Positions 1 through 64,000 of a stretch of DNA of 64,000 nt are shown here, piece by piece (within the stretch, counting starts at the first letter, position 1; every line of letters begins with the position of its first letter). The stretch covers positions 558,001-622,000 of the forward strand of contig NZ_JAGJEC010000002.1 of NCBI RefSeq assembly GCF_018100785.1, written 5' to 3'. Below the pieces are notes generated by a model. It saw only the letters and a list, made by a program, of their open reading frames with translations. It was not told the origin of the DNA and searched no databases. Position numbers and translations under genes: made by a program. The stretch comes from Maribacter sp. MMG018 (GTDB lineage: Bacteria; Bacteroidota; Bacteroidia; Flavobacteriales; Flavobacteriaceae).

Positions 1-771
1 TTTTATATGCTTATTGAGCATTTTTTAGGGCTTCAGCGCTTTGTGTTGGCTATGGAGCCTAATTTGGTTGTCGATAAAGGGCAAGAGACCCCAATGTTTA
101 AGGCGTTGTCAGAATTAAAGGGTTATAAACCTGTGCAATATATTATTGGATCTGCCCATTTTATGGACATGACGTTTAAGGTGGGGCCTGCGGTATTGAT
201 TCCGCGTCCAGAGACAGAAGAGTTGGTTAGGTGGGTATTGAGCGATGTGGGAGAGATAAAAGATATACGGTTAAAAGTTTTGGACCTTGGTGCGGGTAGT
301 GGCTGTATTTCGGTGGCCCTTGCCAAGAACTTGAAAATGGCCGAGGTGACGGGCGTGGATATTTCGGATGAAGCTATAGAGATTGCTAAGAAAAACGCTC
401 TTGAAAATGGTGTGGAAGTTGAGTTTTTAAAATCTGACATGTTAACTCTTACTATTAAAGAAAAGTATGATATAATAGTTTCTAACCCTCCTTATGTTAG
501 ATGTTTGGAAAAAAATAAAATGAAAGAAAATGTAATTTATCACGAACCGGAACTGGCATTGTACGTGTCCGATGAAGACTCATTGGTATTTTACAGGGCT
601 ATTGCGAATTTTTCGGAGAAAAGTTTAAAAACAGATGGTATTTTATACCTCGAAATCAATCAATATCTTGGTAAGGAAACCGTAGACTTATTCGAAAAAC
701 ATAATTTTAAAAAAGTAGAGTTGCGGAAAGATATGTTCGGTAACGATCGTATGATTAAAGTAGTAAAGTAA
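1..771 (+). CDS. prmC: Release factor glutamine methyltransferase PrmC, 5' end cut by window
   Basis: PrmC methylates the glutamine of the GGQ motif in peptide chain release factors, using S-adenosylmethionine, in the cytoplasm. Counting from the ATG at position 7, the SAM-binding loop VLDLGAGSGC is at residues 91-100 and the substrate-binding NPPY motif at 160-163, with RPETEE at 67-72 as in the family. Family members are about 280-290 residues and the reading frame stays open to position 1, so the N-terminal helical domain begins outside the window and ATG 7 is probably internal. The TAA stop shares its last base with the ATG of the next gene (TAATG), which suggests translational coupling. 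Confidence 0.93.
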   Translation, partial: FYMLIEHFLGLQRFVLAMEPNLVVDKGQETPMFKALSELKGYKPVQYIIGSAHFMDMTFKVGPAVLIPRPETEELVRWVLSDVGEIKDIRLKVLDLGAGSGCISVALAKNLKMAEVTGVDISDEAIEIAKKNALENGVEVEFLKSDMLTLTIKEKYDIIVSNPPYVRCLEKNKMKENVIYHEPELALYVSDEDSLVFYRAIANFSEKSLKTDGILYLEINQYLGKETVDLFEKHNFKKVELRKDMFGNDRMIKVVK

Positions 772-1352
772 TGAAAAGTGTTGTTGTTTTTTGTGGTAGC
801 AGTGAAGGGTTTGAAAATGTTTTTGGGGAACAGGCTTATGTTTTGGGAAAAACATTGGCAGAAAAGAATAGGACCTTGGTGTACGGTGGTGCAAAAATAG
901 GGGTCATGGGGAAAGTGGCGCAAGGAGCTTTGGAGAATAAGGGTCGTGTAATCGGGGTGATTCCTGAATTTTTAAAAATTAAGGAAGTGGTGCATGAAAA
1001 CTTGTCAGATCTTATAGTGACCCAAAACATGCAAGAACGTAAACTAAAGATGCACGAGTTATCGGACGGAATTGTAATGCTTCCCGGAGGGTTTGGAACC
1101 TTGGAAGAATTTTTTGAAATGTTGACGTGGTCTCAATTGGGCCTGCATCAATATCCGATAGGAGTTCTTAACATCAATGGTTTTTATGATGAATTGTTGC
1201 AAATGCTATGGAAAATGGTAGGTATGGGTTTTGTGAAAGAAACTGATTATAGGTCTATTCTGGTAGATGATGACGTTCTTGGATTGTTACAAAAAATGGA
1301 TGATTATGCGCCGAAACCTGTTCCTAAATGGATAAATAAAGAACAATTGTAA
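771..1352 (+). CDS. LOG family protein (cytokinin riboside 5'-monophosphate phosphoribohydrolase-like)
   Basis: This 193-residue protein has the Rossmann-like fold signature of the LOG/TIGR00730 family, including PGGFGTLEE at residues 105-113 and the upstream ERK stretch near 89-91 that forms part of the active site. Characterised relatives hydrolyse the N-glycosidic bond of nucleoside 5'-monophosphates (AMP or cytokinin nucleotides) to give the base and ribose 5-phosphate. The bacterial substrate here cannot be told from sequence. It overlaps prmC by one base and is followed directly by ligA, so the three are likely cotranscribed. No signal peptide is visible, so it is cytoplasmic. Confidence 0.88.
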   Translation: MKSVVVFCGSSEGFENVFGEQAYVLGKTLAEKNRTLVYGGAKIGVMGKVAQGALENKGRVIGVIPEFLKIKEVVHENLSDLIVTQNMQERKLKMHELSDGIVMLPGGFGTLEEFFEMLTWSQLGLHQYPIGVLNINGFYDELLQMLWKMVGMGFVKETDYRSILVDDDVLGLLQKMDDYAPKPVPKWINKEQL

Positions 1353-3347
<1,995 letters not shown>

Positions 3348-3356
3348 TATCGGGTT

Positions 3357-4595
3357 ATGGATTATTTTATAATTAGTGCGGTTTTGGTATCTATATCGGC
3401 CGCTTTTGGTTACATCAATGTGCGTTTTCTTAAACTGCCGAATACGATAGGACTTATGTTGATCACTATTGTGTTTACATTGGCGGTCTTTGCTATCAGT
3501 TTTGTGGACGATACCTTGTTAAATGCCGAAAAGTATATTATTACGCATATCGATTTTAGAACGGTGCTACTGGATATTATGTTGAGTTTTCTGCTTTTTG
3601 CGGGGGCTTTGCATACCAATTTTGAACAATTAAAAGTGCAGCGTTGGCCAATTTTGGTTTTTTCTACCCTAGGGGTACTGGTATCTACCTTTTTGGTAGG
3701 AACATTTATTTATTATATGCTACAATTGTTTCAAATGAACGTGCAGTTTGTTTATTGTCTGCTGTTCGGTGCTTTGATTTCTCCTACGGATCCTATTGCG
3801 GTGCTCGGTATTTTAAAACAAGCGGGGGCTCCTAAAAAATTAGAGACCAAAATAGTGGGGGAGTCCCTTTTTAACGATGGTGTCGGGGTAGTTGTATTCT
3901 TGACAATATTTCAGTTGGCCTCTTCCGGTAGCGCTGAGTTTGAGCCAATGGCCATTTTAGAATTATTCGGGGTAGAAGTGATTGGTGGAATAACATTGGG
4001 TCTCTTTGCTGGGTGGATTACCTATAGGTTAATGCGATCTATAGATGATTATGATATTGAGGTAATTATTACCCTTGCGGCAGTTATGATGGGTACCGTG
4101 GTGGCACAAAAACTTCATGTTTCCGCACCGTTGGCAATGGTTACTGCAGGTTTGGTGGTAGGTAATGATACCGTGCGTAATTCTGCCATGTCGGAAACTA
4201 CGGAAACTTATGTGGACAAGTTTTGGGAGTTATTGGATATTTTGTTGAATACCTTATTGTTTGTGCTTATTGGTATGGAGATGCTGGTCATTAGTTTTGA
4301 AACCAGTTATATTGTGGCCGGTTTGGTGGCGATTCCTATTGTATTACTGTGTAGGTATTTAAGTTTGTTGTTGCCCATCAAGTTTTTTCAAGAAAAGCTG
4401 GACTTTGTTCCTAAGACTAATTTAGTAATGACGTGGGGCGGGTTACGAGGAGGTATTTCTATTGCCTTGGCCTTAGGGTTGACAGAAGCAATGCATCGAG
4501 ATCTGTTTTTGGTGATAACCTATATTGTGGTGGTCTTCTCTATAATTGTTCAAGGACTTACGGTAGGTAAATTGGTAAAAAGAGTAACAACATGA
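3357..4595 (+). CDS. CPA1-type sodium/proton antiporter (NhaP family)
   Basis: This 412-residue inner-membrane protein has about twelve hydrophobic segments and the signatures of CPA1 monovalent cation/proton antiporters. SPTDP is at residues 142-146, and GESLFNDG near 168-175 carries the adjacent Asn-Asp (173-174) typical of electroneutral exchangers. A late TWGGLRGG motif is also present. It probably exports Na+ in exchange for H+, which suits a marine bacterium, but ion choice (Na+, Li+ or K+) is inferred. It lies 9 bases after ligA. Its stop overlaps the next gene's start by four bases (ATGA). Confidence 0.9.
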   Translation: MDYFIISAVLVSISAAFGYINVRFLKLPNTIGLMLITIVFTLAVFAISFVDDTLLNAEKYIITHIDFRTVLLDIMLSFLLFAGALHTNFEQLKVQRWPILVFSTLGVLVSTFLVGTFIYYMLQLFQMNVQFVYCLLFGALISPTDPIAVLGILKQAGAPKKLETKIVGESLFNDGVGVVVFLTIFQLASSGSAEFEPMAILELFGVEVIGGITLGLFAGWITYRLMRSIDDYDIEVIITLAAVMMGTVVAQKLHVSAPLAMVTAGLVVGNDTVRNSAMSETTETYVDKFWELLDILLNTLLFVLIGMEMLVISFETSYIVAGLVAIPIVLLCRYLSLLLPIKFFQEKLDFVPKTNLVMTWGGLRGGISIALALGLTEAMHRDLFLVITYIVVVFSIIVQGLTVGKLVKRVTT

Positions 4596-4888
4596 TGCCT
4601 GTTAATTATACAGAATTTGAAGAAACGCTCAAATTAGAGAGTCCGCCAGTACATTGGTCAGAAGCTTTAAAGGCTCTTTGGTTCGATGCGAAAGGGGATT
4701 GGGAGGCCTCTCATAATATTGCCCAAGATATGTATAGCCATCTAGGTAGTTGGATCCATGCACATTTACATAGAAAAGAAGGTGATAGGTTTAATGCGGG
4801 TTATTGGTATAGGCAGGCCAATAAAGCCTATCCTGAAATCTCTTTAGATACGGAATTAAGGGAGTTGGTGGAATTTGTATTGGGTTGA
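4592..4888 (+). CDS. Small conserved protein of unknown function
   Basis: This 98-residue soluble protein has no signal peptide or membrane segment. It is rich in Trp, His and acidic residues, with a central stretch around AQDMYSHLGSWIHAHLHRKEGD followed by a YWYRQANK segment. I have a general memory of similar short proteins in many proteobacteria and flavobacteria, but I know no function. The ATG overlaps the antiporter stop codon (ATGA), so translation is likely coupled to it; whether the two act together is unknown. Confidence 0.75.
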   Translation: MMPVNYTEFEETLKLESPPVHWSEALKALWFDAKGDWEASHNIAQDMYSHLGSWIHAHLHRKEGDRFNAGYWYRQANKAYPEISLDTELRELVEFVLG

Positions 4889-4940
4889 CTCTTAAGAAAC
4901 GGCATCTTTATTAAAGCTTGTTAAAGAAAAGGGTGTTGAG

Positions 4941-5393
4941 TTACGTGAGGAGCTTTTTAAAACATACGCTGTTATCTACACCTTCGTATGGTGGGTAGTT
5001 CGCCGTTACCCTGTAATTGTTCTTGGTGTACAGGGCTATAGCTTCGGGTTGTCGTAACCCGGTTTCCAATACGCAATAGTTGTAACCTAGTTCTTTGGTC
5101 CATTTTTCCAGTTCGGTGAGTATAATCGATGCTATTCCATTTCCTCTCATACCAGGCTTCACGTACATGCGTTTTATTTCCATACAATGGTCGTCGAATG
5201 GCTTTATGGCGCCACAACCAACCGCTTCTTCGTTTTTGAAGTAGACAATACAATGGCTTAGTTGGTCCATACCGTTAAATTGAGCGTAAAAGGTATTGTC
5301 TTTTCCGTCTCTTTTGGCGAGGTCGGCATCCAAAAGAGCTACCAATGTTTTAAAATGGTTATTGGTAACGTTCGTTCTTAGAATACCGTTCAT
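4941..5393 (-). CDS. GNAT family N-acetyltransferase
   Basis: The 150-residue protein has the GNAT fold. A beta strand with IKRMYVKPGMRGNGIA contains the acetyl-CoA pyrophosphate-binding motif R-G-N-G-I-A at residues 83-88, followed by the long helix and a C-terminal strand region ending in VCFKKLL. It should transfer an acetyl group from acetyl-CoA to an amine, but the substrate cannot be deduced. It is the last gene of a three-gene minus-strand run after the split 5'-nucleotidase genes, with 4 bases between it and the phosphoesterase gene. Confidence 0.87.
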   Translation of the reverse strand: MNGILRTNVTNNHFKTLVALLDADLAKRDGKDNTFYAQFNGMDQLSHCIVYFKNEEAVGCGAIKPFDDHCMEIKRMYVKPGMRGNGIASIILTELEKWTKELGYNYCVLETGLRQPEAIALYTKNNYRVTANYPPYEGVDNSVCFKKLLT

Positions 5394-5397
5394 GTGA

Positions 5398-6306
5398 TTA
5401 TACCTTTATAGCTATGCCATCCGCTTTGTTTCCGTCTGAACCAAAATAGAAATCTACCCGTCCTAGATTAATGCCAAAACAGCCCACTTGGTTTACTAAT
5501 ATGTCGTCATCTACGGCATTTTTAACTACCACCGGTTTGTCCAAAAAGGTGTGGGTGTGTCCACCGATAATAAGATTTGTGTATTTTGTGCGTTTTGCCA
5601 ATTCCAAATCTTGCGGACGATTTTTGTTCTTATACTCATAGCCTATGTGTGAAAGACAGATAACAAGATCGCAGTTTTCGTTCTCCTTTAATTGGCGTTC
5701 TGTATCCGTTGCTATTTCGTAAGGATCTAAAAACACGGTTTCTTTGTACAATTTTTTTGTTACCAATCCCGCAAGTTCAATTCCAAGGCCATAAACGCCG
5801 ATTTTGATACCGTCTTTTATAAAAGTCTTGTAGGGTTGGGTGTGCCCATCAAGCACAGTATTTGAGAAATCGTAATTTGCGGAAAGGAAATCGAACCCTG
5901 CATGGGGCAATTGGGCCAAAAGACCCTCTATGCCATTGTCAAAATCATGATTTCCAATGGTGGCGGCATCGTATTTTAGCATACTCATAAGCTTAAATTC
6001 GAGCTCCCCGCCATAAAAATTAAAATAAGGGGTTCCTTGAAAGATGTCGCCCGCATCCAATAAAAGTGTATTTGGGTTTTCTTCACGTATACTGTTTATC
6101 AGACCCGCACGTCTTGCAACGCCTCCTAATCCCGGAAAATCCGAATGGTCGTTAGGGAATGGGTCGATATGACTATGAACGTCATTTGTGTGTAGAATAG
6201 TTATGTGCTTCTTTTTTTGGGTGCCACAAGAATTTAGGGTAAGAGAACCAGTTCCAACTAAGGCACTGGTAGCTATTGTATTTTTTATAAAGGTTCTCCT
6301 TTTCAT
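5398..6306 (-). CDS. Metallophosphoesterase, catalytic half of a 5'-nucleotidase-type enzyme
   Basis: The 302-residue protein begins with a twin-arginine-type signal (MKRRTFIK, then a hydrophobic stretch and a Ser-Cys near 26-27), so it is likely exported folded. The calcineurin-like metal-binding motifs of 5'-nucleotidases are all present: NDVHSH at 41-46, DAGD at 84-87, GNHDF at 118-122, and a late GGHTHTF. It ends where the catalytic domain of UshA-type enzymes ends and lacks the C-terminal substrate-specificity domain, which is supplied by the adjacent upstream gene. It probably hydrolyses periplasmic nucleotides; the exact substrate is inferred. Confidence 0.9.
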   Translation of the reverse strand: MKRRTFIKNTIATSALVGTGSLTLNSCGTQKKKHITILHTNDVHSHIDPFPNDHSDFPGLGGVARRAGLINSIREENPNTLLLDAGDIFQGTPYFNFYGGELEFKLMSMLKYDAATIGNHDFDNGIEGLLAQLPHAGFDFLSANYDFSNTVLDGHTQPYKTFIKDGIKIGVYGLGIELAGLVTKKLYKETVFLDPYEIATDTERQLKENENCDLVICLSHIGYEYKNKNRPQDLELAKRTKYTNLIIGGHTHTFLDKPVVVKNAVDDDILVNQVGCFGINLGRVDFYFGSDGNKADGIAIKV

Positions 6307-6308
6307 AC

Positions 6309-7094
6309 TTAGTCTAATTTGTAATATCTGTCATCAACTTTAGCGGTAATGGTGTCCACTTTTGTGAAATAGTCGATCATAGCATTTCTAATTTTATAAT
6401 CAATCTCGATGATTTCATCGGCGTCTTTAAAAAAGCCCATATTGTCGCCTCCGGTAATTAGGTAATTGGATGTGGCTACGTAATAGGTTTTGTTCTTATC
6501 AAATGGTTTGCCCTGGATTTTTAAGCTGTTGAGGGTGTTGTCCGCATTTAGTACTATTTGTATGCCGGCTACCGGATGTGGTCTTTTAGATTTAATAAGG
6601 TATGAGACCATATCCAAAATCGAAGAGCCTTTTAATGAGGCAACGGCCATTGTATTTTCAAAAGGCATTACCTCGTAGGCGGTGCGGGCGCTAACGTTGC
6701 CTTTTGAAATAACGGATCTTATACCGCCATGGTTCAACAGAACAAAGTCAATGTCTTTTCCGGTGCGTTTTTTAAATACAGGGGAGGCTTGTAGTAATAC
6801 GATGTCGGCCATCAGGTTACCTGCCGATGTGTTGTATTCTCCATCTGTTTTGGTAATCTTGTGAGGTGCATAGGCTAAAGTGCTGTCCAATACAGAGTTT
6901 ACGTGGTCGTGATAGGGTTTAACAAAATTGGATATTTCTTCAACCGAGTGGTAAGTGCTATCTACGACAATCTGTTTTGCCGCTATATCGGTAAGGGTTT
7001 GTGGAGACTGTTTGCAAGAGCCAACCAATCCAATTGTTGTAATTATAACAAAATGTTTTATTTTTAAATAACTAAAGTGTTTTAACTTCGCCAT
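6309..7094 (-). CDS. Lipoprotein with 5'-nucleotidase C-terminal domain
   Basis: This 261-residue protein has a signal peptide with a lipobox ending at Cys27 (GLVGSC) and then the 5'-nucleotidase C-terminal (substrate-binding) domain. The motif NHGGIR at 121-126 and the later YEVMPFENT stretch are typical. It lacks the metallophosphoesterase domain, which is encoded two bases downstream. Together the two genes equal one UshA-like enzyme, so I infer that the two proteins form a periplasmic complex that salvages nucleotides. The start codon faces the divergent gene at 7140 across a short region carrying a perfect palindrome. Confidence 0.88.
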   Translation of the reverse strand: MAKLKHFSYLKIKHFVIITTIGLVGSCKQSPQTLTDIAAKQIVVDSTYHSVEEISNFVKPYHDHVNSVLDSTLAYAPHKITKTDGEYNTSAGNLMADIVLLQASPVFKKRTGKDIDFVLLNHGGIRSVISKGNVSARTAYEVMPFENTMAVASLKGSSILDMVSYLIKSKRPHPVAGIQIVLNADNTLNSLKIQGKPFDKNKTYYVATSNYLITGGDNMGFFKDADEIIEIDYKIRNAMIDYFTKVDTITAKVDDRYYKLD

Positions 7095-7112
7095 AGAGTT
7101 GAACGGATATTA

Positions 7113-7134
7113 TTTACATTTGTACAAATGTAAA
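7113..7134. promoter_or_regulatory. 22-bp perfect palindrome holding two mirrored -7 promoter elements
   Basis: The half-site TTTACATTTG is followed by a central TA and its exact reverse complement. Read rightward it contains TACATTTG (7115-7122), and read leftward the same octamer (7132-7125); both match the Bacteroidota -7 consensus TAnnTTTG. The rightward element would start RNA near 7126, 14 nt before the ATG at 7140. The leftward one would start near 7121, 27 nt before the ATG at 7094. No -33 TTG at the usual 17-23 bp spacing is visible for either. It could also be an operator for a dimeric regulator. Confidence 0.55.
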
Positions 7135-7139
7135 AATAC

Positions 7140-7673
7140 ATGTTTTTAAAAGGAATTAAGGACAAGTTTAAACAGAAATCTGGTCGCAAATACATAAAGC
7201 AGGCCCTTGAAAAGCCTAATTATGTTAGTACCAGGGAAAAAGGAATAAGTTCTTTAGGTTGTATTGTTGATTTGGATAAGTTTGAGAAATCGGATTTGTT
7301 TTTTCAATTCTTGGAAGATTTTTCTTTGCGCCCCAATGCGGTTAAAATCATAGGGTACAAGAGTTATTACGATAAGAACTCTCCATATTCCACTCCTGTT
7401 TTCTCTGATAAGGATTTAGGTTGGAACGGTGAAATAGAGAATAGTTATGCTCTAGAGTTCTTGAGTCGGGAGTATGATTTGTTGGTCAATTATTACAATG
7501 AGAACAGTTTGCTTTTAAACTTAATGTCCGTTAAGACCAAGGCTAGGATCAAAGTTGGTTTTAGTGAGGTGGGCCCTGACTTTAATGATTTAATGTTGGA
7601 TACACCGATAGAGGATTTTAAAATATTCAAGGCCGAGTTAAAAAAGTATTTAGGCGTTTTTAAAGAAATATAG
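7140..7673 (+). CDS. Conserved flavobacterial protein of unknown function (DUF6913-like)
   Basis: This is a 177-residue cytoplasmic protein with a basic N-terminus and no signal peptide. Its alternating helix and strand pattern includes a stretch around AVKIIGYKSYYD. I associate this family with flavobacterial genomes, where it sits directly before dapA, and tentatively with DUF6913; that name is from memory. Its stop is three bases before the dapA start, so cotranscription is likely. I know of no role and give none. Confidence 0.72.
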   Translation: MFLKGIKDKFKQKSGRKYIKQALEKPNYVSTREKGISSLGCIVDLDKFEKSDLFFQFLEDFSLRPNAVKIIGYKSYYDKNSPYSTPVFSDKDLGWNGEIENSYALEFLSREYDLLVNYYNENSLLLNLMSVKTKARIKVGFSEVGPDFNDLMLDTPIEDFKIFKAELKKYLGVFKEI

Positions 7674-7676
7674 ATT

Positions 7677-8567
7677 ATGGAACATTTAAGAGGTACGGGA
7701 GTTGCGTTGATTACACCTTTTAAAGCAGATGGAAGTGTAGATGTTGATGCTCTAGTAGATATTGTTTCCTTTAATAAGGAAGGTGGGGTCGATTACCTTG
7801 TTGCATTGGGTACCACGGCAGAATCGGCAACTTTGACCAGTGAAGAAAAACAACTGGTTCTGGATACCGTTGTCAGGGCCAATGCCGGTGCATTGCCTTT
7901 GGTCGTAGGTGTCGGGGGTAATAATACGGTTGGGGTGGTCCAAGATTTAAAAACATTGGACCTGTCCGCTTTTGATGCGGTACTTTCGGTATCTCCTTAT
8001 TACAACAAACCGACTCAAGAAGGAATATACCAACATTTTAAGGCAATTTCACTGGCTTCCCCAAAACCCATAATATTATATAATGTTCCAGGAAGAACAG
8101 GTAGTAATATGCTATCTACTACTACGGTTAGGCTGGCAGAGGATTTTGAGAATATTGTAGCGATCAAGGAGGCTTGTGGCGATATGGTACAAATTATGGA
8201 GCTGTTGCAGAACAGACCCGAAGGCTTTCTTGTGATTTCGGGTGACGATATTACAGCTTTGCCTACAATTTTAGCGGGTGCCGATGGGGTGATTTCTGTA
8301 ATCGGACAAGGATTGCCTTTTGAATTTAGTCAGATGGTGAAGCTTGGCCTGGAAGGCAAAACAAAAGAAGCATATCATTACCATTACATGTTGCAAGAGG
8401 GTATGAAACTTATTTTTAAAGAAGGGAATCCTGCGGGAATAAAGGCCATATTCGAAATTTTGGGCTTGTCAAAAGCGAACGTTAGATTGCCTTTGATAGA
8501 GGCGAGCTCGGGCTTAAAGAATCAAATAGCCCAATTTATTACATCGCTATCTAAAGTACCCGCATAA
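7677..8567 (+). CDS. dapA: 4-hydroxy-tetrahydrodipicolinate synthase DapA
   Basis: DapA condenses pyruvate with aspartate semialdehyde, the first step committed to diaminopimelate and lysine, serving both peptidoglycan and protein synthesis. The 296-residue protein has the standard TIM-barrel length. GTTAES supplies threonines of the proton relay, YNVPGRTG contains the catalytic tyrosine, and IKEACGD the Schiff-base lysine. It sits three bases after an unknown gene and about 110 bases before bamD, which has its own probable promoter. A weak AT-rich hairpin lies in that gap but has no T-run. Confidence 0.97.
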
Positions 8568-8667
8568 CTGGAATTGCGTTAAATCTTACCCAAAAACATC
8601 GGTTTTGTAGTTGGTTGATGCTATTTTTGATGGATTAAAAATGTTTTTTAAATCCATTGATAATCAC

Positions 8668-8675
8668 TAATTTTG
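8668..8675 (+). promoter_or_regulatory. Probable -7 promoter element for bamD
   Basis: TAATTTTG matches TAnnTTTG and is followed by CA as in many Bacteroidota promoters. With the start point about four bases after the G, RNA would begin near 8679. That makes the ATG at 8680 essentially leaderless and the in-frame ATG at 8692 the more natural start. No TTG is seen at the expected upstream distance. Confidence 0.45.
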
Positions 8676-8691
8676 CAAAATGTTTTTTAAA

Positions 8692-9513
8692 ATGAGGAGA
8701 ATTTTTGTTTTAGGGCTATTCGTAGTCACTTTTCAATCTTGTAGCGAGTACCAGCAAGTACTTAAGAAAGATGATATTAAGGCTAAGTATGAAATGGCTC
8801 AAAAATTCTATGAGGAAGAGGATTACAAAAGGGCCAATAGGTTGTTTGAGCAAATAGCGCCCAAATATGTAGGTAAGCCTCAAGGTGAAAGGGTGATGTT
8901 CTTTTTGGCCGACACGTATTTTCAGCGAGAGGATTACAATATGGCCGGATATCAGTTCGAACGTTTCATTAAATCGTATCCTAAGAGCGATAAGCTTATA
9001 CAGGCTTCTTTTTTAGGGGCGAAGAGTTATTATATGTTATCTCCAAATTATTCTTTGGACCAGACGGATACCGATAAGGCTTTGTTGAAATTGCAGAACT
9101 TTATAAATGCATACCCTGATTCAGAATATTTTGATGATGCCAATGCCATGGCACAAGAGCTCACTACAAAAAAGGAAAGAAAGGCGATCGAGATTGCCAA
9201 GCAATTTAACAAATTGGGTGAGTTTAACTATGAGGTTTTAAAATCGGCAGTAGAAGCCAGTGATAATTTTATTTCAGATTACCCGGGATCTATCTATAGG
9301 GAAGAAGCTTACTTTGTTAAATTAGATGCTTTGACGCATTTGGCTTTAAACAGTTATGAGCAATTACAGGAAGAAAGGTTGAATAAGGCAAAAGATGCTT
9401 ACTTTACTTTAAAAAAGAACTATCCGGAGACTAAGTTTGAAAAAGAATCCGATAATTTATTGGGGCGAATAGAAAAAGAATTACAAAAATTCAATAATAG
9501 AGAATCAAAATAA
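8692..9513 (+). CDS. bamD: Outer membrane assembly lipoprotein BamD
   Basis: BamD is the essential lipoprotein partner of BamA in inserting beta-barrel proteins into the outer membrane. The protein has a lipoprotein signal (FVVTFQSC) and TPR repeats, including KAKYEMAQKFYEEEDYKRAN near the N-terminus and RFIKSYPKSDK further on. I place the start at ATG 8692 (MRRIFVLG) rather than 8680, because the promoter element at 8668-8675 leaves no leader for the earlier ATG and MRRIF gives a typical signal-peptide n-region. The neighbours rpoZ and coaBC follow in the order usual for flavobacteria. Confidence 0.92.
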   Translation: MRRIFVLGLFVVTFQSCSEYQQVLKKDDIKAKYEMAQKFYEEEDYKRANRLFEQIAPKYVGKPQGERVMFFLADTYFQREDYNMAGYQFERFIKSYPKSDKLIQASFLGAKSYYMLSPNYSLDQTDTDKALLKLQNFINAYPDSEYFDDANAMAQELTTKKERKAIEIAKQFNKLGEFNYEVLKSAVEASDNFISDYPGSIYREEAYFVKLDALTHLALNSYEQLQEERLNKAKDAYFTLKKNYPETKFEKESDNLLGRIEKELQKFNNRESK

Positions 9514-9525
9514 ACAGTTTCAAAT

Positions 9526-9858
9526 ATGAACATGAACGATTTAAAAAACTCCAAGGCACCAGTTTCAACGGTTACCATTAACCGAAATGAATTTGACAAG
9601 CCGACCGGTAATATTTATGAGGCAATTTCCATTACTGCCAAACGTGCCGTTCAGATCAATTCTGAAATCAAAAAGGAGCTTTTGGAAAAATTGGAAGAAT
9701 TTGCTACCTATAGTGATAGTTTGGAAGAGGTTTTCGAAAATAAGGAGCAGATAGAGGTTTCAAAGTTTTATGAGAAACTACCAAAACCACATGCCTTGGC
9801 CGTTGAAGAATGGTTGATGGATAAGATATATCATAGAAATACCGAGAAAGACGCATAA
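9526..9858 (+). CDS. rpoZ: RNA polymerase omega subunit (Rpb6/RpoZ family)
   Basis: This is a 110-residue protein with the omega/Rpb6 pattern: GNIYEAISITAKRAVQIN matches the conserved helix that latches the beta' subunit. Bacteroidota omega proteins are diverged from the E. coli form and carry a longer C-terminal tail, as here (about residues 60-110). Its role is assembly and stability of RNA polymerase. It is 12 bases after bamD and 5 bases before coaBC, so it is part of a housekeeping operon. Two ATGs (9526 and 9532) are possible starts. Confidence 0.87.
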   Translation: MNMNDLKNSKAPVSTVTINRNEFDKPTGNIYEAISITAKRAVQINSEIKKELLEKLEEFATYSDSLEEVFENKEQIEVSKFYEKLPKPHALAVEEWLMDKIYHRNTEKDA

Positions 9859-9863
9859 GTAGT

Positions 9864-11069
9864 ATGTTGAGTGGCAAAAACATCCTTTTAGGCATTACCG
9901 GAGGGATCGCTGCTTATAAGACAACTTTTCTTGTACGGTTATTAATAAAAGCTGGCGCTACTGTTAAGATTGTTCTTACCGATAGCGCCAGCTCTTTTGT
10001 TTCCCCACTTACCTTGGCCACATTGTCGAAGAATCCAGTGGTTTCCGATTTTGTAAAAAACGAGAACCATATAACGGATTGGAACAATCATGTAAAGTTA
10101 GGGTTATGGGCAGATTTAATGATAATAGCGCCTGCAACGGCCAATACCTTGTCTAAAATGGCGTCGGGTAATTGTGATAATCTGTTGATGGCCTGTTACC
10201 TTTCTGCCAAATGTCCTGTTTTCTTTGCTCCTGCCATGGATTTGGACATGTATAGGCATCCGACTACAAAGACTTCTTTTGAAAGGTTAGAGTCATTTGG
10301 TAATATAATGATTCCGGCAACTTCGGGGGAGCTTGCCAGTGGCCTGCACGGAGAGGGGCGTATGGCAGAACCGGAAACGATACTTTCGTTTATAAAGGAA
10401 TATTTATTACAAAGCCTTCCTTTAAGAAACAAAAAAGTGTTGATTACGGCGGGCCCCACGTATGAAGCCATAGACCCTGTTCGTTTTATAGGTAATCATT
10501 CATCTGGTTTAATGGGATTTGAGCTTGCCAATGCCGCAGCTAAACTAGGGGCACAGGTAACTCTGGTGTCCGGGCCTACCCATTGTACCATAAATAACGA
10601 CTTGGTGACCTTGGTGCGGGTGGTTTCCGCAGATGAAATGTACGATTGTGCCCATCAATATTATTCTGATGCCGATATCGTTATTTGTGCCGCCGCAGTG
10701 GCCGATTACAAACCAAAAGAGCAAGCTGAGCAAAAGATAAAGAAATCGGACACCGAATTAAATATAGCCTTGGTCAAGAATAAGGATATATTGTTTTCAT
10801 TGGGGCAAATAAAGAAGAAGCAGTATTTGGTCGGTTTTGCGTTGGAAACGGAAAATGAGCTAGAAAACGCAAAAGGAAAATTGGAACGTAAAAATTTGGA
10901 TGCCATTGTTTTGAATTCCCTTAATGATAAAGGAGCCGGTTTTGGGGGCAATACCAATAAAATTAGCTTTATAGATACCAATTTGACAATACAAACGTTT
11001 GATTTAAAAACCAAGGCAGACGTTGCCAAGGATATTCTTAATGAAATCATTAAAAGACGCTATGCGTAA
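9864..11069 (+). CDS. coaBC: Bifunctional phosphopantothenoylcysteine decarboxylase/synthetase CoaBC
   Basis: CoaBC joins cysteine to 4'-phosphopantothenate and then decarboxylates the product, two middle steps of coenzyme A synthesis. The 401-residue protein has an N-terminal flavin-dependent CoaC domain (GITGGIAAYK; the catalytic histidine in NNHVKLG; APATANT). The C-terminal CoaB domain starts near residue 190 with ITAGPTYE and includes the RFIGNHSSGLMG loop. CoaE, the last step of the pathway, is encoded about 5.5 kb downstream and panB near the right end of the window. The last eight bases overlap the next gene. Confidence 0.96.
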   Translation: MLSGKNILLGITGGIAAYKTTFLVRLLIKAGATVKIVLTDSASSFVSPLTLATLSKNPVVSDFVKNENHITDWNNHVKLGLWADLMIIAPATANTLSKMASGNCDNLLMACYLSAKCPVFFAPAMDLDMYRHPTTKTSFERLESFGNIMIPATSGELASGLHGEGRMAEPETILSFIKEYLLQSLPLRNKKVLITAGPTYEAIDPVRFIGNHSSGLMGFELANAAAKLGAQVTLVSGPTHCTINNDLVTLVRVVSADEMYDCAHQYYSDADIVICAAAVADYKPKEQAEQKIKKSDTELNIALVKNKDILFSLGQIKKKQYLVGFALETENELENAKGKLERKNLDAIVLNSLNDKGAGFGGNTNKISFIDTNLTIQTFDLKTKADVAKDILNEIIKRRYA

Positions 11070-11949
11070 GTTGTTATTTGTTTGTCTCCTAATTAATGTG
11101 TTTGTACAGGGCAGAGCCCAGGAATTGAATTGTACGGTCACTATAAATTCTGAACAGGTATCCCAGACAAATCAGCAGGTTTTTAAGACTTTGGAGCGTT
11201 CTTTGAACGATTTTGTGAACAAGAATAAGTGGACGAACCGCGTCTATAAGGAAAATGAACGGGTAAATGCCCAAATGTTCATTACCATTACCGAATACGA
11301 ATCCGATAGGTTTAAGGGGAATATTCAAATTCAATCCTCAAGGCCTGTGTACAATACCTCTTACGAAAGTTCTGTTTTTAATTATAAAGACAATCAGTTC
11401 GATTTTCAGTATATAGAATTTCAGCCATTGGTGTTCAATGAAAATGTATTCGAATCTAATTTAGTAGGTGTTATTTCTTATTATGTTTACATTATACTTG
11501 GTTTGGATGCAGATACTTTTTCTTTGGAAGGAGGTACTGATTTTTATAGAAAGGCCCAAAACATAGTAACCCAGGCACAAGGTGGTAGTTACACGGGGTG
11601 GAGCCAATCTTCGGATAGAAGCCGTTTTGAGCTAGTTGACAACTTGTTGTCCAATACTTATAAAGAATACCGTATAGCAATGTACAATTACCACCGCAAA
11701 GGGTTGGATATTATGGCCGATAACAATAGCACCGGAAAACAAATAATTGCCGGTACCATGAAACTTTTTGAGACCATGATCAATAGAAGGCCGAATGCCT
11801 TTTTGATCCAGACTTTTTTTGATGCCAAGTCCGAGGAGATTCGAAATATATTTTCCGATGGCCCTAAGGTCGACATTGTAAAGCTTAAGAATACGCTGAA
11901 CAAAATAGCGCCATTGTATTCCAGCACTTGGAACGACATTACGTACTGA
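11062..11949 (+). CDS. Exported protein of the DUF4835 family
   Basis: The product is 295 residues if started at ATG 11062 (MRKLLFVCLLINVF), which gives a clean signal peptide ending in GRA-Q; earlier in-frame codons would spoil it. The mature protein starts QELNCTVTIN and is beta-rich, with conserved features such as EGGTDFYRKAQN. DUF4835 proteins are typical of Bacteroidota and in that phylum regularly sit between coaBC and recN. A link to gliding or type IX secretion has been suggested for relatives, but I cannot support one from this sequence. Cleavage before Gln makes it a probable glutaminyl cyclase substrate. Confidence 0.86.
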   Translation: MRKLLFVCLLINVFVQGRAQELNCTVTINSEQVSQTNQQVFKTLERSLNDFVNKNKWTNRVYKENERVNAQMFITITEYESDRFKGNIQIQSSRPVYNTSYESSVFNYKDNQFDFQYIEFQPLVFNENVFESNLVGVISYYVYIILGLDADTFSLEGGTDFYRKAQNIVTQAQGGSYTGWSQSSDRSRFELVDNLLSNTYKEYRIAMYNYHRKGLDIMADNNSTGKQIIAGTMKLFETMINRRPNAFLIQTFFDAKSEEIRNIFSDGPKVDIVKLKNTLNKIAPLYSSTWNDITY

Positions 11950-11975
11950 TTCTTTTTTCAGTCCAGAATATAGAC

Positions 11976-11983
11976 TACCTTTG
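11976..11983 (+). promoter_or_regulatory. Probable -7 promoter element for recN
   Basis: TACCTTTG matches TAnnTTTG in the 54-base gap after the DUF4835 gene. The predicted start point near 11987 leaves a 17-nt leader before the TTG start of recN, in line with leader lengths elsewhere in this window. No TTG lies at the standard -33 distance. Confidence 0.4.
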
Positions 11984-12003
11984 TTTTTCTAAATTTCTGA
12001 GAT

Positions 12004-13656
12004 TTGTTATCCAATCTTTCTATTGAAAATTACGCCTTGATCGATAGCTTAGAAGTAAGCTTAGATGGTGGTTTTACGATTATTACCGGAGAAACGGGAG
12101 CAGGTAAGTCTATTTTTCTCGGAGGTCTTTCATTGGTATTGGGTAAACGTGCCGATCTATCCTCTTTGCGAAACAAAGACAAAAAATGTATCATAGAAGC
12201 TTATTTTCAGATCAATAACTATGGTTTAAAACCATTTTTTGAAAAGTATGATTTGGACTATGAAGCAAGTACGGTCATACGGAGAGAAATTTTGCCAAGT
12301 GGTAAATCTCGTGCTTTTATAAATGATACGCCCGTAACGCTAGATGTGCTTTCAAAATTAGGAAGCAGACTTATAGATATACACTCGCAACATCAAACAA
12401 TGATGTTGACAGAAAACGATTTCCAGTTAAAGTTGATAGATGCCCTGGCGGACAATAGAGAGCGTTTGGTATTTTTTAGAAAAACACTAGCGGAATATAA
12501 CGAAACAAAAAAGGAACTTCAGCAGTTATTGGATTTTCAGGGGAATGCCCTGAAAGAACAAGATTACAATGATTTCTTGTTGCAGGAGTTAGAAACCGCG
12601 CCGTTAAAGGAAGGGATTCTTGAAGAGTTGGAAGAGCAATATGCACAGCTTAACAATGTGGAATCCATTATGGAGGAGCTTTCCAAGGGAGACCAATTGT
12701 TAAACGATGAACAAATTGGGGTGTTGTCGCTGATGGGGGAGTTAAAATCTACTTTTTCCCGATTGGCCGATTTTGGAAGTCAATATGCGGAATTGAATCA
12801 AAGAATGCAATCTGTGTTTATAGAGTTGGACGATATAAATACAGAATTACAGAATTTTAAGGATGGTGTGGAGTCTAACCCGGTTTTATTGGAAGAAATA
12901 AGCGGAAAGTTGCAATTACTGTACAACCTTCAGAAGAAACATAGCGTTTCGGTTATTTCGGATCTGATCAAGATTAAGGAAGACCTTTCTCAAAAAGCCT
13001 TTGAGACTGCGCATTTGGATGAAAAAATAGCGCTTACGGGCAAAAAAGTTGAGGAACTGGAGTCTTTGCTAGAGGAGCAGGCGACGGTGTTGAGGGAAAA
13101 ACGTACAGGCGTTATTCCGAGTTTAAAAGAAAAATTGGAGTCCGATCTTTCCCTTTTGGGGATGCCAAGTGCTTCCTTTAATATAAGCCTCTCGGATGCC
13201 GCCAGTTTTAAGGTGAACGGAAAAGACGACCTTTCGTTCTTGTTCACCGCCAATAAGGGCAGTGATTATGGTGAGTTGAAAAAGGTGGCTTCCGGAGGAG
13301 AACTGTCAAGAATAATGTTGGTCATAAAATCCATTTTGGCAAAATATGAAAAGCTTCCTACGATAATGTTCGATGAAATTGATACGGGCGTATCCGGTGA
13401 GGTTTCGAATCGTATGGCTGATATTATGAAAGAAATGAGCAAAGAGATGCAAGTGTTCTCTATTACCCATTTGCCACAAGTGGCCTCTAAGGGCGATCAT
13501 CACTTTAAAGTTTATAAGACAGATGGCCCCGAAGGAACAAAAACGAATATGAAAAAACTGTCGAAAGACGAAAGGGTAGTGGAATTGGCGCAAATGTTGG
13601 GAGGTAAGGAAATTTCCGATTCCGCTATGGCCCACGCCAGACAGTTACTTAATTAA
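12004..13656 (+). CDS. recN: DNA repair protein RecN, TTG start
   Basis: RecN is an SMC-like ATPase that acts early in double-strand break repair. The 550-residue protein has Walker A GETGAGKS at 29-36, long central coiled coils (about 150-350), the ABC signature SGGELSR, and Walker B MFDEIDTGVSGEV near the C-terminus. The N-terminus starts directly with LLSNLSIENYALID in RecN style. An in-frame TGA lies two codons upstream of TTG 12004 and no ATG or GTG lies between, so TTG is the best start. Its own -7 element is at 11976-11983. Confidence 0.95.
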   Translation: MLSNLSIENYALIDSLEVSLDGGFTIITGETGAGKSIFLGGLSLVLGKRADLSSLRNKDKKCIIEAYFQINNYGLKPFFEKYDLDYEASTVIRREILPSGKSRAFINDTPVTLDVLSKLGSRLIDIHSQHQTMMLTENDFQLKLIDALADNRERLVFFRKTLAEYNETKKELQQLLDFQGNALKEQDYNDFLLQELETAPLKEGILEELEEQYAQLNNVESIMEELSKGDQLLNDEQIGVLSLMGELKSTFSRLADFGSQYAELNQRMQSVFIELDDINTELQNFKDGVESNPVLLEEISGKLQLLYNLQKKHSVSVISDLIKIKEDLSQKAFETAHLDEKIALTGKKVEELESLLEEQATVLREKRTGVIPSLKEKLESDLSLLGMPSASFNISLSDAASFKVNGKDDLSFLFTANKGSDYGELKKVASGGELSRIMLVIKSILAKYEKLPTIMFDEIDTGVSGEVSNRMADIMKEMSKEMQVFSITHLPQVASKGDHHFKVYKTDGPEGTKTNMKKLSKDERVVELAQMLGGKEISDSAMAHARQLLN

Positions 13657-13693
13657 AATACCATACATTAAAATCGGATTGGTATATTTTAAA

Positions 13694-13701
13694 TATCTTT
13701 G
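13694..13701 (+). promoter_or_regulatory. Probable -7 promoter element for fabI
   Basis: TATCTTTG matches TAnnTTTG. The predicted RNA start near 13705 gives a 28-nt leader before the fabI ATG. The only nearby TTG (13679-13681) is closer than the usual -33 spacing, so the upstream element is unclear. Confidence 0.45.
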
Positions 13702-13732
13702 ATTTGTATAATTAAATATAGAACCAACAAAC

Positions 13733-14539
13733 ATGGCTTATAATCTATTAAAAGGAAAAAGAGGAATCATATTTGGGGCATTGGATGAAAATTCAATAGC
13801 TTGGAAAACAGCACAAAGTGTACATGATGAAGGCGGCACATTTGTTTTGACGAATGCACCAATAGCAATGAGAATGGGGCAAATTAAAGAGTTGGCAAAA
13901 AAGACCGGTTCTGAAATTATTCCGGCAGATGCTACCAATGAGGAAGATTTGGCCAATTTGGTTACAAAATCAATGGAAATCTTAGGCGGTAAGTTGGATT
14001 TTGTATTGCATTCTATAGGTATGTCTGTAAATGTTAGAAAAGGAAGATCCTATACAGATGAAAATTATGATTTTACGGCAAAGGGTTGGGATGTTTCCGC
14101 TCTTTCTTTCCATAAGGTAATGCAATCTTTGTATAAGGCGGATGCAATGAACGAATGGGGCAGTATTGTAGCGTTGACCTACATGGCTGCACAGCGTACT
14201 TTTCCCGATTATAACGATATGGCGGACAATAAGGCGTATTTAGAGTCCGTTGCCCGTAGTTTTGGATATTTCTTCGGAAAAGAGAAGAAAGTTCGGGTAA
14301 ATACCATTTCGCAATCGCCTACTGCAACTACGGCAGGTCAGGGAATCAAAGGATTTGATGGCTTTATCAATTATGCGGAAAAAATGTCTCCCTTAGGTAA
14401 TGCAACGGCACAAGACTGTGCGGATTATACGATTACTTTGTTCTCCGATTTAACAAGAAAGGTAACCATGCAGAATTTATTTCACGATGGTGGTTTTTCA
14501 AATACGGGAGTTAGCCAAGAGGTTATCGATAAATTTTAA
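13733..14539 (+). CDS. fabI: Enoyl-[acyl-carrier-protein] reductase FabI
   Basis: FabI reduces the trans-2 double bond of enoyl-ACP with NAD(P)H, the last step of each fatty acid elongation cycle, and is the target of triclosan-type inhibitors. The 268-residue protein is an atypical short-chain dehydrogenase. The N-terminal cofactor loop reads GALDENSIAWKTA, and the active site shows the FabI-type pattern TYMAAQRTFPDYNDMADNK, with the second Tyr six residues before Lys. The usual FabI length is about 260. It follows recN with a separate probable promoter. Confidence 0.95.
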   Translation: MAYNLLKGKRGIIFGALDENSIAWKTAQSVHDEGGTFVLTNAPIAMRMGQIKELAKKTGSEIIPADATNEEDLANLVTKSMEILGGKLDFVLHSIGMSVNVRKGRSYTDENYDFTAKGWDVSALSFHKVMQSLYKADAMNEWGSIVALTYMAAQRTFPDYNDMADNKAYLESVARSFGYFFGKEKKVRVNTISQSPTATTAGQGIKGFDGFINYAEKMSPLGNATAQDCADYTITLFSDLTRKVTMQNLFHDGGFSNTGVSQEVIDKF

Positions 14540-14604
14540 AGGGTATCGGTTTTTGCCATTAGGGCCTGTTTTGGCCCAAGGCGTTTAATTACCTAAAAAT
14601 AACA

Positions 14605-15615
14605 ATGGATCTATCGTTTTCCTTTATAATTCCTGTCTATAACAGACCTAACGAAATTGAGGAACTTTTAGATAGTCTCTTGTCGCAGACGTACACGAAA
14701 AACTATGAAATAGTCATTGTAGAGGACGGTTCTTCGTTGCCATCCAAAGAAGTGGTAGAACGTTTTACCGATAAGTTGAATATCTCTTACTATCAGAAAC
14801 CCAATTCTGGCCCTGGTGATTCCCGTAATTATGGAATGCGATTGGCCAAGGGCAATTATTTTATTGTGTTGGATTCTGACTGTATTTTACCTCCTCAGTA
14901 TCTGGTAGAGGCAGAGAAAAGCCTGCTAGAACAATTTGTTCATTGTTATGGTGGCCCGGATGCGGCCCATACGTCTTTTAGTAATGTGCAGAAAGCGATC
15001 AACTATGCCATGACCTCTTTTCTTACAACTGGAGGCATTCGTGGTCGAAAAGATGCCGTGAATAAATTTCAACCAAGAAGTTTTAACATGGGTATCTCCA
15101 AAGAGGCGTTCGAAGCTGTGGGAGGTTATGGCAATATACATCCGGGTGAAGATCCAGATCTGACCATTCGAATATGGAATAACGGGTTTGAGACAAAATT
15201 GATCCCTGAAGCTTTTGTATACCATAAAAGACGTATTGATTGGAATAAATTCTACAACCAAGTCAAAAAATTTGGAATGGTACGGCCCATTTTAAATAAA
15301 TGGCATCCCACAACCGCGAAAATTACCTATTGGTTTCCGACATTTTTTACCTTGGGATTACTGGGGGCATTGGTTTTGGCGATTTTTGGTATTTGGTGGC
15401 CTATCGCGTTTTTTGCTTTTTATTTTGTCTTACTGTTTGTAGATGCATTGTTGAAAACCAAGAACCTTAAGGTTTCCGTAATGGCGCTATTTGCTACCTG
15501 TGTTCAATTTTTTGGATACGGACTGGGTTTTTTGAAGTCTACCATATATACTACCTTTAGTAAAAAGTCTCCAGAGACACTTTTTCCGAAATTGTTTTTT
15601 AAGACAAATGATTAA
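14605..15615 (+). CDS. Family 2 glycosyltransferase, membrane-associated
   Basis: The 336-residue protein has a GT-A domain at about 1-230: SFIIPVYNRPNEIEELLDSL at the nucleotide-sugar site, the DxD-type VLDSDC, and the late acidic motif GEDPDLTIRIW. After this come hydrophobic segments around residues 245-300, so the enzyme sits at the inner membrane with its active site in the cytoplasm. The sugar donor and acceptor cannot be deduced. It is two bases before the YbbR gene. A role in cell-envelope or surface polysaccharide is an inference from the family. Confidence 0.87.
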   Translation: MDLSFSFIIPVYNRPNEIEELLDSLLSQTYTKNYEIVIVEDGSSLPSKEVVERFTDKLNISYYQKPNSGPGDSRNYGMRLAKGNYFIVLDSDCILPPQYLVEAEKSLLEQFVHCYGGPDAAHTSFSNVQKAINYAMTSFLTTGGIRGRKDAVNKFQPRSFNMGISKEAFEAVGGYGNIHPGEDPDLTIRIWNNGFETKLIPEAFVYHKRRIDWNKFYNQVKKFGMVRPILNKWHPTTAKITYWFPTFFTLGLLGALVLAIFGIWWPIAFFAFYFVLLFVDALLKTKNLKVSVMALFATCVQFFGYGLGFLKSTIYTTFSKKSPETLFPKLFFKTND

Positions 15616-15617
15616 TT

Positions 15618-16577
15618 GTGATAGTAGAACGAATTAAAGCGGGTTTAAAGAAGAGAAAGGTCAAATTATTTTTGATTTTTTTGTTTTTCTCCTTTTTGGC
15701 TTGGTTTATAAACAACCTGTCCAGAACATTTGTTAGTACCGCATCGTTTAATCTGGAATATGTAGGCACGCCAAAAAACCTATTGCTTGCCAGTCCTCCA
15801 AAAAGTAGTGTAAATGTAAGATTAAGGGCTGTTGGTTTTCAGTTTGTCGGTTTTGGCATCAGAAAAAAAAGTATTCAAATAGACCTGTCGGAGGTACAGA
15901 AAAAAGATTCTATTTACTACATACCTCCTTCTGTTTACAAAAGGCAAATAGATAGGCAGTTGTCTGCCGATATGACTCTTTTAGATGTGGACAATGATAC
16001 TATTTTTGTTGATTTCACCAAGGTTGTGACAAAGACCGTACCCGTGCTTCCAAGAATCAATTTGAGTCTGGCCAAGAATTATGAAATAGAGGATTCTTTG
16101 AGCATAGAGCCTAGAATGGTCAAGATTACAGGGCCAAAGAGCCAGATAGATTCTATTCGTAATGTTAGAACCTCCTTTTTAGAACTTTTAGATGTGGATA
16201 AGGATTTTTCTGTAAAAAGTACCTTGGTAAAACCTAGGGAGTTGGACAAGACGGTATTTGAGCCTACATCGGTAACCATTTCCGGGAAGGTCTATCGCTT
16301 TTCAGAAAAAGTATACAATGTACCGGTTACTATACTTAATGTTCCCGACAACGTAAAAGTTAGAATGTTTCCCGATGTTATAAAAGTGGTCTGTCAGGCA
16401 AAATTAGAACGACTGAAAGAAATGGATGCCGATGATTTTTTGATTACGGCAGATTATGCCCAAGTAACCGGAAGCAGTCAAAATATAATTCCTGTTAAAT
16501 TGTCAAAAAAACCAAAGGGGATAAGTAATGCTATTTTAAGCACACAAGAAATAGAATTTATATTAAGAAGGGAATAA
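15618..16577 (+). CDS. YbbR/CdaR-like domain protein, single N-terminal membrane anchor, GTG start
   Basis: This 319-residue protein starts with a basic stretch and one membrane helix (about 14-32), followed by repeated beta-rich YbbR domains facing the periplasm. In Firmicutes, YbbR (CdaR) regulates the diadenylate cyclase CdaA; in Bacteroidota similar proteins are usually encoded beside coaE, as here, and their role is not established. The start is GTG 15618, because no in-frame ATG exists near the anchor. The stop overlaps the coaE ATG by one base (TAATG), implying coupled translation. Confidence 0.84.
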   Translation: MIVERIKAGLKKRKVKLFLIFLFFSFLAWFINNLSRTFVSTASFNLEYVGTPKNLLLASPPKSSVNVRLRAVGFQFVGFGIRKKSIQIDLSEVQKKDSIYYIPPSVYKRQIDRQLSADMTLLDVDNDTIFVDFTKVVTKTVPVLPRINLSLAKNYEIEDSLSIEPRMVKITGPKSQIDSIRNVRTSFLELLDVDKDFSVKSTLVKPRELDKTVFEPTSVTISGKVYRFSEKVYNVPVTILNVPDNVKVRMFPDVIKVVCQAKLERLKEMDADDFLITADYAQVTGSSQNIIPVKLSKKPKGISNAILSTQEIEFILRRE

Positions 16578-17167
16578 TGATTGTAGGACTAACGGGAGGA
16601 ATAGGAAGCGGTAAGTCTACCGTAGGCAAAATACTCGAAGAGTTGGGGGTTCCTGTATATAATTCCGATGTTGAAGCTAAAAAACTGATGCAATCGTCGG
16701 AAACCATAAGAAAAAAACTGATTTCTTTGTTTGGCGACCGAGCTTTTGATGGTGATGTGCTGAACAGGTCTTTTATTGCCAAAAAGGTTTTTAACGATAA
16801 AAATATATTACAAAAATTAAACAAAATCGTACATCCAGAAGTGCGAAAACATTTTCTTAAATGGTATAGCGAACAAAACACTTCTTATGTTGTTCAAGAA
16901 ACAGCACTACTGTTCGAAAACAAAGCTCAAGACCTTTATGACAAAATTATTTTAGTTACCGCTCCTAAAGAATTAAAAATCCAACGACTTTTAAAAAGAG
17001 ATGGTAGTACCGAGGAAGATATATTGGCTAGAATGAAAAATCAGCTCAAGGATTCGGAAAAAATTAAACTAGCCGATTTTGTTATAGAAAATATTTTTCT
17101 GGAGGAAACAAGAAAAAAGGTAGAGGAAGTGAATAAGGTTCTATTAAAATTATGCCAGAACCAATGA
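16577..17167 (+). CDS. coaE: Dephospho-CoA kinase CoaE
   Basis: CoaE phosphorylates the 3'-hydroxyl of dephospho-CoA with ATP to finish coenzyme A. The 196-residue protein begins MIVGLTGGIGSGKSTV, a P-loop at the extreme N-terminus as in all CoaE proteins. It has the conserved NSDVEAKKLM substrate-binding stretch (usually Asp-Ala-Asp; here Ser-Asp-Val-Glu) and the lid motif RLLKRDG. Length is normal. Translation is probably coupled to the YbbR gene through the TAATG overlap. Confidence 0.94.
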   Translation: MIVGLTGGIGSGKSTVGKILEELGVPVYNSDVEAKKLMQSSETIRKKLISLFGDRAFDGDVLNRSFIAKKVFNDKNILQKLNKIVHPEVRKHFLKWYSEQNTSYVVQETALLFENKAQDLYDKIILVTAPKELKIQRLLKRDGSTEEDILARMKNQLKDSEKIKLADFVIENIFLEETRKKVEEVNKVLLKLCQNQ

Positions 17168-17241
17168 ATTTTAACATTTGTGTTAAGGTTTGGTTAAACG
17201 TACTATGGGCTTCCCCGTAAATATTTAATTTTAACATTAAA

Positions 17242-18822
17242 ATGGATAAGAGGTTATTTATACTCTTGGTTGTTCTAATGAGCCTCTCGCTTGTTGGATT
17301 GATATTTGTTCAAAGTTTTTGGATAAAAAAGTCGGTTGAAAATAAGGAAGAACAATTTTCGAACGTAGTTTCTGAAGCCTTGAACAGTGTTACCAATCAA
17401 ATTGAGGAGCGCGAAAAAAAGAACTATTACGATAGATATCTTTACGCAAAGGACAGCGTTGGAGAGGTAAAGGATACACAGTTCAGAAATTTCTTTTTCA
17501 TTGATAGGGATGTCAACTCTAACGAGATACTGCTTTATGAGCATGGTATCCTTGAGGAAGATTATGGTATCTCGTCCACGTTCTTTGATAACGGTGAAGT
17601 TGGAGATACCACCTTCATTAAAAATTACACCAGTAAACGAACAACTTCGATTTTTAAGGAAGATTACGATACAGAAGGCAAAGCTTCTGTACTGACGCCT
17701 ATTCAAAGAATTGAAAAGATAGGAGGTTTAAGGGAATTTGATAAATTGGCCATGGAAGATTTGTTTACGACCTATGCCAAGCGTGTTCCCATACACAAAC
17801 GGGTAAGCAAACAGGAGATAGAACTTTTGCTACAACGGGAGTTAAGAGACCGCGGAGTAGATATAAGCTTTGAGTATGGGGTTTACAGTAAAGGATTGCC
17901 CACAAAGCTAAAATCGAGAAAGTTCAAGTATTCGGAATCTAATGTCTATAAATCCCCTTTGTTTACCGATTTTGAAGGGATATCAAATTTTGACCTTTTG
18001 GTTTCGTTTCCAGAGAAAAAGCGTTTTTTGGTTCGGTCAATATTAGGATTGGCGTTACTGTCACTTTTGTTTACCTTAATTATTGTAATCGCTTATTCCG
18101 GAGCTATTTATCAATTAATTAAACAAAAGCAGATATCCGAAATAAAGTCCGATTTTATCAATAATATGACCCATGAGTTTAAAACGCCCATAGCTACCAT
18201 AAATTTGGCGGTAGAGGCTATTAGAAACCCAAAGGTTATTGGTGATCAAGAAAAAATATCCCGCTATCTACAAATGATAAGGGATGAAAATAAAAGGATG
18301 CATGCACAGGTAGAAAATGTACTGAGGATTTCTAAATTGGAAAAAAATCAATTGGATATTAGTAAGGACAGGGTAGATGTGCACGACATAATAGAAGATG
18401 CCATTACGCATGTAGAGTTGATCGTGCAGGATAGGGGCGGATATATAGAAACGCATTTAGATGCAAAACGATCAGAGGTTTTGGCCAATGAGATGCATTT
18501 TACCAATGTAATCGTGAATATATTGGACAATGCCATTAAATATTCTATAGATCCTCCAAAAATAGATGTATATACAGAGGTAGCCAAGAATAACATAATC
18601 ATTAAGGTAAAGGATCAAGGTGCCGGAATGAGCAAAGCGGTATTAAAAAGAGTTTTCGAAAAGTTCTATAGAGAGCATACTGGAGATATTCACAACGTAA
18701 AAGGCCATGGATTAGGATTGGCATATGTAAAAAAAATAGTAGATGATCATCAGGGAGAAGTATATGCGGAAAGTGAAAAAGGAAAAGGAAGCACTTTTTA
18801 CATAAAACTACCTTTAATTTAA
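17242..18822 (+). CDS. Membrane sensor histidine kinase (RprX-like)
   Basis: The 526-residue kinase has a first membrane helix at about 4-27, a periplasmic sensor region of roughly 230 residues without a domain I recognise, a second helix at about 267-292, then HisKA with NNMTHEFKTPIATINLAVEAI (phospho-accepting His) and a HATPase domain with NILDNAIKYS, DQGAGM and GHGLGLAYV. There is no clear HAMP domain. Architecture and the partner regulator eight bases downstream match the RprX/RprY pair described in Bacteroides. The signal is unknown. The pair lies after coaE, from which it is separated by 74 bases. Confidence 0.9.
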   Translation: MDKRLFILLVVLMSLSLVGLIFVQSFWIKKSVENKEEQFSNVVSEALNSVTNQIEEREKKNYYDRYLYAKDSVGEVKDTQFRNFFFIDRDVNSNEILLYEHGILEEDYGISSTFFDNGEVGDTTFIKNYTSKRTTSIFKEDYDTEGKASVLTPIQRIEKIGGLREFDKLAMEDLFTTYAKRVPIHKRVSKQEIELLLQRELRDRGVDISFEYGVYSKGLPTKLKSRKFKYSESNVYKSPLFTDFEGISNFDLLVSFPEKKRFLVRSILGLALLSLLFTLIIVIAYSGAIYQLIKQKQISEIKSDFINNMTHEFKTPIATINLAVEAIRNPKVIGDQEKISRYLQMIRDENKRMHAQVENVLRISKLEKNQLDISKDRVDVHDIIEDAITHVELIVQDRGGYIETHLDAKRSEVLANEMHFTNVIVNILDNAIKYSIDPPKIDVYTEVAKNNIIIKVKDQGAGMSKAVLKRVFEKFYREHTGDIHNVKGHGLGLAYVKKIVDDHQGEVYAESEKGKGSTFYIKLPLI

Positions 18823-18829
18823 AAAAATT

Positions 18830-19546
18830 ATGGAAACAGTTAATAAGAAGATACTTTTAGTAGAAGACGACCCAAATTTTGGTATTGTCCTAAAGGATTA
18901 TTTGTCTATGAACGACTTTGATGTGACATTGGCAAAAAATGGGATGGAAGGGTTTGAAAAATTCAAGAAAGACAACTATGATATTTGCATTCTTGATGTT
19001 ATGATGCCTTACAAAGATGGATTTACCCTTGCAAAGGAAATAAGGGAGAAGAACGAGAATGTACCTATTGTTTTCTTGACGGCAAAAACAATGAAAGAGG
19101 ATGTTCTTAAAGGTTATAAAGCCGGTGCCGATGATTATCTGAACAAGCCTTTTGATTCAGAGGTGCTTTTAATGAAGATCAAAGCGATACTTCAAAGAAA
19201 AGCCTCTAGTAGCCTTGCAGACAGTAAGAAATTTGAATTTGAGATAGGAGGTTTTCATTTAAACTCTAAACTTAGATTTTTGAAATATAAAGATGAAGAG
19301 GCAATTAAATTATCTCCAAAAGAGAATGAATTGTTGCGTTTGTTGGCGTTGCATGAAAACGATTTGATGCCAAGGGAATTGGCATTGACAAAAATATGGA
19401 GAGACGATAATTACTTTACGTCTAGAAGTATGGATGTATATATAGCCAAATTGCGTAAATATTTAAAAAGAGATGAAACCGTCGAAATTTTAAATATTCA
19501 CGGAGAAGGTTTTCGTTTGGTCGTAAAGACGGACGAAGAACAATAG
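18830..19546 (+). CDS. OmpR-family response regulator (RprY-like)
   Basis: The 238-residue regulator has a complete receiver domain: acidic pocket D13/D14, phospho-acceptor D56 in CILDVMMP, and K106 in NKPFD. It is followed by an OmpR/PhoB winged helix (about 135-232) with KLSPKENELLRLLALHEND and SRSMDVYIAKLRKYL. It should bind DNA when phosphorylated by the upstream kinase, with which it is cotranscribed. Similarity to Bacteroides RprY is my judgement from overall layout; target genes are not visible. A strong terminator follows. Confidence 0.92.
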   Translation: METVNKKILLVEDDPNFGIVLKDYLSMNDFDVTLAKNGMEGFEKFKKDNYDICILDVMMPYKDGFTLAKEIREKNENVPIVFLTAKTMKEDVLKGYKAGADDYLNKPFDSEVLLMKIKAILQRKASSSLADSKKFEFEIGGFHLNSKLRFLKYKDEEAIKLSPKENELLRLLALHENDLMPRELALTKIWRDDNYFTSRSMDVYIAKLRKYLKRDETVEILNIHGEGFRLVVKTDEEQ

Positions 19547-19574
19547 AAGAAGATAGATTTTAATTAAAGATAAT

Positions 19575-19601
19575 AAAGAGGCCTTTATAGGGCCTCTTTT
19601 T
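19575..19601. terminator. Bidirectional intrinsic terminator
   Basis: A 9-bp perfect stem (AAAGAGGCC with GGCCTCTTT) encloses a 7-base loop and is followed by T residues on the plus strand, and by T residues from the stem arm on the minus strand. It lies between the convergent response regulator and gntK genes and can end transcription from both. Confidence 0.88.
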
Positions 19602-19605
19602 GTAT

Positions 19606-20091
19606 TTATAGCTGTTGTATGATTTCTTGTATGGTTTCCTCTGGGGTTAAATCTGCGGAAACTATGATTGCATGCTTGGGTTCTTCTAAAGTATCGAATT
19701 GGGATTGTAGCAAGTTTGCCGGCATAAAATGATTTTTTCGCTGTTGAAGCCTACGGTTTATCTGTTCCAAATTGCCTTTTAAATAGATAAACCTACAATG
19801 ATCAAGACCGTTTTTTAAAAGTTCTCTATAGCTTTTTTTAAGCGCCGAGCATACGATTACGGCTCCTTGGGGTTCATTTGATTTTGCAAGTTCGTTCAAT
19901 GTTAGTAACCAACCTTTTCTATCATCGTCGTTCAAAGGGGTTCCGCCGGCCATTTTTTCAATATTGGCTTTTGGGTGATAGTCGTCACCATCAAAAAATG
20001 GGATAGTTAAAGTTTCTGCCAATAATTTTCCTATGGTAGATTTTCCACTGCCCGATACACCCATTACATATAAAATAGGTTTATTCTTCAT
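19606..20091 (-). CDS. gntK: Gluconokinase GntK
   Basis: The 161-residue kinase phosphorylates gluconate to 6-phosphogluconate. It has P-loop GVSGSGKST (Lys17) and the family-specific stretches FDGDDYHPKANIEKM and PLNDDDRKGWL, with CSALKKSYRE later. Length fits the short P-loop gluconokinases of the GntK/IdnK type. No gluconate transporter or regulator is nearby. Instead the gene overlaps miaA by 11 bases at its start, so it is translated from the miaA message; this pairing looks coincidental rather than functional. Confidence 0.93.
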   Translation of the reverse strand: MKNKPILYVMGVSGSGKSTIGKLLAETLTIPFFDGDDYHPKANIEKMAGGTPLNDDDRKGWLLTLNELAKSNEPQGAVIVCSALKKSYRELLKNGLDHCRFIYLKGNLEQINRRLQQRKNHFMPANLLQSQFDTLEEPKHAIIVSADLTPEETIQEIIQQL

Positions 20092-21004
20092 CGTTTAATT
20101 TTAAAAGAGCTTTGTTAACCATTGTAATCATGTCTTCGTTCTGGTAGTCATGAGCGATCCATAACGTATCCGGTTTTTTCTTAAACCAAGTCAATTGTCT
20201 TTTTGCAAACCTCCGGGTGTTTTTTTTAACCTCCGATATGGCAAAATCCAAATCCCAAACACCTGATAAATATTCGAACAATTCTTTGTATCCTACTGTT
20301 TGTAGGGCATTTAAGTCCTTGAATTTTAAAAGGGCCTTAGCTTCTTCCAAAAGTCCCGATTGCATCATTATATCTACCCTTTGGTTAATTCGATCATAAA
20401 TAATACTTCGATCAGCAATTAATCCAACTTGTAAAACCTTAAAATTGCGTTGGTCTTTTGGTTTTTCAAGAAAACCAGAATAAGGTTTGCCGGTACCGAT
20501 ACATATTTCGAGGGCCCTAATTAAACGGTGCGGGTTGTTAATATCTACTTTTTTGTAATAGGTTGGGTCTAGTTTTTGCAGTTTGTGCTGCAAACTTTCT
20601 ATTCCATTTTTATCAAACTCTTGGTTTAGTTCTTTTCGTACAACCTCATCTACTTTCGGAAACTTGTTTAATCCGCTAGTAACCGCATCTACATACAGGC
20701 CACTACCACCGACCATGACCACAATATCTTTTTTCTTGAAAATTTCATCGAGTAGATCCAGGGCGTCTTTTTCGAAATCACCCACAGTGTAGGTGTCGTG
20801 TATTCTCTTGTGTTGAATAAAATGATGCTTGGCACTCTTTAATTCGGTATCCGATGGCACGGCGGTACCTATGGACATTTCTTTGTAAAACTGTCTGGAA
20901 TCTGCCGATATGATTTCGGTATTGAAATGGTTTGCCAAGACAATACCCATTCTGGTCTTGCCTATTGCTGTGGGGCCGACAACGGAAATGAGAACTTTAT
21001 TCAT
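20081..21004 (-). CDS. miaA: tRNA dimethylallyltransferase MiaA
   Basis: MiaA adds a dimethylallyl group to N6 of adenosine 37 in tRNAs that read codons starting with U. The 307-residue protein has P-loop GPTAIGKT at 10-17, the DSRQFYKEMSIGTAVP substrate loop, GGSGLYVDA and the C-terminal RFAKRQLTWFKKK typical of the family. It overlaps both neighbours (8 bases with the channel gene upstream and 11 bases with gntK downstream), so the three genes form a tightly packed operon. Confidence 0.95.
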   Translation of the reverse strand: MNKVLISVVGPTAIGKTRMGIVLANHFNTEIISADSRQFYKEMSIGTAVPSDTELKSAKHHFIQHKRIHDTYTVGDFEKDALDLLDEIFKKKDIVVMVGGSGLYVDAVTSGLNKFPKVDEVVRKELNQEFDKNGIESLQHKLQKLDPTYYKKVDINNPHRLIRALEICIGTGKPYSGFLEKPKDQRNFKVLQVGLIADRSIIYDRINQRVDIMMQSGLLEEAKALLKFKDLNALQTVGYKELFEYLSGVWDLDFAISEVKKNTRRFAKRQLTWFKKKPDTLWIAHDYQNEDMITMVNKALLKLNDEE

Positions 21005-21851
21005 TTAAAATACTTCCGCAGTTATAACAATATAGGGCATCGTCCCTATGGCCTTCTTTGGCGCAATTAGGACAAGCTTGTGTGTTTACATGAACAAAAC
21101 TTTCTACCGCATTAGAGCCATCTTTATTGGTTCTTTTTCCAAATTCTACGGTCACAATTCCCGTGGGCACGGCAATAATGCCATAACCCAATAACATTAT
21201 GATCGTTGCGATAAATTGTCCTTGTGGGGTAATAGGGGCAATGTCCCCATAACCGACCGTTGTAAGGGTCACTATGGTCCAATAAATACTTGTGGGTATA
21301 CTGGTAAAACCTGCTTGGTCACCTTCTATTATGTACATCAACGTACCTAACATTACCGATACGATCAAGACTGCAAAAAGGAAAACCGTAATTTTTGCCC
21401 TACTGGCCTTTAAGGCCCTTTTTAGTTGACTGGCCTCTCCTAAGAATCTAACCAGTTTTAGAATTCTAAATACTCTTAACAGTCTAAAGGCCCTTACGGC
21501 CAATAATACCTGTGAACCGGCCAAAATATAGGATAAGTATAAGGGGATAGTGGATAAAAAATCTATAATGCCATAAAAACTGAAAATATATTTCGAGGGT
21601 TTTTTTATACAGACAATTCGGGCAATATATTCTATGGTGAAAAATATGGTAACGATCCATTCAAGGGTAAGTAAGAGGTAATGATATTCTATATCTATAC
21701 TTTTAACGCTCTCTAACATGATCAGTAGAACACTAAAAATGATAATAATGATCAAAATAATATCAAACCATTTACCCATTGGGGTATCTGCTTCATAAAT
21801 GATTTCATGAAGTCTATTTTTCCAATCGGTCTTTGACTTTTTTGTTTTCAA
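20997..21851 (-). CDS. Voltage-gated potassium channel with C-terminal zinc ribbon
   Basis: The 284-residue inner-membrane protein has six membrane segments. S4 (about 120-137) carries regularly spaced arginines (RAFRLLRVFRILKLVRFL), and the pore loop holds the potassium selectivity filter TVGYGD at 198-203. The cytoplasmic tail after S6 ends in a four-cysteine ribbon (C260, C263, C275, C278). Such a short metal-binding tail may help tetramer assembly or regulation; that is inference. The gene lies in a run with miaA and gntK and is three bases after the exonuclease gene. Confidence 0.9.
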   Translation of the reverse strand: MKTKKSKTDWKNRLHEIIYEADTPMGKWFDIILIIIIIFSVLLIMLESVKSIDIEYHYLLLTLEWIVTIFFTIEYIARIVCIKKPSKYIFSFYGIIDFLSTIPLYLSYILAGSQVLLAVRAFRLLRVFRILKLVRFLGEASQLKRALKASRAKITVFLFAVLIVSVMLGTLMYIIEGDQAGFTSIPTSIYWTIVTLTTVGYGDIAPITPQGQFIATIIMLLGYGIIAVPTGIVTVEFGKRTNKDGSNAVESFVHVNTQACPNCAKEGHRDDALYCYNCGSILNE

Positions 21852-21853
21852 TG

Positions 21854-23221
21854 TTAAATATTGAGTGGAACCGTTTTCAATACCCTTTTTTTTCTTAGAA
21901 AGGACTCTATAATAAAATTGGCATTTAGGGTTCCGTTCATTGGGGTAATCAACGTTTCTAATATATGAATATTATTTATTTGATGGTTAAGGTCGTAGTG
22001 GCCAATTCCGACCAATGATCCTTTTTTGATTAGAATGGCGCTGTTTTCCCCCAATTCGCGTCCTTTGTCCACCAAAAGCACATTTTTATTTTTAAGGCTG
22101 TATTTGTTCAGGGCTTCCATGACCCGTACGTTGTACTCTTCGGGAGCTTCTTTCTCTATACAGGCCCCGTTGCACTTGCTTTCCTCGTAATTGGCGCAAT
22201 TTTTTCTTGCTTCGCTAACTCCGTTTACTTTATCACATAGGGTAAATTCCCTTGAAATTTTATGCAAGTGGTTTTTGGCGCTGAACTCACCATTGAACAA
22301 ACCCCATTTATCATCGCATTTGGATATGGGGGCAACCCTTAGTTCTAAATACCCCGACTCGTTCTTTTTTAGGCAAAGAGTATGTGAAAACATTCTCTTT
22401 CGGGGAATCGTATTATATTTTGGTCTGTTTTTTAAAAGTTCTTGGTGTTCTTTTAAAAGGGCTATAAGTTCGCTTCCCGTTTTTTCAAAAGTAACCTTTT
22501 TAGTGTCTTTGACCAGTTTTCTGGATCGTTCCCCTGTTTTAGTAAATAATTGGTTAACACGCTTTTTGATGTCGGTACTCTTGCTCAAGTAAATAATGTT
22601 ACCATCTTTTCCGTGCATATAAAAAACACCGGTTTCATTTGGCATACTTTGCACAATGTCCAATTGTTTTTCAGATAACTCACCGTGCGACTCTTTTCTA
22701 ATAACATCTTGCAGGATCGTTTTTTCTGAATCTTTCGCAAGAAGCAGTTTAAAAAGCTTTACGGTGGCCAAGGCGTCACCGTTTGCCCTGTGCCGATCGC
22801 TGACCGGAATACCCAATGACCGGACCAGTTTACCTAAACTATAAGATTCTGCCTCTGGAAGTAGAACTTTGGACAGGTCTACCGTACAAATTGTTTTGCG
22901 CTCATAATTGTACCCCAAACGCCTAAACTCCGTTCTTAAAATACGGTAATCAAACTGGGCATTGTGGGCGACCAGCACCGTGTCTTGTGTTATTTCCACA
23001 ATACGTTTGGCCACTTCATGAAATTTGGGGGCGGTCCTTAGCATTTTGTTATTGATACCGGTAAGGTTTACTACAAAAGGCTGAATTTCTTTCTCGGGAT
23101 TTATAAGACTTATAAAAGAATCGACTATTTCATGTCCATCAAATTTATGTATCGCAATCTCTGTGATTCCCTCTTCGTTGAATTTTCCTCCCGTGGTCTC
23201 AATATCAAGTATGGCGTACAT
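21854..23221 (-). CDS. DnaQ-type exonuclease fused to UvrC/Cho-like GIY-YIG domain
   Basis: The 455-residue protein starts with a DEDDh 3'-5' exonuclease domain with all catalytic residues: D6 and E8 (LDIETT), D91 (QFD), H144 and D149. At 196-290 comes a GIY-YIG-type nuclease domain like that of UvrC and Cho: GVF 198-200, IYL 210-212, Arg221 and the later ELIALLKEHQELLKNRPKYN. The first catalytic Tyr (GIY) is Phe200 and the YIG glycine is Ser, so nuclease activity of this half is uncertain. The C-terminal part has clustered cysteines (near CANYEESKCNGAC), as in Cho-like proteins. A role in repair is inferred. Confidence 0.87.
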   Translation of the reverse strand: MYAILDIETTGGKFNEEGITEIAIHKFDGHEIVDSFISLINPEKEIQPFVVNLTGINNKMLRTAPKFHEVAKRIVEITQDTVLVAHNAQFDYRILRTEFRRLGYNYERKTICTVDLSKVLLPEAESYSLGKLVRSLGIPVSDRHRANGDALATVKLFKLLLAKDSEKTILQDVIRKESHGELSEKQLDIVQSMPNETGVFYMHGKDGNIIYLSKSTDIKKRVNQLFTKTGERSRKLVKDTKKVTFEKTGSELIALLKEHQELLKNRPKYNTIPRKRMFSHTLCLKKNESGYLELRVAPISKCDDKWGLFNGEFSAKNHLHKISREFTLCDKVNGVSEARKNCANYEESKCNGACIEKEAPEEYNVRVMEALNKYSLKNKNVLLVDKGRELGENSAILIKKGSLVGIGHYDLNHQINNIHILETLITPMNGTLNANFIIESFLRKKRVLKTVPLNI

Positions 23222-23266
23222 TTGATTTTCTTCTTTTTGTAATCTTTGTTCCCTTGGGTACCTGTT

Positions 23267-23926
23267 TTAACTATAGTTTCGAGCACCAAAGATACTACTT
23301 CCTATACGGACCATAGTGCTACCTTCTTCAATGGCAATTTTATAATCTCCACTCATACCCATAGATAAAACTTCCATATTTGGTAAATCTTGTTTAAGTC
23401 TATCAAATAAGTTTTTCAACGATCTAAACTCTCTGCTAATTTGTTTTTCGTCATCTGTAAAAGTTGCCATTCCCATTAAACCTTCAATTTTTACATTTTC
23501 CAGTTGAAGAAAATCAGGATCTTTTGTCAATGCAGTAAGTTCGGTTTCGTCAAATCCGAATTTGGTATCTTCTTCTGCTATATGAACCTGTAGCAGACAG
23601 GGGATTTGGCGATCGTGTTTTTTTGCCTGCTTATTAATTTCCTTTAACAGTTTTAAACTGTCCACACCATGGATCAAGGAGACAAACTCGGCCATGTACT
23701 TTACTTTGTTTCTTTGAACATGCCCGATCATATGCCAGTGTATGTCTTTGGGCATCTTTTCCCATTTCTGGGTCATTTCCTGTATTTTGTTCTCACCGAA
23801 TATTCTTTGTCCGGCGTCGTAGGCTTCTTGTATATCGGAAATGGGTTTGGTTTTTGAAACAGCTACCAAGGTTACATGATCCGGCAATTCTTGTTTGATC
23901 TGAAGAAGTTTTTTTGCTATCGACAT
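23267..23926 (-). CDS. YggS family pyridoxal phosphate homeostasis protein
   Basis: The 219-residue protein is the single alanine-racemase-like barrel of the YggS/PLPBP family. VAVSKTKP carries the PLP-binding lysine, with FGENKIQEM, HWHMIGHVQRNK and the C-terminal phosphate-binding SMGMSGDYKIAIEEGSTMVR. Known members bind PLP without a clear catalytic activity and keep vitamin B6 and amino acid pools balanced. It is one base after the hydroxyacyl-CoA dehydrogenase gene and 45 bases before the exonuclease gene on the minus strand. Confidence 0.94.
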   Translation of the reverse strand: MSIAKKLLQIKQELPDHVTLVAVSKTKPISDIQEAYDAGQRIFGENKIQEMTQKWEKMPKDIHWHMIGHVQRNKVKYMAEFVSLIHGVDSLKLLKEINKQAKKHDRQIPCLLQVHIAEEDTKFGFDETELTALTKDPDFLQLENVKIEGLMGMATFTDDEKQISREFRSLKNLFDRLKQDLPNMEVLSMGMSGDYKIAIEEGSTMVRIGSSIFGARNYS

Positions 23927-23927
23927 G

Positions 23928-24818
23928 TTATTTTGAAAATTGTTGAGAAACGGTTTCCGCTTTTTTGTTATTGGAGTAATCGTAAAAGCCTTCTCCCGAT
24001 TTAACGCCTAGTTTACCTGCCATTACCATATTTGCTAAAAGGGGCGAAGCTGCATATTTTGGATTTTTAAAACCTTCGTGCATCACGTTTAATATAGAAA
24101 GGCATACATCTAGGCCAATAAAATCAGCTAACTGTAATGGTCCCATGGGGTGCGCCATGCCGAGTCTCATGACCGTATCTATTTCTTTAACTCCGGCAAC
24201 ACCATGGTGAAGGGTTTCTATGGCTTCGTTGATCATGGGCATTAAAATTCTATTGGCTACAAAACCTGGGTAATCGTTTACCTCTGTAGGTATTTTGCCC
24301 AATTTGGCCGACAGTTCCATAATTTTTGAGGTGGTCTCGTCAGAAGTGCTATACCCTCTGATTACCTCTACTAGTTTCATTATGGGTACCGGGTTCATAA
24401 AATGCATTCCAATAACCTTTGAAGGTCTGTTTGTTACAGCCGCTATTTGTGTAATTGAAATAGATGATGTGTTGGTGGCAAGAATGGTTTCAGGCTTACA
24501 AAAAGAATCTAGCTCTTTAAAAATGCTCAATTTCAATTCAACATTTTCGGTAGCCGCCTCTATGGCCAGATCAACATTGGAAACACCTTCTTTTAAAATG
24601 GTAAAAGTGGAGATGTTGGCCAAAGCATTGGTTTTGTCCATTTCATTTATTTTTTCCTTGGCGATCATTCTATCCAAGTTCTTTGAAATGGTGGCAAGAC
24701 CCTTTTCCAATGCTTCTTGTGAAATATCTATTAAGTTTACCTTAAAACCTTTTTGGGCAAAAACGTGGGCAATGCCATTACCCATGGTTCCTGAGCCTAT
24801 TATAGCAATGTTCTTCAT
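23928..24818 (-). CDS. 3-hydroxyacyl-CoA (3-hydroxybutyryl-CoA) dehydrogenase
   Basis: The 296-residue protein has the Rossmann NAD site GSGTMGNGIAHVFAQKG at the N-terminus, the catalytic His in GMHFMNPVPIMKLVEVI, and the C-terminal helical dimer domain (from about residue 185, NDYPGFVANRILMPMINEAI). It oxidises L-3-hydroxyacyl-CoA to the 3-ketoacyl-CoA, either in beta-oxidation or in four-carbon metabolism. Length and motifs match the single-domain, Hbd-type enzymes. No other beta-oxidation genes are nearby, so the pathway context is open. Confidence 0.92.
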   Translation of the reverse strand: MKNIAIIGSGTMGNGIAHVFAQKGFKVNLIDISQEALEKGLATISKNLDRMIAKEKINEMDKTNALANISTFTILKEGVSNVDLAIEAATENVELKLSIFKELDSFCKPETILATNTSSISITQIAAVTNRPSKVIGMHFMNPVPIMKLVEVIRGYSTSDETTSKIMELSAKLGKIPTEVNDYPGFVANRILMPMINEAIETLHHGVAGVKEIDTVMRLGMAHPMGPLQLADFIGLDVCLSILNVMHEGFKNPKYAASPLLANMVMAGKLGVKSGEGFYDYSNNKKAETVSQQFSK

Positions 24819-24856
24819 TTTATTAAAAATAATATATACTTATAGTGATATGTAAA

Positions 24857-25840
24857 TTACACTTGTTGAATCTTTTTATCCTCAAAAGAGTCAATGATCT
24901 GCAGGGCAACCTTTAGGGCCTGCGTGCCTTGTTTCAAAGAAACAATGGGGGTGGAATTTGTTGTTATTGCTTTCGCAAAAGACTCTAGTTCGTCTAAAAT
25001 GGCGTTGTTTTCCTTGATGTCGGGGTTTTCGAAATAGATTTGTTTTTTTACTCCCTCCGCATTTTGTAAGATCATATCAAAATCTCCGGGTTGCTCGGGT
25101 GCATCTTTCATTTTTACCACTTCCGCCTTTTTCTCTAGAAAATCGACCGATATATAGGCATCTTTTTGAAAGAATCTTGATTTTCGCATGTTCTTTAAAG
25201 AGATTCTGCTGGCCGTTAAGTTGGCCACACAACCATTTTCAAATTCCAATCTGGCATTGGCGATATCTGGAGATTGACTAAGCACAGAAACGCCACTTGC
25301 ATTGATCTGTTTCACTTCAGAATTTACCACACTCAGTATGGCATCTATATCATGTATCATTAAATCCAATACCACAGGAACATCTGTACCTCTAGGGTTA
25401 AATTCCGCTAAACGGTGTGCCTCTATGAACATAGGTTGGTTAATCGCGTTTTTCACGGCAGAAAAAGCAGGGTTAAACCGCTCTACATGTCCTACTTGAC
25501 CTTTTATATTGAATTTTTTTTCAAGATCAAGTAGTTCTTGAGCTTCTTCTAAGGTATTGGTAATCGGTTTTTCTATAAAAATATGCTTCCCCTGTTCTAT
25601 AGATTTTTTGGCACATTCGTAATGTGAAAGGGTAGGGGTAACGATATCTATGACATCTACAGCTTCTATTAAGCTGTTCATGTTGTCAAAATAACGATAT
25701 CCGAATTCGGCCTCGACCTTTTTGCCATTAATGATATCCGCATCATAAAAGCCTATTAAATCATATTTTTCAGATTGATTCAATAAACGTAAATGTATTT
25801 TTCCTAAATGTCCGGCACCTAAAACGCCAACTTTGAGCAT
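24857..25840 (-). CDS. Gfo/Idh/MocA family oxidoreductase
   Basis: I start the gene at ATG 25840 (MLKVGVLGAGHLGKIHLRLL), which puts the NAD(P)-binding glycine motif at the very N-terminus as in the family; an upstream in-frame codon at 25867 would add nine unrelated residues. EKPITNTLEEA carries the catalytic lysine of the EKP motif, and LDLMIHDIDAI lies in the substrate domain. The product is 327 residues. Members oxidise or reduce sugars, inositols or related compounds; the substrate here is unknown. A -7 element (minus-strand TATTTTTG at 25862-25855) predicts an 11-nt leader and supports the start. Confidence 0.88.
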   Translation of the reverse strand: MLKVGVLGAGHLGKIHLRLLNQSEKYDLIGFYDADIINGKKVEAEFGYRYFDNMNSLIEAVDVIDIVTPTLSHYECAKKSIEQGKHIFIEKPITNTLEEAQELLDLEKKFNIKGQVGHVERFNPAFSAVKNAINQPMFIEAHRLAEFNPRGTDVPVVLDLMIHDIDAILSVVNSEVKQINASGVSVLSQSPDIANARLEFENGCVANLTASRISLKNMRKSRFFQKDAYISVDFLEKKAEVVKMKDAPEQPGDFDMILQNAEGVKKQIYFENPDIKENNAILDELESFAKAITTNSTPIVSLKQGTQALKVALQIIDSFEDKKIQQV

Positions 25841-25854
25841 AATTATCTTTTTAT

Positions 25855-25862
25855 CAAAAATA
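25855..25862 (-). promoter_or_regulatory. Probable -7 promoter element for the Gfo/Idh/MocA gene and operon
   Basis: On the minus strand TATTTTTG matches TAnnTTTG, 15 bases before the chosen ATG at 25840. No -33 TTG is visible at the usual distance. It would drive the 25840-to-19606 minus-strand series, at least its first genes. Confidence 0.4.
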
Positions 25863-25948
25863 AGCATACTTTATAAGTTTACCCGAATTGTAAATTCCAA
25901 TTTTATGATTAAGTTTTTTTGAAGTTTCTTTCATTTAAGGAACTTTCA

Positions 25949-25956
25949 TAACTTTG
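25949..25956 (+). promoter_or_regulatory. Probable -7 promoter element for pcm
   Basis: TAACTTTG matches TAnnTTTG. RNA would begin near 25960, leaving a 17-nt leader before the TTG start at 25977, so the element supports the non-ATG start. Confidence 0.45.
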
Positions 25957-25976
25957 GGAACCAAACCAAATTAACA

Positions 25977-26618
25977 TTGAAAGATACCTTTAAACATAAG
26001 GGAATGCGCAATCAGTTAGCGGAAGTACTGATTGAGAAGGGGATAAAGGACCCAAAAGTTTTGGATGCCATTAGAGATGTGCCCAGACACTTGTTCATGG
26101 ACAGTAGTTTTGAGGGGCATGCATATCAAGACAAGGCATTTCCTATAGCTGCGGATCAAACTATATCTCAACCCTATACCGTTGCTTTTCAAACAGAGTT
26201 ATTACAGTTGCAACCAAACCATACCGTTTTGGAAATTGGAACCGGAAGCGGGTATCAAACAGCGGTACTTCTAAAGTGTAGGGCGAGGGTATATACTATT
26301 GAACGACAATTAGAGCTGTTTAAGAAAACAAATCTGTTTTTTAAGAAAATGGGATACAGGCCTAAAAAGGTCATTTTTGGAGATGGTTATAAAGGTCTGC
26401 CCGAAGATGCCCCGTTTGATCGTATAATTGTCACGGCCGGAGCACCTGAGGTGCCCAAGGCGCTACTTGCCCAACTAAAGGTAGGAGGTAGGCTCGTGAT
26501 ACCTGTAGGCTTTGAAGATCAAATAATGACATTATTTGTTAGGACTTCGGAAAAAGAGTTTCAAAAGACAGAATATGGTTCATTTAGGTTTGTTCCCTTA
26601 TTGGAAGACAAAAACTAA
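25977..26618 (+). CDS. pcm: Protein-L-isoaspartate O-methyltransferase Pcm, TTG start
   Basis: Pcm methylates isoaspartyl residues in aged proteins so that they can revert to aspartate. The 213-residue protein has the family's QTISQPYTVAFQTELL motif around residues 61-76 and the SAM-binding LEIGTGSGYQT at 85-95. The N-terminus DTFKHKGMRNQL matches flavobacterial relatives from its first residues only if translation starts at TTG 25977; the next ATG (residue 10) would remove part of it. The gene stands alone between divergent and convergent neighbours. Confidence 0.93.
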   Translation: MKDTFKHKGMRNQLAEVLIEKGIKDPKVLDAIRDVPRHLFMDSSFEGHAYQDKAFPIAADQTISQPYTVAFQTELLQLQPNHTVLEIGTGSGYQTAVLLKCRARVYTIERQLELFKKTNLFFKKMGYRPKKVIFGDGYKGLPEDAPFDRIIVTAGAPEVPKALLAQLKVGGRLVIPVGFEDQIMTLFVRTSEKEFQKTEYGSFRFVPLLEDKN

Positions 26619-26624
26619 AGAACA

Positions 26625-27086
26625 TTAATTATTAAAACTCTTTTTAATACGGTCAAGGTTTCTCTTGTTGTCCCTGTCTTTTATAGTTTCTCGCTTATCG
26701 TACAGTTTTTTACCCTTTGCCAAGGCTATTTGTAGTTTTGCCAAACCACGGTCATTTATAAACAAGGTGAGTGGAACTATGGTGAGACCAGAGGTCTTAA
26801 CTTCTTTTTGAAGTTTTTTAAGTTCTCTTTTGTTCAGTAATAGTTTTCGCTCCGCCTTTGGCTTGTGATTAAAATGATAAGCATGGGAGTATTCGTCTAT
26901 TTGCATGTTTATAACGAAAAGTTCTCCATTTTCGTTAAACTCGCAAAAACTTTCGGAAATAGAAGCCTTTCCGTATCTAATGGATTTTATTTCGGTGCCT
27001 GCCAAGACAATACCCGCCGTGTATTTGTCCAACAGCTCGTATTCAAAACGGGCTCTTTTGTTTTTTATGTTGATATTCTTCTGCAT
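26625..27086 (-). CDS. smpB: SsrA-binding protein SmpB
   Basis: SmpB binds tmRNA and brings it to stalled ribosomes for trans-translation. I start it at ATG 27086 ([19 protein letters not shown]), since earlier in-frame codons add a stretch with no family match. The product is about 153 residues, with [27 protein letters not shown] at the N-terminus and a basic C-terminal tail ([17 protein letters not shown]). Its promoter is so close that RNA would begin only about three bases before the ATG. The tmRNA gene is not in this window. Confidence 0.95.
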
Positions 27087-27092
27087 CACGTA

Positions 27093-27126
27093 CAAAAATA
27101 AGGACAATAAAAGAATACCTTCAAAA
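27093..27126 (-). promoter_or_regulatory. Promoter of smpB (-33 and -7 elements)
   Basis: On the minus strand a TTTTG (plus 27126-27122) is followed after 21 bases by TATTTTTG (plus 27100-27093), a good match to TTG-N17-23-TAnnTTTG. The predicted RNA start, near 27089, lies about three bases before the smpB ATG, which points to a nearly leaderless message. Confidence 0.6.
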
Positions 27127-27147
27127 TTTTAAACGAATTAAAGCACT

Positions 27148-27155
27148 TATTTTTG
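27148..27155 (+). promoter_or_regulatory. Probable -7 promoter element for the lipoprotein gene at 27204
   Basis: TATTTTTG matches TAnnTTTG. RNA would begin near 27159, giving a leader of about 45 nt. No TTG is present at the -33 position. The element is back to back with the smpB promoter. Confidence 0.4.
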
Positions 27156-27203
27156 TAATGAAGGATAAATATTTACGAATAAAGCTAAATAAAACTTGAT
27201 GTA

Positions 27204-27953
27204 ATGAATAAACTTCTTTTGTTTTTTGTGTTAGTCTCGTTCGTAGGATGTAAAAATGTAGTAAAAACGCCTACGGCCCAAGAAATTGTAGATAAAAGTA
27301 TAGCTGTTAGTGGAGGGGAGAACTATGTAAAAAGTAATATTTCTTTTGACTTTAGGGATATTCACTATACTTCTGAAGTAGTAGGGGGGAAGAAGATATT
27401 AAAACGTAAAATAATTAATGATTCAGCTACTATTATAGATACCAAATACCCGAACAAATTTGAACGATTGGTAAATGGAAATCTTGAGACATTGTCCGAC
27501 AGTATGGCCAATGTATATGCCAATTCTGTCAACTCGGTACATTATTTTGCTATGTTGCCTTACGGGTTAAATGACAAAGCGGTGAATAAAAAATACTTGG
27601 AGACCGTAAAAATAGATACAGCAAGTTATTATAAAATAGAGGTAACTTTCAGTAAAGAAGGTGGGGGCGACGATTTTGACGATGTATACCTGTATTGGTT
27701 CAATACAAAAACCTTTGAACCCGACTACCTTTCGTATGAATTTCACACCAATGGTGGTGGGCAACGTTTTAGGGCTGCCTATAACAAAAGAACCGTTGAT
27801 GGAATTCGGTTTGTAGATTATAAAAACTACAAACCGATACAGAAAAACGGTTCTATATACGCTATAGACAGTTTATATGTAAATAATGGATTAGAGTTAT
27901 TATCAGAGATTAAACTTGAAAACGTACAGGTTAATCAGGGCAATTACAATTAA
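27204..27953 (+). CDS. Lipoprotein of unknown function (DUF6503-like)
   Basis: The 249-residue protein has a lipoprotein signal peptide with lipobox FVGC (Cys16) and then a domain that looks beta-rich, including a central ALPYGLNDKAVNKKYLETVKIDTASYYKIEV stretch (only part quoted in full here as motif) and DDFDDVYLYWFNTKTFEPDY. I recall such proteins in flavobacteria as DUF6503; the name is from memory. The overall pattern resembles LolA/LolB-type lipoprotein-carrier folds, but I cannot confirm that. Its last 23 bases overlap the convergent phosphatase gene on the other strand. Confidence 0.78.
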   Translation: MNKLLLFFVLVSFVGCKNVVKTPTAQEIVDKSIAVSGGENYVKSNISFDFRDIHYTSEVVGGKKILKRKIINDSATIIDTKYPNKFERLVNGNLETLSDSMANVYANSVNSVHYFAMLPYGLNDKAVNKKYLETVKIDTASYYKIEVTFSKEGGGDDFDDVYLYWFNTKTFEPDYLSYEFHTNGGGQRFRAAYNKRTVDGIRFVDYKNYKPIQKNGSIYAIDSLYVNNGLELLSEIKLENVQVNQGNYN

Positions 27954-28473
27954 AGATAAGTTTACTGGATGTAGCCGTATTACCTACTAATTGTACTATA
28001 AACAAGGTGCCGTTTTCGCTGTCGTCTATATACGGATATTTGTCTTCACCTATTAACTGATTCACAAAATCAGGAATAGTATTGCTATGCCCTACGACCA
28101 ATACATTTTTGTTTAGGTTGTCTTTTTTAAACTGTTCAATATCAATATCCCTAGGTTCGTAATATTGTACATCTATATTTTTTTTCACCGAAGTTGGGGC
28201 AGCAGTCATTGAAGTTCTGTTGTAATCGGTAGAATATATGGCGTCTAAATCTACTTCATTCAAGATCTCGGCCCAGTGCATCGCTCTTCCCAATCCTTGT
28301 TGGTTTAATTCTGGATCGGCGTCATCTGGGTATGTTCTGTCTTTTTCTGCATGGCGGATCAAATAGAATGTGGTTACATCAGGGTTTTCGTTAATGGTCT
28401 GGTCAGGCTTTTCCTCTTTACAAGAAAGAAAAATGGCTAGTAAACAAATAGAAAGAATCTTTATTGTTTTCAT
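27931..28473 (-). CDS. Lipoprotein of the histidine phosphatase (SixA-like) superfamily
   Basis: The 180-residue protein has a lipobox ending at Cys18 (AIFLSC) and then a histidine phosphatase core: FYLIRHAEK at 37-44 with the phospho-accepting His41, and a second conserved His in LVVGHSNTIPD. It is small, like SixA, but lipid-anchored and thus outside the cytoplasm, so it is not expected to act on cytoplasmic phosphorelays. The substrate is unknown. The 3' end overlaps the convergent lipoprotein gene by 23 bases. A 15-bp palindrome sits 17 bases before its ATG. Confidence 0.88.
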   Translation of the reverse strand: MKTIKILSICLLAIFLSCKEEKPDQTINENPDVTTFYLIRHAEKDRTYPDDADPELNQQGLGRAMHWAEILNEVDLDAIYSTDYNRTSMTAAPTSVKKNIDVQYYEPRDIDIEQFKKDNLNKNVLVVGHSNTIPDFVNQLIGEDKYPYIDDSENGTLFIVQLVGNTATSSKLIFNCNCPD

Positions 28474-28489
28474 TCGGTTTAAAATATTA

Positions 28490-28504
28490 TTACTATAATA
28501 GTAA
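28490..28504. repeat. Palindrome TTACTAT-A-ATAGTAA in a divergent promoter region
   Basis: Two perfect 7-bp inverted arms are separated by one base, in the 86-base gap between the divergent histidine phosphatase and PorP/SprF-like genes. It could be an operator shared by both genes. It is AT-rich, so chance is possible. Confidence 0.35.
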
Positions 28505-28559
28505 AACTTAATTTAGGATAAAATAGTACGTTAGTAGTCTATTTTTTGTTTTTTTGCAT

Positions 28560-30197
28560 ATGAGAAAAATTTGTGGGGCACTTCTTATTTGTTTTGTAGT
28601 TGTTGGTTTAAGGGCTCAAGAACCCGAATTACCCAGTGACTATAGGCAACAGAATATAACGGAGTACAATTCCAGTCTGTTGAATCCTGCCTATGCACTG
28701 GATAAAAACAATCCTTCCTCTATTGCGTTTTGGTCCAGATGGCAATGGCAATCCATTGATTTAGACCCTTCTACATTGTTTTTAAACTATTCTTTTAAGA
28801 TTAATGATGAGTCTGCCGCCGGAGTCGGTTTTTTTCAGCATAACACGGGCTTGTTCCTAAATACCGGTGGAGCTCTAAACTATGCTTATAATATAGAGTT
28901 GAACGAAAAAGTGTCTGTAGGTCTGGGGATTAATGTTTTTGGGTATATGCAAGAACTGTCCGATAAACGCTTTTTTACACCAAATCCTATTCAGACAGAA
29001 TTAACGAACGATTTTGTGTTGCAAGTGGCCCCTGGTATAAATGTTAAGATAGACAGGTTTAGCATCGGACTATCATCCGAGAACCTGTTCGATTATAATT
29101 TTACTACTAAAGAAAGAAGCACTAGTTCTGAGGGTAGGGTTTTCTTTACCCTTGCCAGTTATGACATACCTATGTCGGTCTTGGCTTCTGATCCAAACTC
29201 GTTCTTGCGCCCTTCGGTATATTTTAAATCGGTGCCTGGATATGATTCCCAATTTGGGGTTTCAACCTTGTTATCCACCAACAAGTTTTGGGCACAACTG
29301 GGGTATAACAGTTATTACGGTATTTCCGGTGGTGCCGGCGGAAGGTTTTTTAAGCGTCTTTCAATAGGGGCATTGGTTGAATTTGGCACTAGTACCGATT
29401 TAAAAGGGACCGATCCTTCATTTGAATTGGTTACTTCATATAAGTTGGGCAGATTAGGGGCTCCAGAAGAAAAACTACAAGAAGAATTGATAGCGGAGGA
29501 AGAAAAGAAGGACGTTGTTGAAAACGAACTTACCAGAATGGAAAAAGTAGCCTTAAGAGAGAAAGAAAAAGAGCAGGAAAGATTGGCTAAAATTAATCAG
29601 AAACGGGCAAAAGATTCAATTAGAAAGGCAAATAGACAGGCTGAATTGGCCTTAAAGGAGTCAAAAATAGAAGCTGAACGAAAAAAAGATTCACTTAAAA
29701 AGGCACAAGAAGCTGCTGCTTTGGCAAAAGCCGAAACACTGGATAGGCAAAAGAAATTAGATTCTATTAATAAGGCAAAAGAGGCGTCACTGGCCCTTGA
29801 ACTTCAGAAAAAACAAGATTCCATTGTCAATGCTGAAAAAGCCATGGCCGAAGCCGCTACTAAAAAAGAAGAGCTGGAACGTTTGGCGCGTAAAAAGGAA
29901 GTGGTAACACCACAGGCGGGTGAAAAGTATGAAGAAGTGACCAAGCAAGGATCTTTAGAACCCGGTTACTATTTAATAGCCAATGTTTTTGGAACCAAAC
30001 GTTATTTTGATGCCTTTATGGCCGACCTTAAGAAGAAGGGGCTGAACCCGCAATCTTTTTATAGGGAAACGAATAAATACAATTATGTGTACTTAGGCAG
30101 GTACGACTCTATAAATGAGGCAAGAAAAGCAAGGGATTCTAAACTTGGAGGAAAGTATACCGAGAAACTATGGATTTTTAGGGTAGTGGGCGAGTAG
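28560..30197 (+). CDS. PorP/SprF-type outer-membrane protein fused to coiled coil and SPOR-like domain
   Basis: Started at ATG 28560 (MRKICGALL), the product is 545 residues with a signal peptide ending GLRA-Q. Residues about 20-300 form a beta-barrel-like region of the PorP/SprF family (LLNPAYALDKNNPSSIAFWSRWQW; later YNSYYGISGGAGGRFFKRLSIGALVEFG, part only). Residues about 300-465 are highly charged and Lys/Glu/Ala-rich, predicted coiled coil. The last 80 residues (PGYYLIANVFGTKRYFDAFM to WIFRVVGE) look like a SPOR-type peptidoglycan-binding fold. PorP relatives bind the type IX secretion or gliding machinery to the envelope. The fusion suggests an outer-membrane protein that reaches peptidoglycan; this is inference. 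Confidence 0.83.
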   Translation: MRKICGALLICFVVVGLRAQEPELPSDYRQQNITEYNSSLLNPAYALDKNNPSSIAFWSRWQWQSIDLDPSTLFLNYSFKINDESAAGVGFFQHNTGLFLNTGGALNYAYNIELNEKVSVGLGINVFGYMQELSDKRFFTPNPIQTELTNDFVLQVAPGINVKIDRFSIGLSSENLFDYNFTTKERSTSSEGRVFFTLASYDIPMSVLASDPNSFLRPSVYFKSVPGYDSQFGVSTLLSTNKFWAQLGYNSYYGISGGAGGRFFKRLSIGALVEFGTSTDLKGTDPSFELVTSYKLGRLGAPEEKLQEELIAEEEKKDVVENELTRMEKVALREKEKEQERLAKINQKRAKDSIRKANRQAELALKESKIEAERKKDSLKKAQEAAALAKAETLDRQKKLDSINKAKEASLALELQKKQDSIVNAEKAMAEAATKKEELERLARKKEVVTPQAGEKYEEVTKQGSLEPGYYLIANVFGTKRYFDAFMADLKKKGLNPQSFYRETNKYNYVYLGRYDSINEARKARDSKLGGKYTEKLWIFRVVGE

Positions 30198-30268
30198 TTG
30201 CCATAGTTGCTGTAATGGTGTTCAGCACTTTTATATCTTATGAAAGATTATTTGGTTTTTACTTGAAT

Positions 30269-30859
30269 TTATAGTTCTCTTTTGACTAAAATTTCCAAGT
30301 AGGTAATGGTATTCAACAAATATTTACGGTCTAAGGTAATGGTAGACATGGCAATGGCCCCTTGAATCATCGTAAATAGTTGTTTTGCAAATTGCAAAGG
30401 GGTTACGGGGAGTTTTAGCTCGCCATTATTAAGGCCATTCTCCAATACTAGGGCAATTTTACCTTCAATTTCTTTTATGGTTTCCTTTACTGCTGCAGCA
30501 AGGAGCTTGTTGTTGTGCTGGGCATCTACACCTACATTTAAAATAGGGCAACCTCCCATTTTAAGCGTAAAAGCATCATATTTTTTATAAAACTCGGTGA
30601 GATTAGACAATTTATCCAATGCAGATCCTGGGGCATTCAGTTCTTCGTCCAATGCTTTTAATAAAATATTTCTGTTGTACTCAAAAGCGGAAAGCGCCAA
30701 AGCCTCCTTGTTTTCAAAATTACCATATATAGCGCCTTTGGTGAGTCCTGTAGCTTCGGTAAGATCGCTCATGCTTGTGCCAATATAGCCATGTTTGTTA
30801 AATAAAGGTGCGACCGTTTCAATGATATAGGCGGTAGTTCTTTCGGCTTTTGTAGACAT
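30269..30859 (-). CDS. TetR/AcrR family transcriptional regulator
   Basis: The 196-residue protein has an N-terminal TetR helix-turn-helix at about 25-60 (SMSDLTEATGLTKGAIYGNFENKEALA) and a helical ligand-binding C-terminal domain resembling that of YcdC/NemR-type repressors. Its ligand is unknown. No efflux pump or enzyme is adjacent: clpB is encoded upstream on the same strand with its own terminator between. An inverted repeat TATAC-N6-GTATA lies about 32 bases before the ATG and may be an autoregulatory operator. Confidence 0.9.
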   Translation of the reverse strand: MSTKAERTTAYIIETVAPLFNKHGYIGTSMSDLTEATGLTKGAIYGNFENKEALALSAFEYNRNILLKALDEELNAPGSALDKLSNLTEFYKKYDAFTLKMGGCPILNVGVDAQHNNKLLAAAVKETIKEIEGKIALVLENGLNNGELKLPVTPLQFAKQLFTMIQGAIAMSTITLDRKYLLNTITYLEILVKREL

Positions 30860-30890
30860 GTTGGATGCTTTTGTGCGAAGATAAAAAATC

Positions 30891-30906
30891 TATACTGTTT
30901 GGTATA
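30891..30906. promoter_or_regulatory. Candidate TetR operator (TATAC-N6-GTATA)
   Basis: A 5-bp inverted repeat with a 6-base spacer lies 32 bases upstream of the TetR start. Partial symmetry extends outward (CTATAC on the left, TATAG a few bases further on the right). Autoregulation is common in this family, but no binding evidence exists. Confidence 0.35.
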
Positions 30907-30914
30907 TATAGGTA

Positions 30915-30953
30915 ACAAAAAAAAAGCATCCTGAATTTTTTATTCAGGACGCT
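30915..30953 (-). terminator. Intrinsic terminator of clpB
   Basis: On the minus strand GCGTCCTGAA, a 7-base loop and TTCAGGATGC form a stem with a single mismatch, followed by a run of nine T residues. It begins about 20 bases after the clpB stop codon. Confidence 0.9.
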
Positions 30954-30971
30954 TTCATTATCAACATTATT

Positions 30972-33572
30972 TTAGACCACTAGGTCGTTTTGGTTTCTAA
31001 ATACCAGTTCGTTATTAAAAGCATCTAAAAGTATAATACTATCTGCTTTTATTTTTCCGCTTAGAAGTTCTTTAGACATATTGTTTAGTACTTCTTTTTG
31101 AATGGTTCGCTTAACGGGTCTGGCACCAAATTGTGGTTCGTAACCCCGTTCTGCCAAATAATCTATGGCTTCGTCTGTAGCGTCTAGGGTTATATTTTGC
31201 TTGTTCAGCATCTTTTTGAGTCCTTCTAACTGAAGTTTCACTATTTCCCTAATATTTTCCATGTTCAAAGGAGTGAACATAATTATATCGTCTATACGGT
31301 TTAGGAATTCTGGACGAATCGTTTTGTTCAGAAGTCCTAGTACTTCTACACGGGCCGCTTCCGCTGCACTATGTAGGTCTGTTGCGTTTTCAAACTTTTC
31401 TTGAATAATATGGCTTCCCATATTACTGGTCATGATGATAATCGTGTTTTTGAAGTCTGCGACCCTTCCCTTGTTATCGGTCAATCTTCCCTCATCCAAG
31501 ACTTGTAGTAAGATATTAAAGGTATCTGGATGCGCTTTTTCGATTTCATCGAGTAAAACAACGGAGTAGGGGCGCCTTCTGACCGCTTCGGTCAACTGGC
31601 CACCTTCATCATACCCAACATATCCTGGAGGTGCACCTACCAATCTACTAACAGAGTGTCGTTCTTGGTACTCGCTCATATCTATTCTGGTCATGGCGTT
31701 CTCGTCATCGAACAGGTATGCGGCCAAGGTTTTTGCCAGCTCGGTCTTACCAACTCCGGTCGTACCTAGAAACAAGAAAGATCCAATTGGTTTTTTCATG
31801 TCCTGTAGGCCGGCCCTACTTCTTCTTATCGCATCAGAAACTGCTTGTATTGCTTCATCTTGGCCAACGACTCTTTTATGCAATACATTCTCTAGGTTAA
31901 GTAATTTTTCACGTTCGCTCTGTAGCATCTTTGTTACAGGGATACCTGTCCATTTTGCTACCACTTCGGCAATATCTTCACTGGTTACTTCCTCTTTGAT
32001 CAAGGTGCCGGCTTTCTGTTGTTCGGCCAGCTCTTGTTGTAATTTGGAGAGCTTTTCTTGTGCCTCTTTTATTTTACCGTACCTTATTTCGGCAACCTTG
32101 CCATAATCCCCGTTACGTTCGGCTCGCTCGGCTTCAATTTTATAGTTTTCGATATCCAATTTTGTTTTTTGAATATTGTCCACTACCGATTTTTCAGATT
32201 CCCATTTGGCAAAAATTTCATTACGCTCTTCTTTTACGTTGGCCAATTCTAAATTTAGAGCCTTAAGTTTCGATTGGTCGTTCTCTCTCTTAATGGCCTC
32301 TATTTCAATCTCTAGCTGCATAATCTTTCTGTCCAATACGTCCAATTCTTCGGGTTTGGAGTTGATTTCCATTCTTAATTTAGAGGCAGCTTCATCCATA
32401 AGGTCTATTGCCTTATCGGGCAAAAACCTATTGGTAATATATCTCTGGGAGAGTTCTACCGCAGCAATAACGGCTTCATCCTTGATACGTACCTTGTGGT
32501 GGGCTTCATATTTTTCTTTGATACCTCTTAAGATAGAGATAGCGCTCTCAGTATCAGGTTGGTCCACGATAACTTTTTGAAACCTACGTTCCAATGCCTT
32601 GTCCTTTTCGAAATATTTCTGGTACTCATCTAAGGTAGTGGCACCAATGGCTCTTAACTCTCCTCTGGCAAGGGCTGGTTTCAGAATGTTTGCGGCATCC
32701 ATGGCGCCTTGTCCGCCACCAGCACCTACAAGTGTGTGTATCTCATCGATAAACAAGATTATGTTTCCGTCAGCACTGGTAACCTCTTTGATTACTGCTT
32801 TTAAGCGTTCCTCAAACTCCCCTTTGTATTTTGCACCGGCTATCAAGGCGCCCATATCTAGAGAGTAAATGGTTTTATCTTTGAGGTTTTCGGGAATATC
32901 ACCTTGCACTATTCTGTGGGCAAGACCTTCGGCTATGGCAGTTTTACCAACACCGGGTTCACCTACCAACATAGGGTTGTTCTTGGTTCTACGAGATAAT
33001 ATCTGAAGTACCCTTCTAATCTCTTCGTCCCTACCTATAACAGGGTCTAGTTTGCCACTGTCTGCCAATTCATTCAGGTTTTTGGCATATTTGTTCAGTG
33101 AGTTATAGGTTTCTTCCGCACTTTGTGATGTTACATTAGAGCCTTTTCTTAATTCGGTAATAGCCGCTGTTAAGTTTTTCTCTGTTACTCCTTGGTCTTT
33201 TAATATTTGCGAGATTTTACTTTTTGATTTGAATATGGCCAGTAGCAAGTGTTCTATTGAAACATATTCATCTCCCATTTTTTTGGCAATAATACTAGAT
33301 TCGTTTACCGTTTTGCCCGCTTCTCTTGACAGCATGATATCTCCCCCTTGTACTTTGGGAAAAGATTCCAATTCCTTTTCAAGAATTTGGGTGATCAGGT
33401 TAATATTGATCCCTAATTTTTTAATTATAAATGGAACAACGTTTTCTTCGACTTCTGTAATTGCTTTGAAAATATGTTCGTTTTCGATTTGCTGATGCCC
33501 TAAAGATTGGGCGATCACTTGCGCCTGTTGGATGGCTTCTTGTGATTTTATGGTGAAATTGTTAAAGTTCAT
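30972..33572 (-). CDS. clpB: ATP-dependent disaggregase ClpB
   Basis: ClpB rescues aggregated proteins together with DnaK after heat or other stress. The 866-residue protein has all parts: a double Clp N domain (1-150), the first AAA+ module with GEPGVGKT, the long M-domain coiled coil (about 400-525), the second AAA+ module with GTTGVGKT, and the C-terminal D2-small domain. There is no TAnnTTTG element upstream on the minus strand. Instead two GACAAAATGnC boxes lie 72 and 105 bases before the ATG, which suggests stress-specific control. A terminator follows the stop. Confidence 0.97.
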
Positions 33573-33596
33573 ATATTTTAGTTTTAAATTGAATGT

Positions 33597-33604
33597 TACT
33601 TTTG
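33597..33604 (+). promoter_or_regulatory. Possible -7 promoter element for ytxJ
   Basis: TACTTTTG matches TAnnTTTG and points toward ytxJ. It would give an unusually long leader of about 123 nt that includes both boxes upstream of clpB, so it may not be the true ytxJ promoter. Confidence 0.25.
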
Positions 33605-33643
33605 CAGTGAAAAAGACAACAATCCTACCAATTGAACATAACA

Positions 33644-33687
33644 GACAAAATGTCGCTTAAGAGCCATATTTTAAAAGACAAAATGGC
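33644..33687. promoter_or_regulatory. Two GACAAAATGnC boxes upstream of clpB
   Basis: GACAAAATGTC (33644-33654) is an inverted repeat GACA-AAA-TGTC. GACAAAATGGC (33677-33687) is the same with one change. The start points are 33 bases apart, close to three helical turns, and both lie in the intergenic region between divergent clpB and ytxJ. They are candidate binding sites for a stress regulator. I see no other copy in intergenic DNA of this window. Confidence 0.5.
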
Positions 33688-33730
33688 AGTTGTTGAGTTT
33701 TTTTATAACGTAGCTTAAAGTTAGTAAAGA

Positions 33731-34129
33731 ATGGGATTATTTAAGGGGTTATTTGGTAAAGAAAACAATGAAAACAAGTGTAGTGGTAACGAAGTGCCTT
33801 GGATACCTCTTGTTTCTATAGCTCAATTGAGTGAAATAGAGGCCAATTCCTCTGATCGTCCCCAAGTTATTTTTAAACACTCTACTACATGTGGGGTAAG
33901 TAGAATGGTTTTGAACATATTTAAATCGTCCTATAGCCTGCAACCTTCTCAAATGGACTTATATTTTTTGGATTTACATGCGAACAGGGATGTGTCCAAT
34001 GCAGTTGCCGAGAAATTTGATGTAGTGCACCAATCTCCACAACTTTTGATAATCAAGAACGGGACGGTTGAGCGTCATGCCTCTCATGGCGCGATCTCTG
34101 AAATAAATTTAGAAGATTATTTATCCTAG
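33731..34129 (+). CDS. ytxJ: Bacillithiol-system redox protein YtxJ
   Basis: The 132-residue protein has a thioredoxin-like fold with the YtxJ signature VIFKHSTTCGVSRM at 47-60, containing a CxxS-type site (Cys54, Ser57) instead of CxxC, and the cis-Pro region QSPQLLIIKNG. YtxJ proteins are monothiol bacilliredoxins thought to remove bacillithiol from protein cysteines. This implies that the organism makes bacillithiol, though no biosynthesis genes lie in the window. The N-terminal segment MGLFKGLFGK is amphipathic. It is divergent from clpB, which may share stress control. Confidence 0.86.
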   Translation: MGLFKGLFGKENNENKCSGNEVPWIPLVSIAQLSEIEANSSDRPQVIFKHSTTCGVSRMVLNIFKSSYSLQPSQMDLYFLDLHANRDVSNAVAEKFDVVHQSPQLLIIKNGTVERHASHGAISEINLEDYLS

Positions 34130-34279
34130 TTGTTAAGGAATCTGGTGAAAAGTACTTTTTGTCTACTTCTGAAAGCATAAAGGGACTTTGGTGGCTATCG
34201 ATTATTAGTTATTAACTATCGTTTGATAAAATATTTTGTTGAATATTAGTTTTATCGGTTTTATACTGGTTGCTATTTG

Positions 34280-34287
34280 TATTTTTG
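34280..34287 (+). promoter_or_regulatory. Probable -7 promoter element for glyA
   Basis: TATTTTTG followed by CC matches TAnnTTTG. RNA would begin near 34291, a 20-nt leader before the ATG at 34311. This argues against translation from any upstream in-frame codon. Confidence 0.5.
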
Positions 34288-34310
34288 CCGGAGATTTTAA
34301 TTTTTATAAA

Positions 34311-35600
34311 ATGCAAAGGGATACTCGAATTTTTGATTTAATAGAAGCAGAAAAGCAACGTCAGATAAACGGTATAGAATTAATTGCCTCGGAGAATTTT
34401 ACAAGTCCTCAGGTGATGGAAGCCGCTGGTTCTGTATTGACCAATAAATATGCGGAAGGGTATCCGGGTAAAAGATATTATGGAGGCTGCGAAGTAGTTG
34501 ATGAAGTAGAACAATTGGCGATAGATAGGGCTAAAGAATTGTTTGGTGCCGCCTATGCAAATGTACAGCCACACTCTGGCTCACAGGCTAATGCCGCCGT
34601 TTACCACGCATGTTTAAAACCTGGGGATACCATTTTAGGTTTTGATCTGTCTCATGGGGGACACCTTACCCATGGTTCTCCGGTCAATTTTTCGGGAAGA
34701 TTGTACAATCCCGTTTTTTATGGTGTAGACGAAGCTACGGGAACTCTTAATTATGATAAAATTCAGGAAATAGCCACCAAAGAGCGTCCTAAACTAATAA
34801 TTGCCGGGGCATCGGCATACTCAAGAGATATCGATTTTAAAAAATTCAGGGAAATAGCCGATAGTGTAGATGCGCTGTTGTTGGCTGATATATCGCATCC
34901 GGCCGGTTTAATAGCTAAAGGACTTCTTAGTGATCCAATTCCACATTGCCATATTGTTACCACCACCACGCACAAAACATTAAGAGGGCCGAGAGGAGGT
35001 CTGATTTTAATGGGTGAAGATTTTGATAATCCGTTCGGAATCAAACTTAAAAATGGTAAACTTAGAAAAATGTCCGCTCTTTTGGACCTTGCTGTTTTTC
35101 CTGGTAACCAAGGTGGGCCATTAGAACATATTATTGCAGCTAAAGCTGTAGCGTTCGGTGAAGCCTTAACCGATGAGTTTGGCGAATATATGAAACAGGT
35201 TAAGAAAAATGCGGATGCAATGGCAAAGGCATTTGTCTCTAGGGATTATCATATAATTTCAGGAGGTACGGATAATCATATGATGTTGATTGACCTAAGG
35301 AATAAAGGTATTACCGGAAAAGATGCTGAAAAGGCATTGGTATTGGCAGACATAACCGCTAATAAGAATATGGTTCCTTTTGATGATAAATCTCCTTTTG
35401 TAACATCAGGTATTAGATTTGGTACTGCTGCTATTACTACGCGAGGTTTGTTAGAAGATGATATGGAAACCGTAGTTGATTTAATAGATCAAGTAATCAC
35501 CAATCCTGAAAACGAACAGGTTATTGCAAAAGTAAAAGAAGAGGTGAACAAGATGATGGGTTCTAGGCCCATTTTTAATGCTACAATTACTCAAGCTTAA
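34311..35600 (+). CDS. glyA: Serine hydroxymethyltransferase GlyA
   Basis: GlyA interconverts serine and glycine while moving a one-carbon unit to and from tetrahydrofolate. I start it at ATG 34311 ([18 protein letters not shown]), giving about 429 residues, normal for the family; upstream codons in the same frame encode an unrelated hydrophobic stretch and lie before the predicted promoter. Motifs include [20 protein letters not shown], the PLP lysine in [14 protein letters not shown] and the C-terminal [17 protein letters not shown] long perfect hairpin lies 40 bases after the stop. Confidence 0.96.
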
Positions 35601-35639
35601 AAATAAGGGGAAGAGGCTCGCCTTTCATTATAAATTTGT

Positions 35640-35685
35640 TTTTGTGTGTTGGGGGGATTGTTGATTAATCGTCCAACACACAAAA
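35640..35685. repeat. 13-bp perfect inverted repeat between convergent genes
   Basis: TTTTGTGTGTTGG (35640-35652) and its exact complement (35673-35685) enclose a 20-base loop. The stop codon of the minus-strand gene lies in the loop and its last codons form one arm. It sits where glyA and that gene converge, so it may end or protect both messages, but no T-run follows on either strand. Confidence 0.6.
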
Positions 35686-36333
35686 GTCTAATTTTGCAGG
35701 GATGAATTTGTTGTTTTGAACATCAAATATAAGACCATCTAAATCTGACTCTAGGTAAATACCCCAATATTTATAATAGGTAGTCTGTGTTGTTTCAGAT
35801 TGAAGATTTTGTGGTATCGTAGAAGAGGCAATAGTTTGAATATTGTCTTCAAATACAGGAATGAATATTTCTTCGGGCTTTTCTGTAAGCCCCATTGACA
35901 ATGAAACATAACGTTTTCCAATTTCACTAATTATAGTGTCAAAGTTCTCGATGATACTATTGGTGTAAACTTTTTTGATGGTTATAGTAGTATCATTTAA
36001 GAATAAGGTCAATTCTTGAATATCTATAGGTATTCTATTCGAATTGGAATTTACCAGATTGGTAAAACTTTTTTTTAAGGGGGAAACATCTATATCGTTT
36101 GATCCCCATAGCCCTTTGTTGAAGTGGCCTAAAATTTCCAATAGATTAAAAGAGCACTGCATTTCCAATGCGATGGCTATTTCATCTTCCCTTGGGCTCC
36201 AGTTTCTTAATGTCACTTTTGAAAAGAAACTAAGCTCCAATGACTTAATAAATTCTTCTATACCTAAAATTCCAGAATTGGTGTTCAGTTTGGTAATCTG
36301 AATTTGCGAATAACTGTGTGAGGGTAAAGGCAT
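35665..36333 (-). CDS. Protein of unknown function
   Basis: The 222-residue protein has no signal peptide, membrane segment or motif I recognise. It appears to alternate helices and strands, with a Trp/acidic stretch (LRNWSPREDEIAIALEMQCSF, partly quoted) and a C-terminal beta region with YYKYWGIYLESDLDGLIFD. It follows the NarL regulator on the same strand after 134 bases, so cotranscription is possible but not clear. Its 3' end is inside a strong inverted repeat. Confidence 0.6.
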   Translation of the reverse strand: MPLPSHSYSQIQITKLNTNSGILGIEEFIKSLELSFFSKVTLRNWSPREDEIAIALEMQCSFNLLEILGHFNKGLWGSNDIDVSPLKKSFTNLVNSNSNRIPIDIQELTLFLNDTTITIKKVYTNSIIENFDTIISEIGKRYVSLSMGLTEKPEEIFIPVFEDNIQTIASSTIPQNLQSETTQTTYYKYWGIYLESDLDGLIFDVQNNKFIPAKLDFCVLDD

Positions 36334-36467
36334 TAATTCAATCTTTTTATTTAAAGATAGCCTTAAAGTGTATTCGTTGGACTTAGGAAAACCTTAGAAT
36401 TTCGGAGGATATTATAATATTTTTTCTATTGGAAAAATAAAATATTGATTTTTAGATATTTAAAAAA

Positions 36468-37136
36468 TCATAAAAAACCTCTTTTTTTTGCTTCTTGAAT
36501 TAAAGCGAGGTCATTTCCGTTTTTTACACCAAAGATCGCTTTTAATTGTCTTTTTCTGGCTTCGACCGTCGTATTTGCGGCGGCGATCAACGGAGCTATG
36601 TCTCTAGTATTGGTTCCTAATGATAGGTAGTATAATATTTTTTGGTCTTGCTCATCAATATTAATGGTACTGGCCATTCTTCTTCTAACGGCACTAAGGG
36701 CACTTGCCGTGTAGTATGGAGGTCTATTATAGACCGTTTCAACCATCGCTTTCAACGACATTTCGTCAATTTCGGATTTCACCATGTATCCATCTGGGTT
36801 TACGGTCTTGAAAATATTGTTTATTCTATAACTATCGCTGAAAGACGACATAAAAACAACTTTGGAATCTGGCACTAATTCTCTTGCCAATTTTCCGAGA
36901 TCAACTCCGGTTCTTGGGTCTTTTGCTTCCGCAGGAAATAATTGAATGTCCAATAAAATAATATCGAAAGGAAGTGTTTTTGAAGAGAACTCTATTTTTT
37001 CCTTCCCTTTATCGTAACTCTTGGCAATTTCTACTTTAACGTTAAAATTCTCGAAATCAGCATCTTCTAGGATGTATTTGTATCCTAAAGTAGTCATCTC
37101 ATGATCATCTATTGCCAAAATCCTCACCGTTTTCAT
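36468..37136 (-). CDS. NarL/LuxR-type response regulator
   Basis: The 222-residue regulator has a receiver domain with D10/D11, phospho-acceptor D63 (ILLDIQLFP) and K120. The C-terminal helix-turn-helix at about 155-215 is a LuxR-type domain with LSLGTNTRDIAPLI and VEARKRQLKAIFGV. The receiver has a longer-than-usual insertion after the phosphorylation site (PAEAKDPRTG). It starts 24 bases after the TPR histidine kinase stop codon, so the pair is cotranscribed and almost certainly cognate. DNA targets are unknown; the repeat-protein gene next to the kinase is one candidate. Confidence 0.9.
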   Translation of the reverse strand: MKTVRILAIDDHEMTTLGYKYILEDADFENFNVKVEIAKSYDKGKEKIEFSSKTLPFDIILLDIQLFPAEAKDPRTGVDLGKLARELVPDSKVVFMSSFSDSYRINNIFKTVNPDGYMVKSEIDEMSLKAMVETVYNRPPYYTASALSAVRRRMASTINIDEQDQKILYYLSLGTNTRDIAPLIAAANTTVEARKRQLKAIFGVKNGNDLALIQEAKKRGFL

Positions 37137-37160
37137 TCTATCATTATTTAAGGTTATTAA

Positions 37161-39272
37161 TTAAACGTCCTGAAGTTGGTTCTTAGTATTGCTTTCCGTA
37201 TAAAATAACGGAATTTCTAAAGTGACCTTGGTTCCTTTGTTCGGTGCGGTATCTATAAACCACTTTCCGTTTAGTTTTTCGATTCTAGAACTTAAGTTTC
37301 TCATTCCAATGCCCTTGCGTTCTTTATCGAGGATAAAACCTTTTCCATCATCACCCATTTCAACTGAAAATAACTCTTCGGACCGTTCGAAGTTAACAAA
37401 GAAATTAGAACAACCCGAATGTTTAATGGCATTTTGTAATGTTTCTTGGATCATTCTATAGACATTGATCTTTATTTCTCCTTTTAAACTATCAAAATCT
37501 TCATCCTCGTCGTAATTAAAGGTCGTGTTTATTTCGGTGTTCTCCTTGGCGGAATTAAGAAGCGATTCTATAGAGTTTACAAAGTTGTTTATCTTTTGAT
37601 ATGCCGAATGGCTTAGTTCGTGAGAAATAGCTCTTACCTCTCCTTCTATTGTTTTAAGGGCCTTAATGGCTTCGGCCCGAGCCTCTATAGCCTCTGGGCC
37701 CGTTTTTTTGTTAAGGCCGGTAAGTACCATTCTTGCCCCTAGCATTTTACCTAAAATACCGTCGTGTAATTCTTCTGAAATACGTTTTTGTTCCATTCTC
37801 TTTACATCGTCTACCTTTTGCTTCTGGGTAAGCATTAGGTTAAAGATTTCTTGGTTATTTGCGTGCTGTTGTTGTAGAAAAAGTAATTTTTGATTTTTTG
37901 CTCGTTGTTGTATGATAACGTACACGGCTAACCCCAATAAGAAAAAGCCAATGGCGATACCTGTCCACATTTGTTTTTGTCGGGCCAGAATTGTTTTTTG
38001 TTCTTCCAGTAGTTCGTTTTCTGCGATAAATTCGTCCGTTTCAAAACGGATACGTGCAAATTTATTTCTGGCCTGCCTTTCTTCTTTCTGTAGACTATCG
38101 TCTAAGGATATGTACTTTTGAAAATATTTAGAAGCGTTTTTATGGTCTACATTGGCCAAAAAGTCATAAGTGTCCAACAACCGCTCGTTGTTAGAGCTTT
38201 CGTTTGCCAGCTTCAGGGCGGTTTTTGCATTGACTATTGCTTTTGCGGTATCCTCTTTATAAAGGTAGTATTCGGCTAAAGTGTAATACGAACCTGCTAA
38301 ACTTCTGGTTTCGTTTAGGCTGTCTTTTAGGTAAATAGATTCTTGAATGGTTTGATAGACGCCAATAGTATCATCTAATTTAAGTCTACTTAAAGCCAGA
38401 TTCAGTAAAATTTTTGAGTATAAGCCAGGGTTTTTGTTTTTTAAATCATTCGTTTCTATGGTTTGCTTAAAATATTTGCTGGCTTCCGAATAGTTTCCCA
38501 TATCCAAATAGGCAATCGCTTTATTGTTCAGATAGCTTGTGGTATATATTTCAGGGTTTTCTGTTTTTTGTAAATAGCTAAATGCTTCATCATAATATTT
38601 TAAAGCTCTGCCGTATTCTCCAATAGCTACGGATATAATGGCCAAATTGTTGTAGCATCGATAAAGTTCTTTGTTTTTGTTTAAAGGCTTTAACCTTTCA
38701 ATAGCGGCTATGGTAGATGCCTCGCTTCCGATATAATCTCTTATGTCCGATTGTTCCACGGCCATGTTAAAGAACATTCTGCCAGAATAATAATAATTAC
38801 CTTTGGCTTCGTAGATTTTCTGGGCCTCTGAAAAACTGTAATAGGCACTATCCTTTACCAAGTTTTCACGGTAATAAGTACCTCTGTCCCAATGAGCCTC
38901 CGCTAAAATAGTAGAGTCTTTGGTTTTTGCGGCAAGTTGAATGGTTTCTTTGTTTATTTCTTTGAATAATTTTTTGTTGTTCGTGTCAAAACTGTAATAA
39001 GATAGTTTAGAAAGTAATCGCAATTTTAAACTATCCTCTTCCAAGTTTTTAAGAAGTCCATGAGCTTGTGAAAGTGCCTTTATTCTGCTTTCGTGCGAAA
39101 TAGACTTGCTGTTGCTGACAACAATTAAACTGTCTACTTCAGTCCTGATCTTATTGGACAATGTAGAATTCTGATGGGTCTGTCCTTGACCGAAATGGAA
39201 AAATATAATTACAAGTACGGTAAAAAATAATTTAGGCAATGTATGGTATTTTAATTCGATTTTGTAATTCAA
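37161..39272 (-). CDS. Histidine kinase with exported TPR sensor domain
   Basis: The 703-residue protein starts with a signal-like helix (about 12-30, ending GQG-Q), then at least five TPR units (about 80-395), a coiled segment, one clear membrane helix at about 436-455, and a HisKA_3/NarX-type kinase core with phospho-accepting His503 (ISEELHDGILGK) and ATP-binding GDDGKGF and GIGMRNLSSRIEKLNG. This layout places the TPR domain in the periplasm. TPRs usually bind peptides or proteins, so a polypeptide ligand is plausible. The partner regulator is directly downstream and the repeat-protein gene directly upstream. Confidence 0.9.
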   Translation of the reverse strand: MNYKIELKYHTLPKLFFTVLVIIFFHFGQGQTHQNSTLSNKIRTEVDSLIVVSNSKSISHESRIKALSQAHGLLKNLEEDSLKLRLLSKLSYYSFDTNNKKLFKEINKETIQLAAKTKDSTILAEAHWDRGTYYRENLVKDSAYYSFSEAQKIYEAKGNYYYSGRMFFNMAVEQSDIRDYIGSEASTIAAIERLKPLNKNKELYRCYNNLAIISVAIGEYGRALKYYDEAFSYLQKTENPEIYTTSYLNNKAIAYLDMGNYSEASKYFKQTIETNDLKNKNPGLYSKILLNLALSRLKLDDTIGVYQTIQESIYLKDSLNETRSLAGSYYTLAEYYLYKEDTAKAIVNAKTALKLANESSNNERLLDTYDFLANVDHKNASKYFQKYISLDDSLQKEERQARNKFARIRFETDEFIAENELLEEQKTILARQKQMWTGIAIGFFLLGLAVYVIIQQRAKNQKLLFLQQQHANNQEIFNLMLTQKQKVDDVKRMEQKRISEELHDGILGKMLGARMVLTGLNKKTGPEAIEARAEAIKALKTIEGEVRAISHELSHSAYQKINNFVNSIESLLNSAKENTEINTTFNYDEDEDFDSLKGEIKINVYRMIQETLQNAIKHSGCSNFFVNFERSEELFSVEMGDDGKGFILDKERKGIGMRNLSSRIEKLNGKWFIDTAPNKGTKVTLEIPLFYTESNTKNQLQDV

Positions 39273-39288
39273 TACCTACAAGATAAGA

Positions 39289-39320
39289 AAATGCCCCGAA
39301 CTTAAAAGTGCAGGGCATTT
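39289..39320 (-). terminator. Terminator of the repeat-protein gene
   Basis: On the minus strand an 8-bp perfect stem AAATGCCC/GGGCATTT with a 16-base loop lies 22 bases after the stop codon and is followed by TTTTCTT-like sequence. It would separate the repeat-protein message from the histidine kinase gene, or let only part of the transcripts through. Confidence 0.65.
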
Positions 39321-39342
39321 AAATTGTCATATATGTTAGTGT

Positions 39343-39774
39343 TTAGACAATTCCAACTTTTGGAGGGTCTCTTCTATCAGATGGGTTGTCACATTGATCG
39401 CAGGCCAATGTGGAGTTTTCATTTTTCATGAATTTGAACTCATCGGCAACATTCTCATTTATATTCATTGCGATTCCGCCAAGTTTTGGAGGGTCTCTTC
39501 TATCAGATGGGTTGTCGCATTGGTCGCAGGCCAATGTGGAGTTTTCATTTTTCATGAATTTGAACTCGTCGGCCGCATTGTCACTTATGTTCATTGCGAT
39601 TCCGCCAAGTTTTGGAGGGTCTCTTCTATCAGATGGGTTATCGCATTGATCACAGGCCAATTTAGTGTTTACATTTTTTATGAATTTGAACTCATCGGCA
39701 GTATTTTGAACAACATAAGTTGTTAAACCTAATGCCATTAATGCTACAGCTAAAATACTTGTCAATTTTTTCAT
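39343..39774 (-). CDS. Small exported protein with three 42-residue tandem repeats
   Basis: The 143-residue product has a signal peptide (MKKLTSILAVALMALGL) and then only repeats. Units begin at A26, A68 and A110 with a period of exactly 42 residues (126 bp); the third stops after 34. Each unit contains ADEFKF, a Lys/Asn-rich spacer, LACDQCDNPSDRRDPPK and then LGGIAMNI. The only cysteines are the three CDQC pairs. I recognise no family. It may be cut into repeated peptides or bind a metal; both are guesses. A partly matching promoter (TTACTTTG, 39822-39815) and its own terminator suggest a separate, perhaps abundant, message. It lies between a LytTR regulator and the TPR histidine kinase. Confidence 0.85.
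   Translation of the reverse strand: MKKLTSILAVALMALGLTTYVVQNTADEFKFIKNVNTKLACDQCDNPSDRRDPPKLGGIAMNISDNAADEFKFMKNENSTLACDQCDNPSDRRDPPKLGGIAMNINENVADEFKFMKNENSTLACDQCDNPSDRRDPPKVGIV
39346..39699 (-). repeat. Tandem repeat, 126-bp period, 2.8 copies, coding
   Basis: Copies are at 39699-39574, 39573-39448 and 39447-39346 in reading order. Copies two and three differ at only a few bases over their first 100. In the CDQCDN core the three copies use different codons at five positions, all silent. The linker between units (ISDNA against INENV) is freer. Confidence 0.92.
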
Positions 39775-39912
39775 TTTAAATAGTTTTTAGTTAGGGAACT
39801 GATTATTATACTGCCAAAGTAATAAGCTTAAGCAAGGGATAAAATGAAACTAAAGCACACTTAGTGAATGGTTTAAATCTGTGAGTATTTGACCGAGTTT
39901 TACGAGAATTCG

Positions 39913-40644
39913 TTAATTCAATGAAGAAATGCTGTTTTTGGAGAGTGTTTGTTTAAGTTGGTTTACTCTTTCTTTGTAGGATTTTGAAAAGGGTAGCTTT
40001 TTGTCAACTTTTTTTAATGAGCAGATAGATTTTCCGAAATTGATCCTAGAAACGTAATTTGTGTTAACGATGTAGCTTTGATGTATTCTCACGAAATTCT
40101 TTGGAAGCTGTTTTTCGAAAGTTTTTAATGTTTTATATGCATTGGCTACAGAACCGTCTTTCATAAAAAACTCTGTGGTATTGTTATCTGCCTGTAGGTA
40201 AAGTATGTCTTCCGTGTTTAGGTAATGAAAATCGTTATAGGATTTTAAGCAAATAGTTTGCGGTTCTTTTTCTTTTGGAAATTTTCTTTTGAGCTTTAAA
40301 AGCGATTTTCTAACATCAAATTCATTAAATGGTTGTAACCAATAATCGAAAAAACCATTTTTAATGGCATCATAGGCGTGGTTTTTTGTCTTAGAAATAC
40401 CTATGATCAGTGGTAGGTCTGTAATATATTGGTGTAATTCTATTACTTTCTGAAACAGAAGTTGTGCATTGTGGTCTAAATTAACAAAAACAATATCTGG
40501 AGAGAATTTGAGTATAAGGTTGAGGCCATCATCAGGTGTTTCAGAAATACCTGAACAATTAAAATCCCCATATTCGGCCAAAAAAGTGCTCAATTGCAAA
40601 TTTGACACGGCATCGGGGTCGATGATGGTGTATGAATATTCCAA
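39913..40644 (-). CDS. LytTR-type DNA-binding regulator with degenerate receiver
   Basis: The 243-residue protein has a receiver-like N-terminal domain (1-120) and a LytTR DNA-binding domain at about 140-240 (YLQADNNTTEFFMKDGS; FVRIHQSYIVNTNYVSRI, both typical). In the receiver, the position of the phospho-acceptor aspartate is Asn55 (IVFVNLD), the conserved lysine is Gln104 (YWLQPF), and the acidic pair is broken by a proline (D9-P-D11). It is therefore unlikely to be controlled by normal phosphorylation. No sensor kinase of the LytS type is adjacent. The repeat-protein gene follows after 138 bases on the same strand and is the natural candidate target. Confidence 0.9.
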   Translation of the reverse strand: MEYSYTIIDPDAVSNLQLSTFLAEYGDFNCSGISETPDDGLNLILKFSPDIVFVNLDHNAQLLFQKVIELHQYITDLPLIIGISKTKNHAYDAIKNGFFDYWLQPFNEFDVRKSLLKLKRKFPKEKEPQTICLKSYNDFHYLNTEDILYLQADNNTTEFFMKDGSVANAYKTLKTFEKQLPKNFVRIHQSYIVNTNYVSRINFGKSICSLKKVDKKLPFSKSYKERVNQLKQTLSKNSISSLN

Positions 40645-40708
40645 GTTAAATAGTGTTCTATGGCAATTTACTAATAGACGGCTTACGATATAACTAGGAA
40701 AACCTTAT

Positions 40709-40724
40709 AAAAACCGAGGTTTTT
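40709..40724 (-). terminator. Probable terminator of the gene ending at 40781
   Basis: AAAAACC and GGTTTTT form a perfect 7-bp inverted repeat around a two-base centre, about 57 bases after the stop codon of the lipoprotein gene and 65 bases before the LytTR start. The T-rich right arm fits intrinsic termination, but the loop is tight. Confidence 0.45.
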
Positions 40725-40780
40725 GTATTATTCTTTATAAGATACTATTTTTTGAAAGAAAATACTTGCATATTTAAAGG

Positions 40781-42325
40781 TTATTGACTACTAATGTTTT
40801 CCATTGCTTGGTAAGCACCAAGATCTGGTCTAAGGGTTCTGTCCGTTTTAAGAATATCTTCGGGGACCTCTTGGGCGAAATCTGGATTTCCTAGATTTAC
40901 TACATCAGAATCCAATGCTATTCTAAAGTCATTATATAAAGGGGAGAAAAAAGCTGTTTTTCCATTCAATAGAACATCAATGTAGAAATTTTCATTGTCA
41001 AAATCATATAATGGGTTGTTCGGAATCGGGTTTCCGATATCATTGAATTTTATGAAACAGCTCTCAAAACTAAAATTAAATAGGTTCGCCCCATTGGTGT
41101 TCAAAGAGATTTCCTTTGACCCATTACCGTCTATAATACAATTTTTAAAGCGCGCGCTTACTAGGTCGTTACCCGATTCTGTATTGGAAAAATTATCGAT
41201 GCGTAGTGCGGCCGAAGTTCTATATCCTCCGTTCCAATAGTTGGCTATAGAGGTATGTGTAAAATTATAGCTTCCGCCAAGATTGCAGTATAAAGAAGAT
41301 TTTCCCGCCCCTCCCAACACTGTGTTTTGACCGGTGATATTAGCGGATTTTGCCCAGATGTTGTAATTAGAACTATTATATATCTGTGTGTTTTTAATAT
41401 CCAAAGAGTTCTCTGATAACTGATCGTTGCCTTCTACATATATTCCAATATTCGCATTTTTTATAGTTAAATGGTCTATGGTGTTGTTTGTGCTACCACT
41501 TTCTATCCAAATGCCCCCCCATTGTCCAGGAATATTAGAAAACTCCGGTTCTAAGCGATCACCTTCAAAAATCACCTCTCCCTCAAGTAATTCTTGGTCG
41601 TTGCTAAATTCTCCATTTATGGATAAAGAGGCTCCGTTCTTTATTAATATGCCCGAATTTTTGTGAAAATGCACCCTTGCCCCAGCATCGACAATGAGTT
41701 TTTTGTTGTTGGGCACAAGGGCGTAACCATAGATAACATAAGGTTTTTCGTTGGTGAAGATAAGTTGGTCATCATTAAGCTCAAATCCTTCTGCGGTTAT
41801 CTCTTCGCCATCATCGTTATAAGTTAAAACAATAGTTTCTTTATTGCCGTTAGATGTAGTTTTTGGAAAAATAAAAATAGCGTCTTTCACCAATGTAACT
41901 AGTTCTACTTGCTGAAGGTTGTTCCCAGAGTCAAACTGTATGGCATCGGTATAAAGTAATGTGTTCTCTATGGAAGGTGCAAGGTCTACCGTAGTTTCAA
42001 TAAAAATAAAGAGACTATCTTGGGCGTATAATGGTATATTTTGAAAGGTTTTGCCGGCAACACCATCTACGTTTATTCTGTAGTAACTATCGGTGCCGTT
42101 TCTTAACTGAATGGAAGGGATGATTACATCGTCTCTAGTATTATTATATACTTTAAGTGTATAGGTACTACTGCCAATAGTGCTAAAAACGGTATCAAGA
42201 AAAACCGTATCCTTTGAAAAGCTGAGATGACCGTCGCTAGGTGCATATTCAAAATCTTTCCTACATGAACTGGCCCAAATAATAAAAAGGGCAATTATAA
42301 AGAACATGGAAAGCTTTATGCGCAC
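40781..42325 (-). CDS. Lipoprotein with right-handed beta-helix-like repeats
   Basis: The protein has a lipoprotein signal (MRIKLSMFFIIALFIIWASSC) if started at GTG 42325; ATG 42307 is an alternative that loses the basic n-region, and longer frames run into the upstream gene. The mature part has an N-terminal beta domain, then a series of short strand repeats rich in Asn and Ile (GVTNNTIDHLTIKNANIGIY-like, INNSSNYNIWAKSANITGQN-like pattern) as in pectate-lyase-type helices, and a C-terminal RPDLGAYQ typical of such Bacteroidota proteins. It is probably surface-exposed; function is unknown. It follows the thioesterase gene by 20 bases. Confidence 0.78.
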   Translation of the reverse strand: MRIKLSMFFIIALFIIWASSCRKDFEYAPSDGHLSFSKDTVFLDTVFSTIGSSTYTLKVYNNTRDDVIIPSIQLRNGTDSYYRINVDGVAGKTFQNIPLYAQDSLFIFIETTVDLAPSIENTLLYTDAIQFDSGNNLQQVELVTLVKDAIFIFPKTTSNGNKETIVLTYNDDGEEITAEGFELNDDQLIFTNEKPYVIYGYALVPNNKKLIVDAGARVHFHKNSGILIKNGASLSINGEFSNDQELLEGEVIFEGDRLEPEFSNIPGQWGGIWIESGSTNNTIDHLTIKNANIGIYVEGNDQLSENSLDIKNTQIYNSSNYNIWAKSANITGQNTVLGGAGKSSLYCNLGGSYNFTHTSIANYWNGGYRTSAALRIDNFSNTESGNDLVSARFKNCIIDGNGSKEISLNTNGANLFNFSFESCFIKFNDIGNPIPNNPLYDFDNENFYIDVLLNGKTAFFSPLYNDFRIALDSDVVNLGNPDFAQEVPEDILKTDRTLRPDLGAYQAMENISSQ

Positions 42326-42345
42326 AATTTGGATTTTGAGTCGGT

Positions 42346-42735
42346 TCAAGAAAAAATTTGCATAACCTCTTCTGAGATTCTCATAGGTTTGTGGGTGTTT
42401 TTGTTTAATAAGCACCATTCTGTACTTGATCGTACTAATAACTTTTTTGTTATCTCGTTTACCATTTCCACCACTCTTACAGAGATTGCTCCTTTGCTTT
42501 TTTCTATGTGCGTGGAAATTAAAATAGGGTCGTTTTCCACTGCCGGTGCCTTATACTCTATATAATGTGTCATTACCACCCAAACGGCTTTTTCTTGAAT
42601 GTCTTTAGGGGCCTTGTTTTGCCAATGTTCTTTAGAGATATCTTGTATCCACTGCACATAACGTACATTGTTTACGTGATCTAGGTCATCTAAATCATCT
42701 TTGGTAACCTTTATTCTCTTCGTATAGGACGACAT
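42346..42735 (-). CDS. Acyl-CoA thioesterase of the hotdog (4HBT) family
   Basis: I start at ATG 42735 (MSSYTKRIKVTKDDLDDL), one base after the stop of the glutaminyl cyclase gene; earlier codons lie inside that gene. The 129-residue protein has the hotdog pattern DDLDHVNNVRYVQWIQD, in which the aspartate and the following Asn-Asn-Tyr stretch match 4-hydroxybenzoyl-CoA thioesterase-like enzymes, then THYIEYKAPAVENDPI. It should hydrolyse an acyl-CoA thioester, substrate unknown. It is in a minus-strand run with a cyclase and a lipoprotein, without obvious shared pathway. Confidence 0.86.
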   Translation of the reverse strand: MSSYTKRIKVTKDDLDDLDHVNNVRYVQWIQDISKEHWQNKAPKDIQEKAVWVVMTHYIEYKAPAVENDPILISTHIEKSKGAISVRVVEMVNEITKKLLVRSSTEWCLLNKNTHKPMRISEEVMQIFS

Positions 42736-42736
42736 A

Positions 42737-43792
42737 TTATTTTTTTTCAATTTGAACCTCAAAAAGTTTGTCCCAATCCTTACCGGTTACAAAAAATGTT
42801 TTTCTGGTAGGGTGATAGGCAATACCGTTTAAAACATTATCTGTATCGATCCAATTTTCCGTTTTTGTTACTTTATCGCTCAGACCTCCAAAATTAACCA
42901 CTCCCTCAATAGCACCGCTTTTTGCATCAATGATCATTACCCCAGGTTTTTGATACACGTTCGCATATATTTTTCCATCCACATACTCTAGCTCATTGGT
43001 GTCCGCGAAAAGAGATTTGTTAGAGGCAATTTCAATATGGTCTTCTTCCTCCATGGTGTCTGGATTAAGAATCCATATTTTCTCGGTACCGTCACTTTTA
43101 TAAAGTTTGGTTCCGTCATTGGTAAGTCCCCAACCTTCTCTACTTTCGCCATATTGGAAGTTGTCCAACTTTTTCATGTCTTTTAGGTCGTAAATGAAAC
43201 CTACACCACTTCGCCAGGTCAGTTGATATATTTTATCATTTAGTATGGTAATTCCTTCCCCAAAATAAGTTTTGTCCAAATCTACTTGTTGATAGACTTT
43301 TCCGGTTTTATAATCAAACTTTCTTAAGAACGAACGACCTTTTTTGCCGGTACCTTCATAAAGGGTGTCGTTATGAAACTCTAACCCTTGGGTGTAGGCG
43401 CCAGTATCGTGGGGATATTCGTTAAGTATGGTATAGGTATAAATTTCGGGAGCTTTAGAAGCCAATACTTTTAGCTTTTTTGTTACTTCGACCGTAGTAC
43501 CTTCATAAGTAATATTTGCTTTCAGTACTTTGTTGCCCAGTTTAGGAACCGAAAAATTGATTTTTCCGTCAGATATAGGCAGTTCTTCACCGTCCATCAC
43601 GTAGGTTACCTTTTCTATGTCCTTATTCTTAATATTTTTAATGGAAACACCGATGGTGGTACCTTGGTTTATCTTATTTGTGTTGCCCTCCAACACAATA
43701 CTAAAAAGAGATGATGGTTTTTGGTTGCCACTACCGCAAGAAGCTAGAAATAACAACGATAAGCTAAAAAAAGTTAATTTAAAGGAACTCAT
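42737..43792 (-). CDS. Glutaminyl-peptide cyclotransferase (plant-type), lipoprotein
   Basis: The 351-residue protein has a lipobox at LLFLASC (Cys19), an N-terminal beta domain of about 90 residues, and then a five-bladed propeller of the plant-type glutaminyl cyclase family: EYPHDTGAYTQGLEFHNDTLYEGTG, YFGEGITILNDKIYQLTW, and NELEYVDGKIYANVY. It converts N-terminal glutamine to pyroglutamate. In Bacteroidota many signal peptidase I substrates are cut just before Gln and then cyclised in the periplasm, and several proteins in this window fit that pattern. The thioesterase gene follows at one base. Confidence 0.9.
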   Translation of the reverse strand: MSSFKLTFFSLSLLFLASCGSGNQKPSSLFSIVLEGNTNKINQGTTIGVSIKNIKNKDIEKVTYVMDGEELPISDGKINFSVPKLGNKVLKANITYEGTTVEVTKKLKVLASKAPEIYTYTILNEYPHDTGAYTQGLEFHNDTLYEGTGKKGRSFLRKFDYKTGKVYQQVDLDKTYFGEGITILNDKIYQLTWRSGVGFIYDLKDMKKLDNFQYGESREGWGLTNDGTKLYKSDGTEKIWILNPDTMEEEDHIEIASNKSLFADTNELEYVDGKIYANVYQKPGVMIIDAKSGAIEGVVNFGGLSDKVTKTENWIDTDNVLNGIAYHPTRKTFFVTGKDWDKLFEVQIEKK

Positions 43793-43873
43793 TTTTTTAC
43801 TGTTTTCTATGTTTTAAAGGGGTTACCCGTAATTGAGGCAAGTTAGCCCATAAAATTTAGAATGTAAAAAGGA

Positions 43874-43903
43874 TTGTGAAAGTTTTAAAAGATTGTATAT
43901 TTG
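43874..43903 (+). promoter_or_regulatory. Promoter of the SRP RNA gene
   Basis: TTG (43874-43876), a 19-base spacer and TATATTTG (43896-43903) match the Bacteroidota consensus closely. The predicted start near 43907 is exactly where the RNA begins, which calibrates the spacing used for other promoters in this window. Confidence 0.85.
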
Positions 43904-43906
43904 CAC

Positions 43907-44005
43907 CCGGCAAGTCCTACACGACCAGCTCCTGTAGAATCCCCCAGGGTGGGAACGCAGCAAGGGTATATGGTTGTAGCGGTGCGATGTAGGTAGCTTG
44001 CCTTT
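43907..44005 (+). ncRNA. ffs: Signal recognition particle RNA (bacterial 4.5S type)
   Basis: The sequence folds as one long hairpin closed by GGCAAG and CTTGCC. It has the conserved SRP core near the tip: the asymmetric and symmetric internal loops with the AGCAAGG segment (43959-43965) and the GGGAACGCAG strand before it. It binds Ffh for membrane targeting of proteins. The short form without an Alu domain is usual in this phylum. A T-run (44003-44009) right after the closing stem ends transcription. Confidence 0.93.
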
Positions 44006-44089
44006 TTTTGTACCCCAAAGTCAACGATTTTATAATTTGCAGGATAAGGTCCATGACTTTGTTTTTATCACTCATACAATTATAATTTC

Positions 44090-44899
44090 ATGCAATCTAA
44101 AATAGTTCTTATAACTGGAGGTTCATCGGGCATTGGTAAGGCTATGGGCCAATATCTTACGGCTAAAGGATACGTTGTGTACGGTACAACCCGAAACTTA
44201 GAGAAATATCCCGATTTTAATGATTTTGTTCTGCTTCAGATGGATGTTACCGTTCCTGGTACCATTGATAGGGCAGTTAAAGAAATAGTGGATAGGGAAG
44301 GCAGGTTGGACGTATTGGTAAATAATGCCGGTGTGGGAATAACCGGACCTTTGGAAGAAACACCTAACGATGAAATTTTAAAAGCTTTTAAAACCAACTT
44401 TAACGGACCTTTAAATGTTATAAAAGCGGTCTTGCCTCAAATGCGCAGTCAAAAAAATGGATTGATCATCAATATTACCTCGATAGCCGGGTACATGGGA
44501 TTACCTTTTAGGGGTGTTTATTCAGCTTCAAAAGGTGCTTTGGAATTGGCAATAGAGAGTTTAAGAATGGAGACCAAAGATTTTGGAATTCATCTTACAT
44601 GTATTGCACCAGGAGATTTTGCTACCAACATTGCTGCCGGTCGGTATCATGCACCGGTATTGGAAGGTTCTCCATATGAAACTTCATATGGTCGAACATT
44701 AAAGGCCATCGATGAAGATGTGGATAATGGGGGAGACCCTATTATGGTTGCGAAAAAGGTATATAGCATAATCAACACTAAAAACCCAAAAATACACTAT
44801 AAAGTAGGGTCTTTTCTTCAAAAATTTTCAATAGTACTTAAAAGAATCTTGCCCGATAAATGGTATGAAAAATTACTTTTGAACTATAGTGATTCTTAA
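44090..44899 (+). CDS. Short-chain dehydrogenase/reductase (SDR)
   Basis: The 269-residue classical SDR has the cofactor motif GGSSGIGKAMG at the N-terminus, NNAG after the fourth strand, the catalytic Ser in ITSIAG and YSASK with Tyr and Lys. After it comes APGDFATNIAAGRYH, characteristic of one SDR subgroup annotated generically. The loop with an Arg-Asn near TTRNLEK suggests NADP use. The substrate is unknown. It stands alone between the SRP RNA gene and a convergent lipoprotein gene 10 bases away. Confidence 0.9.
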   Translation: MQSKIVLITGGSSGIGKAMGQYLTAKGYVVYGTTRNLEKYPDFNDFVLLQMDVTVPGTIDRAVKEIVDREGRLDVLVNNAGVGITGPLEETPNDEILKAFKTNFNGPLNVIKAVLPQMRSQKNGLIINITSIAGYMGLPFRGVYSASKGALELAIESLRMETKDFGIHLTCIAPGDFATNIAAGRYHAPVLEGSPYETSYGRTLKAIDEDVDNGGDPIMVAKKVYSIINTKNPKIHYKVGSFLQKFSIVLKRILPDKWYEKLLLNYSDS

Positions 44900-44909
44900 G
44901 AGTTTTCGA

Positions 44910-46298
44910 TTATAATATATTGTCGTAAATATTGGAAAATGCATCTACTATCAATGTGTCTTTTGCGATGATACATTTGTTTAACGGATAAAGGACCAAG
45001 GTTTCGGTCAGCTTTTTAAAATCGTCGGATCTGAACTGTGTACTGGGTTCCGTATTCATGCTATTTACAATAGCTTCCCAGTCGTCAGCTTCTGTGCGGA
45101 TATTGATACCTACGAATTCGAAATTCGGTTTTGTCTTTTTTAATTCGGCAACGCGTTTAAAAATATTGTCGTAATGGGTTTTGTTGGCGGCCGACCAAAA
45201 ATAAAAAACCACGTTCTTGCCCTTTGCAATTTCTGGAAGTGAAATATCCTTTCCTTCCATAGACGTTACTTTTAAGTGAGGTATAGGGTTTTTTGGCTGA
45301 ATGTTTCTGATGCCTTGGTAAAGGGTTACAATTTCTTGTATGTGCATATTATTGCCAGAGACCTTTTGAAACTCGTCTATGAATATTTTATTACTGTCGG
45401 GAGCATTGTGTTCTTTAAGTAAATAGTTGATGGCTACATTTCTAAATAGGTTGTCCCTTAGTTCTTTTTCGACTACCAAGCTGTCTATGATTTTTAATTT
45501 GTGCTGGTTAAAATGAAGTTGATTGGCAATTATACCATTGTTTTTGCCACAAGACTCCGAACAGTTTACATATGACAGGTTGCCAAAGTGCGACTTCATA
45601 AAATCGTAGTAAGGCCTAAGGTATATTAAGTGTTTGTTGTTATAATCTATATTCTTTCTGTATGCGTAGAAATCTTTTGAAAGATCATGTAATTTATCTT
45701 CCCTTAACTTTCTTCTATGTTTAAAAGGGTAAATTTCTTTGTACCTATAATAGGTGTAATCAATACTTGCCTCGGCAATCTCATATGCCCTTTCCGATAG
45801 TCCGAACTCTAATTTAATATCATCTAAAGCTCTGAGCTTATTTTTTCTGAGTGCATCTATTTTATGTGAAAAATCATCGGCTTCCAATTCATAATAGTTC
45901 GCCAATATTTCTTTTTCCTCATCTTCGTAGGCCAAAAAATTCTCTAAAAGAAAGTTGTTGATCTCTTCGTTGGTACCAGAAAAAACCAACGATTCATCAA
46001 AATATAGGGTGTTTAACCTAACCAGTAAACTATCGCCCTTCTCTAGGTAGATATATTGAAATTCCGGCGCATGGTTAAAATGGTAAAGTCCGTCCTCAAT
46101 AGAATTTAAGTGAAAGGTAAACCTATTGTTCACATCTAATTTGGCAGAGTCAAGTACATCACCACCTTTGTAAAGAACTACATATTCATCGGTTGGATTC
46201 ACAATTTCCCCAGCAAAGAAAACGCTATCCGTGTTTTTTTTGGGAGTATTGCAACCGACTAACAAGAAAATAAATGCTAGAGGTAAATATTTATCCAT
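44910..46298 (-). CDS. Thioredoxin-fold lipoprotein lacking the CxxC site
   Basis: The product is about 462 residues from ATG 46298 (MDKYLPLAFIFLLVGC), a lipoprotein. The N-terminal third is a beta domain like those in TlpA-type proteins of Bacteroidota (DUF4369-like), then a helical middle, and a C-terminal thioredoxin fold from about 335 (KGKNVVFYFWSAANKTHYDNIFKRV). At the active-site position it has WSAANKTH instead of WCxxC, so it cannot do thiol redox chemistry there. It may bind rather than reduce proteins. Cysteines are few elsewhere (a CSESC pair mid-protein). Confidence 0.82.
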   Translation of the reverse strand: MDKYLPLAFIFLLVGCNTPKKNTDSVFFAGEIVNPTDEYVVLYKGGDVLDSAKLDVNNRFTFHLNSIEDGLYHFNHAPEFQYIYLEKGDSLLVRLNTLYFDESLVFSGTNEEINNFLLENFLAYEDEEKEILANYYELEADDFSHKIDALRKNKLRALDDIKLEFGLSERAYEIAEASIDYTYYRYKEIYPFKHRRKLREDKLHDLSKDFYAYRKNIDYNNKHLIYLRPYYDFMKSHFGNLSYVNCSESCGKNNGIIANQLHFNQHKLKIIDSLVVEKELRDNLFRNVAINYLLKEHNAPDSNKIFIDEFQKVSGNNMHIQEIVTLYQGIRNIQPKNPIPHLKVTSMEGKDISLPEIAKGKNVVFYFWSAANKTHYDNIFKRVAELKKTKPNFEFVGINIRTEADDWEAIVNSMNTEPSTQFRSDDFKKLTETLVLYPLNKCIIAKDTLIVDAFSNIYDNIL

Positions 46299-46422
46299 AC
46301 ACAAAAGGGGAATGTTTCATATCCAAAAATAATGAACCCTCTCTTCCATTGCTGTTAATAGGTAGTTAAATCTTAATTCATTGGGACTTAAGGGCAATTA
46401 AAAAAGATGTAATCTAAGTTTG

Positions 46423-46454
46423 TTGGTTTTCGCCTTTAAAATTCTGTATTTTTG
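46423..46454 (+). promoter_or_regulatory. Promoter of the ABC-F gene
   Basis: TTG (46423-46425), a 21-base spacer and TATTTTTG (46447-46454) match the consensus. RNA would start near 46458, giving a 20-nt leader before ATG 46478. Confidence 0.65.
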
Positions 46455-46474
46455 CACGAATTTTTAAATAGTGA

Positions 46475-48106
<1,632 letters not shown>

Positions 48107-48132
48107 GGAAGTTGAACTATAATTTCTAGATC

Positions 48133-49272
48133 ATGAAGACTTACAATTATGTGGTCGGCGCAATGCTGGCTGTTTTCTTGGTTGCATGTAGTAGTGACTC
48201 AACCAATGAGCCTATAGAAGAAAATGAGACCCCTATTTTTGTCGAAGCGGATTATACTGTTTTGCTCGAAAAAAACAGTACTTTAAGTACACAAGGGCTT
48301 ACCGCAGGTTCAGAGAACCTGGAAATTAATGATAACGATAGTTTTTTTCCTGGTTTTCCCAGTTCCGAAATTTTTTATAATTCAGACAATACCATCAGCT
48401 TGTACAATACTACTTCGGGCTGTATAGGAGAGGTTTTATATTATAATTTTGAATCGGAAGATGCTATTGAGTTTGATACTTTCGGGGTTTTAGGAGCCTG
48501 TAATGTAGAGGTGACCTCTATAGCCCATACAGACGAATATGTTTTTATTTCCTTTATTAAAGATGAAGAAGGTAAAAGTGATACCTTTTATGTTAGAATA
48601 ATTGATTTGGATACTGACAATAAAGATTTTGTAGATATTCCTGTGTCTCCAAAACCAATGGCTATGGTGCCTACCAACGATAAATTGTTCGTGCTTACGT
48701 TTGATGAGGATATTACCGATGAAAATGGAATATCTGTAATCGATATTGAGGATGAGACTATCGTTTACGAAAAGAATATGGGGTATGATGTGGGGCGTAT
48801 GTTCAAAAATCTAGATGGAAATATCGTATTGGCGTATCCGGAGCTTCACACCATTGTTGATAGTAGTACGATGACAGAAACATATACAAGGTATGATGCC
48901 GATACGGCACCCAATTTTTATATGTCTGAGTTTGTTTCGTTCGGTGAAGACGGAAAATTATATTACCAAATGCAAACGGAAGAAGGTACGGCAACGGAAA
49001 GTATTCCTGCAACATATGATTTTTCTGCAAATACGGCGGTACTTTATTATTATGAAAATTTTCTGTCAACGGCGCAACTTAGTGTTGAGTTCGAGATTGC
49101 ATCTACGACTTCGATAGCCTATGATTATGCCAACGATATTATTCTTGTTGGGTATAAAAAAACGGGTAGTGGTAATACAGGAGGAATCTTAAGAATAACA
49201 TCGTCTCCAGAATTAACCTTTATCGATAATATAGATTTGGATGGTATTCCAAGGTCTATTTATGTCGAGTAG
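48133..49272 (+). CDS. Lipoprotein of unknown function, beta-propeller-like
   Basis: The 379-residue protein has a lipobox LVAC (Cys19) and then an acidic linker of Ser/Asp/Glu. The rest is acidic and strand-rich with repeating short blocks (TDEYVFISFIKDE, TNDKLFVLTFDED, LDGNIVLAYPE, YDYANDIILVGYKK), which suggests a propeller of about 40-residue blades. I do not recognise a family. It follows the ABC-F gene by 26 bases and could be cotranscribed, although a functional link is not evident. Confidence 0.75.
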   Translation: MKTYNYVVGAMLAVFLVACSSDSTNEPIEENETPIFVEADYTVLLEKNSTLSTQGLTAGSENLEINDNDSFFPGFPSSEIFYNSDNTISLYNTTSGCIGEVLYYNFESEDAIEFDTFGVLGACNVEVTSIAHTDEYVFISFIKDEEGKSDTFYVRIIDLDTDNKDFVDIPVSPKPMAMVPTNDKLFVLTFDEDITDENGISVIDIEDETIVYEKNMGYDVGRMFKNLDGNIVLAYPELHTIVDSSTMTETYTRYDADTAPNFYMSEFVSFGEDGKLYYQMQTEEGTATESIPATYDFSANTAVLYYYENFLSTAQLSVEFEIASTTSIAYDYANDIILVGYKKTGSGNTGGILRITSSPELTFIDNIDLDGIPRSIYVE

Positions 49273-49277
49273 GCTTA

Positions 49278-49997
49278 CTACGCATTGTAGTATTTACTGT
49301 TCCAAATAGCGGGATTAAAGTTTTTTCCTAGGGCAAAACCATAAAAAATAACGATGGATCCAATGCTGTTGAACATAAAGAAATAAAGTATTCCGAACTG
49401 CGCAGGTGAACTTGATTTTGAGAATAGCCCCATGGGAATCATTAGGGTTACCAAATAACTGAGTATCAATACTAAAATGATAAGGTTTATCATATTTTTA
49501 AAGGGCCACATCATTAGTTTTCGCAAAGGGTGTAGGTCATTTCCCCATTGGTGAATCAAGTAAAAATAACCATTGCCTATTGGGGCAAATAACAAGGGGT
49601 CATCTTTGTCCTCTAGTTTAAAGAGTTTTGACGGTGCGATTATTTTGAAACCTTGAATCTCTGTATCATGCTCTTTTTCAAGTTCCCTGATCTTTGAAAT
49701 GGCTTCTTTTGGAATGGTGCCCTTAAAAAATTTAGAATCCAAAAAACGAAGGCGGTAATCAATACAGACTTTTTTGATTTGCTCTATATGGTAAATGTTC
49801 TCGCTTTGTAACAATTCATGGTTAAAGGAATTGGATAAAGTGTTTTTTTGGTCTATAATGTTTGTTTCTATACGATTGTAGTCATCACTAACTCGTTTCA
49901 GAATTGTTTTTACTTCTGCAAGTAACCTCTCTTCCGACATTTTAACCCGCAATTTTTCCAAATCTAGTTTTTCTCTAAGGTTTGTTTTCTTTAACAT
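49278..49997 (-). CDS. Membrane protein of unknown function with N-terminal coiled coil
   Basis: I start at ATG 49997 (MLKKTNLREKLDLEKLRVKM), because a strong promoter lies just upstream and the longer open frame runs antisense through the FAS1 gene. The 239-residue protein has a helical, charged N-terminal half (coiled coil), a middle region, and two membrane helices (about 160-185 and 200-225; NLIILVLILSYLVTLMIP and FFMFNSIGSIVIFYGFALG). No family recognised. The short C-terminal tail ends NSKYYNA. It is convergent with the lipoprotein gene, five bases away. Confidence 0.75.
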   Translation of the reverse strand: MLKKTNLREKLDLEKLRVKMSEERLLAEVKTILKRVSDDYNRIETNIIDQKNTLSNSFNHELLQSENIYHIEQIKKVCIDYRLRFLDSKFFKGTIPKEAISKIRELEKEHDTEIQGFKIIAPSKLFKLEDKDDPLLFAPIGNGYFYLIHQWGNDLHPLRKLMMWPFKNMINLIILVLILSYLVTLMIPMGLFSKSSSPAQFGILYFFMFNSIGSIVIFYGFALGKNFNPAIWNSKYYNA

Positions 49998-50021
49998 CTC
50001 AACTTTTTTTTGTAACCTACT

Positions 50022-50050
50022 CAAAGTTAGGCAATAACGAATAAGTCCAA
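50022..50050 (-). promoter_or_regulatory. Promoter of the membrane protein gene at 49997
   Basis: On the minus strand TTG (50050-50048), 18 bases and TAACTTTG (50029-50022) give a full match to the consensus. The predicted start near 50018 leaves a 21-nt leader before ATG 49997. Confidence 0.7.
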
Positions 50051-50203
50051 AAATTGGGGTGCAGGCCTTGTTTGTTAAATAAATGTTAATTAACAGAGGT
50101 AAATAAATTTTTGATTGTGTGTTTCTCTTTTCAGATTGTATATTGTCGATGAAAGTTGACCTTTTGTCGATTACCAATATTTTGCCCCAACTATACCTTG
50201 AAT

Positions 50204-50776
50204 ATGAAAAATTGGACAGCCCCCGTATGTCTTTGTATGATGCTCTTTTCTCTAGTGAGTATGGCACAAGGCCCATCTCCACAACAAAATTTAAATTTAT
50301 TATCATCGAATTTACAGGTGGTAGATAATTCGATTCTTTTAAATACGGAACAAACAGAGAGTCATAGCACATTATTGGCGGCTTTACGAGCTTCCGATAT
50401 GGATTGTATATTAGATTATAAAGGACAGTTTACGGTTTTTGCACCCTCCAATGCGGCATTCGAAAAATTATCTAAGGTTACTATAGACGAGCTTCTTGAT
50501 CCCAAAAACAAAGAGGAGTTAAAGGCGATAATGTCGTATCATATAATCGCCGGAAAGCTTACGGCCTCCAAGATTTTGAAAGCCATGTGCAGAGGCAATG
50601 GAAAAGCGTCGTTTACCACTGTATTGGGAGAAAAGATAACGGCCACAATGAGTGGTATCGACATTATACTAATGGATAATTATGGTAACAAGGCCAAAAT
50701 AGTATCTGCCGATTCCAATCAAAGCAACGGTGTTGTACATGAAATCGACAGTGTCTTTTTACCGTTTGAGATATAA
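50204..50776 (+). CDS. Exported FAS1 (fasciclin) domain protein
   Basis: From ATG 50204 (MKNWTAPVCLCMMLF) the product is 190 residues with a signal peptide ending SMA-Q. One FAS1 domain fills the rest: STLLAALRASDMDCILDYKG, TVFAPSNAAFEKL (H1 motif), the central AIMSYHIIAGKL (H2), and NGVVHEIDSVFLP at the end. FAS1 domains mediate adhesion or binding. The mature N-terminus is a glutamine, so it is a likely glutaminyl cyclase substrate. It is convergent with pheT, whose stop codon is five bases away. Confidence 0.88.
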   Translation: MKNWTAPVCLCMMLFSLVSMAQGPSPQQNLNLLSSNLQVVDNSILLNTEQTESHSTLLAALRASDMDCILDYKGQFTVFAPSNAAFEKLSKVTIDELLDPKNKEELKAIMSYHIIAGKLTASKILKAMCRGNGKASFTTVLGEKITATMSGIDIILMDNYGNKAKIVSADSNQSNGVVHEIDSVFLPFEI

Positions 50777-50781
50777 CCGAA

Positions 50782-53211
50782 CTATCTTAATTCGGCATTT
50801 AACTCTCTTTCATAATTCTTCTGCAACTTAGACATGATCTTGTCTATTTGTTTATCTGTAAGAGTTGCGTTACTATCTTGAAGCGTAAAAGTTATAGCAT
50901 ATGATTTTTTACCTTCAGGTAAGTTCTTTCCTTCATATACATCGAACAAATTGATGTTTTTAAGTAGTTTTTTCTCTGTTTTGAATCCAATTTCATGTAA
51001 TTCCTTAAAAGTTACATGTTGATCTAGCAGTAAGGCGAAATCTCTTTTAACTTCAGGGTACTTTGATATTTCCTTAAAAACAATATTTGATTTCTTCAAT
51101 ACATCTAAAATGGTATCCCATTTAAAATCGGCGTAAAAAACATTCTGTTTAATATCAAAATGTTTAAGAATCGATTTTTTGACCATTCCGAAAGACACTA
51201 GTTCTTTCTGGCCGGATTTTAGGCTTAATCCCTCCGAAAACAGTTCGCTCTCATCTGGGCAACTTGTGGTATTATTTATGCCTAATCTTATTAGTATGGT
51301 TTCCACTATTGATTTTAATTGGAAAAAATCACTTGGTTTCGCCGGAACCGTCCAACTGTTCTCACCAGATTCTCCCGTCAATAAAATACTTAGGTACTTA
51401 TGTTCGGGCCTTTCAATGTTTTCTTGAGTATAGGTTTTACCAAACTCGAACAATTTTAGGTTTTGTCTCTTTCTGTTTATGTTATAGCTCACCGCTTCCA
51501 AGGCAGAGAATATAGATGCTTTTCTAAGTACCGATAGGTCTCCGCTTAGAGGGTTTAGAATGCTCACAGAATCTATGTTTTTTATAGGGCCCTCTAAAAA
51601 CTCATTATATTCAGGGGAGGTAAGGCTATTGGTCATTATCTCATAAAAACCCTTGGAAGCCAATAGATTTCCAATTGTAAACTGAATTTTGTGGTCTTCA
51701 TAAATAGTGGTGGACGCTATGGAAGCATTTAATTTTTGGCCGAAATCTATATTATTATATCCGTAAACCCTTAGAATTTCTTCGATTACATCTACCTGGC
51801 GTTGAACATCTACCCTGTAAGAGGGCACGCTTAGGCCCATACCTGCCTCTGTTACGTTTTTAACTTTTATGTCTAAAGAGACCAGGATAGATTTAATGGT
51901 GTCTTTTGGAATTTCTTGACCAATGAGCTTATTTATTTTTTCAAAAGCCAAGAATACTTCAAAATCCTTTTGTTTGTGAGGGTAGAGGTCTACTATGTCA
52001 GATGTGATATCCCCGCCTGCAATCTCTTTGATTAAAAGTGCCGCTCTTTTAAGGGCGTATTCTACATTTTCGATATCTATTCCGCGTTCGAACCTAAATG
52101 AGGCATCTGTATTTAGGCCGTGTCTTTTTGCCGATTTTCTAATAGATACGGGGTCAAAGTAGGCACTTTCTAAAAAGATGGAAGTAGTGTTTTCGGTAAC
52201 TCCAGAATTCAATCCACCGAAAACACCTGCAATACACATTGGTTTCTCGCTATCGCAAATCATCAAATCATCTTCGTGAAGCTCTCTTTCAATTCCGTCA
52301 AGCGTTGTAAACTTGGTGCCTTTGGGCATTGTTTTAACCCTGATTTTACCTCCCTTTATCTTGTTGGCGTCAAAAGCGTGCAAAGGTTGCCCAAGCTCAT
52401 GTAGTACATAATTGGTTGCATCTACTACGTTGTTCTTAGGGGTTAACCCTATTGCTTTTAATCTATTTTTTAACCAATTGGGAGAAGGTTGTACAATTAG
52501 GTTGTTAATTGTAACGCCACAATATCTGGGAGCAAGGGCACTATCTTCTACATCGACATCGATTTTAAGGGATCGGTTGTCAACATTGAACTGGCTAACA
52601 GGCGGGGTAATCAACTCTTTGTTAATTTCCTTCTGTTTTAGACCGGCCTTTAAATCTCTTGCAACCCCAAAATGGCTCATGGCATCGGCACGGTTTGGAG
52701 TTAGTCCAATTTCAAAGACCTCATCCCTTTCTATATCGAAAACCTCTGAAGCCAAAGTTCCGGGAGCCAAATTTTCGTCCAAGACCATAATACCGTCATG
52801 GCCTTCACCAAGACCAAGTTCGTCTTCGGCACAGATCATACCTCTACTTTCTTCTCCCCGTATTTTACCTTTTTTAATTTTCCAGGCTTCGCCTTCCTTT
52901 GTATAAAGGGTGGTACCTACAGTAGCTACAGGAACTTTTTGTCCTTTTGCCACATTCGGTGCCCCACATACTATCTGTATTGGCTCGTCACCCCCTATAT
53001 CTACCAAGGTCACTTTTAACCTATCTGCATTTTGATGCTTTTCACAACTTAGTACGTGTCCGACCACAATACCTTCTAAACCACCTTTGACAGATTCATA
53101 AGTTTCGATACCTTCTACCTCTAAGCCTAGGTCGGTTAAAAGTTCTCCGGTTTTTTTGGAATCCCAATCAATATTGATAAACTGTTTTAGCCAGTTGTAA
53201 GAAATTTTCAT
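50782..53211 (-). CDS. pheT: Phenylalanine-tRNA ligase beta subunit PheT
   Basis: PheT, with PheS, charges tRNA-Phe and edits Tyr-tRNA. The 809-residue protein has the full set: an N-terminal EMAP/tRNA-binding OB fold (about 40-150), the B3/B4 editing domain with RFERGIDIENVEYALKRA, B5, the catalytic-like core (SPEYNEFLEGP, LNPLSGDLSVLRKA), and a C-terminal FDX-ACB anticodon-binding domain (SKYPEVKRDFALLLD). PheS is not next to it, which is common in this phylum. I see no leader peptide or attenuator in the 131 bases upstream. Confidence 0.96.
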   Translation of the reverse strand: MKISYNWLKQFINIDWDSKKTGELLTDLGLEVEGIETYESVKGGLEGIVVGHVLSCEKHQNADRLKVTLVDIGGDEPIQIVCGAPNVAKGQKVPVATVGTTLYTKEGEAWKIKKGKIRGEESRGMICAEDELGLGEGHDGIMVLDENLAPGTLASEVFDIERDEVFEIGLTPNRADAMSHFGVARDLKAGLKQKEINKELITPPVSQFNVDNRSLKIDVDVEDSALAPRYCGVTINNLIVQPSPNWLKNRLKAIGLTPKNNVVDATNYVLHELGQPLHAFDANKIKGGKIRVKTMPKGTKFTTLDGIERELHEDDLMICDSEKPMCIAGVFGGLNSGVTENTTSIFLESAYFDPVSIRKSAKRHGLNTDASFRFERGIDIENVEYALKRAALLIKEIAGGDITSDIVDLYPHKQKDFEVFLAFEKINKLIGQEIPKDTIKSILVSLDIKVKNVTEAGMGLSVPSYRVDVQRQVDVIEEILRVYGYNNIDFGQKLNASIASTTIYEDHKIQFTIGNLLASKGFYEIMTNSLTSPEYNEFLEGPIKNIDSVSILNPLSGDLSVLRKASIFSALEAVSYNINRKRQNLKLFEFGKTYTQENIERPEHKYLSILLTGESGENSWTVPAKPSDFFQLKSIVETILIRLGINNTTSCPDESELFSEGLSLKSGQKELVSFGMVKKSILKHFDIKQNVFYADFKWDTILDVLKKSNIVFKEISKYPEVKRDFALLLDQHVTFKELHEIGFKTEKKLLKNINLFDVYEGKNLPEGKKSYAITFTLQDSNATLTDKQIDKIMSKLQKNYERELNAELR

Positions 53212-53342
53212 TCGTCAGTTTTAAAGCGGGTAAAGATAAAACAATGCCGTAAGACATTCAATAAGCAACGGGTCCGTTTTGCCGTAAAATTTTAATTAAT
53301 GACTATAAGTGACTATTTTAGTTCGTTTTAATACTGTTGTTT

Positions 53343-54569
53343 ATGAAAAAATATTTTTTCCTCGTTTTTGTATGGTGTGTTTTTGGATGTGTTGAAACGC
53401 ATAAAAAACAGGAATTAAGTGAAGGTGCTTGGCAGGGTAGGCTCAGTGTTATGGATGGAGAGGTATTGCCTTTTAACTTTAAGGTGTACAAGAATACGGA
53501 AGAAAATTATATGCTTGATATCTTTAATGCCGAAGAAGTTATTAAGGTAGACGAAGTGATTTTTGAAAATGATTCCCTTGTAATACAAATGCCTGTTTTT
53601 GAAGGGTATATTACCGCTCATTTTTCTTCTGTCCAAATGAAAGGGGCATTTATTATTGAGAGTTTGGAAAGGTCTGTTCCTTTTGAGGCTACATATGGCG
53701 AATCTAAAAGATTTATTGGGGTAGAAGGTGCTTCTGTGGATGTTTCTGGGGTGTGGCAGACAGAATTTAGTCCTAATACAGAGGACAATTATATGGGGAA
53801 GGGCATTTTTACTCAAAAAGATAATCAGGTAATGGGAACCTTTCGGACAACAACAGGCGATTATCGGTTTTTAGAAGGGGTGTTGGACAATGATTCGTTA
53901 AAGTTATCTACGTTTGATGGTGCACACGCCTTTTTGTTCAAGGCCAAGGTGACAGATAGTAGTATGAACGGTACTTTTTATTCAGGAAATCATTTTAAAG
54001 AACCCTTTATCGCTGTTAGAAATGAAAATTACGAATTGCCAAGCCCCGATTCCTTAACCTTTTTGAAGGACGGATATGATAAATTCGACTTTACCTTTCC
54101 TGATTTGAACGGGAATATGGTCTCTTTAAATAGTCAACAATTTAAAGATAAGGTAGTTGTAGTACAGATTATGGGGTCTTGGTGTCCTAATTGTTTGGAT
54201 GAGACCAAATTTCTGGTAGATTATTTAAGTAAGAAAAATAGGGAGGACCTTGCTGTGGTGGGCTTGGCCTTTGAATATGCCAAAACGGAAGAATTGGCTC
54301 ATAAAAGTATAAAAAGACTGGTAGATAGAATAGGGGTGGAATATCCTATTTTATTGGCTCAGTATGGTACGGAAAATAAAGAAAAGGCCCAAGAGAAATT
54401 ACCAATGTTAAATAGGGTGCTCTCGTACCCAACTACAATCTTTATCGATAAAAAAGGTGTGGTCAGAAAAATCCATACAGGGTTTAACGGTCCTGCGACC
54501 GGTGATAAATTTGAGGAATTTAAATCGGAATTTGATAGTTTTCTGCAGCAACTGTTATCAGAAGAATAA
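53343..54569 (+). CDS. TlpA-like thiol-disulfide oxidoreductase, lipoprotein
   Basis: Started at ATG 53343 (MKKYFFLVFVWCVFGC), the 408-residue product is a lipoprotein. The first 240 residues are beta-strand-rich and unclassified, followed by a thioredoxin fold with an intact CxxC site (IMGSWCPNCLDE) and the cis-Pro strand SYPTTIFIDKKG. It likely reduces or isomerises disulfides of exported proteins outside the cytoplasm. It contrasts with the protein at 44910, which has lost the cysteines. It is divergent from pheT and convergent with leuB. Confidence 0.87.
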   Translation: MKKYFFLVFVWCVFGCVETHKKQELSEGAWQGRLSVMDGEVLPFNFKVYKNTEENYMLDIFNAEEVIKVDEVIFENDSLVIQMPVFEGYITAHFSSVQMKGAFIIESLERSVPFEATYGESKRFIGVEGASVDVSGVWQTEFSPNTEDNYMGKGIFTQKDNQVMGTFRTTTGDYRFLEGVLDNDSLKLSTFDGAHAFLFKAKVTDSSMNGTFYSGNHFKEPFIAVRNENYELPSPDSLTFLKDGYDKFDFTFPDLNGNMVSLNSQQFKDKVVVVQIMGSWCPNCLDETKFLVDYLSKKNREDLAVVGLAFEYAKTEELAHKSIKRLVDRIGVEYPILLAQYGTENKEKAQEKLPMLNRVLSYPTTIFIDKKGVVRKIHTGFNGPATGDKFEEFKSEFDSFLQQLLSEE

Positions 54570-54572
54570 GCA

Positions 54573-55691
54573 CTAGATTATAGTAGATTTACCTAAATCT
54601 ATATTCTCATCGTTCATGTTAAAATGGTCGTCAAGCTCCATAATGTTATCAGCTATAAAATCACCGACGTAATCTGTGCCATATTTACTGCTTCCCATAA
54701 TATCTGGGGTCACGATGTTTTTCGAGAACGATTTTAATACGGCGGCCACTACGGCATCAGATTCCTCATGTAGCTTAAAGTGCTGTAAAAGCATGGCAAC
54801 ACTTAAAATGGCCGCCACGGGGTTAGCCGTGTTTTTGCCTTTGGCATTTGGGTATGAACCGTGTATTGGCTCGAACATCGCATAATCCGTTCCTACCGAT
54901 GCCGAAGGCAATAAGCCTATAGATCCGGCAATAACACTACCTTGGTCCGATAAAATATCCCCGAACATATTGTCTGTTAGTATTACATCGAACTGGCTGG
55001 GGTTAAGAACCATCTGCACAGCGGCATTATCTACAAAAAGAGCTTCCAAAGTTACTTCGGGATAGCTCTTGGCTATATCGTAAACGACCCTTCTCCATAA
55101 TCGAGACGTTTGTAATACATTGGCCTTGTCTACCAAGGTTACTTTCTGTTTTCTGTTTTTGGCCGCCTTAAAGGCCAAATGTGCAATTCTGCTTATTTCT
55201 TCTTCGTTATACGTACAAATATCCGTAGCGGAATTAGAATTTGGATCATGGTCTTTTTCACCGTAATAAATACCTCCCGAAAGTTCTCGGTAAATAACGA
55301 GGTCGGTATTTTTTACTATTTTTTTTGATAGTGGCGATTGTTTAATTAAGGCCGGAAAAACCTTTACGGGTCTTATATTGGCAAAAAGATCTAGTTCTTT
55401 CCTAAGCCTAAGCAAGCCTTGTTCTGGCCAAATTTCTGAATTGGGATCGTCATCGTATTTTGGGGAGCCTATGGCACCGAACAAAATAGCGTCCGATTCT
55501 TTGCAAATCTTTAAAGTTTTTTCCGGTAACGGGTTTCCTTCCTTTTCTATTGCCGTTGCGCCCACCAGGCCCTTGGCGAACGTAAAGCTGTGCCCGAAGG
55601 TTTCTTCTACGGACCTAAGGCATTTTAAGGACTGAGCAACTACTTCAGGGCCAATACCATCCCCCTCTAAAACGGCAATATTTAAATGCAT
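54573..55691 (-). CDS. leuB: 3-isopropylmalate dehydrogenase LeuB
   Basis: LeuB oxidises and decarboxylates 3-isopropylmalate with NAD in leucine synthesis. The 372-residue enzyme has GDGIGPEVV at the N-terminus, RKELDLFANIRP with the substrate-binding arginines, YRELSGGIYYG, and DNMFGDILSDQ binding the metal. It follows leuA by five bases on the same strand. leuC and leuD are absent, although in many flavobacteria they are next to these genes. Confidence 0.96.
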   Translation of the reverse strand: MHLNIAVLEGDGIGPEVVAQSLKCLRSVEETFGHSFTFAKGLVGATAIEKEGNPLPEKTLKICKESDAILFGAIGSPKYDDDPNSEIWPEQGLLRLRKELDLFANIRPVKVFPALIKQSPLSKKIVKNTDLVIYRELSGGIYYGEKDHDPNSNSATDICTYNEEEISRIAHLAFKAAKNRKQKVTLVDKANVLQTSRLWRRVVYDIAKSYPEVTLEALFVDNAAVQMVLNPSQFDVILTDNMFGDILSDQGSVIAGSIGLLPSASVGTDYAMFEPIHGSYPNAKGKNTANPVAAILSVAMLLQHFKLHEESDAVVAAVLKSFSKNIVTPDIMGSSKYGTDYVGDFIADNIMELDDHFNMNDENIDLGKSTII

Positions 55692-55696
55692 GTTTA

Positions 55697-56869
55697 TTAA
55701 CTGATGCTTTGAAGGTCAAGATTACTTGCCTTTATGATTTCATGTATGTCTTCGTCTAAAATTTCCTTTTTCCTATCGGCAAACTTCAAAAACTCTTCAT
55801 AGACACTATCCAATTGGGTTTTGGTAAGTTCGTACCCTACTATTTTCGCACGGTATGCCAATGCGGCCCTTCCACTACGCGCTGTAAGCACTATCGACGA
55901 TTCCGTAACGCCCACATCTGCAGGGTCTATAATTTCATAGGTTTCACGGTTTTTGATGACCCCGTCTTGGTGAATGCCCGAACTATGGGCGAATGCGTTG
56001 GCTCCTATGATTGCTTTATTGGGTTGTACGACCATTCCCATTTTGCTAGAGACCATCTTGCTTGTATCATAAAGCAATTGACTGTTGATCGTAGTATCTA
56101 GGTTTAAATCTGGATGTTGTCTCATGATCATTACAACTTCTTCCAAAGAAGTGTTTCCGGCGCGTTCGCCTATACCGTTAATGGTGCACTCTATTTGTCT
56201 GGCGCCATTTATAACCCCTGCAATGGAGTTTGCCGTCGCTAGACCGAGGTCATTATGGCAATGGCAAGAAAGTGTAGCCTTGTGTATACCGGTAACGTTT
56301 TCTTTTAAATATTTTATTTTGGCTCCATATTCCTCAGGAAGACAATATCCTGTGGTATCCGGAATATTTAGAACGGTGGCACCGGCCTTTACGACCGCTT
56401 CACATACCCTTGCTAAAAATTCATTGTCCGTTCTACCAGCGTCTTCGGCATAAAATTCAACATCTTCTACAAATGTTTTGGCATAACTCACAGCTTCTAC
56501 AGCTCTTTCGATTATGGCTTCTCTATTTGAGTTGAACTTGAATTTTATATGTGAGTCAGAAGTACCTATACCTGTATGTATTCGGGGTATTTTGGCATGC
56601 TTCAGGGCTTCTGCCGCAACCTCAATGTCTTTCTTTACCGCTCTGGTAAGCCCACAGACCGTGGCATTCTTTACCAATTTGGCAATGCTTTCCACAGATT
56701 TAAAGTCTCCAGGACTAGAAATAGGGAAACCTGCTTCTATGATATTTACACCCAGTTCATCCAATCTCTCGGCAATAACCAGCTTTTGTTCCATGTCCAA
56801 TTTACAGCCAGGAACCTGTTCTCCATCTCTCAGTGTAGTGTCAAATATTTGTACTATATCTTTGCTCAT
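55697..56869 (-). CDS. leuA: 2-isopropylmalate synthase LeuA, form without C-terminal regulatory domain
   Basis: LeuA condenses acetyl-CoA with 2-oxoisovalerate, the first committed step to leucine. The 390-residue protein has the HMGL-like barrel ([43 protein letters not shown]) and ends soon after the helical subdomain. Usual long LeuA proteins of about 510 residues carry a leucine-binding C-terminal domain that is missing here. Such short forms are known in Bacteroidota and can be other re-side-type synthases such as citramalate synthase; pairing with leuB favours LeuA. Confidence 0.9.
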
Positions 56870-56926
56870 TATATTTACGTAGTTTTAGCAAGTTAAACGA
56901 ATATATAACGCTAGTAAGGAAATATG

Positions 56927-56934
56927 CAAATTTA
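56927..56934 (-). promoter_or_regulatory. Probable -7 promoter element for leuA-leuB
   Basis: On the minus strand TAAATTTG followed by CA matches TAnnTTTG. It predicts a leader of about 54 nt before the leuA ATG. No leader peptide with leucine codons or terminator-like hairpin is visible in it. Confidence 0.45.
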
Positions 56935-57015
56935 GTTATAACATTTACAACGTTAATATAGTTTTTGGCTTATTTAATAGATTGATATTGAACAATATAA
57001 ATACTTTTTTTTACG

Positions 57016-58560
57016 ATGACAAATGCGCATAAAGATGCTTTGTTCGTTCTGGTCAAATCACTTTCGAAATCTGAAAAGCGCCAATTTAAGTTATATGTGG
57101 GGCGTTTGGGGGTCAATGCGGATGCGAAATTTTTGGCTCTTTTCAATTTATTGGACAAAATAAAGAGGTATGACGAAAAGATAATTCTTGAAAGTGGTAT
57201 TGTAAAAAAGGCACAACTTTCAAATTTAAAAGCGCATCTCTACAAGCAAATTTTGGTTAGTCTGCGTCTTAATCCGGTCAATCAAAATGTTAGGATCCAG
57301 ATTAGGGAGCAATTGGACTTTGCTACCATTCTTTATCAAAAAGGATTGTACAAACAGAGCCTAAAGATTTTGGACAAGGCTAAATCTATGGCAATAGACA
57401 ACGAAGAAAAGAACATTGCCTACGAAATAGTAGAGTTCGAAAAAATCATAGAGACCCAATATATAACCAGAAGTATTCCCGATCGTGCAAACGAGCTTGC
57501 CGTACAGGCAAAAGAGCTTTCTGGTCAAAATGTGATGACCAGTAAGTTGTCTAACCTTTCGATGCAACTATATAGTATGATGTTAAAGGTGGGCTATGTT
57601 CGTAGTGATGAAGACCTTCAAAAGGTAAGGGTCTATTTTTCAAAACACTTACCAAAGATCGATATAGAGAAACTTGGGTTTAGGGAAAAACTATGGCTTT
57701 ATAAAGCTCATTTGTGGTATAGCTTTTTAACACAAGATTTTCTTTCGTGCTATAAATATGCAAGTAAATGGGTAGATCTTTTTTATGAGAACAAGGAAAT
57801 GATCTATCTAAACCCGGTATTCTTTCTAAAAGGAAACCATTATTTGTTAGAATCTTTATTCTATGTAAAATACAGCTCTTTATTTAAAGAAACACTTCAA
57901 AAACTTGAAGTGGTCTTGAAAGAAAAGAATTTTCCAAAAAACGATAATATAAATTCGTTGGCCTTTCTTTATCTCAATGCCAATAAACTGAACCTTCATT
58001 TTCTGGAAGGAACTTTTGAAAAAGGTCTTTATCTGGTTAAAATAGTGGAGTATGGCATTAACAAGCACAAAGACCGTATTGATGTTCACCATGTAATGGT
58101 TTTGTATTACAAAATTGCTTGTTTGTATTTTGGAATCGGTGATAATAAAACCTGTATTGTCTATCTTAAGAAAATTATAGATAATAAGAATCTTAAAATG
58201 AGGGAGGATCTAATGTGTTTTGCCAGGGTATTAAGTTTGGTAGCGCATTATGAAGCGGGTATGGATTATCATTTGGAAGTACAATTAAAAAGTACCTATA
58301 AGTTCTTGCTTAAAATGAACGATATGCATGCCGTTCAAAAAGAAATGATCAAGTTCTTAAGGAATTTAGGGGGTATTTATCCGAACGAGCTTAGGGCGGA
58401 GTTTAAAAAATTACATACCGAGCTCAAAAAGTATGAAGACCATCCATATGAAAAAAGAGCTTTTCTTTACCTGGACATAATTTCTTGGCTGGAAAGCCAT
58501 TTAGAGAACAAGCCCGTTTCACAGATAATAAGGGAAAAGGCGTTGGAACAGACCAGATAA
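57016..58560 (+). CDS. Large helical protein of unknown function
   Basis: The 514-residue protein has no signal peptide or membrane helix and is predicted all-helical. The basic N-terminus (KSLSKSEKRQFKLYVGRLG) is followed by helix pairs reminiscent of TPR (LYKQSLKILDKAKSMAIDNEEKN; LYFGIGDNKTCIVYLKKIID, short motifs only). I have a memory of similar proteins in Bacteroidota beside transporters or leu genes, but no known role. It is divergent from leuA and followed four bases later by a transporter gene. Confidence 0.75.
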   Translation: MTNAHKDALFVLVKSLSKSEKRQFKLYVGRLGVNADAKFLALFNLLDKIKRYDEKIILESGIVKKAQLSNLKAHLYKQILVSLRLNPVNQNVRIQIREQLDFATILYQKGLYKQSLKILDKAKSMAIDNEEKNIAYEIVEFEKIIETQYITRSIPDRANELAVQAKELSGQNVMTSKLSNLSMQLYSMMLKVGYVRSDEDLQKVRVYFSKHLPKIDIEKLGFREKLWLYKAHLWYSFLTQDFLSCYKYASKWVDLFYENKEMIYLNPVFFLKGNHYLLESLFYVKYSSLFKETLQKLEVVLKEKNFPKNDNINSLAFLYLNANKLNLHFLEGTFEKGLYLVKIVEYGINKHKDRIDVHHVMVLYYKIACLYFGIGDNKTCIVYLKKIIDNKNLKMREDLMCFARVLSLVAHYEAGMDYHLEVQLKSTYKFLLKMNDMHAVQKEMIKFLRNLGGIYPNELRAEFKKLHTELKKYEDHPYEKRAFLYLDIISWLESHLENKPVSQIIREKALEQTR

Positions 58561-58563
58561 GCC

Positions 58564-59445
58564 ATGCCACGTTCTCACCTTACAAATCTGTTGGAAATTA
58601 ATTTGGCGATGCTTTTGATAAGCACGTCGGGGCCATTGGGCAGATATGTTGATCTTCCTGTTCCCGTAACCATAGGTGTAAGGGGTATACTGGCGTTCAG
58701 TATTCTATATCTATATTGTAGATGGAGGGGAATATCCTTAAGAATCCATAAAGCCGATATTTTTATTGTTGTTTTAAGCGGTCTTTTAATGGCGGCCCAT
58801 TGGCTGTTCTATTTTTATGCATTGCAATGGTCCAGTGTAGCCATTGGAATGCTATCTCTTTTTACCTACCCGGTCATTACCGCTTTTTTAGAGCCGATAG
58901 TTCTTAAGACCAAATTTCAAAAGATGCATATTGTTTTGGGAGGATTAGTCTTAGCGGGAGTTTATTTTCTTAGTCCTAATTTTGATATGGCGGATTCAAA
59001 TACCCTGGCAATTTTCATGGGTTTGATTTCTGCACTGGCATATGCATTGAGAAATTTGATATTAAAATCTAAAATAAAAAGATACCAAGGTTCCACCTTA
59101 ATGGTATATCAAACGGCCATTATCGGAATAATTTTAATTCCAGTTCTTTTTACAGCGGATTTTGAGGACGTAATAGGGCACTGGCCGGGATTGTTGACTT
59201 TGGCAGTGGTGACTACAGCTGCCGGACATACCTTGTTTTTAATGACGTTTAAGAACTTTAGCATTACTACCGTAAGTATTCTGAGCAGTGTACAGCCTGT
59301 GTACGGTATTTTGATAGGAGTCTTCTTTTTAAAGGAAATACCCGGGTTAGCCACTATTTTTGGTGGTATTTTGATCCTAAGTTCCGTTGTTATAGAAAGC
59401 TTTCGCTCCTCTAAAAAAAAGACAAGAAAAACTATAGGCGGCTAA
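58564..59445 (+). CDS. EamA/DMT-type transporter
   Basis: The 293-residue inner-membrane protein has about ten hydrophobic helices in two EamA repeats, with motifs at the ends of each (FFYALQWSSVAIGMLSLFTYPVITAFLEPI, partly; SILSSVQPVYGILIGVFFLKE). The drug/metabolite transporter superfamily includes exporters of amino acids, sugars and drugs; the substrate is not deducible. The gene is three bases after the unknown helical gene. Its stop codon overlaps the convergent DUF4252 stop codon on the other strand by three bases (CTAA). Confidence 0.88.
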   Translation: MPRSHLTNLLEINLAMLLISTSGPLGRYVDLPVPVTIGVRGILAFSILYLYCRWRGISLRIHKADIFIVVLSGLLMAAHWLFYFYALQWSSVAIGMLSLFTYPVITAFLEPIVLKTKFQKMHIVLGGLVLAGVYFLSPNFDMADSNTLAIFMGLISALAYALRNLILKSKIKRYQGSTLMVYQTAIIGIILIPVLFTADFEDVIGHWPGLLTLAVVTTAAGHTLFLMTFKNFSITTVSILSSVQPVYGILIGVFFLKEIPGLATIFGGILILSSVVIESFRSSKKKTRKTIGG

Positions 59446-59960
59446 TTGGTATTGGAGTCTTGGGTATACTGGTTAATAAACTCGTTACCTAAGTTTTCAA
59501 ATTGGTTGTTCTTGGCCATGTCCCGTACTTTCACGGGGTCAAAATTTCCATTAAAATAAAGAAAAGAGCCTGTTTGGCCATTATTGTTGTATATCAAAAT
59601 TTCTTTTACGGTATTTCTTTTTTCCCTAATCGAAACAACATTTCTTTTTAGTTCATTGTTTTTTCTATAGATCTCTATAAACGAGTTGCCGGTAATACCA
59701 TTCATTTGTTTATTTAGAAAGTCGGTTTTTGCAGGGGTAGGACTAGAAAATTGCATGTACCTTAAATCTTTTGTGGTGCCGACCAACGATTGCATTTCTG
59801 GAGAAATACCACTTATCAGCGTTAACATAAATTGGGGGACACGTATGGCCGTAACCTGATCATCGTTTTTATGTGCATTGTAGAAAGTATCTATAGAATT
59901 GTAGCTACCGCAGCTACTTATTAAAATAAAGGCGGCAAGAATTCTTGCTTTTTTTAACAT
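59442..59960 (-). CDS. DUF4252-family lipoprotein
   Basis: The 172-residue protein has a lipobox at LISSC (Cys17) and then a compact alpha/beta domain with FMLTLISGISPEMQSLVG and a pattern of DUF4252 proteins of Bacteroidota. In some genomes these are encoded with sigma-factor or anti-sigma genes, but none is seen here. The role is unknown. Its first gene neighbour on the same strand is the pseudouridine synthase, with 34 bases between. Confidence 0.8.
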   Translation of the reverse strand: MLKKARILAAFILISSCGSYNSIDTFYNAHKNDDQVTAIRVPQFMLTLISGISPEMQSLVGTTKDLRYMQFSSPTPAKTDFLNKQMNGITGNSFIEIYRKNNELKRNVVSIREKRNTVKEILIYNNNGQTGSFLYFNGNFDPVKVRDMAKNNQFENLGNEFINQYTQDSNTN

Positions 59961-59994
59961 GTTAAGGAGTGTTTAGTATTCTAAAAATACGAAA

Positions 59995-60699
59995 TTAAAC
60001 ACAGGCGTTCCAGACGGGGTCTTTAGGTAATGGAGCTGTTATCGTAATAGGTTCTTTTTTAACGGGGTGTACAAACGATAATTTTCTGGCATGCAGGTGA
60101 ATACTGCCATCTTTATTACTTCGGTCGAACCCGTATTTTAAATCCCCTTTAATGGGGCATCCTATACCGGATAGTTGTGATCTTATTTGATGGTGTCTTC
60201 CTGTTTTTAAATTTACTTCCAGTAAGTAATAGGAATCAAGTTTTTTTAAGACCCTATAGTCCAGAATGGCTTTTTTACTGTCGTTCACCTCTTTAACGTG
60301 TGCGTACGATTTATTCTGTTTAGGGTTTCTTTTTAACCAATGAATCAAGGTATCCTCGGTTTTTGGAGGCGTTTTTTTTACAATGGCCCAGTAGGTTTTT
60401 TTGGCCTCTTTTTCTGCGAATAGCTTATTTAACCTGGGCAAGACCTTAGAGGTCTTGGCAAAGACCACGAGTCCCGATGTTGGGCGGTCTAATCTATGTA
60501 CCACTCCCAAATATACATTGCCAGGCTTGTTATACTTTATTTTGAGGTATTGTTTTACGATTTCACTTAAGGGGGTATCTCCGGTCTTGTCTCCTTGTAC
60601 GATGTCGCCAGGTCTTTTATTTACTACGATAATATGGTTGTCTTCATGTAGGACCTGAAGGTTTTTTACGTTGGAGTGTATGGGTTTGCTATGCGCCAT
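59995..60699 (-). CDS. RluA-family pseudouridine synthase
   Basis: The 234-residue enzyme has the RluA catalytic motif VVHRLDRPTSGLVVFAKT with the nucleophilic aspartate, then KTGRHHQIRSQLS and the C-terminal HLHARKLSFVHPV. It isomerises specific uridines in rRNA or tRNA. It lacks an S4 domain, which fits the short RluA/TruC type acting on a structured site. The exact target is not known. The gene is six bases after lspA on the same strand. Confidence 0.9.
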   Translation of the reverse strand: MAHSKPIHSNVKNLQVLHEDNHIIVVNKRPGDIVQGDKTGDTPLSEIVKQYLKIKYNKPGNVYLGVVHRLDRPTSGLVVFAKTSKVLPRLNKLFAEKEAKKTYWAIVKKTPPKTEDTLIHWLKRNPKQNKSYAHVKEVNDSKKAILDYRVLKKLDSYYLLEVNLKTGRHHQIRSQLSGIGCPIKGDLKYGFDRSNKDGSIHLHARKLSFVHPVKKEPITITAPLPKDPVWNACV

Positions 60700-60705
60700 C
60701 TGTAG

Positions 60706-61212
60706 CTATATCGATTGTTTTTTTCTACTAATATTCAATAACAAAATCAATATAACCCCAAATGTTACGGCCATATCGGCTACATTGAATATTCCGGTCT
60801 TAAATATACCTGCACGTATTTGAAAGAAATCTGTGACAGATCCGAGTATAATGCGGTCAATTAGGTTGCCGAGGCCTCCACCGATAACAAATGCAAAAGC
60901 CAGCACCATCCATTTGTTCAAATTCTTTTTAGTCAATGTTCTATGTAATAAAACCAACAGCACCAATAATGGTAGTCCTTGCAGTAAAATTACTTTAGCC
61001 ATAGGAGGGAAGTTCTCCCCAAATCCTAGCATAGCTCCTTTGTTCTCGATATTTGTTAAAATAAAATGATCTTGGATCAACGGAATATAATCGTGGCTCT
61101 CTACATTGTTCCGAACCACTTTTTTAGATATTTGGTCGCAGCCAATATTCAAGAGTATCAAGGTAATGATCAAAACTCTTTTTAGGATAATGGGCCGCTT
61201 TAAATCCATCAA
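60706..61212 (-). CDS. lspA: Lipoprotein signal peptidase LspA
   Basis: LspA cleaves the signal peptides of lipoproteins after lipid attachment. The 168-residue inner-membrane protein has four helices and the two catalytic aspartates in GNLIDRIILG and NVADMAVTFGV. The many lipoproteins in this window (for example 6309, 27204, 42737, 53343) are its expected substrates. It is three bases after panB and precedes the RluA-type gene on the same strand. Confidence 0.95.
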   Translation of the reverse strand: MMDLKRPIILKRVLIITLILLNIGCDQISKKVVRNNVESHDYIPLIQDHFILTNIENKGAMLGFGENFPPMAKVILLQGLPLLVLLVLLHRTLTKKNLNKWMVLAFAFVIGGGLGNLIDRIILGSVTDFFQIRAGIFKTGIFNVADMAVTFGVILILLLNISRKKQSI

Positions 61213-61215
61213 AAT

Positions 61216-62034
61216 CTAATATTGTTCATCATCACTCGGAAAATCCATGCTTTTTACATCCTTAACATAGTTTCCGATAGCATTTCCCATTTCTTCGTAC
61301 AGGTTCATGTACCTTCTAAGAAATCTAGGGTTGAACTCATGGGTCATACCCAATAGGTCGTGAACTACCAATACTTGCCCGTCCGCATATTTTCCGCCTC
61401 CGATCCCAATGGTGGGTATGGTAAGGCTTTCAGATACTTTTTTGGTAAGATTTGCCGGTATTTTTTCAAGAACAATTCCGAAACAGCCTAATTTTTCTAG
61501 CATTAGGGCATCTTCCATTAATTTGTTCGCCTCTTCTTCTTCTTTGGCCCTAACGGTATAGGTGCCAAATTTATAGATAGACTGTGGTGTAAGCCCCAAG
61601 TGCCCCATAACGGGTATACCGGCTGCGAGAATACGTTTAACCGATTCCTTTATTTCCGTTCCGCCTTCTACCTTTACAGCATGCGCTCCACTTTCTTTCA
61701 TAATTCTAATTGCGGAACGCAAGGCTTCCTTAGGGTCGCTTTGGTAACTTCCAAACGGAAGGTCTACAACCACCAATGCTCTTTTTACCGCCCTAATTAC
61801 CGATGATGCGTGATAGATCATTTGATCCAGCGTAATGGGTAGTGTAGTTTCGTGACCGGCCATTACATTACTTGCCGAATCTCCAACTAAAATCACATCC
61901 ACATTGGCTGCATCCACGATTTTGGCCATGGAGTAATCATAAGCGGTAAGCATGGATATTTTTTCTCCATGACTTTTCATTTCCACCAATGATTTAACGG
62001 TTACTCTTTTGTACTCTTTTTTTGCGGTAGACAT
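61216..62034 (-). CDS. panB: 3-methyl-2-oxobutanoate hydroxymethyltransferase PanB
   Basis: PanB transfers a hydroxymethyl group from methylenetetrahydrofolate to 2-oxoisovalerate, the first step of pantothenate synthesis. The 272-residue barrel has [35 protein letters not shown], and [29 protein letters not shown]. It feeds the same CoA pathway as coaBC and coaE in this window and uses the same 2-oxoisovalerate as leuA. It has a -7 element upstream giving a 17-nt leader. Confidence 0.95.
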
Positions 62035-62054
62035 ATGTTATAATTTGATCTTAA

Positions 62055-62062
62055 CAAAAGTA
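62055..62062 (-). promoter_or_regulatory. Probable -7 promoter element for panB
   Basis: On the minus strand TACTTTTG matches TAnnTTTG, and RNA would begin about 17 bases before the panB ATG. No -33 TTG is found at the expected distance. Confidence 0.45.
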
Positions 62063-62155
62063 ATGAGTTTTGTTGATATAGAACATTTTGGGAGCATTGA
62101 ACCTATTGCGTTTTTTATGTTTACCTTTAATGTATAACCCGATAACAATTTAGAT

Positions 62156-62629
62156 TTGAAGAACACGGTATTACTTATTTCGTTGATGGCAACCATTGGT
62201 TTATTTGGGCAGTCAGAAGAAGAGATAAAGGTGCAAAAAACCATTGATTCTTTTTTTGAGTCTTTTCATGCCCAAGATTCGGTTGGAATGAAAAATGTGG
62301 TAACCCCAGAGATTATTTTACAGACCATTGGTCAAGATAAAGAAGGTAAAACAATACTTCGAACGGCAAATTTCGAGAATCTGGTAAAGTCGATTGTAAG
62401 TATACCCGATTCCATTTCATTTCAAGAGAAATTAAAGGGGTATTCCATACACCAAGATGGCATTATGGCCCATGCATGGACACCCTACGAGTTCTGGCTA
62501 AATGGAGAACTAAGCCATTGCGGTGTTAATTCTTTTCAGTTGCTAAAAGAAAACGGAACATGGAAAATCATATACCTCATAGACACTAGAAAACGAAAAG
62601 GGTGTACGAATACATCACAAAATGAGTAG
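62156..62629 (+). CDS. Exported NTF2-like (SnoaL/DUF4440 type) protein, probable TTG start
   Basis: The 157-residue frame opens with TTG 62156 (then KNTVLLISLMATIGLFG-Q), giving a signal peptide and a mature N-terminal glutamine. An in-frame TAA lies seven codons upstream and no ATG precedes it. ATG 62186 would leave only a stub of the signal. The mature protein has the NTF2-like pattern EEIKVQKTIDSFFESFHAQDSVGMKNVV and a C-terminal sheet with WKIIYLIDTRKRKG. Such domains bind small molecules or act as enzymes; the role here is unknown. A TAGATTTG box overlaps the TTG and may be chance. Confidence 0.78.
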   Translation: MKNTVLLISLMATIGLFGQSEEEIKVQKTIDSFFESFHAQDSVGMKNVVTPEIILQTIGQDKEGKTILRTANFENLVKSIVSIPDSISFQEKLKGYSIHQDGIMAHAWTPYEFWLNGELSHCGVNSFQLLKENGTWKIIYLIDTRKRKGCTNTSQNE

Positions 62630-62645
62630 ACCAAGATTAACCGGA

Positions 62646-63695
62646 CTAGTCTTGCCATTTTCTAGATGATGAGTTGTCTTGGGTAGGAAAATCGGCCGGA
62701 ATTTTTTGGGTAACGTTTCCGGTAGCTGCCCACTCCGCACCTCTTTGAAAAGTGGTGATAAAACCAACACATTCCAAAGAATAGTCGAAATGGCCCAAGG
62801 TGGTATGAAAAACGTGTCCTTTACCGTAATCTATGGCCATTAACATAGGAACATGTTGCCCCAGCCCTTTAACGGAGGGGTCCCAGGGCGGAGCATTTTT
62901 TTCTACATCGGCATACGCGGTAGCCAAAATAGTGGCATTTTCAAACGGTCCGCGCATACGTTCATAAAGTTCATCTTGTGTATGTAGCCACTCATTCGGA
63001 ATCCCGTTCATGATTGGGTGTTCCGGGGCCCTTGTGGTTAGCGTAAATTCATATTCCGGACCATGTGACCCACATACCCCTTCAGAATCATCGTGTATTA
63101 ACTCGCCTTTATCGTTATAATATACATAAGGGCCGTTACTGCTATCTCTGCCTCCCCATGCTCCCAATCCTATCATTTTGTTGAACTCTTCCCATTCTCC
63201 CCATGCATTGTTGGCGGCATGTACAACTACAAAGCCTCCGCCATTGGAAAGGTATTTTTCAAAGTTTTTTCGGGTATCCTCGGGCCATAGGGCAGATTCG
63301 GCACCTAAATTAGATACAATAAGATCGTATTGACTAAAGTCTATAGAAAATGTAGATGTTTTTATGGGCTGGCTAGATGTTTTGTATTTGGTACTGTCCA
63401 GAGGATATTTTTCAATGAACATGGTATAAGGTTCAGGCCTTGATTCGTTGTATTTAATACCTAACCAGACCGAATCCATTCTGTGGATATCTACTTTAAA
63501 AAGGCCTGTTTCCTCTAAATAACTTTTCATCATCATAGTAGCCTTTGGCCATATGTAATGATTGTTTTGCCCGTCAATGATCAGCGCTTTTAGTTGTTTG
63601 GGCTCTTTTGTTTCTATTGCCTGTTCTTTTTTAGCTTTTCCGCATCCGATCGCTATAAGGAGTAGTAGGGCAAAACTTAAATTTCTCATAATCAT
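62646..63695 (-). CDS. ThuA-domain lipoprotein
   Basis: The 349-residue protein has a lipobox LIAIGC and a class I glutamine amidotransferase-like ThuA domain: ALIIDGQNNHYIWPKATMMMKSYL, YDLIVSNLGAESALWPEDTR, GGFVVVHAANNAWGEW, and GKGHVFHTTLGHFDYS near the C-terminus. ThuA-domain proteins occur in sugar-utilisation settings; catalytic activity is generally unproven. Here it is alone, convergent with the NTF2-like gene. ATG 63695 and ATG 63689 are both possible starts. Confidence 0.87.
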   Translation of the reverse strand: MIMRNLSFALLLLIAIGCGKAKKEQAIETKEPKQLKALIIDGQNNHYIWPKATMMMKSYLEETGLFKVDIHRMDSVWLGIKYNESRPEPYTMFIEKYPLDSTKYKTSSQPIKTSTFSIDFSQYDLIVSNLGAESALWPEDTRKNFEKYLSNGGGFVVVHAANNAWGEWEEFNKMIGLGAWGGRDSSNGPYVYYNDKGELIHDDSEGVCGSHGPEYEFTLTTRAPEHPIMNGIPNEWLHTQDELYERMRGPFENATILATAYADVEKNAPPWDPSVKGLGQHVPMLMAIDYGKGHVFHTTLGHFDYSLECVGFITTFQRGAEWAATGNVTQKIPADFPTQDNSSSRKWQD

Positions 63696-63871
63696 AGGTT
63701 TGTTTGATGGTTTTTTGATCGAAGAAATACATATTGAAGAAAAATCGGTGTTTCAAATATTCTTTGAACGAAATTGTACCATCATAAAAATTGGTGATAA
63801 TATAATGATCATATTGGCGCTGTGCAAAAGACATTATAAATTAGCGAAAAATAATTTTAAAAAATGATGCT

Positions 63872-64000
63872 ATGAAATTGTTAGGAATCGGATCTAGAAT
63901 AGAACATCCGGAATATGGTAAAGGTGTGGTAACCAATGTTTCATCTCAATATTATTGGGTGACTTTTATGGATGCAGGACTGGAAACCATTGATATAGAT
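63872..64000 (+). CDS. Conserved protein of unknown function, 3' end cut by window
   Basis: The frame from ATG 63872 (MKLLGIGSRIEHPEYGKGVV) is open to the end of the window, 43 codons. The sequence looks like an SH3-like beta barrel, with GSRIEHPEYGKG followed by VSSQYYWVTFMDAG. I have seen such starts in short flavobacterial proteins without known function. A nearer ATG at 63864 runs into a stop after three codons. Because it is truncated, length and identity cannot be settled here. Confidence 0.6.
   Translation, partial: MKLLGIGSRIEHPEYGKGVVTNVSSQYYWVTFMDAGLETIDID

What the first reader, a model, noticed from the sequence alone, without database searches (positions are those of the whole stretch)
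39343..39774. Small exported protein built from 42-residue CDQC repeats of no recognised family
Seen: a signal peptide followed by three units of exactly 42 residues, the last shortened, each with ADEFKF and CDQCDNPSDRRDPPK. The three DNA copies use different silent codons in the CDQCDN core (TGT/TGC, GAT/GAC), while the protein core stays identical, so selection holds the repeated unit constant after duplication. The linker between units is less fixed. Its own terminator suggests a separate message. Known: tandem repeats after a signal peptide are a hallmark of precursors cut into identical peptides, such as yeast pheromones. Inference: it could be a secreted peptide precursor, or a small metal- or disulfide-carrying surface protein.
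Basis: partly seen in the sequence, partly recalled or inferred. Interest (0 to 1): 0.8.

Follow-up and report, generated by a model that had tools for sequence, protein, structure and literature searches.

The report
Peptide-signal precursor beside a TPR kinase
A marine flavobacterium carries a gene for a small, apparently exported protein made of three near-identical units; its relatives show a fast-changing gene family that sits beside a membrane sensor kinase, so it is probably the precursor of a short peptide signal.

Summary
In 30 of 30 Maribacter-genus loci read, the gene lies between a LytTR regulator and a TPR sensor histidine kinase; 28 of these have one ~58-aa unit. Of 80 LytTR loci fetched from family genomes, 78 have a small exported-looking ORF there (65 with a lipobox Cys). 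The C-terminal tail changes fastest between Maribacter species (pN/pS 0.62, about 0.1 in the rest), yet in 14 tandem arrays (up to 14 copies, nine genus labels) copies stay alike (pN/pS 0.11) while silent sites diverge. A terminator follows in most loci; three 21-bp-spaced repeats precede in the closer ones; the kinase sensor models as a TPR superhelix like peptide-bound TPRs and Rap/NprR. Best reading: precursor of a lineage-specific peptide ligand for the adjacent kinase, analogous to, not a member of, RRNPP quorum sensing. Binding, processing and secretion are untested; column covariation was negative. A Cys-metal role is disfavoured: 50 of 66 orthologues lack CxxC, though Maribacter keeps it.

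The parts
39343..39774 (-). precursor gene, 143 aa: signal-peptide-like leader (residues 1 to about 25) and three tandem units
39574..39699 (-). unit 1, residues 26-67 (42 aa), core CDQCDNPSDRRDPPK
39448..39573 (-). unit 2, residues 68-109 (42 aa)
39346..39447 (-). unit 3, residues 110-143 (34 aa, shortened)
39289..39320 (-). terminator-like hairpin after the precursor gene
   Evidence: z -3.1 here; in 78 loci mean z -4.1 against -0.23 for the last 75 nt of the gene, and a hairpin followed by a T-rich stretch in 73 of 78 by a lenient rule without a control of its own
39857..39908 (-). three direct half-sites (TTCTCGTAAA, TACTCACAGA, CACTAAGTGT) at 21-bp steps, LytTR-type spacing (recalled); 39863-39908 is the only exact hit of the triple pattern in the genome
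39913..40644 (-). LytTR regulator with a receiver whose phospho-acceptor Asp is Asn; proposed regulator of the precursor gene
   Evidence: Pfam LytTR E 6.9e-21; Asn in 63 of 81, Asp in 5 of 81 rows, the window counted twice
37161..39272 (-). sensor histidine kinase: N-terminal signal-like segment, TPR sensor, hydrophobic segment, HisKA_3-like and HATPase_c parts; proposed receptor
   Evidence: sensor model pLDDT 93.8; fold matches
36468..37136 (-). probable NarL-type response regulator, proposed output of the kinase (Pfam and NCBIfam matches are below their cut-offs)
   Evidence: phospho-Asp D63 kept in 77 of 77 rows, the window counted twice

Best explanation
The gene makes the exported precursor of a short, Asp-rich peptide ligand that is sensed by the TPR domain of the histidine kinase encoded next to it. 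Leader and spacer serve export; the C-terminal module (here LACDQCDNPSDRRDPPK, elsewhere TDGDDVxxDxRD) is the recognised part. Each lineage uses its own version, and some species carry 2 to 14 copies per precursor to raise output or valency. The upstream LytTR protein probably controls precursor transcription through three 21-bp-spaced sites, the terminator lets the precursor be made in excess of the kinase, and the kinase passes the signal to the adjacent NarL-type regulator. Shown here: gene order, module variation, unit conservation, upstream repeats, terminator-like hairpin, predicted TPR fold. Inferred: export, periplasmic topology, ligand-receptor binding, LytTR binding, processing, phosphotransfer. 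Open: whether the ligand is released and passes between cells (pheromone) or stays anchored and acts within the envelope.
For: Linkage: 30 of 30 genus loci read; 27 of 27 best other-genus peptide hits have LytTR upstream, 26 the kinase downstream, one contig ending first; 78 of 80 LytTR loci have the small ORF (the last two sets overlap, and the 80 include three genus genomes). The locus without the ORF, L137, also lacks the kinase. Variation: mean pairwise identity 0.34 in tails, 0.68 leader, 0.69 middle (28 sequences); pN/pS in 41 close pairs 0.62 tail, 0.11 leader, 0.08 middle; all 378 pairs 0.79, 0.38, 0.23. Arrays: 14 arrays, adjacent-unit pS 0.331, pN 0.036. Receptor: TPR superhelix; LGN-peptide complexes, NprR and Rap among the best solved folds; conserved D/N series in successive helices (D102 0.96, N142 0.53, N181 0.88, N222 0.98, N223 0.96, N264 0.75); in Rap a conserved Asn anchors the pheromone main chain (PMC11343458, passage). 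Regulation: 21-bp repeats in the closer loci, terminator. A second, diverged TPR kinase of the same genome also follows a small lipoprotein-like ORF with an ATEGDD tail, as do 19 of 29 loci of that kinase class fetched from other genomes, 23 of 29 on a looser look.
Against: No binding, processing or secretion data. Column-level association between Cys-type tails and the kinase sensor was not above the LytTR control (fraction of columns z>4: 0.024 sensor, 0.029 kinase, 0.042 LytTR). Tail distance follows kinase-sensor distance given LytTR (partial rank r 0.30, p 0.003, 26 sequences, no correction for phylogeny), but so do the leader with middle (0.40) and tail with the kinase's TM and following part (0.41), so the signal is linkage, not tail-specific. 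Of 78 precursors 65 have a lipobox-position Cys, hence may be anchored, which sits poorly with a freely diffusing signal. No dedicated protease or exporter was recognised near the gene. A TPR fold match is common (225 chains at E <= 0.001). The 21-bp repeats were not evident in 11 of 12 more distant LytTR loci. Of three other TPR-kinase matches in the own genome only one has such an upstream ORF. 4 of 29 loci of the second class have none.
Confidence: 0.55

Rival explanations
1. A membrane-anchored sentinel: the small lipoprotein stays in the cell's own envelope and touches the TPR kinase to report lipoprotein traffic or envelope state, as RcsF or NlpE do (recalled). Repeats would add valency, not peptides.
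For: 65 of 78 precursors have a Cys at the lipobox place; near-constant pairing with an envelope kinase.
Against: 13 of 78, the Maribacter type among them, have no such Cys, so anchoring is not conserved. A sentinel does not predict a tail that changes fast between species while copies inside an array stay alike.
Confidence: 0.27
2. A secreted effector (antimicrobial or adhesive peptide) whose expression is controlled by the adjacent regulators.
For: Variable secreted tails and tandem copies also occur in bacteriocin-like and adhesive peptides (recalled); regulators adjacent.
Against: No modification enzyme, transporter or immunity gene was recognised around the window gene or its M. thermophilus counterpart (judged from the ORFs, not by a dedicated search); no family match to bacteriocins above cut-off (JUQZ-family and YxzE hits are weak); the ORF stays beside the kinase gene.
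Confidence: 0.1
3. A metal- or disulfide-binding surface protein; the CxxC units act as zinc knuckles.
For: The window protein exceeds the Pfam PyrI_C cut-off (32.7 against 23.4 bits) and another array, L087, exceeds Zn_Ribbon_YjdM (34.6 against 30.8). Both Cys are invariant in the 28 single-unit genus members.
Against: These hits come from arrays that repeat CxxC, go to different families, and each unit has only two Cys; the 28 single-unit relatives give nothing better than E 0.048 in Pfam; 50 of 66 orthologues have no CxxC, with T, S or D common at those places.
Confidence: 0.05
4. A weakly constrained disordered protein whose repeats arise by slippage and mean little.
For: Low-complexity acidic tails; repeat number changes quickly.
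Against: Silent sites between units are strongly diverged while amino acids are held: cores 739 synonymous against 51 nonsynonymous differences over all unit pairs (units chosen by protein pattern, so biased); pN/pS 0.107 without that choice.
Confidence: 0.03

Closest known systems
RRNPP/RRNPPA quorum sensing of Bacillota (Rap-Phr, NprR-NprX, PlcR-PapR)
   Same: small propeptide gene with export leader directly beside a TPR receptor gene; C-terminal variable module; tandem identical copies (up to 8 reported, PMC11343458 passage; up to 14 here); receptor fold and conserved Asn residues
   Different: receptor is a membrane histidine kinase with a TPR sensor that is probably periplasmic, not an intracellular regulator; Bacteroidota; many precursors look like lipoproteins; a LytTR gene and a NarL-type regulator are part of the cluster
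AgrBDCA / ComABCDE peptide two-component systems
   Same: peptide precursor, sensor kinase and LytTR regulator in one cluster; direct-repeat operators about 21 bp apart (recalled)
   Different: no AgrB-like protease/transporter or ABC exporter recognised near the window gene; kinase is HisKA_3-like with TPR sensor, not a polytopic kinase (recalled); LytTR receiver lacks its Asp in most loci
NlpE-Cpx and RcsF-Rcs envelope sentinels
   Same: small lipoprotein coupled to an envelope kinase
   Different: NlpE and RcsF are folded, conserved proteins, not variable repeats encoded beside the kinase (recalled)
Yeast alpha-factor precursor
   Same: exported precursor with identical repeated units and less fixed spacers (recalled)
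   Different: no dibasic site is shared by all arrays here; eukaryotic GPCR receptor

Membership tests
RRNPP quorum-sensing systems (signature as listed in PMC10075063, passages) | small propeptide (10-100 aa) exported by Sec | tested here: inconclusive
   one-module members are 46-61 aa with a leader-like N-terminus, the window protein is 143 aa; no signal-peptide predictor was available
RRNPP quorum-sensing systems | receptor gene directly adjacent | tested here: met
   TPR kinase follows in 30 of 30 genus loci and in 78 of 80 LytTR loci, the others being L080 (contig end) and L137 (no kinase)
RRNPP quorum-sensing systems | receptor with peptide-binding TPRs | tested here: inconclusive
   TPR Pfam hits and a confident TPR model with NprR/Rap among the best matches; peptide binding not tested
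RRNPP quorum-sensing systems | receptor of 250-500 aa, intracellular | tested here: not met
   703-aa histidine kinase with N-terminal signal-like segment and a hydrophobic segment after the TPR domain; topology inferred
Agr/Com-type LytTR peptide systems | LytTR response regulator with phospho-acceptor Asp | tested here: not met
   Asn in 63 of 81, Asp in 5 of 81 rows
Agr/Com-type LytTR peptide systems | dedicated processing/export protein in the cluster | tested here: inconclusive
   none recognised among ORFs around the window gene or in M. thermophilus; rest of genome not examined
PyrI_C / zinc-ribbon proteins | four-Cys zinc site in one domain (recalled) | tested here: not met
   two Cys per unit; the window array passes the PyrI_C cut-off but PyrI_C is not among the families matched by the 28 single-unit members
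Any Pfam or NCBIfam family, single-unit members | score above curated cut-off | tested here: not met
   28 genus members: best E 0.048 in Pfam, 0.012 in NCBIfam (scores not shown, inferred from E). Of the 10 further proteins scanned (7 one-module, 3 arrays) the nearest one-module NCBIfam hit is the leader of PG1828-family lipoproteins (L071, 21.6 bits, cut-off 50); only the L087 array passes a cut-off
NlpE/RcsF-type sentinel lipoproteins | lipidation needed for function | not testable with these tools
   lipobox-position Cys in 65 of 78, absent in Maribacter

The most novel reading that the evidence does not exclude
A family of genetically encoded peptide pheromones in Bacteroidota, read by exported TPR histidine kinases: each genus, often each species, speaks its own acidic peptide dialect, several precursor-kinase pairs coexist in one genome, and precursors repeatedly evolve into multi-copy polyproteins.
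Probability: 0.35. Interest if true: 0.92.

Novelty: new variant of a known kind. Interest (0 to 1): 0.8.

Why it matters
Peptide quorum sensing is known mainly from Gram-positive bacteria; I recall no established peptide pheromone in Bacteroidota. Nine searches aimed at it showed none in their listings, and passages of one survey mention Bacteroidetes only as holding parts of known quorum-sensing pathways (PMC8895600); the library covers open-licence papers only and I read no paper whole. The gene family gives a concrete, testable candidate with ligand, receptor, regulator and output side by side, in a bacterial family that matters in marine polysaccharide turnover (recalled). It also gives a natural experiment in ligand evolution: tails differ between species while copies within an array stay alike.

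Tried and rejected
Zinc-ribbon/PyrI_C membership: rejected. Known families: none above cut-off for single-unit members scanned. NVEALA-type peptides of Bacteroidota: a resemblance from memory; no such hit and no paper. Rfam elements: none at gathering score in 36000-43000. LytTR regulon by pattern: one exact site in the genome, this one; at two mismatches 35 hits against 111 for the reversed control, so nothing can be said about further targets. Association of tail type with kinase columns: negative. Tail-kinase distance correlation: positive but shared by the leader. Bacteroidota promoter pattern in a strict form: 0 of 66; only a shared TA..TTTaG-like element. Order-level search for the LytTR orthologue: 14 of 296 genomes, all in the same family. 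The first repeat count chose units by protein pattern and so was biased to identity; one search repeats it on neighbouring units with no protein-identity filter (three arrays were put in register by their conserved core, and the period of L126 by its best protein self-match). Arrays L084, L086, L124 and L127 were left out of the 14 (imperfect, two-copy or frame-shifted). Two of 28 sequences (L004, L022) were dropped.

Full report
WHAT IS THERE. The ORF is on the minus strand, 39774-39343, 143 aa. Residues 1-25 look like a signal peptide (MKKLTSILAVALMALGLTTYVVQNT; judged by eye, no predictor available). Units start at residues 26, 68 and 110 (42, 42, 34 aa). The 16-residue core is identical in all three units while the DNA differs at silent positions only; linker and spacer carry amino-acid changes. 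A hairpin at 39320-39289 follows, then the kinase gene.

RELATIVES. The genus is taken as Maribacter because G033, the second species with repeats, has the contig length and position of Maribacter thermophilus (L002). In the genus 34 of 36 genomes gave a match at E <= 1; one of these (G025, E 0.22, in a 512-residue frame) is not this gene, so 33 of 36; of G025, G027 and G028, where it was not found, two are 64-68% complete and one 92%. I read 30 of the 33 loci: 28 have one unit (55-60 aa), two (window, M. thermophilus) have three. In all 30 the gene lies between the LytTR gene and the TPR kinase gene. A profile of the 28 single-unit proteins found matches in 133 of 397 family genomes at E <= 0.1, many weak and in long frames. 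The 27 best loci outside the genus (E <= 6.7e-6) all have LytTR upstream; 26 show the kinase downstream and one (L036) ends first.

WIDER SURVEY. I searched the same family with the LytTR protein (108 of 397 genomes with a match at E <= 1e-50) and fetched 80 loci: the 81 top-ranked of 113 matches less a second LytTR copy in G067. Between LytTR and kinase a small exported-looking ORF is present in 78 of 80; L132 is broken by a frame change, L137 lacks both ORF and kinase. In the 66 closest loci (L062-L127; LytTR E <= 2.3e-84) 16 of 66 tails have CxxC, 27 of 66 a TDG/TDD string by a simple pattern, and 55 of 66 an Arg in the last 15 residues. A Cys at residues 17-24 (lipobox place) is in 65 of 78.

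ARRAYS. Tandem copies of the C-terminal module occur in 11 genus labels, e.g. STDGDDVPTDTRDS (L072), CDDCAHDSDDRET (L087), CDDCSHDKDEREA (L088), TDGDDTPTDDRQS (L105), 34-residue units x14 (L103), 28-residue units x6 (L111). In four of these labels (g1, g2, g19, g203) another species has a single unit, so expansion seems to recur; no tree was made. Comparing neighbouring units without a protein-identity filter, 14 arrays (nine labels) together give pS 0.331 and pN 0.036; cores alone, chosen by protein pattern and so biased, 0.306 and 0.006. Between Maribacter species the same tail is the fast part: 0.34 mean identity against 0.68-0.69 for the rest, pN/pS 0.62 against 0.11 and 0.08 in 41 pairs chosen for similar leader and middle (that choice lowers the figures for those parts; for all 378 pairs 0.79, 0.38 and 0.23). 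Fast change between species with near-identity inside one cell is what a lineage-specific ligand predicts and what mere lack of constraint does not.

RECEPTOR. The kinase has TPR and HATPase_c matches above cut-off and HisKA_3 at 23.8 bits, just under the 24-bit cut-off, an N-terminal signal-like segment and a hydrophobic segment after the TPR part, so the TPR domain is probably periplasmic (inference). Mean pairwise identity in 62 orthologues is 0.28-0.48 in the sensor, 0.64-0.67 at residues 460-560 and 0.43-0.47 in the ATPase part, so the sensor is not much more variable than the ATPase part. AlphaFold2 gives a TPR superhelix (pLDDT 93.8). Best solved matches are LGN TPR domains, many with bound partner peptides, with NprR at rank 9 and Rap at 16. 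Asp/Asn residues recur at matching places of successive TPR helices; such ladders bind peptide backbones in OGT (recalled; the term is in papers listed) and a conserved Asn does so in Rap (PMC11343458).

CONTROL. Upstream of the precursor, three half-sites T(T/A)CTC..A.A recur at 21-bp steps. In 95 loci (93 distinct) the best triple scores 17.6 on average against 13.7 in shuffles, 77% of loci lie above the 95th percentile of the shuffles, and 77 of 95 have 21,21 as spacing among those tried (21-23). With shifts 12-44 open, 21 holds the best self-match in about 44 of 95, next best about 6. Of 12 more distant loci only one (L139) scores well. LytTR proteins bind such direct repeats (recalled); binding is not shown. 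The LytTR receiver has mostly lost its phospho-Asp (5 of 81 rows keep Asp), the NarL-type regulator downstream has kept it (77 of 77). The 75 nt after the precursor fold with mean z -4.1 in 78 loci (88% below -2), which would let precursor and kinase be made in different amounts.

A CLASS, NOT ONE LOCUS. The own genome has three other TPR-kinase matches; one (27% identity) stands right after a small lipoprotein-like ORF ending ATEGDDHDPPIPPPEDIPDA (L144), the other two show no such ORF. Searching 247 phylum genomes with that kinase gave 25 genomes and 42 matches, own included. Of the 29 loci fetched from other genomes (of 41 matches), 19 have a small exported-looking ORF upstream by a preset filter and inspection, 4 more on a looser look, 2 have a short acidic ORF without clear leader, 4 none.

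AGAINST. Nothing here shows binding or release. Association of tail type with kinase columns was negative and distance covariation unspecific. Lipoprotein-type precursors would leave the ligand anchored unless cut. I therefore give 0.55 to ligand-for-adjacent-kinase in general and 0.35 to a true intercellular pheromone family.

Noticed in passing
L144 (own genome, G000:C1:1222602-1224449), small ORF at L144:1114-1335: Second, diverged TPR kinase preceded by its own small lipoprotein-like ORF with an ATEGDD tail: a parallel precursor-kinase pair in the same genome.
   Followed up: partly
window 39913-40644: LytTR regulator whose receiver has Asn instead of the phospho-acceptor Asp in most orthologues, so it is probably not controlled by ordinary phosphorylation.
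   Followed up: partly
window 37161-39272 and alignment A4: Column 2 of A4, at the end of the kinase's N-terminal signal segment, is Cys in 90% or more of 57 rows, as if the sensor itself were lipid-anchored; the window kinase has Gln there.
   Followed up: no
L124 and L132: L124 holds a long array of TDGEDSKTDNRGDAIAF units that changes reading frame inside; L132 has a precursor split by a frame change. Sequencing error or real decay was not decided.
   Followed up: no
G067:C1:3236942-3238785 (upstream of the L087 array): Two LytTR genes in a row before the precursor (52% and 66% identity to the window LytTR).
   Followed up: no
window 35665-36333: 222-aa protein with no Pfam match at E <= 1, kept next to the cluster in M. 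thermophilus.
   Followed up: no
L166 and L169, just upstream of the kinase: Short acidic peptides without a clear export leader (e.g. ...MKKDVYLKNEILKLQPLGDEAVSSGDGDESNGSGEGG in L166) in the place of the lipoprotein, reminiscent of double-glycine leader peptides (recalled).
   Followed up: no
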